The position numbers and the translations under genes are program-made. The notes under the pieces are model-generated. The model was not told the origin of the DNA, searched no databases, and saw nothing but the letters and a program-made list of their open reading frames with translations. Shown piece by piece: positions 1-64,000 of a stretch of DNA of 64,000 bases. This DNA comes from Neoarius graeffei (Eukaryota; Chordata; Actinopteri; Siluriformes; Ariidae), in the NCBI RefSeq assembly GCF_027579695.1, contig NC_083576.1, positions 41,775,260-41,839,259 of the forward strand. Direction: 5' to 3'. How positions within the stretch are numbered: position 1 is the first letter of the stretch; each line of letters begins with the position of its first letter.

Positions 1-524
1 GTGGGGCTGAAGTGAGCCCAACCGAGCCGAGTGGGGCTAGGGGCGTGAGGAGACACTCCCCTGTGCACTGATTGGTGAGGAGGAGTGTCCTCACATGCCC
101 ACGCATGCCCCGCGAGCACGCTGGGATCTGTAAACACCGTAAACCTGGAAGAAGAAGAATTACGACAAAGAAGAAGAAGAAGATCAGAAAACTAGAAGAT
201 GGAAGACCAACCCAACAAGCCACAGCACCAAGACCAGCAACACTAACGACTCCATGTCCTCCATGTTTATTGTTTACTATCCGGGTTGTGAGACTACTGC
301 TTAAAAGGTCACTGATGTCACTGTTTGCACCACCTAACGACATCACGTGACGTCCACCCACTTTCGCTAACTCCACCCAATGTGTCCACCCACTTCCAGC
401 CAGCACGGTTCAGCGCGGTTGTAGTCGAAATGGAACCCCAACAGCCCCACTCAGCTCGACTCAGCCCAACTCAGCACCGCATGGCTCAGCCCAACTCAGC
501 CGTGTTGGTAGTGGAAAAGCCCCA
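1..524. mobile_element. Harbinger-type non-autonomous DNA transposon, right part
   Basis: The right end reads GGTAGTGGAAAAGCCCCA and is followed by TAA (525-527). The same arm occurs inverted at 14,665-15,190, where both ends and a TTA target duplication are visible. A 3-bp TWA duplication is typical of PIF/Harbinger. The left end lies outside the window. The arm is rich in GCTGAGT/GGGCTGA repeats. No intact coding sequence is seen; the sequence complementary to the short N-terminal ORF of the 14.9-kb copy (about 240-285) is only partly kept. Confidence 0.6.
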
Positions 525-1285
525 TAATTAAATCCATTGCAGGTGTCCTATATAGTAAAAAAAATGCAACTGTGTAACCAGGAAATTCATTCCAATTTTA
601 ATTTGAAGTCTATGTTTTTTAAGTTATCAACTGGTCATTGATGGTGACTTGAAATTATATTTCAATGTGCTGTATACTTGTACAGTATAGGGAAGTATTG
701 ACAAAGTTCTCTTGAATCATAGCAAAACTGCAAGTGTCCAGAGCCATCTTCTAATGGTATCTTTAGACTGTCCATATGGGGCCATCCTCCAGAGGAGTGA
801 AGTAATGAGAACCTCAGCCAAAAGCAGGGCATCAAGATGGATCAGTATATATGGGGCCATCCACAGAGGAGCAAATGATAAACTCCAGCCAGAAGTAGGG
901 CATAAGGTTGCATCAGGCCAGTCCAAAGAGCAGGAGAGGCCAACATTACTGGTATCTCAGAATTGACATATAACTTGACAGAGAGAGACAGAGAAAAACA
1001 CCAGTAGTTAGGTATGCCTGTTGTCACTTGGTTGCCAATGGTTAAGAACAGTGTATATTGTGTGCTGAGTGTAAGCAGGGACTCTGGCAAGACTAACTAT
1101 GACAGCATAACTGAAAAGGAGAACCAGAAGGTGACAAGGGTGCCATGGGACATAAAACAGTCAGCTACTTCACCATCAACAAAACTGAATGAATGTATGA
1201 GACTGGGGGGGGAGACAGCATCAATACATCCCAGTTTATCAAAGTACTCTATGCCCAAGAACCCTCCAGATCTGCCCCTTTACCT

Positions 1286-1666
1286 CATCTCATTCTCATC
1301 TCATTATCTCTAGCCGCTTTATCCTTCTACAGGGTCGCAGGCAAGCTGGAGCCTATCCCAGCTGACTACGGGCGAAAGGCGGGGTACACCCTGGACAAGT
1401 CGCCAGATCATCACAGGGCTGACACAGAGACACAGACAACCATTCACACTCACATTCACACCTACGGTCAATTTAGAGTCACCAGTTAACCTAACCTGCA
1501 TGTCTTTGGACTGTGGGGGAAACCGGAGCACCCGGAGGAAACCCACGCGGACACGGGGAGAACATGCAAACTCCGCACAGAAAGGCCCTCGCCGGCCCTG
1601 GGGCTCGAACCCAGGACCTTCTTGCTGTGAGGCGACAGCGCTAACCACTACACCACCGTGCCGCCC
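1286..1666 (-). mobile_element. DANA/mermaid-type tRNA-derived SINE
   Basis: The element lies in minus orientation. Its tRNA-like head (right end) carries an A box (GTGTAGTGGTTAGCGC) and a B box (GGTTCGAGCCC); the body has the conserved CCAAAGACATGCAGGTTAG segment; the tail (left end) is ATGAGATGAG-like. It is flanked by a 12-bp target duplication GCCCCTTTACCT at 1,274-1,285 and 1,667-1,678, inside the L2 LINE. Pol III boxes are still readable, so the copy is fairly young. Confidence 0.9.
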
Positions 1667-2694
1667 GCCCCTTTACCTAATAAGCTATTAACAAAAGGCT
1701 TCAGTAAACTAATGTTTTCAGCCTAGACTTAAACACTGAGACTGTGTCTGAGTCCCGAAAACTATTTGGAAGGCTGCCACTTAACTGTGGGACTTTGTAA
1801 GTGAAGGCTCTGCCCCCTGATGTACCTTTCAGTCCATGAGGTACCAACAAATAGCCTGCACCTTTTGGTCCAAGTAGGTATGGCAGCTCATAAAAGACCA
1901 GAAGTTTGCTCAGGTACTGTGGCGTGAGACCATTCAGTGTTTTATAGGTAAATTGTAGTAGATTATAGCCAATGAAATTTGATTGGGAGCCAATGCAGTG
2001 TGAATAAGATGGGGTAATGTGGTCATATCTTCTAGTTCTAGTAAAGACACTTATTGCTGCATATTGAACTAACTGGAGCTTGTTTGTGCACCTTCTGGAA
2101 TATCTAGACAGTAAGGCATTACAATAATTCAACCTAGGAGTAGCAAAGGCATGAACTAGTTTTTCTGCATCATGTAGTGACATATTTTGTGTCTTCGCAG
2201 TGTTTCTGAGATGAAAGAAGGCTACCCTCATAATATTATCGACATGAGTTTCAAATGAAAGACTGGAGTCAATGATCACCCCAAATTCTTTTACTGCTGC
2301 ACATGAAGAAACAGAAAGGCCATCCAGAGTTAGTATGTAATCAGAAAATTTACTTCTAGCCGCATGTGGTCCAAGTGCAAATACTTTGTCTTGTCAGATT
2401 GAAGTAGAAGGAAATTAATTTGCATCCAATGTCTAATGTCCTTTACACATTCTTCAGTTTTATTAAGCTGGTGTATCTCATCTGGCTTTGCAGAAATGTA
2501 CAACTGTGTGTCATCAGCATAACAGTGGAAGCTAATACCATGCTTACAAATAATATCACACAGAGATAGCAATATGTAAAGAAAAAAAGTCATGGGCCAA
2601 AGACAGATCCTTGCAGAACACCAAACTTTTCCTTAGTATGCATAGAAAAGCCACAATTTACATCAACAAACTGCTTATCAGTTAAAATGTGATG

Positions 2695-2927
2695 GGGAAG
2701 CCATGGCCTAAAGATTAGAGAAGCAGCTTTGGGATTAAAAGGTTGTCAGTTTGATTCCCTGGACCAACAGGAACTGCTGAAGTATCTTTGAGCAAGGCAC
2801 CGAACCCCCAGCTGCTCCTCAGGCTGCCCACTGCTGTGGGTATGTCAGGGTCCTGTTGTACATTGGTCTTAATTACATTACATCTTAATTACTGTCTGCT
2901 AAATGCCTGTAATGTAATGTTAAATAA
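2695..2927 (+). mobile_element. second tRNA-derived SINE family (V-SINE-like tail)
   Basis: The head GCCATGGCCTAAAGATTAGAG contains an A-box-like stretch, and AGTTTGATTCCC resembles a B box. A middle part (GAGCAAGGCACCGAACCCCC) and a tail (CTGCTAAATGCCTGTAATG) follow. A closely similar copy at 33,068-34,855 is split by a Tc1 element. It interrupts the L2 LINE; the target duplication is unclear. Confidence 0.7.
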
Positions 2928-3372
2928 GACCCGAGCTAGAAAAGGGCTGTTCCCTTCCCTCCAAGGACATTTTCTACTCAATCAAGGAGTAGATGAACAA
3001 TGTATGAAGTATGGAAGCAAGGAGTATGAACAATGGTATCAAAAGCTGCACGAAGGTTAAGCAATACAAGTAAGGAGACAGTCCTGTCAGAGCGCTGATC
3101 TTTAATCAGTGTTGTCTCTGTGGTATGATGAGGTCTAAATCCTGACTGATATAGTTCATGAACATAATGCCTATGTAGATATGAGCATAACTGCTCTGCC
3201 ACAGCTTTCTCTAGGATCATGGAGATAAAGGAGTGGTTTGATATTGGCCTATAATTGGACAGCTGACAGGAGTTGAGGTCAGGTTTTTAATCAGGGGTTT
3301 GATTAAAGGATTTAGGTACATAGCCGGTATGAAGGGAAGAATTTATTATTTTATTAAAAGAGGTTTAATTGC

Positions 3373-3747
3373 GGGTGGCACGGTGGTGTAGTGGTTAGCG
3401 CTGTCGCCTCACAGCAAGAAGGTCCTGGGTTCGAGCCCCGGGGCCGGCGAGGGCCTTTCTGTGTGGAGTTTGCATGTTCTCCCCGTGTCCGCGTGGGTTT
3501 CCTCCGGGTGCTCCGGTTTCCCCCACAGTCCAAAGACATGCAGGTTAGGTTAACTGGTGACTCTAAATTGACCGTAGGTGTGAATGTGAGTGTGAATGGT
3601 TGTCTGTGTCTATGTGTCAGCCCTGTGATGACCTGGCGACTTGTCCAGGGTGTACCCCGCCTTTCGCCCGTAGTCAGCTGGGATAGGCTCCAGCTTGCCT
3701 GCGACCCTGTAGAAGGATAAAGTGGCTAGAGATAATGAGATGAGATG
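3373..3747 (+). mobile_element. DANA/mermaid-type SINE
   Basis: A complete copy in plus orientation, from GGGTGGCACGGTGGTGTAG to a GAGATGAGATG tail. The 12-bp target duplication AGGTTTAATTGC is at 3,361-3,372 and 3,748-3,759. LINE coding sequence resumes on both sides. Confidence 0.9.
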
Positions 3748-3930
3748 AGGTTTAATTGCTTCTGGCATTATCTGTTTGAAGAGTCATGTTGGTAAAGGAT
3801 CTAGTACACAAGTTGAAGATTTTGAGTAGTAAATTAGTGAAGATTGTTTGATTTCTCTAAGAGGAGTAAAACATTCTTATTGCTGATTTGATAGAGTTAG
3901 GGTTTTTTTCTTTTTTAATATAAAATTTTT

Positions 3931-5450
3931 TTATCTGATTTTACAAGTAAGGTGGGAGAGAAACAGCATTTTGATTCTCCTATATGTCCTGGATATATCG
4001 TGAATTGACAATAAAAATCTTTGAATCTAAAGAGTGACTTATCAAAAACTGTCTGGCTTTTTTTTACCAGATGTTTTCAATTTTGCCATTGAAAATAATT
4101 AATGGTCTTTGCTACTACATATTGAAAGTGTGTGTGGCAGGATGATTGGTGGAGTCATCAATGGAAGAGGCAGAAACTGTTTTCCAGTAAAAAGTGCTCT
4201 TTTTTAATTGTCATTTTCTAATTTTTCTTGAAAAGGTGCAAATACATGCAGTGCAATGACAACAAAAAAAAACATCAGAAAAAATGACAAAACAACTGTA
4301 CAAAACACAAAATAAATAGGCATAAAATTGCCAGGCTATGCTGCTAAAGGACCCTGCAGAAACTTTTCACCACCTTACAGACAACAGTACCTTCTTATTT
4401 AGCCACATCACACAGACTGGAGCCATGGCGTCTAATACAGCCTAAAGCTAGCTGTAGCCCCTCCCACTGGCTTACACCATTCACAAAAATAATCAATTAA
4501 CCCAATGTCAACAAAATCCTCACAAAGTAACAAATCAAATAAGAAAACATAAAATAAACTAACAAGCAATATCATTTTTCACTCACCCAAAACATTTCTG
4601 TACAGTTAGGATCCCTACTATGGCAATAACTATGAAAACACCCCTTCCAAAATGGATCGTACCCTCAGGTCCCTGCCAAACACCCCTATTTCAGTGAATT
4701 GCATTGTCCTTTGGTTTGCCCCCAGAACCAGGAAGTGGATGCTGGAATGAACGTGAATGAACTGTTTAACAACTAGTATGAATATTTGCATTTGTGGAAA
4801 CCAGCCAAAGTTAATACAGATGAGTGGTGAACATATTTCAGCAGAATATTATGACAAACAAACTGGTTGATTCAAATGCTGGTAGACTTTTCCTCACATT
4901 CATACACAACACAGTTGTTAGAATGGTAATGAAGTTATGGCAATTAGTGATAAATGAGAAAATGACCAGAAAACCAGTAATATGAAACAATGCAAATAGT
5001 ATTTATAATATGAGGAGAATGCCAGTGACACTAGTGGCAAGTCAGCTTAGATGTTAAAGCACCAGCAGATGACTGACTGCACGCTAGGTGCGCAACTTGT
5101 AAGGGTCACAGTTCACTCCATGACAGTATGCATGTTTCTATGGTGGTCTTATTCCTAACTCAATTTGCTACAGTATTAAATAAGAATCAAGGATTATTTT
5201 GTTATCTTGTATTTGGGTGGAGAGATACATTGATCTAGCAGCACTAAAAGCTTTTCTGTAATTGCATAATCCAGTAGGACTTATACAAAATCATATCTTC
5301 ATGCGGTCCAGTCTAATGGCTGGACAAGAGCCATGCTGATTTGTTCGAAGGGGCTCTCCTCAACAACACCTCACCTTCACATGATGTGCTGCCCCCAGTG
5401 CCTCACTTTGAGCCAGGTTTTGGTGAATTGAGGTCAGGTTGCAGCTTCGA
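3931..5450. other. unassigned AT-rich sequence
   Basis: No gene or recognisable element end was found. It holds A- and T-rich runs and one stretch (about 4,130-4,500) with the look of decayed repeat sequence. No splice-bounded ORF could be supported. Confidence 0.5.
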
Positions 5451-5451
5451 T

Positions 5452-5583
5452 TCATTCATCCATCCATTATCCATAAACGCTTATCCTGTGCAGGATCATG
5501 GGCAAGCTGGAGCCTACCCCAGCTAACTATGGGCAAGAGGTGGGGTACACCCTGGACAAGTCGCCAGATCACCGCAGGGCTAG
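5452..5583 (-). mobile_element. DANA-type SINE, 3' fragment
   Basis: Matches the 3' half of the other SINE copies (GGCAAGCTGGAGCCTACC, GGGGTACACCCTGGACAAG). The tRNA-like head is missing. Confidence 0.75.
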
Positions 5584-5584
5584 G

Positions 5585-6262
5585 TTGCAACTTGAATTCA
5601 TCAATGCATGGTATGTACCTCATTGAATACACACAGCTATGCAATACAGCTTGGCTCAAACAGGGATGGCATGTGGTGCATATGGGATCTGGACCAATGC
5701 CCTCACCTCCATCATCTGACATTAGTCTTGGAAGTACTCTTCTTCCCTGCAGTGCCAGCATACTGGCCGAGTCTTTCCTTTTGCAGTTGCAGTCACTCAC
5801 CTGTGAGGCAGGGAACACAGACAAAGAAGAGAGAGAGAGGAACCCCAGGTTTGGGGAGCTGGCTTCAGGGGAGTGGGCCCACGCATCTCTGAGGAAAGGA
5901 CAGGGGAGGAGCAGGGTGCCTGCCTACCTGCCTGCCTGGCAAGTGGTCCTCAACCAGCTGGATTGCCTCATTCAGTGACACTGGGCAATGGCCTTAAACC
6001 CACTCTGTTGATCATATTGGTAGCTGGGAAATGAATTGTTCCAATACAACCACATTGATGACCTCTATCCATGCTGCAATCTACTGCCAGTAAATCACCA
6101 TTGACAGGTGTCCCGGAGCTGTTGCAGAAATGTGAATGGGCCAGTCTCCTTGATTGAAGGCCACTGTCTAGAACTGCTGCTGCTGATGTTCTGGGGTGTG
6201 GCCAACCCACTACATAATGGCCCATTTCAAACCCAGGTACAACAGCTGGTTAGCAGTGGGCA
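5585..6262 (-). pseudogene. Gmr1-like gypsy gag relic
   Basis: On the minus strand a short stretch reads LNEAIQLVEDHLPG (around 5,935-5,985), a motif common in the capsid C-terminal (SCAN-related) part of Gmr1-like Gag. The low-coordinate end matches in style the segment between gag and protease at 46.2-46.6 kb. The frame is broken throughout. It is an isolated fragment without LTRs. Confidence 0.5.
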
Positions 6263-6469
6263 GCTGCTGCAGGGGCGGATCCAGAAAAATGGAACTAGGG
6301 GGCATCAACCCAGTAAGGCCAGAGGTCTGTGGGTCCACCAGAGGCCCCCAGAAACTCTGCAGTTTTTAAATGCATGGAGAGGCATTTTGAGCTGTCAGAG
6401 ACATGTTGTAAATGAAATCTCTGAAAGAAAATTACCAGATCAAAAAATGTTTTAAAACTAGGAGCTTGC

Positions 6470-6807
6470 ATTCCATCCATTATCCATAACCACTTATCCT
6501 ATGCAGGGTTGCAGGCAAGCTGGAGCCTATCCCAGCTGACTGTAGGTGAGAGGCAGGGTACACCCTGGACAAGTTGCCAGGTCATCACAGGGCTGACACA
6601 GAGACACACAACCATTCATACCTATGGTCAATTTAGAGCCAGCAATTAGCCTAACTTGCATGTCTTTGGACTGTGGGGAAAACCATGCAGAGAAGGGGAG
6701 AACATGCAAACTCCACACAGAAAGGCCCCCCCATTGGCCACTGGGCTCAAACCCAGAACCTTCTTGCTTTGAGGTGACAGTGCTAACCACTACACCACCA
6801 TGCCGCC
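6470..6807 (-). mobile_element. DANA-type SINE, older copy
   Basis: A full-length but diverged copy. Head (right end), CCAAAGACATG segment and 3' part are recognisable. CpG positions in the B box have decayed (GGTTTGAGCCC on the minus strand). No clean target duplication was seen. Confidence 0.85.
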
Positions 6808-6992
6808 ACTAGAAACTTTCAAAACCATTTTATCAGTCACTGAAAATGATATTGTCAGAGTTGCAGGTAAATTCATAAAACATAATTACAACTGATACTG
6901 TATATGGTAATATCGATAAGTTGCATTGTCATATAATACATTACCACATGACACACTACAGTGTAGTACAGTGACCACAAAACACCTTATAT

Positions 6993-7338
6993 CTCATCTC
7001 ATTATCTCTAGCCGCTTTATCCTTCTACAGGGTCGCAGGCAAGCTGGAGCCTATCCCAGCTGACTACGGGCGAAAGGCGGGGTACACCCTGGACAAGTCG
7101 CCAGGTCATCACAGGGCTGACACATAGACACAGACAACCATTCACACTCACTTTAGAGTCACCAGTTAACCTAAACTGCATGTCTTTGGACTGTGGGGGA
7201 AACCGGAGCACCCGGAGGAAACCCACGCGGACAACATGCAAACTCTGGATAGAAAGGCCCTCGCCGGCCCCGGGGCTCGAACCCAGGACCTTCTTGCTGT
7301 GAGGCGACAGCGCTAACCACTACACCACCATGCCGCCC
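6993..7338 (-). mobile_element. DANA-type SINE with internal deletions
   Basis: The target duplication ACACCTTATAT lies at 6,982-6,992 and 7,339-7,349. Compared with other copies, two short internal segments are missing, near 7,148 and in the CACGCGGACA region near 7,230. Confidence 0.9.
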
Positions 7339-7745
7339 ACACCTTATATCAATAAATTATTACTATTTTAGCAACTGCAATTTGAGCTCCTTCTCAGGAC
7401 ATTCAATGCACATATAAGACAGTGAAGATACTCAAATAAACTCATGGAATGTAAGTGGTCATTTAAAACAGAGCTTAATACCAAGATAAATATACAACCC
7501 CGATTCCAAAAAAGTTGGGACAAAGTACAAATTGTAAATAAAAATGGAATGCAATGAAGTGGAAGTTTCAAAATTCCATATTTTATTCAGAATAGAACAT
7601 AGATGACATATCAAGGCAAGGCAAGGCAAGTTTATTTATATAGCACATTTCATACACAATGGCAGTTCAATGTGCTTTACAGAAGTAAAAACAAAAACAG
7701 TAAACAATAGAGAAAAAAAAATTACATAAAATAATTTTATTTTTA

Positions 7746-8912
7746 GGCGGCACGGTGGTGTAGTGGTTAGCGCTGTCGCCTCACAGCAAGGCCGAATCCC
7801 ATTTCACCCCTTGGACCAACCCCTTGGCCCTTCCCCTCCATTTTGCGCATTCACGTGAAGGGGTAGGGGTATCCCAATCCCAGTTAACGCGGAGGGGTAG
7901 GGGAAGGGGGAGGGCTTCTGTACCCCTCCAAACGGAGATTTTCCTGGAGCTGACTCCGAACGAAGGGGTTTGAGTGATTTCCCACAATGCCATGCGGATT
8001 TCAGCGAGATTTCATGCGGATTTCAGAAAGATGGCGGTTCCCGCGGCGAAAGATTGTCATAAATGTATTTTCTCCATTATTTACGTGTTTTAAGTTGTTA
8101 TCCAGAGGAAACACGCCGCTTGATTCGCTTTCGAGCTGAGAATGAGCAGCGATTTCTGAAATCCAAGCTGCTGCTAAAAAGCTTTGGGAGTGAGTATTGT
8201 TTTCGGTTGCTTGACTGCGTACGTTTTGTTCTGTTATTCTCGCTTTTATTGTTTACATGAGTGTTCTGACACCTCATTCTGTCGGATGTGGTGCACGAAG
8301 CGCCAAAGATATCCCATTCAGTGGTGTTAGCTCACAAATCACACCCTGCCAGCAGAGATCTCTGGCTCTGACTGTAGCGGCTGGTCGCAGCCAATGACGC
8401 ATTTGGTCACGTTTTGCTAACGTAAACGCTGACGGAGGTACGCGATGATGTATGCGATCGTTGAAGGGCTATCCCAATACGTAAGGGTTGAATTTCAAGC
8501 CCTTGTAGCTCAGTTTCAAGGGGAAGGGCCAAGGGGAAGGCGGAGGGGAAGGCGGAGGGGTAGAAATTAGAATTGGGATTGGGCCCAAGAAGGTCCTGGG
8601 TTCGAGCCCCGGGGCTGGCGAGGGCCTTTCTGTGCGGAGTTTGCATGTTCTCCCCGTGTCCACGTGGGTTTCCTCCGGGTGCTCCAGTTTCCCCCACAGT
8701 CCAAAGACATGCAGGTTAGGTTAACTGGTGACTCTAAATTGACCGTAGGTGTGAGTGTGAATGGTTGTCTGTGTCTATGTGTCGGCCCTGTGATGACCTG
8801 GCGACTTGTCCAGGGTGTACCCCGCCTTTCGCCCGTAGTCAGCTGGGATAGGCTCCAGCTTGCCTGCGACCCTGTAGAAGGATAAAGCGGCTAGAGATAA
8901 TGAGATGAGATG
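7746..8912 (+). mobile_element. DANA-type SINE split by a DNA transposon
   Basis: The SINE head is at 7,746-7,789 and the rest at 8,589-8,912. The target duplication AATTTTATTTTTA lies at 7,733-7,745 and 8,913-8,925. Removing 7,790-8,588 restores a continuous SINE. Confidence 0.9.
7790..8585. mobile_element. non-autonomous DNA transposon, PIF/Harbinger-like
   Basis: The ends are imperfect inverted repeats: GGCCGAATCCCATTTC on the left, GGCCCAATCCCAATTC read inward from the right. A CAA duplication is at 7,787-7,789 and 8,586-8,588. The subterminal sequence is rich in CCCCTTCCCCTCC. Inside, 8,098-8,190 encodes a basic stretch (EETRRLIRFRAENEQRF) that resembles the start of a Myb/SANT-like domain. 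The superfamily is tentative, resting on the 3-bp duplication. Confidence 0.6.
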
Positions 8913-9520
8913 AATTTTATTTTTATTCTAAAACAATTAATTAAAAGAATTAAAAGAATTAAAAGAAAATAATAAGAATTAAACAATAGTAGAAATAAAA
9001 TAATAAAATGCCAAAAAGAAAAAGGAGAAAAAGAAAAAGAAACCAGCGGAATAAAATAGAATAAGTTAAAGTAAAGTTAAAACATGCAGAGAAAGTAAAG
9101 ATTATAAAAAATGTAAAAATATTAATTATTTAACAGAAAGCATCTGAAAACAGATGCTTTCTTTAACCTAGATTTGAAGCTGCCAACAGCAGAAGCATTT
9201 TTAATGTCCTCTGGCAGTTGGTTCCATAGGTGTACTGCATAGTAGCTAAAAGCTGCTTCACCACACTTTGTTTTAACAACTGGTTTTAATAGTAAATTTT
9301 TCTGTTGCGATCTGGTAGATCTGATTGGGTTAGGCCGCTGCAACATATCAGAGAGGTAATTGGGCCCTGTACCATTTAGAGATTTGTATACCAGCAGCAA
9401 TACTTTAAAGTCAATATCAAATGTTTAAACTGAGAAAATGTATAATTTAAAGAGAAAAATTAGGTGATTTTAAATTTCATGACAACAACACATCTCAAAA
9501 AAGTTGGGACAAGGCCATGT

Positions 9521-10597
9521 TTACCACTGTGAGACATCCCCTTTTCTCTTTACAACAGTCTGTAAACATCTGGGGACTGAGGAGACAAGATGCTCAAGTT
9601 TAGGGATAGGAATGTTAACCCATTCTTGTCTAATGTAGGATTCTAGTTGCTCAACTGTCTTAGGTCTTTTTTGTCGTATCTTCCGTTTTATGATGCGCCA
9701 AATGTTTTCTATGGGTGAAAGATCTGGACTGCAGGCTGGCCAGTTCAGTACCCGGACCCTTCTTCTACGCAGCCATGATGCTGTAATTGATGCAGTATGT
9801 GGTTTGGCATTGTCATGTTGGAAAATGCAAGGTCTTCCCTGAAAGAGACGTCATCTGGATGGGAGCATATGTTGCTCTAGAACCTGGATATACCTTTCAG
9901 CATTGATGGTGTCTTTCCAGATGTGTAAGCTGCCCATGCCACACGCACTAATGCAACCCCATACCATCAGAGATGCAGGCTTCTGAACTGAGCGCTGATA
10001 ACAACTTGGGTCGTCCTTCTCCTCTTTAGTCCGAATGACACGGCGTCCCTGATTTCCATAAAGAACTTCAAATTTTGATTCGTCTGACCACAGAACAGTT
10101 TTCCACTTTGCCACAGTCCATTTTAAATGAGCCTTGGCCCAGAGAAGACGTCTGCGCTTCTGGATCATGTTTAGATATGGCTTCTTCTTTGAACTATAGA
10201 GTTTTAGCTGGCAACGGCGGATGGCACGGTGAATTGTGTTCACAGATAATGTTCTCTGGAAATATTCCTGAGCCCATTTTGTGATTTCCCATACAGAAGC
10301 ATGCCTGTATGTGATGCAGTGCCGTCTAAGGGCCCGAAGATCACGGGCACCCAGTATGGTTTTCCGGCCTTGACCCTTACGCACAGAGATTCTTCCAGAT
10401 TCTCTGAATCTTTTGATGATATTATGTACTGTAGATGATGATATGTTCAAACTCTTTGCAATTTTACACTGTCGAACTCCTTTCTGATATTGCTCCACTA
10501 TTTGTCGGCGCAGAATTAGGGGGATTGGTGATCCTCTTTTCATCTTTACTTCTGAGAGCTGCTGCCACTCCAAGATGCTCTTTTTATACCCAGTCAT
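9521..10597 (-). pseudogene. Tc1 transposase, one premature stop
   Basis: A 359-codon frame runs from ATG (10,597) to TAA (9,521-9,523). The N-terminal paired-like helix-turn-helix part ([18 protein letters not shown]) binds the transposon ends. The catalytic DDE core shows WSDESKFEV, then QHDNAKPH, then [11 protein letters not shown], a DD34E spacing typical of Tc1. The only visible defect is TGA at 9,851-9,853 (codon 249), where sister copies read CGA: a CpG-type transition. The function would be cut-and-paste transposition at TA in the nucleus. The copy cannot be active as it stands, also because its left end is interrupted. Confidence 0.9.
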
Positions 10598-10907
10598 GTT
10601 AATGACCTGTTGCCAACTGACCTAATGAGTTGCAATTTGGTCCTCCAGCTGTTCCTTTTTTGTACCTTTAACTTTTCCAGCCTCTTACTGCCCCTGTCCC
10701 AACTTTTTTGAGATGTGTTGCTGTCATGAAATTTCAAATGAGCCAATATTTGGCATGAAATTTCAAAATGTCTCACTTTCGACATTTGATATGTTGTCTA
10801 TGTTCTATTGTGAATACAATATCAGTTTTTGAGATTTGTAAATTATTGCATTCCATTTTTATTTACAATTTGTACTTTGTCCCAACTTTTCTGGAATCGG
10901 GGTTGTA

Positions 10908-11636
10908 AATAAAGACTGCAAGAGTTGCAGGTCTATAATACAAAGTCAGTAACTGCAATCTGAGCTCCTGAGTCTAAAAGACTGAGATAACTATGCAATG
11001 ATTGTGTGAACTGCATGTGAACAAGTCCTATAATAAGCCTTAGGCTACTATCACACTGTCTCGTATCTTGCCATGTAAGTGGCGTGTTGGTCAAATGCCA
11101 AGAAATGAGGTGTATTTTGTCCAAATTAAAGTCCTGTGATGTACAAGGCGTATGTGTGGCGTTTCTGCGGCATTTCTGGGGTTTGTATGGGGTTCAAGGG
11201 ACGTAAAGTTATGGTGTACTGAGGCATATGCATGGCATATAATATGTTGCCACAGCGTAACCATTTCGTTGCTTTCATTGGAATGGCATTTCTTTCTTAC
11301 ATGTGATGCTGCTGCGTACCTGCGGCGTTCACAGGTGGGTATAAAAGGGGGCCCCATGCTGCGTTCATTGTCATTTGTTCACAGTCATGAAAGCATCATG
11401 CCAGCAAAGAAGTCAGGACCCAAGAAGGGCAAGAGAAAAGGGAAGGCATCAGCCACATCCACCCAGCCAGCCCCGGAGCCACCTTCATCAGACACATGTC
11501 AACTAAAGTGTTTGCATGGCATAATAGGTGTTCGAGTAACGTTCCCACTGCGTCACTGCTACGTAGCTTTCATTTTTACGGCATACACGTGATGTATGTG
11601 TGATGTGTGAAATTACCAGCCGTTTACCTACTAATT
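10908..11636 (+). other. unassigned segment with TATA box and short ORF
   Basis: TATAAAAG at 11,340-11,347 is followed 51 bases later by an ATG (11,398) that opens a 64-residue frame ending at 11,592. Its first 30 residues are very basic (KKSGPKKGKRKGK) and then rich in Ser/Pro. This is the layout of a small Pol II promoter with a first coding exon. I do not recognise the protein. The CpG-rich flanks and lack of conserved neighbours suggest a decayed transposon rather than a host gene. Confidence 0.3.
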
Positions 11637-11652
11637 TCACACACACACACAC

Positions 11653-11742
<90 letters not shown>
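11637..11742. repeat. compound (CA)n(TA)n(CA)n microsatellite
   Basis: A run of CA repeats, about 33 TA units, then another CA run. The TA core is self-complementary and can form a cruciform. Confidence 0.98.
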
Positions 11743-11743
<1 letters not shown>

Positions 11744-11744
11744 T

Positions 11745-12327
11745 TTTATATATGGCTACGCTATCCCGTTTGTTCATGACTATGTTTTGATTACTGCATT
11801 TTGTATTTTTCTTTTTTCTTTACTGTTCAGAATAAAGCAATCAGTCAATCAATATATTTTTATATATATTGATTCATATATTCATTTTTTTATGCTTTCT
11901 TTGTTCTTGCAGGGATTCCATTTCTAAGATAAAGACAGTAAAGACAGAGAGCCAGTGGAATTTGTTCCCTACCATGCCTCCACACTGAGAATTATTTAAT
12001 TTAAATGAAGTAACTAGTTTTGGACTGGCTGTCATTTTGTACTGAACTAAATACAGACACCTTCAGTTCTACAATGGTGCTGAAATCTGAGAGGATTTCA
12101 GTGCTTTGGAAACATCACCAATTGATGAGAATTAAGTCTCTTGTCAGCCTCCACCAGACCCAACATTAGGCCCTCCTGGACCTGCACTGCAACCAGCAGC
12201 AGTGATTTGAAACTATCATGCAAGAGCAGGCCAACAACTGAAAAGGTGCTCCAGATGTTGCTGCAACCCATAACTCCCCCAGCTGCCTTCCCTTCATCAA
12301 TGGCCACATCAGCCAGACCAGCCATAA
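11745..12327. other. unassigned sequence
   Basis: AT-rich to about 12,050, then GC-richer. No gene, splice-bounded exon or element end could be supported. Confidence 0.4.
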
Positions 12328-12627
12328 CCAGGGGCGTCGTAGTGGGGAGAAAAGGGGGACTGAGTTACCAGGGCCCCAAGTGGAGGGAGGGCCCTTAAGG
12401 AGTTTATAATTTTACTTTCCTTTAAATATCAATACCATTTAAAGATCACAATATATGTTGCTACAGTAACTAATGTAAATGTAATGTTTTGGGTAAATAA
12501 ATCGTTTGATTAATGGATTGAATTGTGTGTCCTAGCCTACATATAGTGTCTGGGGACAAACCCCCCCCCCCCTTGCACGAAATGGCTTAGTCCGCTTTCA
12601 CCGGGCTTTTTAACTCGGCGCATTTAA

Positions 12628-13233
12628 GGCAGCTGGGCCATAGAAGGTTCACGCTGCACGCTACACGTTCACGTGAAGAACCGGACCCTGGGCCATTAAA
12701 CTTCATGCTTGGATGTTCACGTGTTGCGCCTGTTCTACTTTGACCGAGTAACCAACAATATGGACTCTTCGGATGACGACGATTGCCTCATTCTGCTTTT
12801 ACTGAGACAGAGGAAGAGAAAAAGGAACAGAATTTGGAGCCGAGAACACTTCCTTCTGAGAGAAACCCGTGGTGAATTTCACCGAACATTCTATAATCTG
12901 CTTGACAATCCCGATGAAGAACTATTTTTCAATTATACCATTCAATTATATTTTTTCTGAAGTTTTCCCCTGAAAGCATAGAGTTATCTCCCTAGACCCG
13001 TTCTGATTGGCTGGCGCGGCGGTGACCGCATGCATTGACTGGAATTTCCATCTTCACGCCTAGAAAAAAGTGTGTATGTTCATTTCTCGCTTCACGCGTG
13101 AAGTGTGCAGCGTGCAACGTGAACGCCGTTCTATGGCCCAGAGCAAGTCATGCTACGTTTGTCCACTTTTCTTTACACGCGTGTAGCGTGCAGCATGCAG
13201 CGTGCAGCGTGAACCTTCTATGGCCCAGCTGCC
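12628..13233 (+). mobile_element. Harbinger MITE with transposase N-terminus
   Basis: Near-perfect inverted ends GGCAGCTGGGCCATAGAAGG, with TAA duplicated at 12,625-12,627 and 13,234-13,236. About 600 bp long. Subterminal regions carry repeated CGTGCAGCGTGAAC/GTTCACG motifs on both arms. It has landed inside the hAT remnant and is therefore younger. Confidence 0.85.
12760..12960 (+). pseudogene. Harbinger transposase N-terminal fragment
   Basis: A 66-residue frame starts at the ATG at 12,760. It opens with an acidic MDSSDDDDC stretch, then a basic LLRQRKRKRNR patch, then WSREHFLLRETRGEFHR, which resembles the N-terminus of HARBI1-type transposases. The nuclease DDE domain is absent through internal deletion. 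The frame closes just after a FFNYTIQ segment. Transcription could still yield the short basic peptide; whether it does is unknown. Confidence 0.6.
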
Positions 13234-13296
13234 TAACGTAGCGTCCATTCTGCTGAAGCAGCGCATGCGCATTGTAGGCTATCTGTGCTATGGAAG

Positions 13297-13434
13297 ATGA
13301 TGCACAAGAAAACAAAATCCGGTTTTCAGAAACGAAAAGAGAGGCAGGAAAGAGACAAGAAAAGAAATGAGGGAAAGCAATTGCTCACAAACTTCTTTCC
13401 CAAGAAAAGTGAGCCGAAATGTGAAAGCAAATAG
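13297..13434 (+). pseudogene. hAT transposase N-terminal peptide
   Basis: A 45-residue frame: a basic KRKERQERDKKR stretch, then LLTNFFPKKSE. This resembles the extreme N-terminus of fish hAT transposases related to ZMYM1-like proteins, which start with a lysine-rich helix before a TTF-type zinc finger. The finger and catalytic domain are missing here. Confidence 0.5.
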
Positions 13435-13439
13435 CCTAC

Positions 13440-14382
13440 ATTAAATGAACACCCGCCGTGGTTATAAATGCTTCAATACCACCGCGATTGTCAGTGCTAA
13501 AAACTGCACAACACAAAATTAGAAATAACATGATGCCTTTTTTGTTTGCATTGCAATAGTATTCTAATCGAAAATTAAATTAATATTTATTATTGGGCCA
13601 TTACATAATTAGGCTAATAGCCTAATTTAGTCTCAATGTCACAGGTTCATAAGGGTAGGCTGTCAAATTAGTAGCAAAGCTAACTTGTGAAACGCATGGC
13701 ACTCAGTTTCAGAGACTGTTCTGTTTAATATACCGCTATTTGTAGTGCTGTGAAATGCAGAGTTATAAGGTTATTTGCAGTTCTCTGCTGCCATCTACTG
13801 GCAAATGTTGGTAGTGTTTCGCATTTAAGACGTCAACTGATGATGTCATATTCATTGGACATTATTCTACTTGGGAAACGGAGCATGGTGCTCCACTCTT
13901 GCTCAACAGTTCTAACGTTACAAGCCACAAGTTACAAGTTTGTCCTGTTTTCCTGAGCTTCAAGGTTGTTTTTGAAGGCATCGTTGTTAGGTTTGTAATT
14001 TATTAAATGCTTATGAATGACTTAGTTAACCTTTCAGTACAAGACTGTATGTTACGTTACATTCTGGCTAAGCTAACCTGGCCTTAACTAGCTCTGTTAA
14101 ATCGCATTCTGAATGGATTGTATTTATTTCTTAGTTTTACCCTACTTCAGCGACCATAAAGAGTGAATTGGAACCTGTCGTCTGTGTGGTTTGATGGAGA
14201 GGGATTAACTAGCTGTTGACCCTGGCAAGGCGTTGGGGCAGAACAGTACAGTAAAACGACATCTTCTGGCGGGCTAATCTTTGTGCCTGGAGGATAGAAC
14301 AACACTGTGGGAGCAACGCACCCAACAGAATCACCGCAGCCGGATTATCTTCTCAAGTGAGCATGGCAAGATCGATGTCAAG
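13440..14382 (+). other. probable 5' leader or LTR region of the BEL/Pao element
   Basis: No gene. A possible LTR start TGTGAAATGCAG lies near 13,750, and CTGCCATCTACTGG follows. The segment leads into the gag start at 14,383. It does not visibly match the 3' candidate LTR at about 20,287, so its identity is uncertain. 13,440-13,740 may still belong to the hAT remnant. Confidence 0.3.
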
Positions 14383-14899
14383 ATGTCGGCAAAGGCTTCG
14401 ACCACAGGATCCATTAAAACCAGATCCAGTGCATCTTGTTCATCTAAAAAGTCTTCAAGCTCCTCCACTAGCAAAATAGCTGCTGCTCAAGCACGGGCAG
14501 AAGCAGAGGTGGCAAAAACTGAAGCAGCATTTGCTGCAAAAGAGAATGAACTGAAATTGAAACAAGCAGAATTAGAGTTAGAAAATAAGCGTTTGGAAAT
14601 GAAGCTGGATAAAGTTTGCCTTGATAAACGAGCTGCAGCTACGGCAGCCGAAGTAGAAGTCTTATGCCGCTTTTCCACTACCAACGCAGCTGAGTTGGGC
14701 TGAGTCGAGCTGAGTGGGGCTGTTGGAGTTGCATTTCGACTACAACCGCGCTGAACCGTGCTGGCTGGAAGTGGGTGGACACATTGGGTGGAGTTAGCGA
14801 AAGTGGGTGGACGTCACATGATGTCGTTAGGCGGCGCAAACAGTGACATCAGTGATCTTTTAAGCGGTAGTCTCACGACCTGGATAGTAAACAATAAAC

Positions 14900-15028
14900 A
14901 TGGAGGACATGGAGTCGTTAGTGTTGCTGGTCTTGGTGCTGTGGCTTGTTGTCACCGACAACGCCAACAGATACTGGCAAGAGCATATAGATGAGGCAAG
15001 GCGCATAAGGCTTCAGAAATTCTCGTAA
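14900..15028 (+). pseudogene. short N-terminal ORF in Harbinger element
   Basis: A 42-residue frame from ATG 14,900: MEDMESLVLLVLVLW, then TDNANRYWQEHIDEARR. It follows a promoter-like TTTTAAGC region. The hydrophobic start plus the charged helix look like a transposon protein first exon, but the family assignment of the peptide is a guess. No downstream transposase follows. Confidence 0.4.
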
Positions 15029-15189
15029 TTCGTAATTATTCTTCTTCCGGGTTTACGGTGTTTACGGATCCCAGCGTGCTCGCAGGGCGTGTGTGGGTGT
15101 GTGAGGACACTCCTCCTCACCAATCAGTGCACAGGGGAGTGTCTCCTCACGCCCCTAGCCCCACTCGGCTCGGTTTGGCTCGCTTCAGC

Positions 15190-15612
15190 CCTACTTACAT
15201 GTTGATCCTGGGATTGAGATGCTGGCCTCTTCTGCCCCTCGGACCTGCTTGATCCATCCTGGTGCCCTGTGTCTGGTCGGAGTTTTATTGCCCCACTCCT
15301 GTGAAGGACGGCCCCATGAGGACAGTTGAGGGTTATACCTGTTAAAACTGTTAATATTATAGTCAGGCTGTCTGTTGTTGCCCAAATGAGGATGGGTTCC
15401 CTTTTGAGTCTGGTTCCTCTCGAGGTTTCTTCCTCATGTCGTCTGAGGGAGTTTTTCCTTGCCACCGTCGCCACAGGCTTGCTCATTGGGGATAGATTAG
15501 GGATAAAATTAGCTCATGTTTTAAGTTGTTCAAATTCTGTAAAGCTGCTTTGCGACAATGTTTATTGTTAAAAGCGCTGTACAAATAAACTTGATTTGAT
15601 TTGATTTGATAC
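15190..15612 (+). mobile_element. L2-type LINE 3' UTR fragment
   Basis: Contains the conserved L2-type 3' segment CTCGAGGTTTCTTCCTCATG, GGGAGTTTTTCCTTGCCACC and AAAGCTGCTTTGCGACAATG, ending GCGCTGTACAAATAAACTTG and (ATTTG)n. Only the untranslated tail is present: a 5'-truncated insertion into the Harbinger element. Confidence 0.8.
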
Positions 15613-17515
15613 TCCAAAACCGTGCGAGTTTTGGGTGCTAAGCAGGGCTGAAGCGAGCTGAGTCGTGCTGCTCTGAGGTAGTCGAAATGCGAGCCGTGTT
15701 GGGCTGAAGTGAGCTGAAGTGAGCTGAAGCAAGCTGAAAAAGGGTAGTGGAAAAGGGCCATTAGAGGCAGCAGCGCAACAGGAATTTGAGCAGGATTTCA
15801 GTGACATTGATGTGCCAACTGATGACTCGAAAGCACACACCAAAGACTATTTTGAAGGAGTTGCTAAATACACTTCAGCCGTGCACATACAGAGTGCTCC
15901 TGCTAGCATTCCAGACATGCAGACTTCTGAATATACACACACTGTTGTTTCTTACCACACTGTAAATAAATTACTCCCTCAGCAGAACTGTGCACTGCAC
16001 TACACACAGCACGCCCAAACCACAACTCTGCCTATAGCCCTAGTGCAAGAACAGTGTGAGCCACAATTCCAGCAAACTGACTGCGTGCCTACAATGACAC
16101 CCCACCCTGAGATGGTGCATCAGCCTTTAGGAAATGGCTATGGTAACACTGCATATAACAAGCCATTAGACAATCCCCACTCACTACCTAGCGCTGCTTA
16201 CCAGCAGAGAAGCCCTGTGCATGCTAAGTTTAATGAAAACAGAGGAATGTCAGACTTTGTCAGATTCATGGCCCGGCTTGAGCTTATCTCCACTGGGCTT
16301 ATGCAGTTCAATGACCGCCCTGAATGCTTTAGAGCTTGGAAAGCATCCTTCATGAACTCTATCAGAGACCTTAACCTACCAGCTAGTGAGCAGCTTGATC
16401 TTCTTGTGAAATGGTTAGACAAGGACTCAGCCGAACATGCTAGGCGCATGAGGACTGTTCATGTGAATCATCCAGAATATGGACTCAGGGCTGTGTGGGA
16501 TCGGCTCTATGAGTACTATGGAGCACCAGAGGTCATCGAAAGCTCCTTGTTCAAGAGGCTTGAGAGCTTCCCCAAGGTACAGAACAAAGATGGGCGCAAA
16601 CTAAGAGAACTGGGGGACTTACTGATGGAAGTACAGGCTGCCAAAGCTGATGGGGACCTGTTTGGCCTTGGCTATCTAGACACACCGCACGGGGTTAACC
16701 CTATCGTGCAGAAACTGCTATTCTACCTGCAGGAAAAGTGGTTCACGCAAGGGTTCAACTATAAGGAACAACATAGGACTCCCTACCCCCCATTTAGCTT
16801 CTTTGTGAACTTTGTGTGCCAACAGGCGAGAATGCACAATGGCCCCGGCTTTACGCTGGCTGAACCCAACAATGAACATCATGGTCATATCAAGCCGGCG
16901 CTAAAGTTAGAGAGTCAGAGGGCAGTAGCTGTTTTCAAGACTGGGGTGTCTCCTAATGACCCACACACACCCGCTGATTCCCCATCTGCAAGTATGTCCA
17001 CTAGCAGAGAGGACCCAGCAAAACATTGTCTCCTGCACAACAAACCCCACCCCCTACACAAATGCCGTGGGTTTAGAGATAAGTCTATAGAGGAAAGAAA
17101 GGCACTCTTAAAGAAACATAGAGTGTGCTGCAAAGTCATACACTTGGCAAAGAACTGTAATGACGAGGTAAGCTGCACAGAGTGTGGAAGCAACATGCAT
17201 GTTGCAGCGCTACACCCCGGCTCAGCACTGAAAGCCAACAGCTCGGCAGACCCTGCACCGGAGGGTTGCGGGGAGGCTGCTATCTCAGCTTCATGCACCA
17301 AGGTGTGTGGAAAAGACATCTCAGGACGCTCCTATTCGAAAATATGCCTTGTAAAGGTGTACCCAGACACTCACTCTGATGCGGCAGTCTGTATGTATGC
17401 CATATTAGATGACCAAAGTAACCGATCGCTTGCGCGATCTGAGTTCAGTGTTTTCAACATCTTAAGACGTCCCTCACCATACTCCCTGAAAACGTGCAGG
17501 AACGATAGAGACTGA

Positions 17516-18497
17516 AGGCAGACAAGTACGCGGCTTCATAGTAGAACCTGTAGATGGCAGCATTGCACTCTCACTACCACCGCTGATCGAATGTAACGAA
17601 ATCCCGAACAATCGGACAGAAATTCCCACACCTGAGGTTGCCTCCAGCCACACCCACTTAAAACACCTGTCAAAGCACATCCCAGATCTTGATCCACAAG
17701 TTCCCATCTTACTCTTGTTGGGTCAAGACATTATCAGAGCCCACAAAGTGCGATGACAGGTGAACAGCCCACACAATGCACGCTATGCCCAGAAGCTGGA
17801 CCTGGGTTGGGTGATTGTGGGGGATGTGTGCATTGGGGACATGCATAAGCCGCTCCTTGTCCATTCCTACTACACCAATGTGCTGAGAAACAGATGCCCT
17901 TCTCTCTTTCAGCCATGCCCAAACAGCTACACGGTGAAGGAGAGATACTGTGACACTGAACCCATCTCACACTCTCTCCTGCATGGATACAGTCACACAA
18001 AAGGAATACAGAACACCTCAGACAATGATGTGTTTCAAACAACCAAGGATGATGAAACAGAGGCCCCATCCATTGAGGACTTGCAGTTTCTGGGCATCAT
18101 GAAGTCTACAAGGACGAGAGGAACAACTGGGTGGCTCCCCTGCCTTTCAGAGCTCACCGGTCACAGCTGCCTGACAATCGCGCACAAGCACTGGAACGCC
18201 TCAACTCACTGCAGCGTTCTTTCAAAAGAAAGCCTGAAATGAGAAAACAGTTTGTCACATTCATGGAAAAGATATTTCAGAATGGACATGCTGAAGAAGC
18301 TGTGTCCAGATGATAAGGGTGTTGTCCGAGACGTCCAAGTGAGGATTTGTCATAGCCGCCCCATCGGCCTGTCCCAAGCAAGGAAGGACAAGGAGCCGTG
18401 TCCTTCCACGATCTTACGCAGGGATGTCAGGAGGCTGGTGGTGTTACTGCCCGTAGAGGAGCAGGAGGGGGTTTCGCTTGCTCCCCTGGATACCTAA
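17516..18497 (+). pseudogene. BEL/Pao Pol remnant with RT and most of integrase deleted
   Basis: Reading frames continue the Pao protease and linker: LLLLGQDIIRAHKVR, then QVNSPHNARYAQKLDLGWV (about 17,700-17,815), then DDETEAPSIEDLQFLGI. A TGA interrupts at 17,753-17,755. After about 18,300 (FMEKIFQNGHAEEA) the sequence jumps to GVVRDVQVR and RRDVRRLVVLLPVEEQ, which normally end the Pao integrase region. The whole RT, RNase H and integrase core, several kb, are therefore missing. The copy depends on other elements for movement. Confidence 0.75.
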
Positions 18498-18634
18498 GAG
18501 GTGCTAGAATTGTGGACACTTGAATATGGGACTTACACTGAATCTGTTTTACTGAACAGTTATCTGCGGTTTCTTTATTTTGTCACCCGAGAGGTTTTGC
18601 ATATTCTGTGTATTACATTGTTGTATTAATAATA

Positions 18635-20237
18635 CAACCCCGAGTCCAAAAAAGTTGGGACAAAGTACAAATTGTAAATAAAAATGGAATGCAAGGATGT
18701 GGAAGTTTCAAAATTCAATATTTTATTCAGAATAGAACATAGATGACATATCACATTTTCACAGTTTAAACATTTATCATTTAAAGAGAAAAATTAGGTG
18801 ATTTTAAATTTCATGACAACAACACATCTCAAAAAAGTTGGGACAAGGCCATGTTTACCACTGTGAGACATCCCCTTTTCTCTTTACAACAGTCTGTAAA
18901 CGTCTGGGGACTGAGGAGACAAGTTGCTCAAGTTTAGGGATAGGAATGTTAACCCATTCTTGTCTAATGTAGGATTCTAGCTGCTCAACTGTCTTAGGTC
19001 TTTTTTGTCGTATCTTCTGTTTTATGATGCGCCAAATGTTTTCTATGGGTGAAAGATCTGGACTGCAGGCTGGCCGGTTCAGTACCCGGACCCTTCTTCT
19101 ACGCAGCCATGATGCTGTAATTGATGCAGTATGTGGTTTGGAATTGTCACGTTGGAAAATGCAAGGTCTTCCCTGAAAGAGACGTCGTCTGGATGGGAGC
19201 ATATGTTGCTCTAGAACCTGGATATACCTTTCAGCATTGATGGTGTCTTTCCAGATGTGTAAGCTGCCCATGCCACACGCACTAATGCAACCCCATACCA
19301 TCAGAGATGCAGGCTTCTGAACTGAGCGCTGATAACAACTTGGGTCGTCCTTCTCCTCTTTAGTCCGAATGACATGGTGTCCCTGATTTCCATAAAGAAC
19401 TTCAAATTTTCATTTGTCTGACCACAGAACAGTTTTCCATTTTGCCACAGTCCATTTTAAATGAGCCTTGGCCCAGAGAAGACGTCTGTGCTTCTGGATC
19501 GTGTTTAGATACAGCTTCTTCTTTGAACTATAGAGTTTTAGCTGGCAACGGTGGATGGCACAGTGAATTGTGTTCACAGATAATGTTCTCTGGAAATATT
19601 CCTGAACCCATTTTGTGATTTCCAATACAGAAGCATGCCTGTATGTGATGCAGTGCCGTCTAAGGGCCCGAAGATCACGGGCACCCAGTATGGTTTTCCG
19701 GCCTTGACCCTTACGCAGAGATTCTTCCAGATTATCTGAATCTTTTGATGTTATTATGCACTGTAGATGATGATATGTTCAAACTCTTTGCAATTTTAGA
19801 CTGTCGAACTCCTTTCTGATATTGCTCCACTATTTGTCGGTGCAGAATTAGGGGGATTGGTGATCCTCTTCCCATCTTTACTTCTGAGAGCCGCTGCCAC
19901 TCCACGATGCTCTTTTTATACCCAGTCATGTTGATGACCTATTGCCAATTGACCTAATGAGTTGCAATTTGGTCCTCCAGCTGTTCCTTTTTTGTACCTT
20001 TAACTTTTCCAGCCTCTTATTGCCCCTGTCCCAACTTTTTTGAGATGTGTTGCTGTCATGAAATTTCAAATGAGCCAATATTTGGCATGAAACTCCAAAA
20101 TGTCTCACTTTCAACATTTGATATGTTGTCTATGTTCTATTGTGAATATGATATCAGTTTTTGAGATTTGTAAATTATTGCATTCCATTTTTATTTACAA
20201 TTTGTACTTTGTCCCAACTTTTTTGGAATCGGGGTTG
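18635..20237 (-). mobile_element. Tc1-like transposon, family 1, copy B
   Basis: Ends CAACCCCGAGTCC...GGAATCGGGGTTG with TA on both sides (18,633-18,634; 20,238-20,239). The IR/DR repeats are preserved. It lies in the 3' untranslated part of the BEL element, between its Pol end and the candidate 3' LTR. Confidence 0.93.
18855..19929 (-). pseudogene. Tc1 transposase, decayed
   Basis: Same protein as in copy A, but the span is not a multiple of three and several stops break it. At the first catalytic motif SDES has become SDK followed by TGA (near 19,410), and the second reads QRDNSKPH. Older than copies A, C and D by the number of visible defects. Confidence 0.85.
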
Positions 20238-20286
20238 TAGTTATTGTAGCCTACTTGGTAAGGGACAAGTAGCCCAAGTGGGAGGT

Positions 20287-20780
20287 GTGAAGTTATCCCA
20301 CATTTGTTTAATTTCATAGTGACCTCTTGTGGTAGCAATCCCCCCTGTAGGTTATTTGGGGCTGATGTAGTAACCTGCCGGATCTTCTTTTGAAAATATG
20401 CCATTGTTTTGACTGGTGAAGCTGAGCTGGTGAGTTAAGAGATGTATACAATGTGATTACAATTTATGTTGAATATTATAGTTATGTTAATGTATGCGGA
20501 TTGTACAGTAGATAATATGTCCGTGTCATTAATATTGTGGCTTTGTTCATTTTGTGTCATTTCAGTTGATTACCTGGCGAACGGCACAGTTACTGTTCAG
20601 ATGTCTGCTTATGGAAAAATAAACATGTGGAAGACAGTAATCGGATGTCCGAGCTTGAGTGTGACACTGTTTCATCAGTTAAGAACACCCTGTACGGTGG
20701 GAGTTATTAAATTAATGTAGTTAGTTTAATAAAACCATACACACAGGATTGATTGGATTTCAAACTCGCACACAACAACA
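20287..20780 (+). other. candidate 3' LTR of the BEL/Pao element
   Basis: A purine-rich stretch AAGTGGGAGG directly precedes TGTGAAGTTATCCC, the arrangement of a polypurine tract next to an LTR start. The segment ends near CACACAACAACA. No matching 5' copy was found, so the limits are tentative. Confidence 0.35.
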
Positions 20781-20784
20781 GTGG

Positions 20785-21418
20785 CTGATATGAGCTACAG
20801 CCTCATTGAGGCTATTTTTTTTTTACCATGAACAATGAACTCAATACAGGTGAATGTTGACTAAGTGAAATGGCTCCTTTCTGCAGCAAGGAGTCAATAA
20901 TCTCAGATCAGCCCTATAGGGTCTGTAATCAGATTTTCGTACAACAATCAGCAGTGCAGCATTTTTCATTACCCCAATATCAAAAGCATCTTTCACCCAG
21001 AGAGATTCTGGTATATGTGTCAGAAAAAGGAGTGAATCATCTGTGCCTGTGTGTACGAAAACCTCAGCCAAGAAAGAGGAAGCGTTTCTATAAATAGACT
21101 AACAGGCCTGCAAAACATTGACAACACAGAAAAATGGAAACTAGTATGTTTGTGAAGTTGGAGAGAAAAGTCTATTCTAGTTTTAACCTAGTCTGTCAGA
21201 TTCAACAAAGATTGCAGCCATGGAATCTATATATTTCCAACTACCAGAAGCCTTTGTGAAATGTAAGGAGCACTGCTAAACTGTGAAAGATATGCTTACT
21301 GTTGATCAAGCAGCAGCACATGCATGCAAATGAATTGAGGTCTCCAACATTCATGGAATAAAATTAGGAAAAAGAGTCTTATCAGTGGGGACCAAAATGA
21401 ATGAAAATTGGGGTAACT
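20785..21418. other. unassigned sequence
   Basis: A 75-residue open frame (20,870-21,097) ends in a basic RKRKRFYK. It has no recognisable domain or splice context, so I do not call a gene. The rest is AT-rich. Confidence 0.4.
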
Positions 21419-21419
21419 T

Positions 21420-23023
21420 CAGTGGGGCAAAAAAGTATTTAGTCAGTCACCAATTGTGCAAGTTCTCCCACTTAAAAAGATGAGAGAGGCCTGTAATTTT
21501 CATCATAGGTATACCTCAACTATGAGAGACAAAATGAGAAAAAAAAATCCAGAAAATCACATTGTCTGATTTTTAAAGAATTTATTTGCAAATTATGGTG
21601 GAAAATAAGTATTTGGTCAATAACAAAAGTTTATCTCAATACTTTGTTATATACCCTTTGTTGGCAATGACAGAGGTCAAACATTTTCTGTAAGTCTTCA
21701 CAAGGTTTTCACACACTGTTGCTGGTATTTTGGCCCATTCCTCCATGCAGATCTCCTCTAGAGCAGTGATGTTTTGGGGCTGTCGCTGGGCAACACGGAC
21801 TTTCAACTCCCTCCAAAGTTTTTCTATGGGGTGGAGATCTGGAGACTGGCTAGGCCACTCCAGGACCTTGAAATGCTTCTTACGAAGCCACTCCTTCATT
21901 GCCTGGGTGGTATGTTTGGGATTATTGCCATGCTGAAAGACCCAGCCACGTTTCATCTTCAATGCCCTTGCTGATGGAAGGAGGTTTTCACTCAAAATCT
22001 CACGATACATGGCCCCATTCATTCTTTCCTTTACACGGATCAGTCGTCCTGGTCCCTTTGCAGAAAAACAGCCCCAAAGCATGATGTTTCCACCCCCATG
22101 CTTCAAAGTAGGTATGGTGTTCTTTGGATGCAACTCAGCATTCTTTCTCCTTCAAACACGACAAGTTGAGTTTTTACCAAAAAGTTCTATTTTGGTTTCA
22201 TCTGACCATATGACATTCTCCCAATCCTCTTCTGGATCATCCAAATGCTCTCTAGCAAACTTCAGACGGGCCTGGACATGTACTGGCTTAAGCAGGGGGA
22301 CACGTCTGGCACTGCAGGATTTGAGTCCCTGGCGGCGTAGTGTGTTACTGATGGTAGCCTTTGTTACTTTGGTCCCAGCTCTCTGCAGGTCATTCACTAG
22401 GTCCCCCCGTGTGGTTCTGGGATTTTTGCTCACCGTTTTTGTGATCATTTTGACCCCACGGGGTGAGATCTTGCGTGGAGCCCCAAATCGAGGGAGATTA
22501 TCAGTGGTCTTGTATGTCTTCCATTTTCTAATAATTGCTCCCACAGTTGATTTCTTCACACCAAGCTGCTTACCTATTGCAGATTCAGTCTTCCCAGCCT
22601 GGTGCAGTTTTACAAGTTTGTTTCTGGTGTCCTTTGACAGCTCTTTGGTCTTGGCCATAGTGGAGTTTGGAGTGTGACTGTTTGAGGTTGTGGACAGGTG
22701 TCTTTTATACTGATAACGAGTTCAAACAGGTGCCATTAATACAGGTAACAAGTGGAGGACAGAGGAGCCTCTTAAAGAAGTTGTTACAGGTCTGTGAGAG
22801 CCAGAAATCTTGGTTGTTTGTAGGTGACCAAATACTTATTTTACCGAGGAATTTACCAATTAATTCATTAAAAATCCTACAATGTGATTTCCTGGATTCT
22901 TTCCCCCCATTCTGTCTCTCATAGTTGAAGTGTACCTATGATGAAAATTACAGGCCTCTCTCATCTTTTTAAGTGGGAGAACTTGCACAATTGTGGCTGA
23001 CTAAATACTTTTTTGCCCCACTG
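21420..23023 (-). mobile_element. Tc1-like transposon, family 2, copy E
   Basis: Ends CAGTGGGGCAAAAAAGTATT with the inverse at 23,004-23,023. TA follows on the right (23,024-23,025); the left flank reads TT. Second-level repeats AAATAAGTATTTGGTCA lie inside both ends. Confidence 0.93.
21636..22658 (-). pseudogene. Tc1 transposase, family 2, single stop
   Basis: A 341-codon frame from ATG 22,658 to TGA 21,636-21,638. Helix-turn-helix region [19 protein letters not shown] near the N-terminus; basic linker; DDE core with [11 protein letters not shown], the second Asp in GNNPKHT (the usual DNDPKHT Asp is changed to Gly-Asn here) and [11 protein letters not shown]. One in-frame stop at 22,152-22,154 (codon 169), where copy F has TGG. 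So it has one nonsense change plus a probable catalytic-site change. Confidence 0.88.
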
Positions 23024-23025
23024 TA

Positions 23026-24909
23026 TATGTCTTCTACAAAAACTGAGTTACTGTATCTATTTTAACAACTCATGGACTTATGGGGAAACAGAGGAACTGG
23101 AAACAGGCTTCAGAACAGATGAGTTCTTTTATTGAGCACACTTTTCAGTGACAGCTCAACACATAAACGTGCACACATGTGGGGTGATGCTGCTCTCTCT
23201 CTCATTCCTGACTGTCTGAAAGACACAGAGACACAGGTTAATAGACAGTCAGTAATTTGACATAGGTGCACCTCATCATGTTACCCGTTGGTACAACCTG
23301 CTTCCTCGCTGTTCACAGCCAAAGCTCGACCACATCCCCGCTGCCACACTATTTATTCTAAAAACTGCATAAGTGCAATAAATTATAACATTAAACTAAC
23401 AGACATAATTCTGGCAGTATCACCACCCCTACTTGTACCTGTTCATCCTTGACTCAATGGTCTCCTTCTCCTCAAACTTTGTGAGGACCATTCCACACAA
23501 GCTTACTGATTGTATAAAAAATTCTTGACTATTCTCTATTCTTGACTAGCATGAAAGAAAAAAGAAAAATCTCCTACACTCATTAAATGCAGTTCATTGT
23601 CACGCTAGCCCTGAGAAGCTGCACCTCGCAAGAGTTCTGGCTTGAAAATTCCAGAGAGCACATCTAGCTACTCGCATCAGACTCCATATTCCAGCAGCCC
23701 TCAGACAGGATCACATGTCTATTACATGCATCTGTTTTTAGTTGGGACTTTGACTTCTTTGTTTATTTAATCCTCTGTTTTTGTTATGATTTTGTCTTGC
23801 ATCAAATGTTACTTTTGGTTTCATGTCCATGCTGGATATTGTTCCTGTGATTGATCCTATTCTTGATCCTCATCTGTTTTGTTTATGTTTTAAGATTTTC
23901 TATTAAAGTTTGATCCACATATGCGTCCTCCTCCTGCTTCTATGCCTCCTTTGAAATACATGCCTCCTTTGAAATGTAAATGTTAAATTCATATTCCATT
24001 AAAACATGAAAAACTTTTAAGTGTGTCATTACCTAATGATGTTAGGAAGGCCAGTCTACTGTATTATTTTATTATACATGCACTATTATACATACAGGAC
24101 ATGCATTGCAAAAAAATGAAATCTTAGCAAGTGAAAATATCTTGAAAATAGTTGAAACGATCTAGCATTTCCTATTAGAAGAATACAAGACACCATGACT
24201 GAGATTATTAAACCTAGTTCTAGATTGCAACCAACTTATTCTAAGATGTTTTATCACGTAAAAATATCTGTCCATGCAGCAAGATAATTTCACTAGTATT
24301 AAGTAATTTTCTCCTCAAATTCAGTTTTCAATTTTTTGCAGCATACAGGACATTTTCAATGGAATAAAAACTTGTTTTCTATTCCCTTCTAGCAGGTTTC
24401 ATTCATTTGGTTTGATACCAAGCAATATTGTTAGCATATCGCTTATCCTACGTGTATTACATTACTCTACCCAGTAGAGAATGACCGTTGAATATGGTTT
24501 ACTACATTGCATGGTTGTCAAGACAACATGACGTCATACGTCGGAGATGTAAAACTTCCACACTAGCAAGCAACTGTGACAATTTATTAACAAACATGGC
24601 TGCCAGGTTTGCTTCATTAAATACGGAAGGTTTTGAGAGAATTTTGAAAGAGAAAGAAGCGTTGAACACCCGAAAGGAATGTGTATAATAATAACAACTC
24701 GTCTTTGACTCATTCAGTATCATACTAGCTGAATAGAATATATCTGATATACCACTCAGCACCAGCCAATATTATTTAGTTATATTATACAATGTTATAT
24801 TATACAATGTATATTATTATATTGTACTATTTTGTATTATTGATATTTTGAGGCAATTAATATCTGTATTATTTTTAGGAAGACCAACTTCTTTTACATT
24901 GATATACAG
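23026..24909. other. non-coding repeat relics
   Basis: 23,285-23,345 (CTGTTCACAGCCAAAGCTCG...CCGCTGCCACA) matches the upstream edge of the Gmr1-like protease segment at about 59,000, so it is a gypsy relic. 23,750-23,990 has the T-rich, AAAGTTTGATCC character of an LTR end. No gene could be supported. Confidence 0.4.
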
Positions 24910-25695
24910 TACACTCACCAACCACTTTATTAGATACACCCATACACCTGCTGTTTTATGCAGTTATCTAATCAGCCAATCCCTTGACAGCAACACAATG
25001 CATAAAGTCATGCAGATACAAATCAAGAGCTTCAGTTAATGTTCACTTCAAACATCAGAATGGGAAAAATTGTGATCTCTGTGACTTTCACTGTGGTATG
25101 AGTGATAGTGCTGGATGGACTGGTTTGAGTATTTCAGAAACTGCTGATCTCTTGGGATTTTCACACACAACAGTCTCTGGAGTTTACACAGAACAGTGAG
25201 GGGGGAAAAACATTGAGTGAGTGACAATTCTGTGCGAGGAAAATGGCTAGGTTGGTTTGAGCTCTTAGGAAGGATGTATAGCAACTCATATAATCACTCT
25301 TTACAACTGTGGTGAGCAGAAAAGCATCTTCTGCAACAGCAGACCACATTAGGTTCCACTCCTGCCAGCCAAAAACAGGAATCTTAGGGTGTATTCAGAC
25401 CAGGATAGTTCGATAGTTCACTTGCTTTGGTCTGAACCAAATGTTTTTTTTATTTTTTCATTTTGGTGCGGTGCGCTTTCACACTGTACATTTTAGTAAG
25501 CGGACCAAAATCTGTCAACAAAGCCACGTGCCCTGAGGTCATTTAGCTATTGGTCAGAGACGGCACGCACACAAAGCGTTAAGTTCAAAAGTAGTCACGG
25601 AGGATAGCGCTGATGAGCGCACATCATGTTGTGACAGTTCTGGCTTTTCACGCAAGTCACTAGTACTGCCACTTTTTGAAAGAATGTCCCTGATT

Positions 25696-25908
25696 TTAAT
25701 GTAGGTCTGACAGAGTTTGTTTCTTCACTTTTAGCCGACATTGTTCTGGGGAGCGCGTGAACCCCTTCTCCTTCATTTTCTCACTGAATACAGCAAACAC
25801 GTCGGCATTTTTGTGTGTTCTCTCCAAAAGCTCAGATATGTGGACATCTGCCCGTATATCCACAAGGGTACGCATTTCTTCCTTGGCCCACGTTTGCCCC
25901 CTACTCAT
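25696..25908 (-). pseudogene. Harbinger Myb/SANT-like protein, N-terminal part
   Basis: A 70-residue frame: WAKEEMRTLVDIRAD, then a helical middle, then FTRSPEQCRLKVKKQ. The spacing of Trp and the final QCRxKxKxL-like motif match Myb/SANT-like (trihelix) domains. Autonomous Harbinger elements carry such a protein next to the transposase to aid DNA binding. The frame stops shortly after the third helix. Confidence 0.65.
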
Positions 25909-25968
25909 TTTTTGTACTCTGTAGTCTAGCCTACCACTGGTCTGAATGACTGAACGACTGTTGTAAGG

Positions 25969-26562
25969 TAGCCTGGCTAACGCGACTTCAAAGCTCTCTG
26001 AGCTATTGGTCTGGCCAAGATATTAAGCCCAACCGTTTCCCAGAGCCCGTGGTTGACCCGCCTCCCTGAAATGCCTCAGTTTGCTACTGGTCGAAGCCAG
26101 AAAAGGCTGTGATGAAGCTTAAACCAATCACATCACTCTTTCCTCTGACATATGCGACGCGACGGGGCTAACTGGTAGATTAAACTCTTACCGAAGCCGG
26201 TCGGGAGCAAGGCGAAAACGTCCTTCCTTTCAATAAATACCTCCAGGGCTGCTCTTTGCTCCGTTTTCAATGAGAACTTCCTGTTGAATGCTTTCAATAC
26301 AGCATCTATGCATAATAGATGCGGAAGCGTGAATGAAGCGCTTCCGGCATAGATTCTGTAAACAATCTATGGCTTCCGGTCGCAGTCCTACTACGTCAGT
26401 GCCTTGAACACGCCTCTACCCAGGGCCGTTGGAGATACTCAAAGTTGATTGGTTCCCGATTTTTCGGGAGCTTGGAAGAGCTGTAGATAGCTTGCCTGGC
26501 CAGACTAAGCTCGCAACAGGCCCTCGTGTTGCGTCACGCTTAGGATGGGCGGGCCCAGGCTA
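25969..26562. mobile_element. unassigned MITE with 9-bp target duplication
   Basis: Starts TAGCCTGGCTAACGCGAC and ends GGGCCCAGGCTA, short imperfect inverted ends. GTTGTAAGG is duplicated at 25,960-25,968 and 26,563-26,571. No ORF. A 9-bp duplication fits MULE-like or Merlin-type elements; the assignment is open. Confidence 0.6.
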
Positions 26563-27129
26563 GTTGTAAGGTTCCCTTGACAACCGAAACAGTGTTTGCA
26601 CTTTGCGGTGGAGTGTCAAGACTCTGTTTCCCATAATGCTCGACAAACGATGGAAGCTCCCGAGGTACAAAAAAGCAAAACTGTTGGATTAGGTCTGGTC
26701 TGCTTTCACACCTCCAAAAGGTCTGCACCAGGGTTCCTTTGGTCCGGACCGAGTCCGACCTTGCAGCTCGGTCTGGGTCCGCTTGTTTGGTCCGGACCAG
26801 AGTTCGGTGGTTTGTATTCAGACCAACCCAAAAGGTCCGGACCAAGGGAAATTTGGTTCGTTTGGTCGTTTGGTCCGGACCAAACAACGTAGGTGTGAAT
26901 ACGCCCTTAGAATCACAAACAAGTTCCTATTAAAGTGGCCAGTGAGTGTAGTTTTATTTTGTGGCATATAGCCTACTGCCAGTTCCACCTTGATTGGCCT
27001 GTTTGAAAGGCATTCCAGTATTATTCAGACATGCAATTGAGCCTTGTTCTTGCATTGACATTTTTCTGTAAAGTGCTCTTTGGGCTGTTTTTCCAAGGCC
27101 TGATGTGTACTCCCTTGGATACTCGCTGG

Positions 27130-27660
27130 TATGCTGTATGTTTGTGCTCAATCAGGGAGGTCTGAGGCACATCAGGGATCTGGATCAGAGTTCAAACCTC
27201 CATGCAGGAAAACTGATACTGGAAATGTCTGGCTTCCCCACAGTGTCAACACACCTGCCCCAGAAGGTATCCCTCGTAGAGAGAGAGAGAGAGAGAGAGC
27301 AAGCATGGGGAGACATTAGAAAGGCAGGGAAAGAAAAGTGATGTGGAAACCTGGTCCAGGGTGTCAGTTTTAGGACCTCAGAACTTTGGTTCTGTGGAAC
27401 TGAAAGTGTGGGATAAAAGGGGAGAGAAGTGAGAGAGCTAAAAACTAAAAACACCAGGCACATGGACTGCTGCCAAGTGATCCCCTGCCAGCTACACAGC
27501 TTAATCTAGGGATGTGGACCAGTGGCAGAAGGTCCCATTCTGCCATTCTTGTTTGGAGGCAAACAACGAATTGCTCCAGTACCACAAGCTCAATGATCTG
27601 TTCTGCATCCTGCTCCTCCACCATCAACCACTAGCAACAGGACTCCTTTAGCTGCTGCAC
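27130..27660 (-). pseudogene. Gmr1-like gag fragment with SCAN-related region
   Basis: On the minus strand the stretch near 27,545-27,610 reads AEQIIELVVLEQFVVCL then TRMAEWD, a motif typical of the capsid C-terminal region of Gmr1-like Gag and related to the SCAN domain. Downstream sequence matches the gag-protease spacer style seen at 46.2-46.6 kb. A (GA)n run is at 27,280-27,299. Confidence 0.6.
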
Positions 27661-27663
27661 ATA

Positions 27664-29268
27664 CAGTGGGGCAAAAAAGTATTTAGTCAGTCACCAATTG
27701 GGCAAGTTCTCCCACTTAAAAAGATGAGAGAGGCCTGTAATTTTCATCATAGGTATACTTCAACTATGAGAGACAAAATGAGAAAAAAAAATCCAAAAAA
27801 TCACATTGTCTGATTTTTAAAGAATTTATTTGCAAATTATGGTGGAAAATAAGTATTTGGTCAATAACAAAAGTTCATCTCAATACTTTGTTATATACCC
27901 TTTGTTGGCAATGACAGAGGTCAAACGTTTTCTGTAAGTCTTCACAAGGTTTTCACACACTGTTGCTGGTATTTTGGCCCATTCCTCCATGCAGATCTCC
28001 TCTAGAGCAGTGATGTTTTGGGGCTGTCACTGGGCAACACGGACTTTCAACTCCCTCCAAAGATTTTCTATGGGGTTGAGATCTGGAGACTGGCTAGGCC
28101 ACTCCAGGACCTTGAAATGCTTCTTACGAAGCCACTCCTTCGTTGCCCGGGTGGTGTGTTTGGGATCATTGTCATGCTGAAAGACCCAGCCACGTTTCAT
28201 CTTCAATGCCCTTGCTGATGGAAGGAGGTTTTCACTCAAAGTCTCACGATACATGGCCCCATTCATTCTTTCCTTTACACGGATCAGTCGTCCTGGTCCC
28301 TTTGCAGAAAAACAGCCCCAAAGCATGATGTTTCCACCCCCATGCTCCACAGTAGGTATGGTGTTCTTTGGATGCAACTCAGCATTCTTTCTCCTCCAAA
28401 CACGACAAGTTGAGTTTTTACCAAAAAGTTCTATTTTGGTTTCATCTGACCATATGACATTCTCCCAACCCTCTTCTGGATCATCCAAATGCGCTCTAGC
28501 AAACTTCAGACGGGCCTGGACATGTACTGGCTTAAGCAGGGGGACACATCTGGCACTGCAGGATTTGAGTCCCTGGCGGCATAGTGTGTTACTGATGGTA
28601 GCCTTTGTTACTTTGGTCCCAGCTCTCTGCAGGTCATTCACTAGGTCCCCCCATGTGGTTCTGGGATTTTTGCTCACTGTTCTTGTGATCATTTTGACCC
28701 CACGGGGTGAGATCTTGCGTGGAGCCCCAGATTGAGGGAGATTATCAGTGGTCTTGTCTGTCTTCCATTTTCTAATAATTGCTCCCACAGTTTATTTCTT
28801 CACACCAAGCTGCTTACCTATTGCAGATTCAGTCTTCCCAGCCTGGTGCAGTTTTACAAGTTTGTTTCTGGTGTCCTTTGACAGCTCTTTGGTCTTGGCC
28901 ATAGTGGAGTTTGGAGTGTGACTGTTTGAGGTTGTGGACAGGTGTCTTTTATACTGATAACGAGTTCAAACAGGTGCCATTAATACAGGTAACGAGTGGA
29001 GGACAGAGGAGCCTCTTAAAGAAGTTGTTACAGGTCTGTGAGAGCCAGAAATCTTGGTTGTTTGTAGGTGACCAAATACTTATTTTACCAAGGAATTTAC
29101 CAATTAATTCATTAAAAATCCTACAATGTGATTTCCTGGATTCTTTCCCCCCATTCTGTCTCTCATAGTTGAAGTGTACCTATGATGAAAATTACAGGCC
29201 TCTCTCATCTTTTTAAGTGGGTGAACTTGCACAATTGGTGGCTGACTAAATACTTTTTTGCCCCACTG
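27664..29268 (-). mobile_element. Tc1-like transposon, family 2, copy F
   Basis: Complete, with TA at 27,662-27,663 and 29,269-29,270 and the same ends as copy E. Confidence 0.95.
27880..28902 (-). pseudogene. Tc1 transposase, family 2, two stops
   Basis: A 341-codon frame from ATG 28,902 to TGA 27,880-27,882. Catalytic motifs are all present: [19 protein letters not shown] and [11 protein letters not shown] (DD34E). Stops are TAA at 28,792-28,794 (codon 37) and TGA at 28,027-28,029, just after the catalytic core. Copies E and F have different stops, so they decayed independently. Confidence 0.9.
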
Positions 29269-29269
29269 T

Positions 29270-29680
29270 AGGTGAAGGCATGGATGAAATGGTTACCAGT
29301 TTCATGATGGTAAACTGTGATAAAATTCCCAATGATTTGTATTATCATTTCAAATTTTAATTATCATTAAAACCACAGTTGATTACCACAGTTTGAAAAG
29401 CTCTCATTAATGTCTGTGTAAAGCAAATTCATAGAAAATAGATGTGGGAAAATAATCACTGAAAAACACATGAAAAGACTATGAACTATGTTGTAGTGAA
29501 TTGTGGAGTTAGTCTGTTTGCATCGGTTTGCGTTTATTTTTTGGTCGGATCAGAAATCATGGCTTGATGACCAACTTGAGCCAAACTTAACCCATATTTT
29601 AATTTGGGGCATAACCCCTTTTAATGGTTAATTTGATTGTATTTTCAAGTTCACACCCACCCACCATTAGGAATCACTGT
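29270..29680. other. unassigned AT-rich sequence
   Basis: Nothing recognisable between Tc1 copy F and the LINE fragment. Confidence 0.4.
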
Positions 29681-29684
29681 TTTC

Positions 29685-30510
29685 TTTCAAAATGCCAAGT
29701 TATCAACTTAATGCTAGCAAAACAGAGGTTCTATTAGTAGGTACCAAAAGGCAGGTTCTGAACTTCTCCAATTTCACGATTGATGTTGATGGTGTGTCTA
29801 TTAGTCCTTCCCAAGTTATAAAAAACCTTGGAGTTTTCTTTGACTCCACCCTTACGTTTGAACCCCATTTTAAACTCATTACTAAGAATGCTTTCTTTCA
29901 CCTCTGCAATATTGCACTTCTCCGCCCTCTTCTCTTGAAAACTGATGCCAAAATGTTGGTCAATGCATTTATCTTTTCTCATCTTGACTATTGCAGTTCT
30001 CTCTTTTATGGTCTCCCTGCCACATTGCTCAATCGCCTGCAGTACATCCAAAACTCAGCAGCTAGAGTCCTCACACTCACCAAGCGCACTGCTCACATTA
30101 CTCCTATTTTACAGCAACTGCATTGGTTGACAGTTATTTCTCGGATCAAATACAAAATCTTGCTTTTAACCTATAAAGCTCTTCATGGTTTCGCCCCTTC
30201 CTATCTCTGTGAGCTAATTCATTTGTACCGTCCCTCCCGCTCCCTCAGATCTTCTGTCTATGGACTTCTGACTGTTCCACGTTTTAAACTGGCATCTATG
30301 GGTGGCAGATCATTCAGTGTTGCTGCTCCTAAACTTTGGAACTCATTACCACAATCACTTCATGATGGTTCCACTCTCTCTTCCTTCAAAGCTAACTTGA
30401 AAACTTTCCTCTTTACCTCACACTACTCTTCCTAGTGTGGCCTTCTTTTTTTTGTAACTCCTGTGTAAAGCGTCCTTGGGTTTGTGAAAGGCACTGTATA
30501 AATTGAAATT
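29685..30510 (+). mobile_element. 5'-truncated L2/CR1-type LINE
   Basis: Contains only the last part of ORF2 plus a short 3' UTR ending GGCACTGTATAAATTGAAATT and an (ATT)n tail that resumes at 30,900-30,918 beyond a SINE insertion. Confidence 0.85.
29692..30435 (+). pseudogene. LINE reverse transcriptase C-terminal domain
   Basis: An open 247-codon frame with no stops: NASKTEVLLVG, IKNLGVFFDSTL, HLDYCSSLF, IQNSAARVLT, LHWLTVISRIKYKI, LWNSLPQSL and FKANLKTFLF. These are the usual thumb and C-terminal motifs after the YADD box in L2/CR1 elements. The catalytic centre is absent, so it is non-functional although the frame is intact, suggesting a fairly recent insertion. Confidence 0.85.
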
Positions 30511-30888
30511 CATCTCATCTCATTATCTGTAGACGCTTTATCCTGTTCTACAGGGTCGCAGGCAAGCTGGAGCCTATCCCAGGTGACTACGGGCGAAAGG
30601 CGGGGTACACCCTGGACAAGTCGCCAGGTCATCACAGGGCTGACACATAGACACAGACAACCATTCACACTCACATTCACACCTACGGTCAATTTAGAGT
30701 CGCCAGTTAACCTAACCTGCATGTCTTTGGACTGTGGGGGAAACCGGAGCACCCGGAGGAAACCCACGCAGACACAGGGATAACATGCAAACTCTGCACA
30801 GAAAGGCCCTTGCCGGCCACGGGGCTCAAACCCGGACCTTCTTGCTGTGAGGCGACAGCGCTAACCACTACACCACCGTGCCGCCCCT
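30511..30888 (-). mobile_element. DANA-type SINE
   Basis: Inserted into the 3' tail of the preceding LINE. The target duplication AAATTGAAATT is at 30,500-30,510 and 30,889-30,899. Complete and little diverged. Confidence 0.93.
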
Positions 30889-31419
30889 AAATTGAAATTA
30901 TTATTATTATTATTATTACCACCACTCTTATTTCCATGGAACTACCAAAATATGTGTTGTTTTTTTATTTTTACCCAGTTTTCTTCCTAAGTTAGATGTG
31001 GCTAATTCCCACCCATCAGATAGGTCTCCCCTATCACACAACAGCTACCAACCAGGGAGGGTGAAGGTCATCACATGCTTCCTCCAAGACACATGACACC
31101 AGCCAACTGCGTTTTTTCATACTGCTGCTCATAATAAGAATGATACATATATACATATACTGTATACTAATCCAAAAAAAGAGAAATCAAATTAAAAAAC
31201 AAAACAACATGCAGCAACGAAAAATCTGATGATAATTATAATAACAGCATGTAATGCAGCACAGAACTATAAGCATCTGTTGTGTGCTAGAGAAAATTTT
31301 TTTTTTACCAAGATTACATTGTTCATTTAGACTGGTACAGTTTCTAACATCTTTGGGAAGGGAATTAAATATCTTAGATGCACTATCTTGAAAAGTACCT
31401 GATATTAAAAGTACCTTAA

Positions 31420-32170
31420 AGGGCACATCTTGGGTAAATTCAGGAGCAGGATCAATGTAATTCTCCTATTTTATATTAAACTTTGGTCAAATATCTGTCA
31501 CATTTTGCATTTTGTGCAATTTTTTTACCTTGCGCAATACCAGAAAAATTCAGTTGAAATCAAGCCATTTGAGGCGAATTGGTCCGCCTCTGGAAAAAAC
31601 TTATTTGAATTTCCCGGCAAACATTGATTTTCATGACGTCACGTGCGGGACGCCTCCCTCTGAATCCTACGTCAGCGCTGGTTTGTGAAATGAGAAAACG
31701 ACCTGGTGGTTTTCTGCAAATTTCTTCAACGTTATCACGTAATTATTTAAATGGTTAAGAGACGTATCATAGGAGGGTGTAGCAACACCAATCATGATGG
31801 GATTAGTACTCAGCGCTTTCCAAAAGACCGGACAATGAGAGAGAAATGGGAGCGCTTCCTCTACACAGGCTGTGCACTGAGACTGCGCAAAGCTCGCGCA
31901 GGCTGCTCGCACTTCCTCTACACAGGCTGTGCAATGAGACTGTGCAAAGCTTGCACAGCCTGCGCCTGCTCTCTCAGCCTGCTGGTGGTTCCGCAGGTAA
32001 CGTCACGAATCTGGCTCCAGACTCCCTTGGGATTTTTCCAGACGCGCTTTGTTATTTTATTTTTTTCTGCTGTAGACAGATGACCTTGTGCAAAATTACC
32101 CTTCTGGATGAGTGTGTAAAGGGACATACTTTCATATAAAAAAAAACGAAATTGGTCCAGGATATGCACT
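31420..32170 (+). mobile_element. Kolobok-like element 1 with THAP exon
   Basis: Flanked by TTAA (31,416-31,419; 32,171-32,174) with ends AGGGCACATCTTGGG and, inward from the right, AGTGCATATCCTGG. TTAA duplication plus a THAP-type zinc finger points to Kolobok (P elements have 8-bp duplications). The first exon starts at ATG 31,751; the first zinc-binding Cys is changed (VKRRIIGGC). A GT donor lies at 31,997. A 57-bp tandem duplication occurs at 31,853-31,966. The transposase core is deleted. Confidence 0.7.
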
Positions 32171-32313
32171 TTAAGCATAAGCTTACTAGATGAGTGGAGA
32201 GACCGAGCTGATACATGTTGTTCTAACTTAATGACTAGAATGCAATGCCTTAAATACTAACTTCCACAAATGAAATTCTCTATGCTCCACAATAGAGAGT
32301 CAGCCTAGTTTAA

Positions 32314-32992
32314 AGTGCATATTCTGGACCAATTTCGGGGTTTTTTTTTATATGAAACTATCTCCCTTTACACACTCATCCAGAAGGGTAATTTTGCACA
32401 AGGCCATCTGTCTACAGCAGAAAAAAATAAAATAACAAAATGCATCTGGAAAAATTCCAAGGGAGTCTGAAGCCAGATTTGTGACGTTACCTGCGGAAGC
32501 ACCAGCAGGCTGCGCGAGCTTGCCCAGTTTCAGTACACAGCCTATGTAGACCAAGCGCTCCCATTTCTCTCTCATTGTCCAGTCTTTTGAAAAACAATGA
32601 GTACTAATCCCATCAAGATTGGTGTTGCTACACCCTCCTACGATACATCTGTTAACCATTTTAATAATTACGCGATAACGTTGAAGAAATTTGCAAAAAA
32701 CCACCAGGTCGTTTTCTCATAAACAAACCAGCGCTGACATAGGATTCAGAAGGAGGTGTCCCGCATGTGACATCACAAAAGTCAATGTTTGCCAGGAAAT
32801 CCAAATGTCAAATTTTTTCAGAGGCGGACCAATTCGCCTCAAATGGCTTGATTTCAACTGAATTTTTCTGGTATTGCACAAGGTAAAAAAATTGCACAAA
32901 ATGCAAAATGTGACAGATATTTGACCAAAGTTTAATATAAAATAGGAGAATTACATTGATCTTGCTCCTGAATTTTACCAGTGATATGCACT
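32314..32992 (-). mobile_element. Kolobok-like element 2 with THAP exon
   Basis: Inverted relative to element 1. TTAA at 32,310-32,313 and 32,993-32,996. First exon from ATG 32,659 on the minus strand: VNRCIVGGCSNTN with both early Cys of the THAP C2CH motif, then TMREKWERLV. A splice donor (CAG/GTAACGTCAC) falls at about 32,490. No catalytic domain follows. Confidence 0.7.
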
Positions 32993-33153
32993 TTAAGGAT
33001 ATCAGATGTTTGTGAAATATAATGCCTAGTTACAAAACTTGCAGCAGCCAGCTGCAGGTGCAAGGAAAGTCATGGCCTAAAGGTTAGAGAAGCAGCTTTG
33101 GGACCAAAAGGTCACTAGTTTGATTCCCTGGACCAGCAGGAATGGCTGAAGTA

Positions 33154-34751
33154 CAACCCTGATTCCAAAAAAGTTGGGACAAATTGTAAATAAAAATGGA
33201 ATGCAATGATGTGGAAGTTTCAAAATGCCATATTTTATTCAGAATAGGACATAGATGACATATCAAATGTTTAAACTGAGAAAATGTATCATTTAAAGAG
33301 AAAAATTAGGTGATTTTAAATTTCATGACAACAACACATCTCAAAAAAGTTGGGACAAGGCCATGTTTACCACTGTGAGACATCCCCTTTTCTCTTTACA
33401 ACAGTCTGTAAACGTCTGGGGACTGAGGAGACAAGTTGCTCAAGTTTAGGGATAGGAATGTTAACCCATTCTTGTCTAATGTAGGATTCTAGTTGCTCAA
33501 CTGTCTTAGGTCTTTTTTGTCGTATCTTCCATTTTATGATGCGCCAAATGTTTTCTATGGGTGAAAGATCTGGACTGCAGGCTGGCCAGTTCAGTACCCG
33601 GACCCTTCTTCTACGCAGCCATGATGCTGTAATTGATGCAGTATGTGGTTTGGCATTGTCATGTTGGAAAATGCAAGGTCTTCCCTGAAAGAGACGTCGT
33701 CTGGATGGGAGCATATGTTGCTCTAGAACCTGGATATACCTTTCAGCATTGATGGTGTCTTTCCAGATGTGCAAGCTGCCCATGCCACACGCACTAATGC
33801 AACTCCATACCATCAGAGATGCAGGCTTCTGAACTGAGCGCTGATAACAACTTGGTTCATCCTTCTCCTCTTTAGTCTGAATGACACGGCGTCCCTGATT
33901 TCCATAAAGAACTTCAAATTTTGATTCGTCTGACCACAGAACAGTTTTCCACTTTGCCACAGTCCATTTTAAATGAGCCTTGGCCCAGAGAAGACGTCTG
34001 CGCTTCTGGATCATGTTTAGATATGGCTTCTTCTTTGAACTATAGAGTTTTAGCTGGCAACGGCGGATGGCACGGTGAATTGTGTTCACAGATAATGTTC
34101 TCTGGAAATATTCCTGAGCCCATTTTGTGATTTCCAATACAGAAGCATGCCTGTATGTGATGCAGTGCCGTCTAAGGGCCCGAAGATCATGGGCACCCAG
34201 TATGGTTTTCCGGCCTTGACCCTTACGCACAGAGATTCTTCAAGATTCTCTGAATCTTTTGATGATATTATGCACTGTAGATGATGATATGTTCAAACTC
34301 TTTGCAATTTTACACTGTCAAACTCCTTTCTGATATTGCTCCACTATTTGTCGGCACAGAATTAGGGGGATTGGTGATCCTCTTCCCATCTTTACTTCTG
34401 AGAGCCGCTGCCACTCCAAGATGATCTTTTTATACCCAGTCATGTTAATGACCTATTGCCAATTGACCTAATGAGTTGCAATTTGGTCCTCCAGCTGTTC
34501 CTTTTTTGTACCTTTAACTTTTTCAGCCTCTTATTGCCCCTGTCCCAACTTTTTTGAGATGTGTTGCTGTCATGAAATTTCAAATGAGCCAATATTTGGC
34601 ATGAAATTTCAAAATGTCTCACTTTCGACATTTGATATGTTGTTTATGTTCTATTGTGAATACAATATCAGTTTTTGAGATTTGTAAATTATTGCATTCC
34701 ATTTTTATTTACAATTTGTACTTTGTCCCAACTTTTTTGGAATCGGGGTTG
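33154..34751 (-). mobile_element. Tc1-like transposon, family 1, copy C
   Basis: Ends CAACCCTGATTCC...GGAATCGGGGTTG, TA at 33,152-33,153 and 34,752-34,753. Inserted in the SINE that itself lies in the LINE. Confidence 0.95.
33367..34443 (-). pseudogene. Tc1 transposase, family 1, two stops
   Basis: Same 359-codon length as copy A, no frameshift. Stops: TGA at 34,318-34,320 (codon 42, from CGA) and TGA at 34,240-34,242 (codon 68, from GGA). The codon-68 stop is shared with copy D. Catalytic motifs [17 protein letters not shown] and [11 protein letters not shown] are intact. Confidence 0.9.
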
Positions 34752-36724
34752 TACCCTTGAGCAAGGCACCTAACCCCCAACTGCTCCCTAGGCTGCTCTG
34801 GGTATGTTGTGCATTGCTCTGGAGAAGAGCATCTGCTAAATGCATGTAATGTAAATGCTTAACAAGATAATAAGGCATGGGATAAGATACCGAATCATTA
34901 AAATCTATTTTAGACAAGATAAGAGATTCGATTAACTGTTTCCTTATGTGAAATGGAGCAAAGTTAAGTTTTCTAAGAACAGCTAATGTCTCATAGCAAT
35001 TTGAGATTTTTGAGTTGATATCACCAGTCCACTGCAAATTTTGATAGATCTCAGTTCCAAGGAGATAAGCTGTGGTAATCCATTCAAGCTAGTCCATTAA
35101 CAGAGAGGTTGGCTTGGTAGTCATCAAGCTGGTGAGCACATGCAACTTGTTGAGTAGACAGCAGAATATACTTGGTTTTCTGTGGGTTTAAGGCAAGATT
35201 GTTGCCATGAGACCAAGATGACAGCTGACCAAGAGCATGTTTAATCACTCCTCATAGTCTTTCATGTCATCTGGCTTAGCATGTGATTAAGTGTCATTGT
35301 CAGCATATTGGTGAGACAAAACTGAGTCAAGCTCATCTGAGAGATCATTAACATAAAGATTGAACAAAATGGGACTGAAAATCGAACCCTGAGGAACACC
35401 CAAAACAGGTTGGGGACTAGGATGAAGAATTCTATGAATAACTCTCCACACCTCCTTTGGCTTACAGGACGATAGAGCCTTGTGATAGAACTCACGCTTT
35501 GCTTCATTTTCTGAGATTTTAATTTGTTCCAAGCGTCTTTATACTTATTCCAAGCAGGCTCACTCTTTTTCTCATGTGCCCTTTCACGGACAGACCGACA
35601 GCTTTCTTGGAGACGTGGTATGTTAAGGTTCTTCCTCCAGGGTGCAGGTGGACGAGTAACTTTAGTGCACTTAAGTGGAGCATGTCGATCCAAACATTCA
35701 CGAATGAGTGAGTTGAGTAACTCGACTTGCATATCGGGATCATCGGTTGAATGTATCAAGTTCAAAGGAAATTCCCCAAAGTCTCTGATGAACACCTGTT
35801 TGTTGAAATGATATTCATGACAAATTAACTTGTACCTGAGCATAAAATGAGTGACTTGAACATTGACGCATACATAATGAGCATCACGGTCTCTTATCAG
35901 TAGACAAGGAGGTACTCCAGAATGAATGATGTGCTTTGGCCTGTTGGTGATAATATGATCCATTAACGTAGCAGAATGTAAGGTAGTGTGGGTTGCTGTG
36001 CTAACAAGTTGTTTTAAGTTTAAAGTAGTTAATATGTCCATATATTTCACTGTAGCTGGTTTGTCAGGGAGGAGCAAGTGACGTTAAAATCACCAGTAAG
36101 AAGAAGCATTCCATCCCATGAGATGACGAGGTCACTAAGTAATGACGCAAAGTTGTCCAGCCAATCTGCAAACAGCTACACAGTATCAGACCAGTAGACT
36201 GTTCCAAGGAGAACTTTACTGTGTTTGTTCCTGCCTTCTATCTCAAACCATTGAGGCTCCATTATTGGATATCTTTTTTCGATATCAGATCTTCTTTTAA
36301 AGTTTAATGAATCCTTGATGTAGATGCTAACTCCACCACCTTTCATCTTGTCTCTGTTGTTGAAAACACACACATGCAACGTTAGGGGGTGGTTTAACAC
36401 ACTCAGAGGAAAGTGCTATCCACCCAATTCCATATGCATGAGCTCACAGATGGCTATGACTGGTTTGCATTGCTGTAATTGACAAAGAATTGACACTATG
36501 CCACCCCTCCCTTCCTGAGAGCACAGGCCAATTTTGCTCACTTGAGCTTGGTCACTGAGATCCAAAGTAGTGATCTCTGGATGATAGGGTAAACGCTTTT
36601 CTGTGGCACCACTCAGGAGGGAAAAATATTTTATGTTTGTTTGTTTGTTTGTTTTAAATCTAATGCTCTCCCTTAGAGACAGGATGAGAAGTTTTGTCAT
36701 TCAGGAGAGACTCAGAGTAGAACC

Positions 36725-37005
36725 CCGCTTCCTCCACATCAAAAGGAGTTAGTTGAGATGGTTTGGGCACCTTGTTAGGATGCCCACTGGACGCCTCCCA
36801 GGGGAGGTTCTCTGGGCATGCCCCACCAGGAGAAGACCAGGGGCAGACCCAGGACACGCTGGAGAGATTACATCTCTCGGCTGGCCTGGGAACGCCTTGG
36901 TATTCCCCTGGAAGTCTGGGCTACTCTGCTTAGGCTGCTACCCCCGTGACCCAGACAAGTGGTAGAAAATGGATGGATGGATGGATGGATGGATGGATGG
37001 ATGTT
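36725..37005 (+). mobile_element. Rex3/RTE-type LINE 3' end
   Basis: 5'-truncated tail with the typical segments CTGGACGCCTCCCAGGGGAG, GACCCAGGACACGCTGGAG, CTCGGCTGGCCTGGGAACGC and CTGCTACCCCCGTGACCC, ending in (GGAT)n at 36,970-37,003. Confidence 0.8.
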
Positions 37006-38342
37006 TTTGTTAATCTAAACGCTTGTTGCCATTTTTCATGTTCAGCCACAATACAGGTGCACTCCGTTTTTTGTGCTGTGTTGCTAAATGTTAGAAAATG
37101 GATTCATTCATAGATTGGCGGACTTCAACAGAAAAGTAGTAAAAGAAAATAATGTTTTGGGTTTTTTTTATCTAATGTACATGGGCTTAAGTTACTGGGG
37201 GGATGAACCCCCCTCCAATAATACAAACTGGCCAAAACAACCCCCCAAATAATCAAATCATCATGATGAATGAAAAAATATTAACTGTTTTAAAATATGA
37301 TAAATGGCTTGTTTTACCAACTTAGTGTAAGTAGCAAGACTTGGTGACACACAACCAATTCTTTTCTCCCTGCACCTTCTCACAAGCTGGAGTGAGTGGT
37401 AGCAAGCTGGCATTTAAAATGAAAAGAGGCACAAAAGACCAATCAACAGTTTTAACTTGTTGGTCGAATAAAAACAGAAAAACCTCTTCCCAACAGGAGG
37501 TATGCTACTGTAATGGCACTACCACTTATCAGTCAAATAATTGAATGAAAGACTTATTTTCTGCTGTGGTTTTATTGTATTAGGTGAACTGTTAGCTGAT
37601 GAGCATCAATAACGCTTTTTCTGAGGTCCTCAGAAATCTCCTTTGTTGATGCTAGCTTTTATCAGCATACTTACTGAGTACCATGCTAGATTTGCTTGCC
37701 ACCTTTATTAATAAAACTAATAACTGCATTTGCTTCCCTCTTCTGACACTATTTTAATGTGCAACCTAGTTTCTGTTTTCCTTTTTTGACCCACACTTAT
37801 TATTCTGATTTATGAAAATAAATTGTCTTTTGTTCTATTTGATTGAAATTATTACATGAATTCAATCACTATTTTATGTTATGAACTTTAATAAAATGCA
37901 CTTATGATGGTTTGTTTTGTGACAATAGCAACTACAGTTAAAAAGATTTAGAAATTACCACACTGATGCAGGGCATCTCCATTGCTTAGTCATTACAAAG
38001 AAATCCAACTGAACAGATTTTCTGCTTTATAGGCAAGGGAGTTTCCCTGTCTTTCTTAGAAGAAAAAGAAAAACTCACGATACCCATCAGAGATAAGGAA
38101 CAACACTGATCCATTACTAGTATGTGGTTAAACAGGAAGCTCACACAAAATGGTTCCAGCTGAGTAACAATTCTTCATAATTATGCACACATGACCATTT
38201 TCACGGGGTGAGGCATTAATGTAAAGCATTTATTCATTCTAGACTATGTTACAAATGCATTATAAATAAACTAATTACTAAATCAAACGTATAGCAGCCT
38301 GGGAAAGCCTTTAATATGGTGAGATCTTAACAGTTCTTATTA
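37006..38342. other. AT-rich sequence with a Tc1 fragment
   Basis: 37,595-37,645 is the reverse complement of part of the family-3 Tc1 transposase (TTTCTGAGGACCTCAGAAA, TTATTGATGCTCATCAG; compare 38,730-38,780). Nothing else recognisable. Confidence 0.5.
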
Positions 38343-38344
38343 TA

Positions 38345-39968
38345 CAGTGGTGCTTGAAAGTTTGTGAACCCTTTAGAATTTTCTATATTTCTGCATAAAT
38401 ATGACATCATCAGAAAACATCATCAGATTTTCACACAAGTCCTAAAAGTAGATAAAGAGAACCCAGTTAAACAAATGAGACAAAAATATTATACTTGGTA
38501 ATTTATTTATTGAGGAAAACGATCCAATATTACATATCTGTGAGTGGCAAAAGTATGTGAACCTCTAGGATTAGCAGTTAATTTGAAGGTGAAATTAGAG
38601 GCAGGTGTTTTCAATCAATGGGATGACAATCAGGTGTAGTGGGCACCTGTTTTATTTAAAATAAAACAGGGATCTATCAATGTCTAAGCTTCACAACACG
38701 TTTGTGGAAGTGTATTGGCACGAACAAAGGAAATTTCTGAGGACCTCAGAAAAAGAGTTATTGATGCTCATCAGGCTGGAAAAGGTTACAAAACCATCTC
38801 TAAAGAGTTTGGACTCCACCAATCCACAGTCAGACAGATTGTGTACAAATGAAGGAAATTCAAGACCATTGTTACCCTCCCCAGGAGTGGTCGACCAACA
38901 AAGATCACTCCAAGAGCAAGGCGTGTAATAGTCGGCAAGGTCACAAAGGACCCCAGGGTAACTTCTAAGCAACTGAAGGCCTCTCTCACATTGGCTAATG
39001 TTAATGTTCATGAGTCCACCATCAGGAGAACATTGAACAACAATGGTGTGCATGGCAGGGTTGCAAGGAGAAAGCCACTGCTCTCCAAAAAGAACATTAC
39101 TGCTTGTCTGCTGTTTGCTAATGATCACATGGACAAGCCAGAAGGCTATTGGAAAAATGTTTTGTGGATGGATGAGACCAAAATAGAACTTTTTGGTTTG
39201 AATGAGAAGTGTTATGTTTGGAGAAAGCAAAATGCTGCATTCCAGCATTTGTACACATTCCAGCAGTTATCCCATCTGTGAAACATGGTGGTGGTAGTAT
39301 CATGGTTTGGGCCTGTTTTGCTGCATCTGGGCCAGGATGGCTTGCCATCATTGATGGAACAATTAATTCTGAATTATACCAGCAAATTCTAAAGGAAAAT
39401 GTCAGGACATCTGTCCATGAACTGAATCTCAAGAGAAGGTGTGTCATGCAGCAAGACAACAACCCTAAGCACATGAGTTGTTCTACCAAAGAATGGTCAA
39501 AGAAGAATAAAGTTAATGTTTTGGAATGGCCAACTCAAAGTCCTGACCTTAATCCAGTGGAAATGTTGTGGAAGGACCTGAAGCGAGCAGTTCATGTGAG
39601 GAAACCCACCAACATCCCAGAGTTGAAGATGTTCTGTATGGAGGAATGGGCTAAAATTCCTCCAAGCCAGTGTGCAGGACTGATCAACAGTTACTGGAAA
39701 CATTTAGTTGCAGTTATTGCTGCACAAGGGGATCACACCAGATACTGAAAGCAAAGGTTCACATACTTTTGCCACTCACAGATATGTAATATTGGATCAT
39801 TTTCCCCAATAAATAAATGACCAAGTATAATATTTTTGTCTCATTTGTTTAACTGGGTTCTTTTTATCTACTTTTAGGACTTGTGTGAAAATCTGATGAT
39901 GTTTTAGGTCATATTTATGCAGAAATATAGAAAATTCTAAAGGGTTCACAAACTTTCAAGCACCACTG
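38345..39968 (+). mobile_element. Tc1-like transposon, family 3
   Basis: Ends CAGTGGTGCTTGAAAGTTTG with the inverse at 39,949-39,968; TA at 38,343-38,344 and 39,969-39,970. Inner repeats TACATATCTGTGAGTGGCAA occur near both ends. Confidence 0.95.
38680..39748 (+). pseudogene. Tc1 transposase, family 3, frameshifted
   Basis: The frame shifts near 38,730, shows an in-frame TGA near 38,849 (IVYK followed by stop) and shifts again near 39,245. Readable motifs: RVIDAHQAGKGYKTISKEF (helix-turn-helix), [11 protein letters not shown] (first Asp), QQDNNPKH (second Asp), SPDLNPVEMLW (Glu, 34-residue spacing), ending GDHTRY. Confidence 0.88.
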
Positions 39969-39970
39969 TA

Positions 39971-41185
39971 TAGCATTCTTAAATTTAACTTTAATATGTT
40001 TCTCTTTTGCACAAATCTAAGACAAGTTAAGAGTATTTTAAAATTTGGTTACCTCCAAATGTGAAAATTTAGAAAATGGCATTTAAAGATTCTGTTCATT
40101 TGAGATTGTATAAAAAGCCACTGTTATTAATTGATTTAATATATAATAAATAAATAAATAAATAAATAAATATAATATAACAGTGAAAACTACAGATTAA
40201 ATATAATTTGTAAACTAAATAGAAAATGCATTTTAATAGTTTCAAGCATGAAACAGTCTTGTTTATTGGCAGATACTAATAGTCTATTTTCTGTTTGCTA
40301 ATTTAAGCATTTATTTCTACAAAAAGAGTAAAATTATCTGCCAATAGAATAAAAAAATGTAAACCTTGAAATTACAATGAATGAATGAATGAATGAATGA
40401 AAGTCTAGAAATGAGTTTAATTTTAGATTTTTTTTTTGTAATCTTACAATAGGACATACTAGTTAAATATAATCTCATTCAAAATACTTTCACTCAATTT
40501 CTTTTTTTTTTTTTTTGCAGTGTTGTTTTGAGTACCACAAAACAGTATTTTGCCAAATAAGGCCCTTCTTTTTGAAAACTTTAAATCTTTATTTTAAGAG
40601 TAAATGTAAGATCATATATCATTTTCATTCATTCATTCATTCATTCATTCATTCATCTTCAGTAACTCCTTTATTCGGTTTGGGGTGGCAGTGGATCTGG
40701 AGCCCTGATGGAACACCTAATGTGAGGTGTAAATACATCCTGGATGGGAATCCTTGACCTTGACCATGTGAGGCATCAATGCTGCACCCCATACAACCCT
40801 ATATAATTTTCAATTATCTAAAATTCAATGGACCTTTGAAAGAAGCTTCTCAGCTATTTACAAATTTTGATTCTGATTAGCTTATTCAGACTGGGGTTCA
40901 GGGCAAAAACCTCCCTGTATGTAATCATTCACCTACCAAAGCACAAATTTACTGTAAATGTAATACATGAAATGTCAAATAGAGCCCCATTGGAGATATG
41001 GAAATAATAGCATCATTATGATGCAGCTAAAATAGCAGCTGGGTGATTCAAGGCAGTAGAAGATAATAATAAGATAAGTGGTTAGCATGAGTCTGAAAAG
41101 CATTGTAAAAGTTTTCCTTACCACTTGGGTAAAACTGCCTTTTTGTGGCTATAGTATGAGAAATAACTATAGTGCAATATACAGT
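39971..41185. other. intergenic, microsatellites and a SINE 3' fragment
   Basis: (AAAT)n at 40,145-40,170, (GAAT)n at 40,377-40,400, (CATT)n at 40,626-40,656. 40,655-40,760 resembles the 3' half of a decayed DANA-like SINE (GTGGATCTGGAGCCCTGATG, ACATCCTGGATGGGA). No gene. Confidence 0.6.
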
Positions 41186-41189
41186 CAAA

Positions 41190-41233
41190 GGAATTTCCCT
41201 CTCCCATGGAATTTATATTTGGGAGTTTTAAAA
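41190..41233 (+). promoter_or_regulatory. candidate promoter of the cytokine-like gene
   Basis: GGAATTTCCC at 41,190-41,199 fits the NF-kappaB consensus. TTTTAAAA at 41,226-41,233 is a TATA-like box 60 bases before the start codon, implying a very short 5' UTR. Both are usual in inducible cytokine genes; function is inferred. Confidence 0.45.
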
Positions 41234-41293
41234 GCTGCATCACTCAACTGATAAAACACGGGCTGAATAGAACTCAAAGACATAGAAGGGACA

Positions 41294-41998
41294 ATGAATG
41301 CTGTTCCAGGCTTCATCTTTTTGCTGTCATTGATTGCAAGTTGTCACTTTTTTCCATTGACAGAGTTTGACATCGACTTGCAAGAAATTGAAAGACTAAA
41401 CCCGGTAAGTTATACACTTGCTTTATTGAATGTATAGAAAACTATACATTAAATAAAAAACTTTACTAGTTTAAGAAGCTTAATAATTTATGCATTTGTT
41501 TTTAATAGAACTGTACAGATGGCCACCAAAAGCCAATGGTAAGTACTCTCAGGATATCTAAATCAGTTAAATTTAATTGTTTTAATAAAGTGAGCAAAAG
41601 CAATCCAATATTTAAGCAATGTTAAAATATTTTTATCTGATTTGAAATGGTAAGACGATGCACTGTGAATGTGTTTCAAACAACTCTTATCTGATCATAG
41701 ATTGTATCACACTCAAGCATTGCAGTGACTTCCTTCCAATAATATTCTTTGTAGTGTTATGCAGTGCATGTATATAATTCCCATTGGAGAAATACACTTT
41801 TATTTGTAGGATGCAAGGATTTGGGTTAGTTTTATTTTAGCTTCTACACGGACACTGCCCTCGAATAATCTGTGAAGCAGGTTCACTGTCAAAATGTAAA
41901 GTCTGTGTGTTCAAACAACCTGGATTAAGTTACTCGTTTCTATGATTATAGGAACCTAACTGCCAGTGGCTAAACATTTCCCGCACAATGGTAAGTGC

Positions 41999-42084
<86 letters not shown>

Positions 42085-42758
42085 CTTGATGAATGACTAT
42101 AAGGAAAATGTAGTGCTACAGACTGCAACAATTTTTGGATACAGTGCAGCTAAACTAGGCATACCAGTGTGACTTGCAAATATGCCCCCCATTTAAAAAA
42201 ATATTCATCATGTATCATGTGAAACACTAGAAGGGAGCGATTCAGGTTGTATGGGGCAAAATTCACTCTTGTTGGGTGAAATTTGTCTGGTTGGTGAATA
42301 ACTAGAAGTAGTGTTGCACTGCAACTCAGGGAAACCTGGTTGTTTTTACTGAGTTGTCAGGCCACTGCCGGATATGACGTCACACCAACCAGAGCAAAAG
42401 GAGCAAATTCAGTAAGGCAAGTGAAATTATGATGGCAAATTCTCAGCTTCGTGCAAATGAGAACCACAAGAGTTCTCGCACAACCATAAGTTCTCGCATG
42501 TGATATGTTTGGTGCATGATGTTCTGTAGAGAGACAGGAGTCATAAAAAAAAGTCTGACCAAGATGGCAGAGGCTAAAGGTTAGATGTAGCATGAAAATG
42601 TTATGTTGCATTGCATGTCGATTTAACTGGTGCTCCTAAAATTTTCAGTAAGGAGCAACAGTACTACTAGTGGAAAAGGTTAGACTTGAGCCATGACATG
42701 TGCATTGGTTATTGGTTATCTATATTTCTATTCTAATAGTATAGAATAAGAATAAATA

Positions 42759-42823
<65 letters not shown>

Positions 42824-43561
42824 TTATAATCTAAAATTATTTATCTATTTATTTCCTTTTAAGAGCTGCACTGATCTTATTGAACAAGGACTATGCAAAC
42901 TAAACATGGTTTGCAACATTTCTGACAGCAAGACACATAAAACATGTCGAATCCTTGAAAGACTTCAGGTAAGGATAGATTTAATTTGAAGAATTTTTTT
43001 TATATTTCGTAATAGTTGGAATTATTATGAGGAGAAACTAAAAGACTCTTGTTTTAGAAGTCTCTGGTTTTATTTTGAATGATTACTTAGAATATAATTA
43101 TGGACATTTTTATTTTCAATAAGTAACCCACTTATCACAGAGCATGCCAAATTGTTCAGTTGTTAATTCAAATATTTAATTAAAATAATTAAAATAAAAT
43201 CAAATTCCAATGTTTAATTTACAGAATTAAAATGCTAATTTGTGAAACAGTATAAACAGTATCTTTTATTTGGCTTTTTGCTATGCAAAGCACCTCCAAT
43301 TGCCTCATACAAGGGGTTACAATGTGCTATAATATAAATAAGCTTGCTTTGCCTAACATACACACATTTACCTACTAAAACCGTGCATCTGGGTGTCTTG
43401 ACTAAATTTCTGTTGTTTTTTTTTCCCCCCTCTAGAATCTTGTGACCACTGACCAAACACTGTGTAAACTCCCAATGCCTCAGTGCCAGTTTTTGAATTA
43501 CATCAGAACGGTGTACCAAAGAGCAAACAGTATTCCAGTATCACAATCAGGAAAAAGTTAG
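41294..43561 (+). CDS. short-chain four-helix cytokine-like secreted protein (5 exons)
   Basis: Exons: 41,294-41,404; 41,509-41,538; 41,952-41,990; 42,864-42,968; 43,436-43,561 (TAG). All four introns are phase 0 with GTAAGT/GTAAGG donors and AG acceptors. The 136-residue product has a hydrophobic signal peptide (FIFLLSLIASC, residues 7-17), then eight Cys (39, 51, 62, 71, 77, 88, 105, 112) and three N-glycosylation sequons (38, 55, 78). Predicted helices: DIDLQEIERL, TCRILERLQNL and FLNYIRTVYQRAN. It should act outside the cell through a class I cytokine receptor. Small size, all-phase-0 introns and helix placement fit the IL-4/13, IL-9, IL-3/IL-5 group; two tiny internal exons favour an IL-9- or IL-3-like layout, but this rests on memory. 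No frame defects. The family is confident only at superfamily level. Confidence 0.72.
42003..42083. repeat. (TATC)n microsatellite beside a splice donor
   Basis: About 20 tetranucleotide units begin roughly 12 bases after the exon-3 donor of the cytokine-like gene. Confidence 0.98.
42762..42823. repeat. (TA)n(CA)n microsatellite near exon 4
   Basis: Ends about 40 bases before the exon-4 acceptor of the cytokine-like gene, in the branch-point zone. Confidence 0.97.
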
Positions 43562-43720
43562 GATAATCAGAAATTAGGAAAAATATAATTATATACTACT
43601 AAAACTTTAATTATTTCTTTATTTAATAATGTAGATATAGACAAGTATTTTGGTTTCCAGTCAATGTTTCACAGTGGTACAATTAATTAAGGAGATAATT
43701 TCCTATTTCTAGACCAAGTG

Positions 43721-44030
43721 TGGCAACACAGTGGTTAGCATCCTCACCTCACAGCAAGCAGGTTCTGGGTTCAAACCTTGCAGCCGAATGGGGCCTTTCT
43801 GTGTGGAGTTTGCATGTTCTCCCACTGCCTGCATGGATTTCCTCCCACAGTTCAAAGACATATGGACTAAGTCAACTGGTTACTCTAAATTTCCCATAGG
43901 TGTGAAAGTGATTATGAATGGTTGTTCATCTCTGTTCGCCCTGCAAGAATTTGGTGACCTGCCTAGGGTCTACCTTTGGTACTCTCGCCTGAAGTCAGCT
44001 GAGATTGGCTTCAGTTTCCAGCTTGTGTTT
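43721..44030 (+). mobile_element. DANA-type SINE, old copy
   Basis: Diverged but alignable from head (GTGGCAACACAGTGGTTAGC) through GTGTGGAGTTTGCATGTTCT to the 3' part. It lies between the stop codon of the cytokine-like gene and the candidate polyadenylation signal, so it may be part of its 3' UTR. Confidence 0.8.
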
Positions 44031-44631
44031 CATTTTCAGTCCATATGTACAGTATTATGCTAACTCAGAAGGCAAACATTTTTATACACATTTTGCTCTG
44101 TGTTCAGGAGGCTGTACATTTCATTATTTGTTCTTGTTTGAAATTATAGCAGACATAATATTTAAATAGGTACACGTTTCTGTACACATCTAGTCATATT
44201 TATCATTTCTAAATCTTATTAATAACATGATTTCTGCTTTATTTCTATTATGTATTTTTTTTCCTCAAAACTCTATCAAACCAGCCATGTTTCTGTTTTG
44301 ACGGTTAAAAATAATCAGTCATAATCAGCCTCTGGTTTGTAATAATATCCATCTGTACAGGCTAATTGTTCCTTCAAAAATCACACTGTGATGTTATGCT
44401 TTAATCTATCTTTCATTTTCTAAAATTGTCAAGAAGGGGTAGAAAACAAGCATTTACATTCTAGGTTTTCAGTCATGTTTAATTCAGGAAATCAAAATTA
44501 CCATTCAAAATTCTGATTCTGTTGTATGAGAATTTTCTCTCTGGACCAGATAAATTGGGTCTTTGTCATCATGAAAAATTGTCAGAAAAAAACTGACATT
44601 GTGGTCAGTTTGTTAATCTCTTTTTATCTAC

Positions 44632-44637
44632 AATAAA
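44632..44637 (+). promoter_or_regulatory. candidate polyadenylation signal
   Basis: AATAAA about 1.07 kb after the stop codon. Several ATTTA pentamers (for example 43,621-43,625 and near 44,158 and 44,203) lie between, as in unstable cytokine mRNAs. Which signal is used is unknown. Confidence 0.35.
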
Positions 44638-44639
44638 AT

Positions 44640-45053
44640 GGCTCTGGTGATTAACATTTTCATTGCTAGCCATCATCTTGGTGCTAATACCCTTAGTTTG
44701 CTTGTAATGTATGCACTAGATGGGTAGGCCAAAAGTGCTTAGATTCAGCATGTTCTTTATTAATTATGCCAAACCAGGAATCATTATCAAAGTCTGTAAA
44801 AAACGTTCAAAATAAAAGCAGGCATCAATATCCAAAATTCATAATCCATATTTATAAACCATGAATACAAATGAACATTAAAAAATCAGAAAGACTAGAC
44901 ATGAACAAGAACAAAGAATCAAGGCTCAGAAATGTATGATACAATCAACAATGAAATAAAAGTGCTTAAGTACATCGACTAATCAGGGCATGAACTATTC
45001 ACAGATGAAAGTAATAATGACACATGAGGAAGACAAGCAAAGACAAGATGGGG
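44640..45053. other. unassigned AT-rich sequence
   Basis: A-rich with no recognisable element or exon. Confidence 0.4.
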
Positions 45054-45064
45054 CAGAGAAGTCC

Positions 45065-45438
45065 ATCCCATCCATCCATTATCTGTAGCCACTTATCCTG
45101 TACAGGGTTGCAGACAAACTAGAGCCTATCCCAGCTGACTATGGGCAAGATAGGGTACACCCTGGACAAGTCACCAGGTCATCGCAGAGCTAACACATAG
45201 AGACAAACAACCATTCACACTCACATTCACACCTATGGTCAATTTAGAGCCACCAATTAGCCTAATCTGCATGTCTTTGGATTGTGGGGGAAACCGGAGC
45301 ACCCAGAGGAAACCCACACAGACACAGGGAGAACATGCAAACTCCACATAGAAAGGTCCTTGTCGACCGCTGGGTTCAAACCCAGGGCCTTCTTGCTGTG
45401 AGGCAACAGTGCTAAACACTACACCACCATGCTGCCCA
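45065..45438 (-). mobile_element. DANA-type SINE
   Basis: Target duplication CAGAGAAGTCC at 45,054-45,064 and 45,439-45,449. Complete, moderately diverged. Confidence 0.92.
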
Positions 45439-45599
45439 CAGAGAAGTCCTGAAGCATAAAGTTAACATTGAGAGCTGCAGCATGCACTGAGAAAAGGGAT
45501 ATTTGACAGAACCTGCTCCATAGGCAGAACTTCTGAATCGCTGCATGAGTTAACACCCATGGGTAAAATGTCTGCAGTTTGCCCAAGGTCCTATGGTAG

Positions 45600-45790
45600 G
45601 CATGGCCCAGAAAGAACAACATCCTCCCTGGAGCCAGGAGGCAAAGCACCTCCTTACTGGAGCCAGGAGGTGAAATGGCGATGTCCTCATTGGACTCATG
45701 AGGTGGACTGTGGTGACATCCTTACTGGAGTCAAGAGGCAGATCAGTGATGTCCTTGCTAGAGTCAGAAGGTGGATAGGGCTGGCCATGA
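45600..45790. repeat. degenerate short tandem repeats
   Basis: Units of about 36-40 bp with the core GGAGCCAGGAGGxxxAxxxC...TCCTxxCTGGAG recur at least four times with much divergence. They lie upstream of the Gmr1-like gag. Confidence 0.55.
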
Positions 45791-45914
45791 AAAAGGTTGG
45801 GCTTAGCTGGAACGTTCATGTTTTCCAGATTGAGATGTCTTTGGGCAACCAGGTTTTCAGCCGATTGGTGTGCTCACCAGGGAGAATTAAGTGCCTTTTT
45901 AGGCCATTCAACTA

Positions 45915-46582
45915 GTGCAGCATGTTCTGCTCGTATATGCAGACCTGAAGCAAGCCATCCTGCAGTGTGTCAACTGCTCCCCAGAACAACATCGCTTCCG
46001 GACGCTGACATTGGAGGAGGTCAACTGGCCATTTGCATTCGGTCAACAGCTCTGGGATGCCTGCCAGCATTGGCTGAGGGTTGACGACTGCCGGCGGTGG
46101 CTGAGGGCAGCATATACTGTACCTGGTGACACTGGAGCAGTTCGTCCCATGACTTCCGAAAGGAACAGCATAGTGGGTCCAGTTTCGCTGCCTGGCATCG
46201 CTGGATCAAGCCATCAAATTGGTGGAAGACCACCTGGCAGCAGTTTTGGCTGCAAGCGGACATGTCGCCTCTTCTCTTTTTCTCTCCCCTTCTCCTTCCC
46301 TCTCCTCTCCCCATCCTCGCCCTGTTCCCCCACAGTGGAGGTGGGGGCCGACTCCCCCCCCAGCCTGCCCACTGCACCTGTGGTGTCCTCCCATCTTCCC
46401 CTTCCGTGTCTGTCTTCTCTCCACCCCCCGTGAGTGACACCCATAACACTGGTGCAGAGGTGAAGCCTGGGCTGGTATGCTGGTGCTGTGGGGAGCCTGG
46501 GCATCTCCAGAGTCAGTGTTCTGTGATGGAGGTGGGAACAGTGGTCCAGATCCCTGATGTGCCACAGACTACCCTCAACTGA
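45915..46582 (+). pseudogene. Gmr1-like Gag, SCAN-related part and zinc knuckle
   Basis: Near 46,000-46,080 the frame reads LTLEEVNWPFAFGQQLWDAC, typical of the capsid C-terminal (SCAN-related) region. After a Pro-rich spacer a CX2CX4HX4C knuckle (CWCCGEPGHLQSQC) lies at 46,478-46,519. The two halves are in different frames. Gag would coat the element RNA in cytoplasmic particles. Confidence 0.7.
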
Positions 46583-46603
46583 GCCGGAGCGTATCGTATA
46601 CTG

Positions 46604-46900
46604 GTGAGTGTTCAAGGGGATATGTATCACACGCTGGTGGGTTCCAACTATAATCAGTCTTCAATCCACCAAAGCCTGGTGCAAGGTGAGGCATTGGAGA
46701 GAGCACAACTGGTGAAAGTTGTGTGTGTGCACGGGGATGTTCACAATTACCCATTAGTGTCCATCCACATTCTATTTTGGGGAGAAAATCATAGCATAAA
46801 GGTGGCAGTTAATCCGAGTCTCACCCACCTGCTGATTCTGGGGACTGATTGACCAGGGTTCAGAGGCTTATTGGAACACATAGTAAGGGGTGGGTCCTGT
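46604..46900 (+). pseudogene. Gmr1-like aspartic protease remnant
   Basis: LVGSNYNQSSIHQSLV replaces the usual D-S/T-G active-site loop (read as V-G-S-N), so the catalytic Asp is lost. The C-terminal HLLILGTD motif, equivalent to the family's ILG.D flap-partner segment, is kept. Confidence 0.7.
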
Positions 46901-47079
46901 GATAGTACATCATGGGGTATCCCAGTGTGGCATTAACTGGGGAAGCTGTCACAAAGCTGTCTACGTCAGCACCACGTCAGGGTGATACAAGGAGTGAGGA
47001 GCAGCTTGCTCCCTCTCTGGGGATTCCTCCCTCTCTGGGGATTCCCTTGAGGATTTCCCATTAAGCAGTCATGAGATGA

Positions 47080-47297
47080 GACTCTGCATCATGCATTTGA
47101 CCAAGTGAGAATAATCGATGGTCAAACTCTCCAACCAAATGTGACATCCTCCTTCCCATATTTCGCTATTATTAAGGATAGGCTGTATTGAGTGATGCAG
47201 TACACTCAAACCGGTGAACAGTTAACCCAGTTGTTAATCCCAAAGAGCCGTCGGGAACTCGTATTCCATGTGGCTCACTTTAATCCAATGGTTGGAT
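47080..47297 (+). pseudogene. Gmr1-like integrase, N-terminal zinc-binding half
   Basis: TQLLIPKSRRELVFHVAH, with the first His pair of the HHCC motif (HVAHFNP), stops at 47,297 where the LINE enters. The rest continues at 50,834 (LGQDK, then WCAACQEC). Confidence 0.75.
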
Positions 47298-47490
47298 ACT
47301 CATCCATGTTCAGTTTCCAAGATGGCGGCACGTACACACGCAGCGGCTCCTCTCTGTCCCGATAGAATGGTGTTTTTGTGTTTTTTGTGTTTTAAAACAG
47401 TGTGTATCTGTTCGTCTTTGTCGCGTCCAACAGTCTTAAGGCACACATACTCCCGTGAGTTTCTGCTCAACATCCGCAGAACTATATCCA

Positions 47491-48678
47491 TGGATATAAA
47501 TCCAGCGGACGCGGAAGTGTTATGCGACTACGGTTTGCTCCGGAGGCCTGCTCAACCACCGACCCCCACTCCTGCATCCAGCCCACAGTGGAAGCGCCAC
47601 AAGCGGAACATGCGGAAGCAGAAGAGGGGCAAGCGTGGAGGTATCCGGGCTAGGCTAGTGGCTAGCCCTCACCGGCTGGCTATCCCTACCATCATTCTGG
47701 CCAATGTACGCTCGCTGGACAACAAGCTGGATTATGTCCACCTGCTCCGCTCATCTAAGTCTGTGAGTGAGTGTTGTGTGTTTGTGGAAACATGGCTTAA
47801 TGACAGCATCCCGGACTGTGCCATTCAGCTAGCCCAGCTAACATGCTACCGGTCAGACAGAGCGCTAGTCGGGGGGGGAAGACTCGCGGTGGAGGACTCA
47901 GTATTTACATCAGTGATGCTTGGTGCCATGATGCTGTCGTGGTCTGCAAACACTGCTCACCACTGGTGGAGTTTATAATTATTAAGTGACGGCCATTCTA
48001 CCTGCCAAGGGAATTTACAGCCATATTGCTGGTAGCAATATACATCCCTCCTGGCTCCAATAACAACAGGAGTGAAGCACTGAATGAACTCTATCAGCAC
48101 ATCAGTGAGCAGCAGACAGCCCACCCAGATGCTTTTCTCATCCTGGCTGGGGATTTCAATCATGCAAACCCCAAGAGTGTGTTTCCAAAACTCTATGGAC
48201 ATATCAACTTTCCCACATGTGGAAACAATACTCTGGACAATGTTTACACCATGCATAAAGACGCCTACAAAGCCCTCCCCCTCCCCCACCTTGGGGCCTC
48301 AGATCACTCCACTGTTATGCTAATGCCAGCATACAGGCCACTGGTTAAAATCACCAAACCAGCTACAAAGCAGATACGTGTGTGGCCAGAGGGATCCTCA
48401 GAGGCACTCCAGGACTGTTTTTCCACCACTGACTGGAGCATGTTCAGACAGATGGCCACCTACAACAACATCACAGATCTCCAGGAGTACATGGAGACCG
48501 TCACTGCCTACATGAGGAAGTGCATGGATGACGTTACAGTCACCAGAACCATCTCCACTTGGGCCAATCAGAAGTCATGGCTGACAGGGGAAATCCACAG
48601 GATCCTGTGGGCTCGGAACGCCGCCTTCAGAGCTGGGGATGAGGTGGGCCTGAGGACAGCTAGGGCCAACCTGTCATG
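47491..48678 (+). pseudogene. LINE ORF: basic N-terminus and AP endonuclease
   Basis: From ATG 47,491: a Pro-rich then basic region (RKQKRGKRGG), then the endonuclease: ANVRSLDNKLDYV (catalytic Asn), FVETWLNDSI (Glu), a frameshift at an eight-G run (47,870-47,878), GDFNHANP (Asp-Asn) at about 48,160, and GASDHSTV (Asp-His) near 48,292-48,313. The enzyme nicks target DNA to prime reverse transcription. TGA at 48,677-48,679 interrupts the frame before the RT. Confidence 0.8.
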
Positions 48679-48679
48679 A

Positions 48680-50379
48680 GGCATCAGAGTGGCCAAGAGA
48701 CAGTATTCCAGGTACATTGCTGACTATTTCAACGACAGCAGAGACACCAGGAACCTGTGGCGGGGGATTCAGACCATCACAGACTACAAGCCCTTGCCGC
48801 AGACCTTGACAACTCTATGTTTCTGCTGAATCAGTTGAATGACTTCTTCGCTTGCTTTGAGGCAGACAACAGCACCACGGCACAGAAGACCCCACCACCT
48901 CCCGGCGACCAGGTGTTGACGCTGTCCCCAGACAGCATGAGGAGAGCTCTCAGGACGACAAATGCATGAAAAGTCCCGGGTCCTGATAACATTCCTGGTC
49001 GTGTCCTGAGAGACTGTGCCGAGGAGCTCACAGATGTCTTTACAGACATCTTCAACATCTCGTTGAGCCAGGATGTTGTCCCCATGTGCCTCAAAGCCAC
49101 CACCATCATCCCGGTCCTGAAGAAGCCGTCTCCCTCCTGCTTCAATGACTACCGCCCTGTCACACTCACTCCCATCCTCATGAAGTGCTTCGAGCGGCTA
49201 GTCATGCGGCATATCAAGTCTGCCCTCCCCCCCGCCCTGAACCCTTTCCAGTTTGCATATCAGTCCAACCGTTCGACCGATGACGCCATCTCCACTGCCC
49301 TCCACTCAGCTCTCACCCACCTGGAGACAAAAGACTCGTATGTCAGAATGCTGTTCATAGAATTTAGCTCAGCATTCAACACAATCATTCCTCAGCAGCT
49401 CATTCATAAACTGGACCAGCTGGCACTCAACACCTCCCTGTGCAACTGGCTGCTGGACTTCCTGACGGGGAGACCACAGGCTGTACGGGTCAGCAGCAAC
49501 TCCTCCAGCACCACCACATTGAACACGGGGGCCCCCCAAGGATGTGTACTGAGCCCCCTCCTCTTCACTCTGCTGACCCACGACCGCACACCAACATCCA
49601 ACTCTAATCTCTTCATTAAGTTTGTGGATGACATGACTGTGGTGGGTCTCATCAACAATGGCGATGAGACAATCTACAGGAATGAGGTGAGCCGCTTGGC
49701 CATGTGGTGCAAGGACAACAATCCCCGTCTGAACATGGAGAGGACGAAGAAGATTGTTGTGGACTTCAGGAGAGTGCACACCCGGCATGCTCCACTATCT
49801 ATCGATGGTGCTGCAGTGGAGAAGGTGAGCAGCACCAAGTTTCTGGGTGTGCACATCTCTGAAGACCTGTCCTGAAGCAACAACACCACATCACTGGCCA
49901 AAAAAGCCCAACAGCATCTGTACTTCCTCCGCAAACTGAGGAGAGCAAGAGTCCCAGCCCCCATCATGCACACATTCTACAGAGGCACCATCGAGAACAT
50001 CCTGACCAGCTGCATCACCGTGTGGTACGGTGCCTGCACCGTGTCCTGCTGCAAGACTCTGCAGCGCATTGTGAGAGCAGCTGAGAGGATCATTGGTGTC
50101 TCTCTCCCTTCTCTTATGGATATCTATAACTCCCACCTCACTCACAAAGCCATCAGGATTGCAGGTGACCCCACCCCCCCATCTCACAGCCTCTTCAGTC
50201 TGCTGCCGTCGGGGAGGAGACTGCAGAGTCTCGGGGCCAAAACCAGCAGGCTCAAGGACAGTTTCTTTCACCAGGCGGTCAGGAGGCTCAACTCCCTCCC
50301 TGTTCTGCCCCTCCTCCCCCCTCTGCTCCCTGCCACAGATTCTGCACGCACACACCCCTGCCCCCCATTCAGCATCTGA
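48680..50379 (+). pseudogene. LINE reverse transcriptase
   Basis: Frames continue through [24 protein letters not shown] (first catalytic Asp position changed to Glu), [14 protein letters not shown] (about 49,525) and [12 protein letters not shown] (about 49,612; Phe-Val-Asp-Asp in place of Phe-Ala-Asp-Asp), then ARVPAPIMHTFYRGTIENIL. Stops at 48,967-48,969 and 49,873-49,875. Placement within CR1/Jockey relatives is by motif only; Rex1-like is my best guess. Confidence 0.82.
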
Positions 50380-50589
50380 CACGTCACCCTCACAGTTCCC
50401 CCCACACACACACATTCTCAATGTTCATTAACACATTGACCTCAGGGACTGCACATTTCACTTTACCTCGCTCATTTGCACTATTCTGCACTACCTCACC
50501 TTAACAGCTATTAGTTTATTGTTTATACTGCTTATTTCATGTTTACCTGCTATACCTCAAGTGCCCTTGACTGTTTATTTGCACCAATT

Positions 50590-50653
<64 letters not shown>

Positions 50654-50833
50654 TGTTTAGTCTATGTCTAGTTCTTATCTAGAGTGTTTATACTGTTTAT
50701 ATTGTTTATTTCAATTATTCTATTTTTATTTATTGCATTGCCTGTTTGTACCATGGGTCAGAAAGGACTGAAATTTCATCTGTGCTGTATGTTGAGCATG
50801 TATAGCATATTTGACAATAAAGTTGACTTGACT

Positions 50834-52170
50834 TAGGGCAGGATAAATCACTAGCCCAAATAATGGCCCGGTTTTATTGGCCAGGGCTTCATGGGGATGT
50901 CCATCGGTGGTGTGCGGCATGCCAAGAATGCTAATTAGTAAATCCCACAGCCACTCCAGAAGCACCTTTGTGCCCTCTCCCTCTAATCGAGACCCCCTTT
51001 GAGATAATTGGCATGGATCTCATGGGGCCATTAGATCAGTCAGCATGAGGATCTCATCTCATCTCATTATCTCTAGCCGCTTTATCCTTCTACAGGGTCG
51101 CAGGCAAGCTGGAGCCTATCCCAGCTGACTACGGGCGAAAGGCGGGGTACACCCTGGACAAGTCACTAGGTCATCACAGGGCTGACACATAGACACAGAC
51201 AACCATTCACACTCACATTCACACCTACGGTCAATTTAGAGTCACCAGTTAACCTAACCTGCATGTCTTTGGACTGTGGGGGAAACCGGAGCACCCGGAG
51301 GAAACCCACGCGGACACAGGGAGAACATGCAAACTCCACACAGAAAGGCCCTCGCCGGCCCCGGGGCTCGAACCCAGGACCTTCTTGCTGTGAGGCGACA
51401 GTGCTAACCACTACACCACCGTGCCGCCCCAGCATGAGGATATCGCTTTATTTTAGTTCTGGTGGACTATGCACTGTGATATCTGGAACCAGTGCCTCTC
51501 CGCAATATTTCAGCACACAATATTGCGGAAGTGCTCTTCTGTGTTATCTTCCATGTTATATTTCGGTCAGGATTCCGAAAGAAATCCTGACAAACCAAGG
51601 CACTACATTTATGTCATGCACACTGTGTGAACTGTATGGGTTATTGGGAATTAAATCTATCCACACCAGCATCTGTCACCCACAAACAGATGGCTTCATG
51701 GAACGATTCAATCAGACACTCAAAAATTTAATTTGGAAACTTGTAAGTGAAGATGCACAAAATTGGGATAAATGGCTTGAGCCCGTTATTCGCAGTACGA
51801 GAGGTCCCACAGGTCTCCATGGGATTTTCACCATTTGAATTATTATATGGGTGTAAGCCTTGTAGCATTTTGGACATGCTGTGGGAAAACTGGGAGGAGG
51901 GACCTTCACCTAGTAAAAATGAAATTCAATACATTCTCAACCTGTGTGCAAAGCTGCACACCACACACTTAACCCAAGAGAATTTATGGCAGGCACAAGA
52001 ATGTCAAGCCCAGCTTATGACAGGGGCACACACCTTAGAGAGTTCACTCCGGGAGACAAAATACTCATGTTATTGCCCATGTCAAGCTCCAAATTAGTCG
52101 CCAAGTTGCAAGGGCCCTTCAAGGTCACACAGTGAGTCGAGGATGTCGACTATGAGGTGAGGTGAATGGA
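50834..52170 (+). pseudogene. Gmr1-like integrase, core and C-terminus
   Basis: LGQDK, RFYWPGLHGDVHRW, CAACQEC (Cys pair of HHCC), then a TAA, then IETPFEIIGMDLMGPL (first catalytic Asp, about 51,010). After the SINE: ILTNQGTTF (second Asp read as Asn, about 51,588), HPQTDGFMERFNQTLKN (catalytic Glu, about 51,680-51,730), then a frameshift to FAVREVPQVSMGFSPFELLY and the C-terminal LVAKLQGPFKVT. It would insert the cDNA into chromatin; it is broken here. Confidence 0.8.
51053..51430 (-). mobile_element. DANA-type SINE in the integrase
   Basis: Target duplication AGCATGAGGAT at 51,042-51,052 and 51,431-51,441. Complete and little diverged. Confidence 0.94.
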
Positions 52171-52379
52171 TAGGTGTGGGGTACTGCAACTATACCACCT
52201 CAACCTCTTAAACCATTGGAATGAGTGGGTCCCTGTGGCATTAGCATTGATAGTTCTGGAGAAGGCGGCACTGGGGCCGGAGGTAAAAACAAAAGTAAAG
52301 ACTCAAACCACTCTGGTCCCTTGTGGAGACAACCTCTCACCAGTCCAACTCACAGAGGTTGCCAAGTTGCAAAAGGAAT

Positions 52380-53407
52380 TTTCAAATGTGTTCTCGCCCC
52401 TTCCTGGCTGCACCCACCTCATAGAACACCACATTGAAATGTCCCCAGGAGTGGTGGTGCATAGCAGCCCTTACCGCTTACCCAAACACAAAAAAAGTAG
52501 TTCAGGATGAACTCAAGGCCATGCTTGAAATGGGCATAATCGAGGAGTCACACAGTGACTGGAGCAGCCCGGTGGTCCTGGTTTCCAGGACCGACAGGTT
52601 TGTCCAGTTCTGTGTGGACTATAGAAAAGTCAATGTGGGGGGTGTCGTGGCTCAGGTGGATAAGGCGCCATACCATAAATCCGGGGACCCAGGTTCGAGT
52701 CCGACCCGAGGTAATTTCCCGATCCCTCCCTGTCTCTCTCTCCCACTCATTTCCTGTCTCTACACTGTCCTATCCAATAAAGGTGAAAAAAGCCCAAAAA
52801 AAATTTTAAAAAGAAAAGTCAATGTGGTGTCTAAATTTGATGCATATCCAATGCCTCGCATTGATGAGTTGCTCAATCAATTAGGTGCTGCTTGATTTTA
52901 TTTGACACTGGCTTTAACAAAGGGACATTGGCAGATCCGCTTGGCTCCTCTATCTAGAGAAAATGGCCTTTTCCACACCATTTGGAATACACCAATTTGT
53001 CATGTTTCCTTTTGGGTTATTTGGGGCTCTTGCTACATTCCAGCAGCTCATAGACAAGATCCTCTGCCCCCATGCTGCCTACACAGCGGCTTACCTTGAT
53101 GACATCATTATTTCCAGCAGCAATTGGCCGCGGCACCTCAAACACCTTAGGGCCATCCTTGAGTCGCTGAGGCACGCTGGGCTCACAACAAACCCAAAGA
53201 AATGTGTGATTGGGCGGGTGGAAGTACAGTATCTGGGTTTCCACTTGGGTCATGTGCAGGTGCGTCCCCAAATTGACAAGACTGCAGTGATTGTGGCCTG
53301 CCCAAGGCCCAAGACCAAAAAGGGGGTGAGACAGTTTTGGGGGTTGGCTGGTTACTATTATAGGTTCATACCTAATTATTTGGACATCACCTGATGTCTG
53401 ACTGATG
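52380..53407 (+). pseudogene. Gmr1-like reverse transcriptase, truncated
   Basis: FSNVFSPLPGCTHLIEHHIE, then a one-base frameshift at HKKSS, LKAMLEMGIIEESHSDWSSP, FCVDYRKVN (interrupted by a SINE), FDAYPMPRIDELLNQLG, STPFGIHQFVMFPFGLFGA, YLDDIIISSS (catalytic box at 53,092-53,121), VQYLGFHLG and FWGLAGYYYRFIPN. The sequence ends a few codons later; RNase H is absent. Confidence 0.85.
52639..52812 (+). mobile_element. third tRNA-derived SINE family, 174 bp
   Basis: GGGGTGTCGTGGCTCAGGTG holds the A box and AGGTTCGAGTCCGACCCGAG the B box and acceptor side, so the head is a good tRNA-like sequence. The tail reads CCAATAAAGGTGAAAAAAGC then A-rich. A 15-bp target duplication GAAAAGTCAATGTGG lies at 52,624-52,638 and 52,813-52,827. 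Confidence 0.92.
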
Positions 53408-54400
53408 ACAGTTTTTAGTGAGGTCACTCTGTGGGCTGGTTACGTCCAAAAATTAGGCATGAACTGCTTATAATAGCCAGCCAGTCCCAGGAACCACCTC
53501 ACCCCCTTTTTGGTCTTAGGTCATGGCCAGGCTGCAATCACTGCAGTCTTATCAATTTGGGGATGCACCTGCCCATGACCCAAGTGGAAGCCTAGATACT
53601 GTACTTCCACCCATCCCATTGCACACTTCTTCGGGTTTGCTGTGAGCCCAGCGTACCTCAGTGACCTCAGAACCACCTTCAGATGTTGTAGGTGATGCTC
53701 CCAATCATTACTATAAATGATTGTCATCTAAGTAGACCGCTGTATATGCATTGTGGGGATGGAGAATTCGGGCCATGAGATGCTGAAATGTCGCTGGAGC
53801 CCCAAACAACCTGAAAGGAAGGGTGACAAATTGGTGTAAGCCAAATGGAGTGGAAAAGGCCATTTTCTCGTGGGATAATGGAGTCAAGGGGATCTGCCAA
53901 TATTGCTTTGTTAAATCCAGTGTTGAGTAAAAGCAAGCCGTACCTAACTGATTGAGCAGTTCATCAATGCAAGGTATTGGATATGCATCAAATTTAGACA
54001 CCGCGTTGACTTTTCTGTAGTCTACACAGAACTGGACTGACCCATCAGTCTTGGGTACCTAGACCAACAGGCTGTTCCGGTCACTGTGCGACTCCTTGAT
54101 TACTCACATCTTAAGCATAGCCTGGAGTTCATCTCGAACCACATTTTTCTTGTGTTCGGGGAGCCGATATGGGTGGCTGCACACCACCACCCCGAGGGAG
54201 TCCCAGTGTGGTGTTCTATGAAGTCAGTGTGACCAGGGAGGTGTGAGGACACATCAGAGAATTCCTCCTGCAACCTAATTACCTGTGCTCTCTGGAACAG
54301 TGAGAGGTGGTCTCCACAAGGGACTGGAGTGAATTGGGCCATACTTTTTAGACTTATCTTGGGTCCCAGCTCTGCCCTCTCCAGAACTACCATCACCAGC
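53408..54400 (-). pseudogene. Gmr1-like RT (minus copy)
   Basis: HLPGHTDFIEHHTG, then FDAYPIPCIDELLNQLG, STPFGLHQFVTLPFRLFGA and VYLDDN (catalytic box 53,723-53,734), VQYLGFHLGHGQV, and a final GLAGYYKQFMPN-like stretch. Several frameshifts. The catalytic Asp pair is still present. Confidence 0.8.
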
Positions 54401-55795
54401 ACCACAGGAACCTCCTCTCTCCATGGTTTTAGGAGATTGAAGTGGTAAATTTGACATATGTCACCCCTGTCTGGCCATTTGACCTCATAGATACCTCCCC
54501 AATTCACCGTGTGCCCTCAAAGGGCTCCTGCCACTTGGCAAGCAATTTTGAACTTGAGGTGGGCAGAAAAATGAGGACTTTATCTCCCGGTGCAAATTCC
54601 CTTAGCCACACATCTCTGTTGTACAGGTGAGCTTGATGTTCTTGGGCCTGTAGTAAATTCTCCTGGGTTATGTGACTCAGTGGGTGGAGTTTTGCTTTCA
54701 GGTCAAGAATGTAATGAATTTCATTTTTGCTTTGAGAAGACCCCTCCTCCCAATTTTCTCTAATGATGTCTAAGACACCACTGGGCTTGCACCCATACAG
54801 TAATTCAAAAGGGAAAAACCTGATGGAGGTTTGTGGGACCTCACGCACTGCAAACAACAGAGGGTTGAGCCACCTATCCCAATTTTTAGCATCCCCATGA
54901 ATGAACTTACAAATCATGTTCTTAAGTGTTTGGCTAAATCATTTGACTAGCCTATCAATTTGCGGATGATAAACATGAGTTCAAATCAATTTAATCCGCA
55001 ATAATTTGTAAAATTTGCATAGTGTGAGTGGCATAAAAGTAGTGCCTTGATCAGTTAGGATTTTTTTTGGAATCCCAACTTGGGAAATAACGTGGAAGAG
55101 TGCCTCCACAACACTGTGTGCTGAGATATTGTGGATTGACACTGCTTCCGGATATCATGTTGCATGATCCACTTATGACTAATACAAAGTGATACATGCA
55201 TGCAGATCGATCTAATGGGCCTGATGAAATCCATACCAATTATTTCAAAGGGGATCTCCATCAATGGCAATGGGTGCAATGGTGCTTTTGGTGTGGCCGC
55301 TGGATTTACTAGCTGGCACTTGCAACATGCAGCACACCACCTGCGGACATCTGTGCAAATCCTTGGCCAATAGAAATGGGCCATGAGATGATTTGTTTTA
55401 TCCTGCCCCAAATGCCCAGCCAAAGGATTATGATGAGCTGCATGGAATATAAGTTCCCTGTGGCTCTTCGGGACCAACAACTGTGTCATCTTTTCTTTAG
55501 TTTGAGTGTTCCACGTCACTCAATACAGCCTATGCTCAATAATACAAAAGTATGGGGAGGAAAGTGCAATGTTAGGTTGGAGGATTTGGCCATCAATTAC
55601 TTTCACTTGGTCAAAAGTGTCTCTCACACACTCCTCACATGCCTGCTCCAATGAGAAGTCCCCTAAGGGTTTCCCCAGAGAGGGGGGAAGGCTCTCCCCA
55701 CTCTGTGTCATCATGATGTGGTGTTGACGCAGATGGCCCTGGGACTGCCTCCCCAGCTAATGTTGCAGCAGGATTCCCCTGTGATGTGCTACTGC
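54401..55795 (-). pseudogene. Gmr1-like integrase (minus copy)
   Basis: HAAHHNPLAGHLGQDK and CAACCKC (HHCC zinc-binding), EIPFEIIGMDFI (first Asp), then a decayed core, FAVREVPQTSIRFFPFELLY and LLAKWQEPFEG at the C-terminus, NWGGIYEVKWPDRGD beyond. The HHCC segment here is continuous and shows what the LINE insertion interrupted in the plus copy. Confidence 0.8.
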
Positions 55796-55814
55796 AGGAC
55801 CCACCCACTACTAT

Positions 55815-56741
55815 ATCTGTGAAGATACTCAGTCGTCCAGGTACATAGTAATCTGTGGTTGGTAGAAGAGAGCAACTGGACTTGCTTGAAAAGTCTTGAA
55901 GACGTTTCGCCTCTCGTCCGAAAGGCATCATCAGTTCTGTCTGTCTAATAGGGAGTATCAAGTATTTATCCTCTCATGGATCATAATAGAATCCAAATCA
56001 GAATGCTGATGGCTGCATTGAAGGTGGCTGATAGATGTCATAGACACCCACCTCTGTTCAGTGATGGTCGTTCCAGGCTGACAAAATTGAACGATCCTCT
56101 CTGGCTAAGATGTCTGCCAGTTTTCTGGAAGTCCTCTCATACTCCCGCACTAGTCGAAGGGAACTCATCCCAAAGTGCGTAGAAACATATCTGTGAAGAT
56201 ACTCAGTCGTCCAGGTACATAGTAATCTGTGGTTGGTAGAAGAGAGCAACTGGACTTGCTTGAAAAGTCTTGAAGACGTTTCGCCTCTCGTCCGAAAGGC
56301 ATCATCAGTTCTGTCTGTCTAATAGGGAGTATCAAGTATTTATCCTCTCATGGATCATAATAGAATCCAAATCAGAATGCTGATGGCTGCATTGAAGGTG
56401 GCTGATAGATGTCATAGACACCCACCTCTGTTCAGTGATGGTCGTTCCAGGCTGACAAAATTGAACGATCCTCTCTGGCTAAGATGTCTGCCAGTTTTCT
56501 GGAAGTCCTCTCATACTCCCGCACTAGTCGAAGGGAACTCATCCCAAAGTGTGTAGAAACATATCTGTGAAGATACTCAGTCGTCCAGGTACATAGTAAT
56601 CTGTGGTTGGTAGAAGAGAGCAACTGGACTTGCTTGCTCCCTATTAGACAGACAGAACTGATGATGCCTTTCGGACGAGAGGCGAAACGTCTTCAAGACT
56701 TTTCAAGCAAGTCCAGTTGCTCTCTTCTACCAACCACAGAT
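55815..56741 (-). mobile_element. Penelope-like element, terminal repeats only
   Basis: Two direct units of 374 bp (55,815-56,188; 56,189-56,562), a partial third (56,563-56,637) and a short inverted piece (56,638-56,741) form the insertion. The tandem plus inverted-tail structure is that of Penelope-like pLTRs. Each unit encodes on the minus strand THFGMSSLRLVREYERTSRK, similar to the N-terminus of Penelope-like proteins. A 13-bp duplication CACCCACTACTAT lies at 55,802-55,814 and 56,742-56,754. The RT-endonuclease part is absent. Confidence 0.7.
55904..55934 (-). ncRNA. candidate hammerhead ribozyme core
   Basis: Minus strand reads CTGATGA, an imperfect stem-loop (GCCTTTCGGACGAGAGGC), then GAAAC, followed by a GTCTTCAAGAC hairpin. 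These are the conserved boxes of a hammerhead. The second unit carries it at 56,278-56,308 (-) and the inverted tail at 56,658-56,688 (+). Stem III is not perfect, so activity is unproven. Confidence 0.45.
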
Positions 56742-56754
56742 CACCCACTACTAT

Positions 56755-56871
56755 CTGCTTCATTAATGTTTTAAACCCTGCCCAATCTGTTCTCAGGATC
56801 AGTGGATGAGTGAGGCTTGGACTACCCACAGCTTCCACACTATTTTTTGCTCCCTGGAAATGAACAGTGAT
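56755..56871 (-). pseudogene. Gmr1-like protease, C-terminal part (minus copy)
   Basis: VHFQGAKNSVEAV, then SLTHPLILRTDWAGF, the conserved end of the protease. Upstream it is cut by the palindromic insertion. Confidence 0.7.
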
Positions 56872-58197
56872 AGACTGGTACCAAAATCCAGAATTGTGAC
56901 ACCCAAAGGCATTTTTGAGAGAAAGTCGGCAAACAGTCTTTTGTCAATTTGGGTGTGCCGAATTCAAATCTGCAATATGCCAAGCTCTATCTGACCTCTG
57001 TTGACCTCTAGAGGTCATTGAACTTTGGGCCTGTAAACGTCTCAGCTGAACCCAGTTTCTCAGCTTTCTAAGGAATGAAATGTACTAAAATGATTAATGA
57101 AGTTAGCAAATGGCCTTGTTTGTTAAATGTTTGGGTGCTGAATTCATTTTTCATTTGTAAAACGACATATGACCTCTGATAACCTCAAGGTCATTAAACT
57201 TGGCCTATAGGCCTATGCATTTAATGGCATTTTTAAACTGACTTTACTCCCCCAAAAAGAATATGAACAGACAAAAAACAAATAGAAAGGAACAAATACA
57301 ACATTTAATGCCAGTCCATGTGACTTTTTTCACAATGAGAATGCCTAGGCGATCGCCTTACATAACATTGCATTACATTTAGCAGTTATTGTTTATACAA
57401 AGCTACTGAAAAAAGGACAGATTCAGCAGCATACAAAATGTGGGGGCATACAGGGTATACAGGTTAATCAGGGTTAGTATATATATATATGAGAGGTTTT
57501 TTTCTTTGTTGTTTGTTTTTTGTAAAGGCTTTACCCCGTTTAAAACAAAACAAAAAACAAACAAGAAAAAAACTCTCATATATACTAACCCTGATTAACC
57601 TGTTATACCCCCACATTTTGTATGCTGCTGAATCTGTCCTTTTTTCAGTAGCTTTGCATAAACAATAACCGCTAAATGTAATGCAATGTTATGTAAGGTG
57701 ATCGCCTAGGCGTTCTCATTGTGAAAAGTAAGTCACATGTACATGGACTGGCATTTAATGTTGTATTTGTTCCTATTTGTTTTTGTCTGTTCATATTCTT
57801 TTTGGGGGAGTAAAGTCAGTTTAAAAATGCCGTTAAATGCATAGGCCTATAGGCCAAGTTTAATGACCTTGAGGTTATCAGAGGTCATATGTCGTTTTAC
57901 AAATAAAAAATGAATTCAGCACCCAAACATTTAACAAACAAGGCCATTTGCTAACTTCATTAATCATTTTAGTACATTTCATTCCTTAGAAAGCTGAGAA
58001 ACTGGGTTCAGCTGAGACGTTTACAGGCCCAAAGTTCAATGACCCCTAGAGGTCAACAGAGGTCAGATAGCGCTCGGCATATTGCAGATTTGAATTCGGC
58101 ACACCCAAATTGACAAAATAAGACTGTTTGCCGACTTTCTCTCAAAAATGCCTTTAACTCCTTAAATAAGCACTTTTTTGAATTTTCGTACCAGTCT
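56872..58197. repeat. 1.3-kb near-perfect palindrome (fold-back element)
   Basis: Two arms of about 650 bp are reverse complements, centred near 57,534, with a spacer of about 20 bases. Outer ends: AGACTGGTACCAAAATCC and, inverted, AGACTGGTACGAAAATTC. It interrupts the Gmr1-like protease cleanly: VHFQG resumes at its far edge. No ORF of note; it is not a recognised family. The only differences between arms are scattered substitutions and small indels. Confidence 0.9.
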
Positions 58198-58227
58198 GAC
58201 AGGGATTAGTGAAGATTTGTGCATATC

Positions 58228-58849
58228 TGTCAGAAATGGCGAGCCGAGGTGAAGTGAAGACCCAAGAGCAGACTCAAAAGCAGGCAGTGTACAGAAAATA
58301 ACTTCTTTAATGAAGTTGAGGGCAGAAGTACAATAGGGCTAAGGCAAAAATCAGTGATCAAAGAATGGGCCAAGAGGTCAAAACACAGATGAGCAGGCAG
58401 GCACAGCTAGGGACAAAAACAGGACAGAAAAATCTTCACAAAAACTGAAGAAAACAGGGACAAGGGAAACCCAGGCAGAGGAAGCAAAAAAAAAAAAAAA
58501 ACACAATCCAGATGAACAGGCAGGTAAAACAGGGGCAAAAAACTGGACAGAAAACTAGACAAAAAACATGGAACAATACAGGCAGGGGGAATTGAGAAGT
58601 CACAATACCAAAGGGCTGTAGTGAGGTGAGGAAAGTCTGCAAGAGGACAGTCTGGCAAATGGAGTAGCTCCAAACAGTTCTTAAAAAGCCCTGGCTGATG
58701 GGAGAGGAATGATAGCAGGTGTGGGAGTGCCGCTTCCAGGAAAATGGCCTACAGCAGGGCAGGACTGAATTCCTGTCCTGGATCTGGCCTGGAGCCGGCA
58801 TGGAGGTCCCACAAACTCAGGCATGGATGGACTGGACCAGACTGTGACA
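58228..58849 (-). mobile_element. solo LTR
   Basis: On the minus strand it begins TGTCACAGTCTGG and ends TTTCTGACA, with ATTAAAGAAG near the 3' part as a possible polyadenylation signal. Flanks read ATATC and GTATC, a 4-of-5 match to a target duplication. Inserted in the protease of the minus Gmr1-like copy. The parent LTR element is not identified. Confidence 0.65.
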
Positions 58850-59030
58850 GTATCACTGTGTACACACTGAACCTTCACCAAATGTGCATTTCCCAGTGTC
58901 CCGCATTGAGTCAGGCTTTGATATATGGAGGTCTGATTACAACCCAAATCCATCAAAGCCTGATGTGTGCCTCTTTGCTGTTCACAGCCAATGCTTGACC
59001 ATGCCCCTGCTGCCACAATATCAAATTAGC
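58850..59030 (-). pseudogene. Gmr1-like protease, N-terminal part (minus copy)
   Basis: ALMDLGCNQTSIYQSL keeps the Asp of the active-site loop (D-L-G in place of D-S-G), then LVKVQCVHSD. It is separated from its C-terminal part by the solo LTR and the palindrome. Confidence 0.7.
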
Positions 59031-59551
59031 AATATTAGGATTTCAGCTTGTCCACTTTAATGTGTTGTATTTCAGTTGCATGTTTCTTTATACATGGATC
59101 ATTCCGCTGTGCCATAGAATGGGAAGACCAAGAAATGTTACATGTTGACAGTAAATTCTTGGGAAATAGTTGGTAATTGCTTAAAATATGTTTACCTAAC
59201 ATGTTTATGTGAATTATTATTTTATAAAGGGTTTTCTGACATGATTTTTAAAAAATGTATAAACAGATTTATTTCAATTCGGATTTAGATAGAAATTGCT
59301 TAGACAGGTTATATGCCAATTACAGGCCAATTATAGGCCAATATCAAACCTCGCTTTTATCTCCAAGATCCCAGAAAAAGCTGTGGCACAGCAGTTATGC
59401 TCATATCTACATTGGAATAATATCCATGAAGTGTATCAGTCAGGCTTTAGACCTCATTCTGACACAGAGACAGCACTGTTTAAAGTAGTAAACGACCTAC
59501 TACTGGCCTCTGATCAGGGCTATCTCTCCTTGCTTGTATTGACCTTAGTGC

Positions 59552-60719
59552 TAGGGGGGGTTGTTATTTTAAGAATTTTGACTTTTCCATGTTTTACCCC
59601 CCTAGAAATAGGAAGATGGTCCATCTATGTGGGAAAATGTCAAATTTTATTAAATTGAACCTTGCTAACCCCCCTATACATACCCTTTGAAAGTTTCCAT
59701 TCTTACAATATCAAAATACATTACAGTGCTGTTTGATATTAGAATGCTGCTTTTTTAAATGTGTTTTAAAGTTATCGATGAATGCGAACCTCTTCAGGTA
59801 TGCCACTAGGTACAACTACAACATTTTCAGTGCAGATGATCATTGTTTTAAGGTAATAAGCTTAGTGGTAAGTACATGTAACCTTACATTCAAGTAAATT
59901 AAACATATGGTAATTCTGCTCTTTTTCAGCAAGTTTTAAAGTTATTGATGAATGTCACACTCTTTAGTAATACCTCAAATATGAACTATTTTTAAGCACA
60001 GAGGATCATTACTTAAGGTTACTAATTTAGTTTTAAGAACCAGTATGCACAAATTATTCATATCTGAATTATATCTCCCAATGTATTAAATAGTCATTAT
60101 TTGTATTCTTGCAGGTAAATAATGGCTTCTGTTGCAACACGGTCAAAAGCTAAGAAGATACTAGGTGTAGTAGAGTACATAGAGCAGGCTGAGTTCCCTT
60201 CTGGGATGCTTCCAACAGGGAAGGACATCATTCAGAATATGCTCTATCTGCTGCGGCCGAAGCGTGCTGGTCAAGCACAGAGATCCAGGGATGCTGCTGC
60301 TCAGTTGCTGGCAGAACTTGTTCAAGAGCACTGGTTATTTTGTAACTTATACACCATCCACACCTGATAAAGAAGCATATCTTGAAACTTTATGGAGAAT
60401 TTGTTACTCTGATTCAAACCAGTAAACAGAGACAAAATGAGGGTTTCTAACAACTCTTTTTGTGAGAAATAAATGTTATTACTGTGATTTTTGATGTTAT
60501 ATTTAAGAGTTATTTCTGTTAAGGAATGCTTATATTAGTGAAAAAGGCAGTTTTTGATTATTTGGAGGGGTTATTAACTTCAGAGGGTATGTACAGGGGG
60601 GTTAGCATTTTCAGTTGGCCAAATATTGGTATTTCCATACTTAGATAGATCATCTCCATATTTTGGAGGGGGTAGAAAAAAATTTTTGGTCTAACACCCC
60701 CCCCCCCCCCCCCCCCCCA
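59552..60719 (+). mobile_element. unassigned DNA transposon with small ORF
   Basis: Flanked by TTAGTGC (59,545-59,551; 60,720-60,726). Removing it joins the LINE frame. Both ends carry G/C homopolymers and share an inverted segment GCTAACCCCCCTxTACATACC located about 110-130 bases inside each end (59,665-59,690; 60,585-60,612), so the inverted repeats are about 140 bp. A poly-C run is at 60,697-60,718. A 7-bp duplication is unusual; Dada-type elements make 6-7 bp ones, but I cannot assign it. Confidence 0.65.
60122..60367 (+). CDS. 81-residue ORF of the unassigned transposon
   Basis: ATG 60,122 lies 7 bases after a good splice acceptor (TATTCTTGCAG). Composition: basic start (TRSKAKK), then a helical region (FPSGMLPTGKDIIQNMLYLL), a basic loop, and a second helix with RSRDAAAQLLAELVQEHW, ending FCNLYTIHT. 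Codon-like and free of stops, but I know no such domain with confidence. It probably is the first coding exon of a transposon-encoded protein whose rest is deleted. Confidence 0.45.
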   Translation: MASVATRSKAKKILGVVEYIEQAEFPSGMLPTGKDIIQNMLYLLRPKRAGQAQRSRDAAAQLLAELVQEHWLFCNLYTIHT

Positions 60720-60889
60720 TTAGTGCACCCTTTGACACCATTGATCATTGCATTCTCATGGATGGATGGATGGATGGATGGATGGAGCTGGGAAACTGTT
60801 ACAGCAGCAAGTTATTAGACATGCGAAAAGAAAAAGACACACTGCATAACATAAAATAGAATTTTTAAAAAATTTAAAAATTTAAAAAT

Positions 60890-61142
60890 TCACAAACTAC
60901 AGGCCTGTTTCTTTACTCCCCCAGTTCTCCAAAATACTCAAAAAACTTTTTTCAGATAGACTGGACAAATTCATTGAAAAACACAACCTCCTTATGGACA
61001 GTCAATATGGATTCAGAACAGAGAGATCAACATCGATGGCACTACTGGAACTAATAGAGGAAATCACAAACTGTATAGACAATAAAAAAATAGCAATTGG
61101 AGTATTTGTGGACCTAAAAAAAGCATTCAATACCGTTGATCC
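60890..61142 (+). mobile_element. second LINE fragment, RT N-terminal part
   Basis: PQFSKILKKLFSDRLDKFI, then SQYGFRTERSTSMALLELIE and GVFVDLKKAFNTVD, the fingers region of a Jockey/L2-type RT including the first catalytic Asp. The frame is open to where a hAT-type element cuts it. Confidence 0.75.
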
Positions 61143-62253
61143 ATGGGCGATTGCTCTAAGACAACGAGGGAGGCTCAGCCTCCTCTAAAAATGACAAACA
61201 TCGTGTAGGATGAATTGCGCTAGGCTTATGTTATAGCCAACCTTATAACATTGCTATTTCAGATCCAGAATCATAGAAATATATGTGCTCAACCCAACTA
61301 CAGTGCAAAATCATTCCGTTATAACTTTCCCCAGTTCGCCTAATGTGTGCGTGAGTTTTTCCCCCTCGTGACAGCGCGATGCAGCCCAGCCTCAGTGGAC
61401 TTCAATGGCATCTGGGAGCTATGCGCTTTTCAATATAAAAATGCAAGTCGATTATTGGACAAATACTGCCCGCCCCTGGAGTCTCACAGACTCCCAGCCT
61501 CAGTGGACTTCAATGGCATTTGGGAGCTATGCGCTTTTCAATCTCAAAATGCAAGACGGTTATTGAACAAATACTGCGAAAATGCCCGCCCACGGACTCC
61601 AAGCCTCACAGTGGGAGGGACATGGCAGTTTCCGCAAGGAGACTGGTGATTGATGAAAGCGGCCGGATATTTTCTTTGATTGACAGCTCGTTTCAAATAT
61701 AGACAGGCAGCGGTGAATCTCAGTTCAGTCCCATGCGGATTCGCAAGTGCTGTGGTGTATTGTAAGAGATCAGCTTACATTTCGATTTCATTCATTACAT
61801 ACGGTTTCTACCAGCTTTTTTAGTTTGTATATATTTTCATTGTAAATAAAGTGTAAATATAGTGTTGTCAAGTTTGCTATCTTAGTTCCAGAAATTTTGT
61901 TTATTTGAGTGACTGAACTTGAACTTGAGGGGGCTAGTCAGCTAGCAAGAAAACTGCGCACGGATGCCAAGCATTGCTGATTTAATTTTGGCGAAGCCTT
62001 TGTCAGTCTTCCTTTCAAGGAAAAAATTAAAATTAAAGATCAGGGTAGACCAACGCCTCAAATTGACTTGGTGAAAAAGGTAGGGAATAATACTTGTTCC
62101 TTTCAGCTCTCCTGGTACGAGAAAGTGAATTGGCTAACAGCAAGTGACCCACATCAACAACAGTAAATAGGCTACTTTAGTAATATGTCATGGATGGAAC
62201 AAAAATATAGAATCTATTTAAAATGTTTATGCTGAGTATATTATACTGGAATA
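61143..62253 (+). mobile_element. hAT-type transposon, 5' part
   Basis: Starts near GGGCGATTGCTCTAAGACAA with GAGGCTCAGCCTCCTC close to the end. It has a tandem duplication of 108 bp (units at 61,385 and 61,493). From about 61,960 a transposase N-terminus is readable: FGEAFVSLPFKEKIKIKDQ and SWYEKVNWLTASDP, as before the TTF-type zinc finger of ZMYM1-related fish hATs. TAA at 62,164-62,166. Tc1 copy D follows at once, so the catalytic part is absent. Confidence 0.6.
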
Positions 62254-63856
62254 CAACCCGGATTCCAAAAAAGTTGGGACAAAGTACAAAATTGTAAATA
62301 AAAACGGAATGCAATGATGTGGAAGTTTCAAAATTCCATATTTTATTCAGAATAGAACATAGATGACATATCAAATGTTTAAACTGAGAAAATGTATCAT
62401 TTAAAGAGAAAAATTAGGTGATTTTAAATTTCATGACAACAACACATGTCAAAAAAGTTGGGACAAGGCCATGTTTACCACTGTGAGACATCCCCTTTTC
62501 TCTTTACAACAGTCTGTAAACGTCTGTGGACTGAGGAGACAAGTTGCTCAAGTTTAGGGATAGGAATGTTAACCCATTCTTGTCTAATGTAGGATTCTAG
62601 TTGCTCAACTGTCTTAGGTCTTTTTTGTCGTATCTTCCGTTTTATGATGCGCCAAATGTTTTCTATGGGTGAAAGATCTGGACTGCAGGCTGGCCGGTTC
62701 AGTACCCGGACCCTTCTTCTACGCAGCCATGATGCTGTAATTGATGCAGTATGTGGTTTGGCATTGTCATGTTGGAAAATGCAGGGTCTTCCCTGAAAGA
62801 GACGTCGTCTGGATGGGAGCATATGTTGCTCTAGAACCTGGATATACCTTTCAGCATTGATGGTGTCTTTCCAGATGTGTAAGCTGCCCATGCCACACGC
62901 GCTAATGCAACCCCATACCATCAGAGATGCAGGCTTCTGAACTGAGTGCTGATAACAACTTGGGTCGTCCTTCTCCTCTTTAGTCCGAATGACACGGTGT
63001 CCCTGATTTCCATAAAGAACTTCAAATTTTGATTCGTCTGACCACAGAACAGTTTTCCACTTTGCCACAGTCCATTTTAAATGAGGCTTGGCCCAGAGAA
63101 GACGTCTGCGCTTCTGGATCATGTTTAGATACTTCTTCTTTGAACTATAGAGTTTTAGCTGGCAACGGCGGATGGCACGGTGAATTGTGTTTACAGATAA
63201 TGTTCTCTGAAAATATTCCTGAGCCCATTTTGTGATTTCCAATACAGAAGCATGCCTGTATGTGATGCAGTGCCGTCTAAGGGCCCGAAGATCATGGGCA
63301 CCCAGTATGGTTTTCCGGCCTTGACCCTTACACACAGAGATTCTTCAAGATTCTCTGAATCTTTTGATGATATTATGCACTGTAGATGATGATATGTTCA
63401 AACTCTTTGCAATTTTACACTGTCGAACTCCTTTCTGATATTGCTCCACTATTCGTCGGCGCAGAATTAGGGGGATTGGTGATCCTCTTCCCAGCTTTAC
63501 TTCTGAGAGCCGCTGCCACTCCAAGATGCTCTTTTTATACCCAGTCATGTTAATGACCTATTGCCAATTGACCTAATGAGTTGCAATTTGGTCCTCCAGC
63601 TGTTCCTTTTTTGTACCTTTAACTTTTTCAGCCTCTTATTGCCCCTGTCCCAACTTTTTTGAGATGTGTTGCTGTCATGAAATTTCAAATGAGCCAATAT
63701 TTGGCATGAAATTTCAAAATGTCTCACTTTCGACATTTGATATGTTGTCTATGTTCTATTGTGAATATGATATCAGTTTTTGAGATTTGTAAATTATTGC
63801 ATTCCGTTTTTATTTACAATTTGTACTTTGTCCCAACTTTTTTGGAATTGGGGTTG
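62254..63856 (-). mobile_element. Tc1-like transposon, family 1, copy D
   Basis: Ends CAACCCGGATTCC...GGAATTGGGGTTG, TA at 62,252-62,253 and 63,857-63,858. IR/DR repeats preserved. Confidence 0.95.
62475..63548 (-). pseudogene. Tc1 transposase, family 1, single stop
   Basis: 358 codons from ATG 63,548 to TAA 62,475-62,477: one codon shorter than copy A through an in-frame 3-base loss (KKKP to KKK) near 63,130. The single stop is TGA at 63,345-63,347 (codon 68), identical in position to copy C. All three catalytic motifs are intact. Confidence 0.9.
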
Positions 63857-64000
63857 TATATATTTTTCTGGATATGAATTAAACACAGCTACAATTTGGA
63901 AAACATTTTTAAACAAAAACACAACCGAGAACATTTCACACTACAGACCTGGATTAAAAGTGAAGGGTTATCAAAATTGTCAATAAAACATTTCTCAGTC

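Follow-up and report, generated by a model that had tools for sequence, protein, structure and literature searches.

Which kind of protein is encoded by the five short exons at positions 41294-43561 (plus strand) of this 64-kb stretch of catfish DNA, referred to below as the window? A sequence-only reading had read them as an unnamed gene whose secreted, cysteine-rich product is probably a short-chain cytokine, and had offered IL-9-like, IL-3/IL-5-like and IL-4/13-like as possible names. The gene model supports the general proposal. Here, we examine the gene and its relatives in other catfish and compare exon layout, sequence, cysteines and helix-D motif with those of mammalian interleukin-9 (IL-9) and other short-chain cytokines.

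Gene model, surroundings and catfish relatives

The proposed model, with exons of 111, 30, 39, 105 and 126 bp (the last including the stop codon), all in phase 0 and all bounded by GT-AG, was exact to the base, and the 136-residue product with three sequons (N38, N55 and N78) was reproduced from the exons. The eight cysteines that had been counted are those of the mature protein; the full precursor has nine, since C17 lies in the presumed signal peptide. The donor sites are near-perfect (three GTAAGT and one GTAAGG), and the acceptor tracts are strong for exons 4 and 5 and moderate for exons 2 and 3. The features of the locus are as follows, with exon identities given relative to the protein P0001 of Pangasianodon hypophthalmus (see below):

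38718-39625: relic of a Tc1/Sleeping Beauty-type transposase, its HTH and DDE parts split between two frames
41227-41232, plus strand: TATA-like TTTAAA, candidate promoter, 67 bp before the ATG (pattern scan, consensus match only)
41294-41404, plus strand: exon 1, signal peptide and presumed helix A, residues 1-37 (29 of 37 identical)
41509-41538, plus strand: exon 2 (30 bp), A-B loop, residues 38-47 (2 of 10 identical)
41952-41990, plus strand: exon 3 (39 bp), residues 48-60, place of the CxCLxIP of IL-9, here C-x-W-L-x-I-S (8 of 13 identical)
42000-42084, no strand: (TATC)21 microsatellite in intron 3 (repeat scan)
42762-42811, no strand: (TA)25 microsatellite in intron 3 (repeat scan)
42864-42968, plus strand: exon 4, presumed helices B and C, residues 61-95, beginning S-C-T (24 of 35 identical)
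43436-43561, plus strand: exon 5, C-D loop and presumed helix D with FLNYIRTVYQ (Q123), TAG stop (20 of 41 identical)
43621-43625, plus strand: ATTTA in the presumed 3' UTR, 60 bp past the stop (pattern scan)
43730-44017: dispersed repeat, starting 169 bp past the stop

For a test of chance, we counted five-exon chains that are in phase 0 throughout, start with a hydrophobic stretch and have seven or more cysteines after residue 20. Positions 41000-43999 held seven such chains, namely the proposed model and six variants with the same exon 1, and none was found in 500 dinucleotide shuffles of these positions or in the 79 other 3-kb tiles of the window; these counts were obtained with acceptor and hydrophobicity filters that were relaxed afterwards, when the correct answer was already known. 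Under the stricter first filter the real gene was also missed (0 chains; 0/200 shuffles). The hydrophobic N-terminal start in exon 1 is kept in four catfish proteins, as judged by inspection and a crude filter. That the five-exon gene is real and not a product of chance is near certain. Most likely, the locus is a working protein-coding catfish gene for a secreted short-chain class I cytokine, a function predicted from sequence.

The gene had been placed in a repeat desert, which is wrong: the Tc1/Sleeping Beauty relic ends about 1.7 kb upstream of the ATG, the dispersed repeat follows closely on the stop and both microsatellites lie within intron 3. The dispersed repeat matches eight other places in the window (68-72% identity), with full-length coverage in six; by eye it is SINE-like or similar. 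Pattern scans gave further ATTTA motifs at 44160, 44198 and 44452 and the nearest AATAAA at 44632, beyond the dispersed repeat, which leaves the 3' end undefined. Six-frame Pfam scans covered 23-28, 36-46 and 56.6-61.6 kb of the 64-kb window; no neighbour gene useful for synteny, such as CXCL14, SLC25A48, LECT2, TGFBI or SMAD5 of the tetrapod IL9 neighbourhood, was seen in these parts, and the matches were to Tc1/Sleeping Beauty, SCAN, Myb/SANT-like, sub-threshold DEAD and reverse transcriptase. For the rest of the window (about 44 of 64 kb), the list of open reading frames looks transposon-like by eye. Among other elements of the window, a probably transposon-derived region on the minus strand (25720-27660) combines SCAN (about 27535-27660) and Myb/SANT-like (about 25720-25893) matches with the sub-threshold DEAD match between them, a 567-aa open reading frame at 15812-17515 resembles by eye a retrotransposon gag region, and 55813-56636 is a tandem repeat with 2.2 copies of a 374-bp unit (99% matches).

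Relatives of the window protein were found in three other catfish, where they are annotated as uncharacterized or hypothetical only. By BLASTP, with alignments spanning 93-97% of the query, identity was 62% for P0001 (P. hypophthalmus LOC117597634), 51% for P0002 (Tachysurus vachellii Q7C36_013669) and 52% for P0003 (Hemibagrus wyckioides KOW79_007263). The protein search gave two relatives at E up to 1 among six candidates and a three-sequence profile gave four among 992 candidates, including one 76-aa fragment; all named relatives are catfish. By this similarity, the three proteins, which are mutually non-independent, belong to the same gene family as the window protein and are probably its orthologues. 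Conservation with P0001 is highest in exons 1 and 4 and lowest in exon 2, so that the 30-bp exon is the least supported part of the model. In contrast to the window protein, the relatives have 8 or 10 mature cysteines, a longer A-B loop and a retained CxC. Two of their cysteines, one from HCPxNC and one from CQC (the second in each motif), are missing from the window protein, and two others, C71 and C112, were gained, as if one disulphide had been swapped for another. A tblastn search of the window revealed no second gene copy, its weak matches being chance or repeats, and in a scan of viral contigs 26 stretches fitted the pattern, none of which encodes a relative.

Exon layout and sequence compared with interleukin-9

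The exon borders of mammalian IL9 were deduced from annotated proteins with exon skips and intron read-throughs. Seven of 103 mammalian proteins jump from the end of exon 1 (helix A) to D-N/D-C-T/S with 23 or 24 residues missing; single-exon skips are seen in P0089 and P0099 (12 residues missing) and in P0088 (11 residues missing); P0095 and P0103 enter intron 4 after K-C-G/P, and P0107 enters intron 1 after codon 38. The seven proteins with the long jump (P0092, P0094, P0096, P0098, P0100, P0101 and P0105) lack both tiny exons and the CxC region and are probably annotation errors. P0107 (68 aa, from an 11336-bp contig of a metagenome collection) is exon 1 of mouse IL-9 read into its intron, and its contig is therefore probably host DNA.

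The deduced mammalian layout is 114/36/33/132/120 bp, all in phase 0, which adds up to the 435-bp human coding sequence; five exons and four introns are given for human and mouse IL9 in excerpts of PMC6522352. The two tiny internal exons had been said to recall mammalian IL9, and the deduced layout agrees: both genes have five phase-0 exons, and exons 2 and 3 together measure 69 bp in each (30+39 in the window, 36+33 in mammalian IL9). The intron offsets coincide as well, the first cysteine of CxC lying three residues into exon 3 (intron 2) and the phenylalanine of helix D 18 residues into exon 5 (intron 4) in human and window alike. The exon 3/4 junction is one codon off relative to C-T, exon 4 starting with S-C-T in the window versus D-N-C-T in mammalian IL-9. 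A MAFFT alignment puts intron 4 about 11 residues apart but depends on helix C, which is poorly conserved; with helix D as the anchor this shift disappears, at the cost of a window exon 4 that is nine codons shorter than the mammalian one.

At the sequence level, a profile of 33 mammalian IL-9 sequences was scored against the catfish proteins, with Cys-preserving shuffles as controls. P0001 reached 11.8 bits (2/4999 shuffles as good), P0003 12.0 bits (2/4998) and P0002 10.1 bits (6/5000), whereas the window protein gave no signal (-1.8 bits; 3456/4990 shuffles as good). Of the profile search against cytokine families that had been suggested earlier, the outcome is thus split, as the three relatives answer the IL-9 profile and the window protein does not, and its link to IL-9 goes via its relatives. 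Mean Smith-Waterman scores against 83 IL-9s gave the same picture, with 0/300, 1/300 and 1/300 shuffles as good for P0001, P0002 and P0003, respectively, and 257/300 for the window protein. Taken alone, human IL-9 was unremarkable (131/4999, 604/4991 and 1035/4998 shuffles as good for P0001, P0002 and P0003), mouse IL-9 scored higher (0/4998, 101/4969 and 0/4993, and 92/4978 for the window protein) and rabbit IL-9, like mouse IL-9, stood out for P0001 and P0003.

Human IL-2, 3, 4, 5, 7, 13, 15, 21, GM-CSF and TSLP served as single-sequence controls against the four catfish proteins, and for these ten no score above shuffles repeated across the four. The best non-IL-9 scores were those of IL-3 with P0003 (80/4236 shuffles) and IL-15 with P0002 (96/4896), neither of which was repeated in the other proteins; the real score of the window protein against GM-CSF is missing from the hmmsearch output. 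The comparison is uneven, as only IL-9 was given a profile and the others were single human sequences. P0003 is 17-21% identical to mammalian IL-9, and a profile-profile alignment with hhalign covered only 25 columns at a probability of 4.7%. The resemblance includes the motif ECQCLSIPHTMNCT of P0001 versus SCLCLGIPSDNCT of human IL-9, i.e. the CxCLxIP..NCT region, and a shared core, CQCLSIPHTMNCT...GL in P0001 versus CLCLGIPSDNCT...RL in human IL-9, where most mammals have GL. The scores indicate that the similarity of the relatives to mammalian IL-9 is specific though weak.

Database searches added little. In the Pfam copy used, the window protein, P0003 and human IL-9 matched no family, and P0001 and P0002 gave only Mucin2_WxxW and DUF4763, both below threshold; the catfish blank is uninformative, as human IL-9 itself matches no family there. 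PF27789, an entry precomputed on mammalian IL-9s, is absent from the catfish proteins. A PDB sequence search with the window protein alone had no match and a search with the catfish profile had three unrelated weak ones (best E 0.16). Of 138 candidates in the IL-9 homologue search, 103 came through at E up to 10, mostly mammals by name and a few without a species name; no fish is among the matches listed, and no bird, reptile or amphibian IL-9 was obtained, so that no intermediate could be aligned.

Cysteines, helix D and predicted fold

The motif CxC[L]xIP precedes helix B in 79 of 80 full-length mammalian IL-9s. P0001 has it, P0002 and P0003 read CQCFIFP and the window protein reads CQWLNIS, having lost the second cysteine of CxC and the proline of IP. 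The ten-cysteine set of mammalian IL-9, which is not general to IL-9, as the chicken precursor has nine, is not reproduced, the eight mature cysteines of the window protein being partly elsewhere, with four to five placed differently from those of mammals. Unlike those of mammals, the catfish proteins have cysteines in the presumed B-C loop and in helix C; they have no counterparts of C21 and C68 of human IL-9.

In helix D, FLx7Q occurs in all 80 full-length mammalian IL-9s and, among 11 human cytokines scanned, in the last 40% of IL-2, IL-15, IL-21 and IL-9, and is absent from IL-3, IL-4, IL-5, IL-7, IL-13, GM-CSF and TSLP. The window protein carries it as FLNYIRTVYQ and so shares it with IL-2, IL-15 and IL-21 as well as with IL-9; its relatives carry the relaxed forms ILx7Q, IMx7Q and IFx7Q. 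The glutamine aligns with Q126 of IL-2, and in all four catfish proteins a serine follows four residues on (Q123 and S127 in the window protein). Q126 and S130 of IL-2 are gamma-chain contacts according to excerpts of PMC7885892 (the glutamine also in PMC3894449).

A structural model built from catfish sequences only had a mean pLDDT of 45, too poor for judging the fold, and a second one, whose alignment included mammalian IL-9, reached 69.8. Both weak models have four predicted helices in the expected order.

Identity of the gene and its meaning

We consider it probable that the gene is a fast-evolving orthologue of tetrapod interleukin-9, a reading that draws on the gene structure, the relatives in three catfish, the IL9-like intron layout, the weak IL-9 similarity of the relatives and the helix-D motif. 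Of the names offered earlier, IL-9-like is the one favoured by the deduced exon layout and by the intron offsets from CxC and helix D, and the similar protein length fits it. We call the gene a candidate and not a member of the IL-9 family because the window protein fails the profile comparison, its cysteines depart from the mammalian set and the scanned parts of the window gave no neighbour gene for synteny. Excerpts of PMC9252340 describe chicken IL-9 as a protein of 138 aa with nine cysteines in the precursor and three sites in the mature protein that shares only 26-28% with mammals; the window protein, with 136 aa, nine cysteines and three sequons, resembles it in these published figures. 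In 2007, no IL-9R-alpha was found in zebrafish (PMC1963337, in the part consulted), which speaks against an IL-9 orthologue in fish.

The three relatives and one fragment that make up all homologues reached, the lack of IL-9 signal in the window protein itself and a cysteine pattern of its own would also fit a separate gamma-c-type short-chain paralogue of ray-finned or otophysan fishes, derived from the IL-2/4/7/9/13/15/21 stock and not orthologous to IL-9. The two tiny exons and FLx7Q would then come from a common ancestor or have arisen in parallel. We regard such a paralogue as unlikely, given that the intron offsets and the 69-bp exon pair are those of mammalian IL9 and that the IL-9 profile is the sole one answered by three of the four proteins (the others having been tested as single sequences). 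That the protein is a short-chain cytokine of some kind seems very probable to us. A non-cytokine identity, as some other secreted protein rich in cysteines, would agree with the lack of a confident fold from catfish sequences alone and of a Pfam family, which human IL-9 likewise lacks in the copy used; it is quite improbable in view of the phase-0 exon scheme, expected of a short-chain class I cytokine, the helix-D motif and the four helices predicted in the expected order, if in weak models.

Cysteines in the A-B loop, in the B-C loop and at the start of helix B characterise the disulphide pattern of IL-4 and IL-13. The catfish cysteines match this pattern, the introns are in phase 0 and a 105-bp exon encodes helices B and C as in IL-13, all of which a diverged IL-4/13 gene would explain. 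Such an origin is nevertheless hardly credible: according to excerpts of PMC4905449, throughout vertebrates IL-4, IL-13 and the IL-4/13 genes of fish are built of four coding exons with three phase-0 introns, against five exons here, human IL-4 and IL-13 lack FLx7Q with its helix-D glutamine, and neither scored above shuffles (best 310/4707, window protein with IL-4). The same source gives teleost IL-4/13A and IL-4/13B as small secreted proteins with phase-0 introns and ATTTA in the 3' UTR, features that the window gene shares. The earlier names IL-4/13-like and IL-3/IL-5-like are both unsupported, the latter for want of a signal against human IL-3, IL-5, GM-CSF or gar IL-5famA that repeats in all four catfish proteins. 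Membership in the IL-3/IL-5/GM-CSF family, as the catfish orthologue of the doubtful 'IL-5fam?' of cyprinids with action via the common beta chain, is a faint prospect. Teleosts are expected to have such a gene, which had not turned up beyond cyprinids (PMC4690019, in excerpt), and IL-3 gave P0003 its best non-IL-9 score; against this, FLx7Q is absent from human IL-3, IL-5 and GM-CSF, and the missing signal weighs less in a family whose members barely match each other.

If the gene is an IL-9 orthologue, activated lymphocytes would transcribe it, and the secreted product would carry glycans on up to three sequons, be stabilised by about four disulphides and fold as an up-up-down-down four-helix bundle. 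It may signal via the common gamma chain (CD132), with helix-D residue Q123 as the contact, together with a private alpha chain, and receptor engagement would activate JAK1/JAK3 and STAT5.

Papers of 2015 and 2018 report that no IL-9 had been found in either fish or sharks, as far as their consulted parts go. In the literature searched, which lies mostly outside subscription journals, no report of a fish IL-9 was found by title or abstract; 'interleukin-9' or 'interleukin 9' occurs in the text of the fish papers PMC12662676 and PMC11249740, and Il9 is named only in a reference in the portion of PMC9650189 consulted. As far as this literature shows, we lean towards seeing here the first interleukin-9 recognised in any fish. 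If this is true, the last common ancestor of bony vertebrates already had IL-9, and at least four catfish have kept it in a fast-evolving, unannotated form. Teleosts may then possess a TH9-like or IL-9-driven mucosal arm; the alpha chain of its gamma-chain receptor would still await discovery or have been replaced by a relative such as IL-2R-beta. The two tiny exons, CxC and FLx7Q would serve as bait in other fishes, and IL-9 function would become directly testable in an egg-laying aquatic vertebrate and farmed species.
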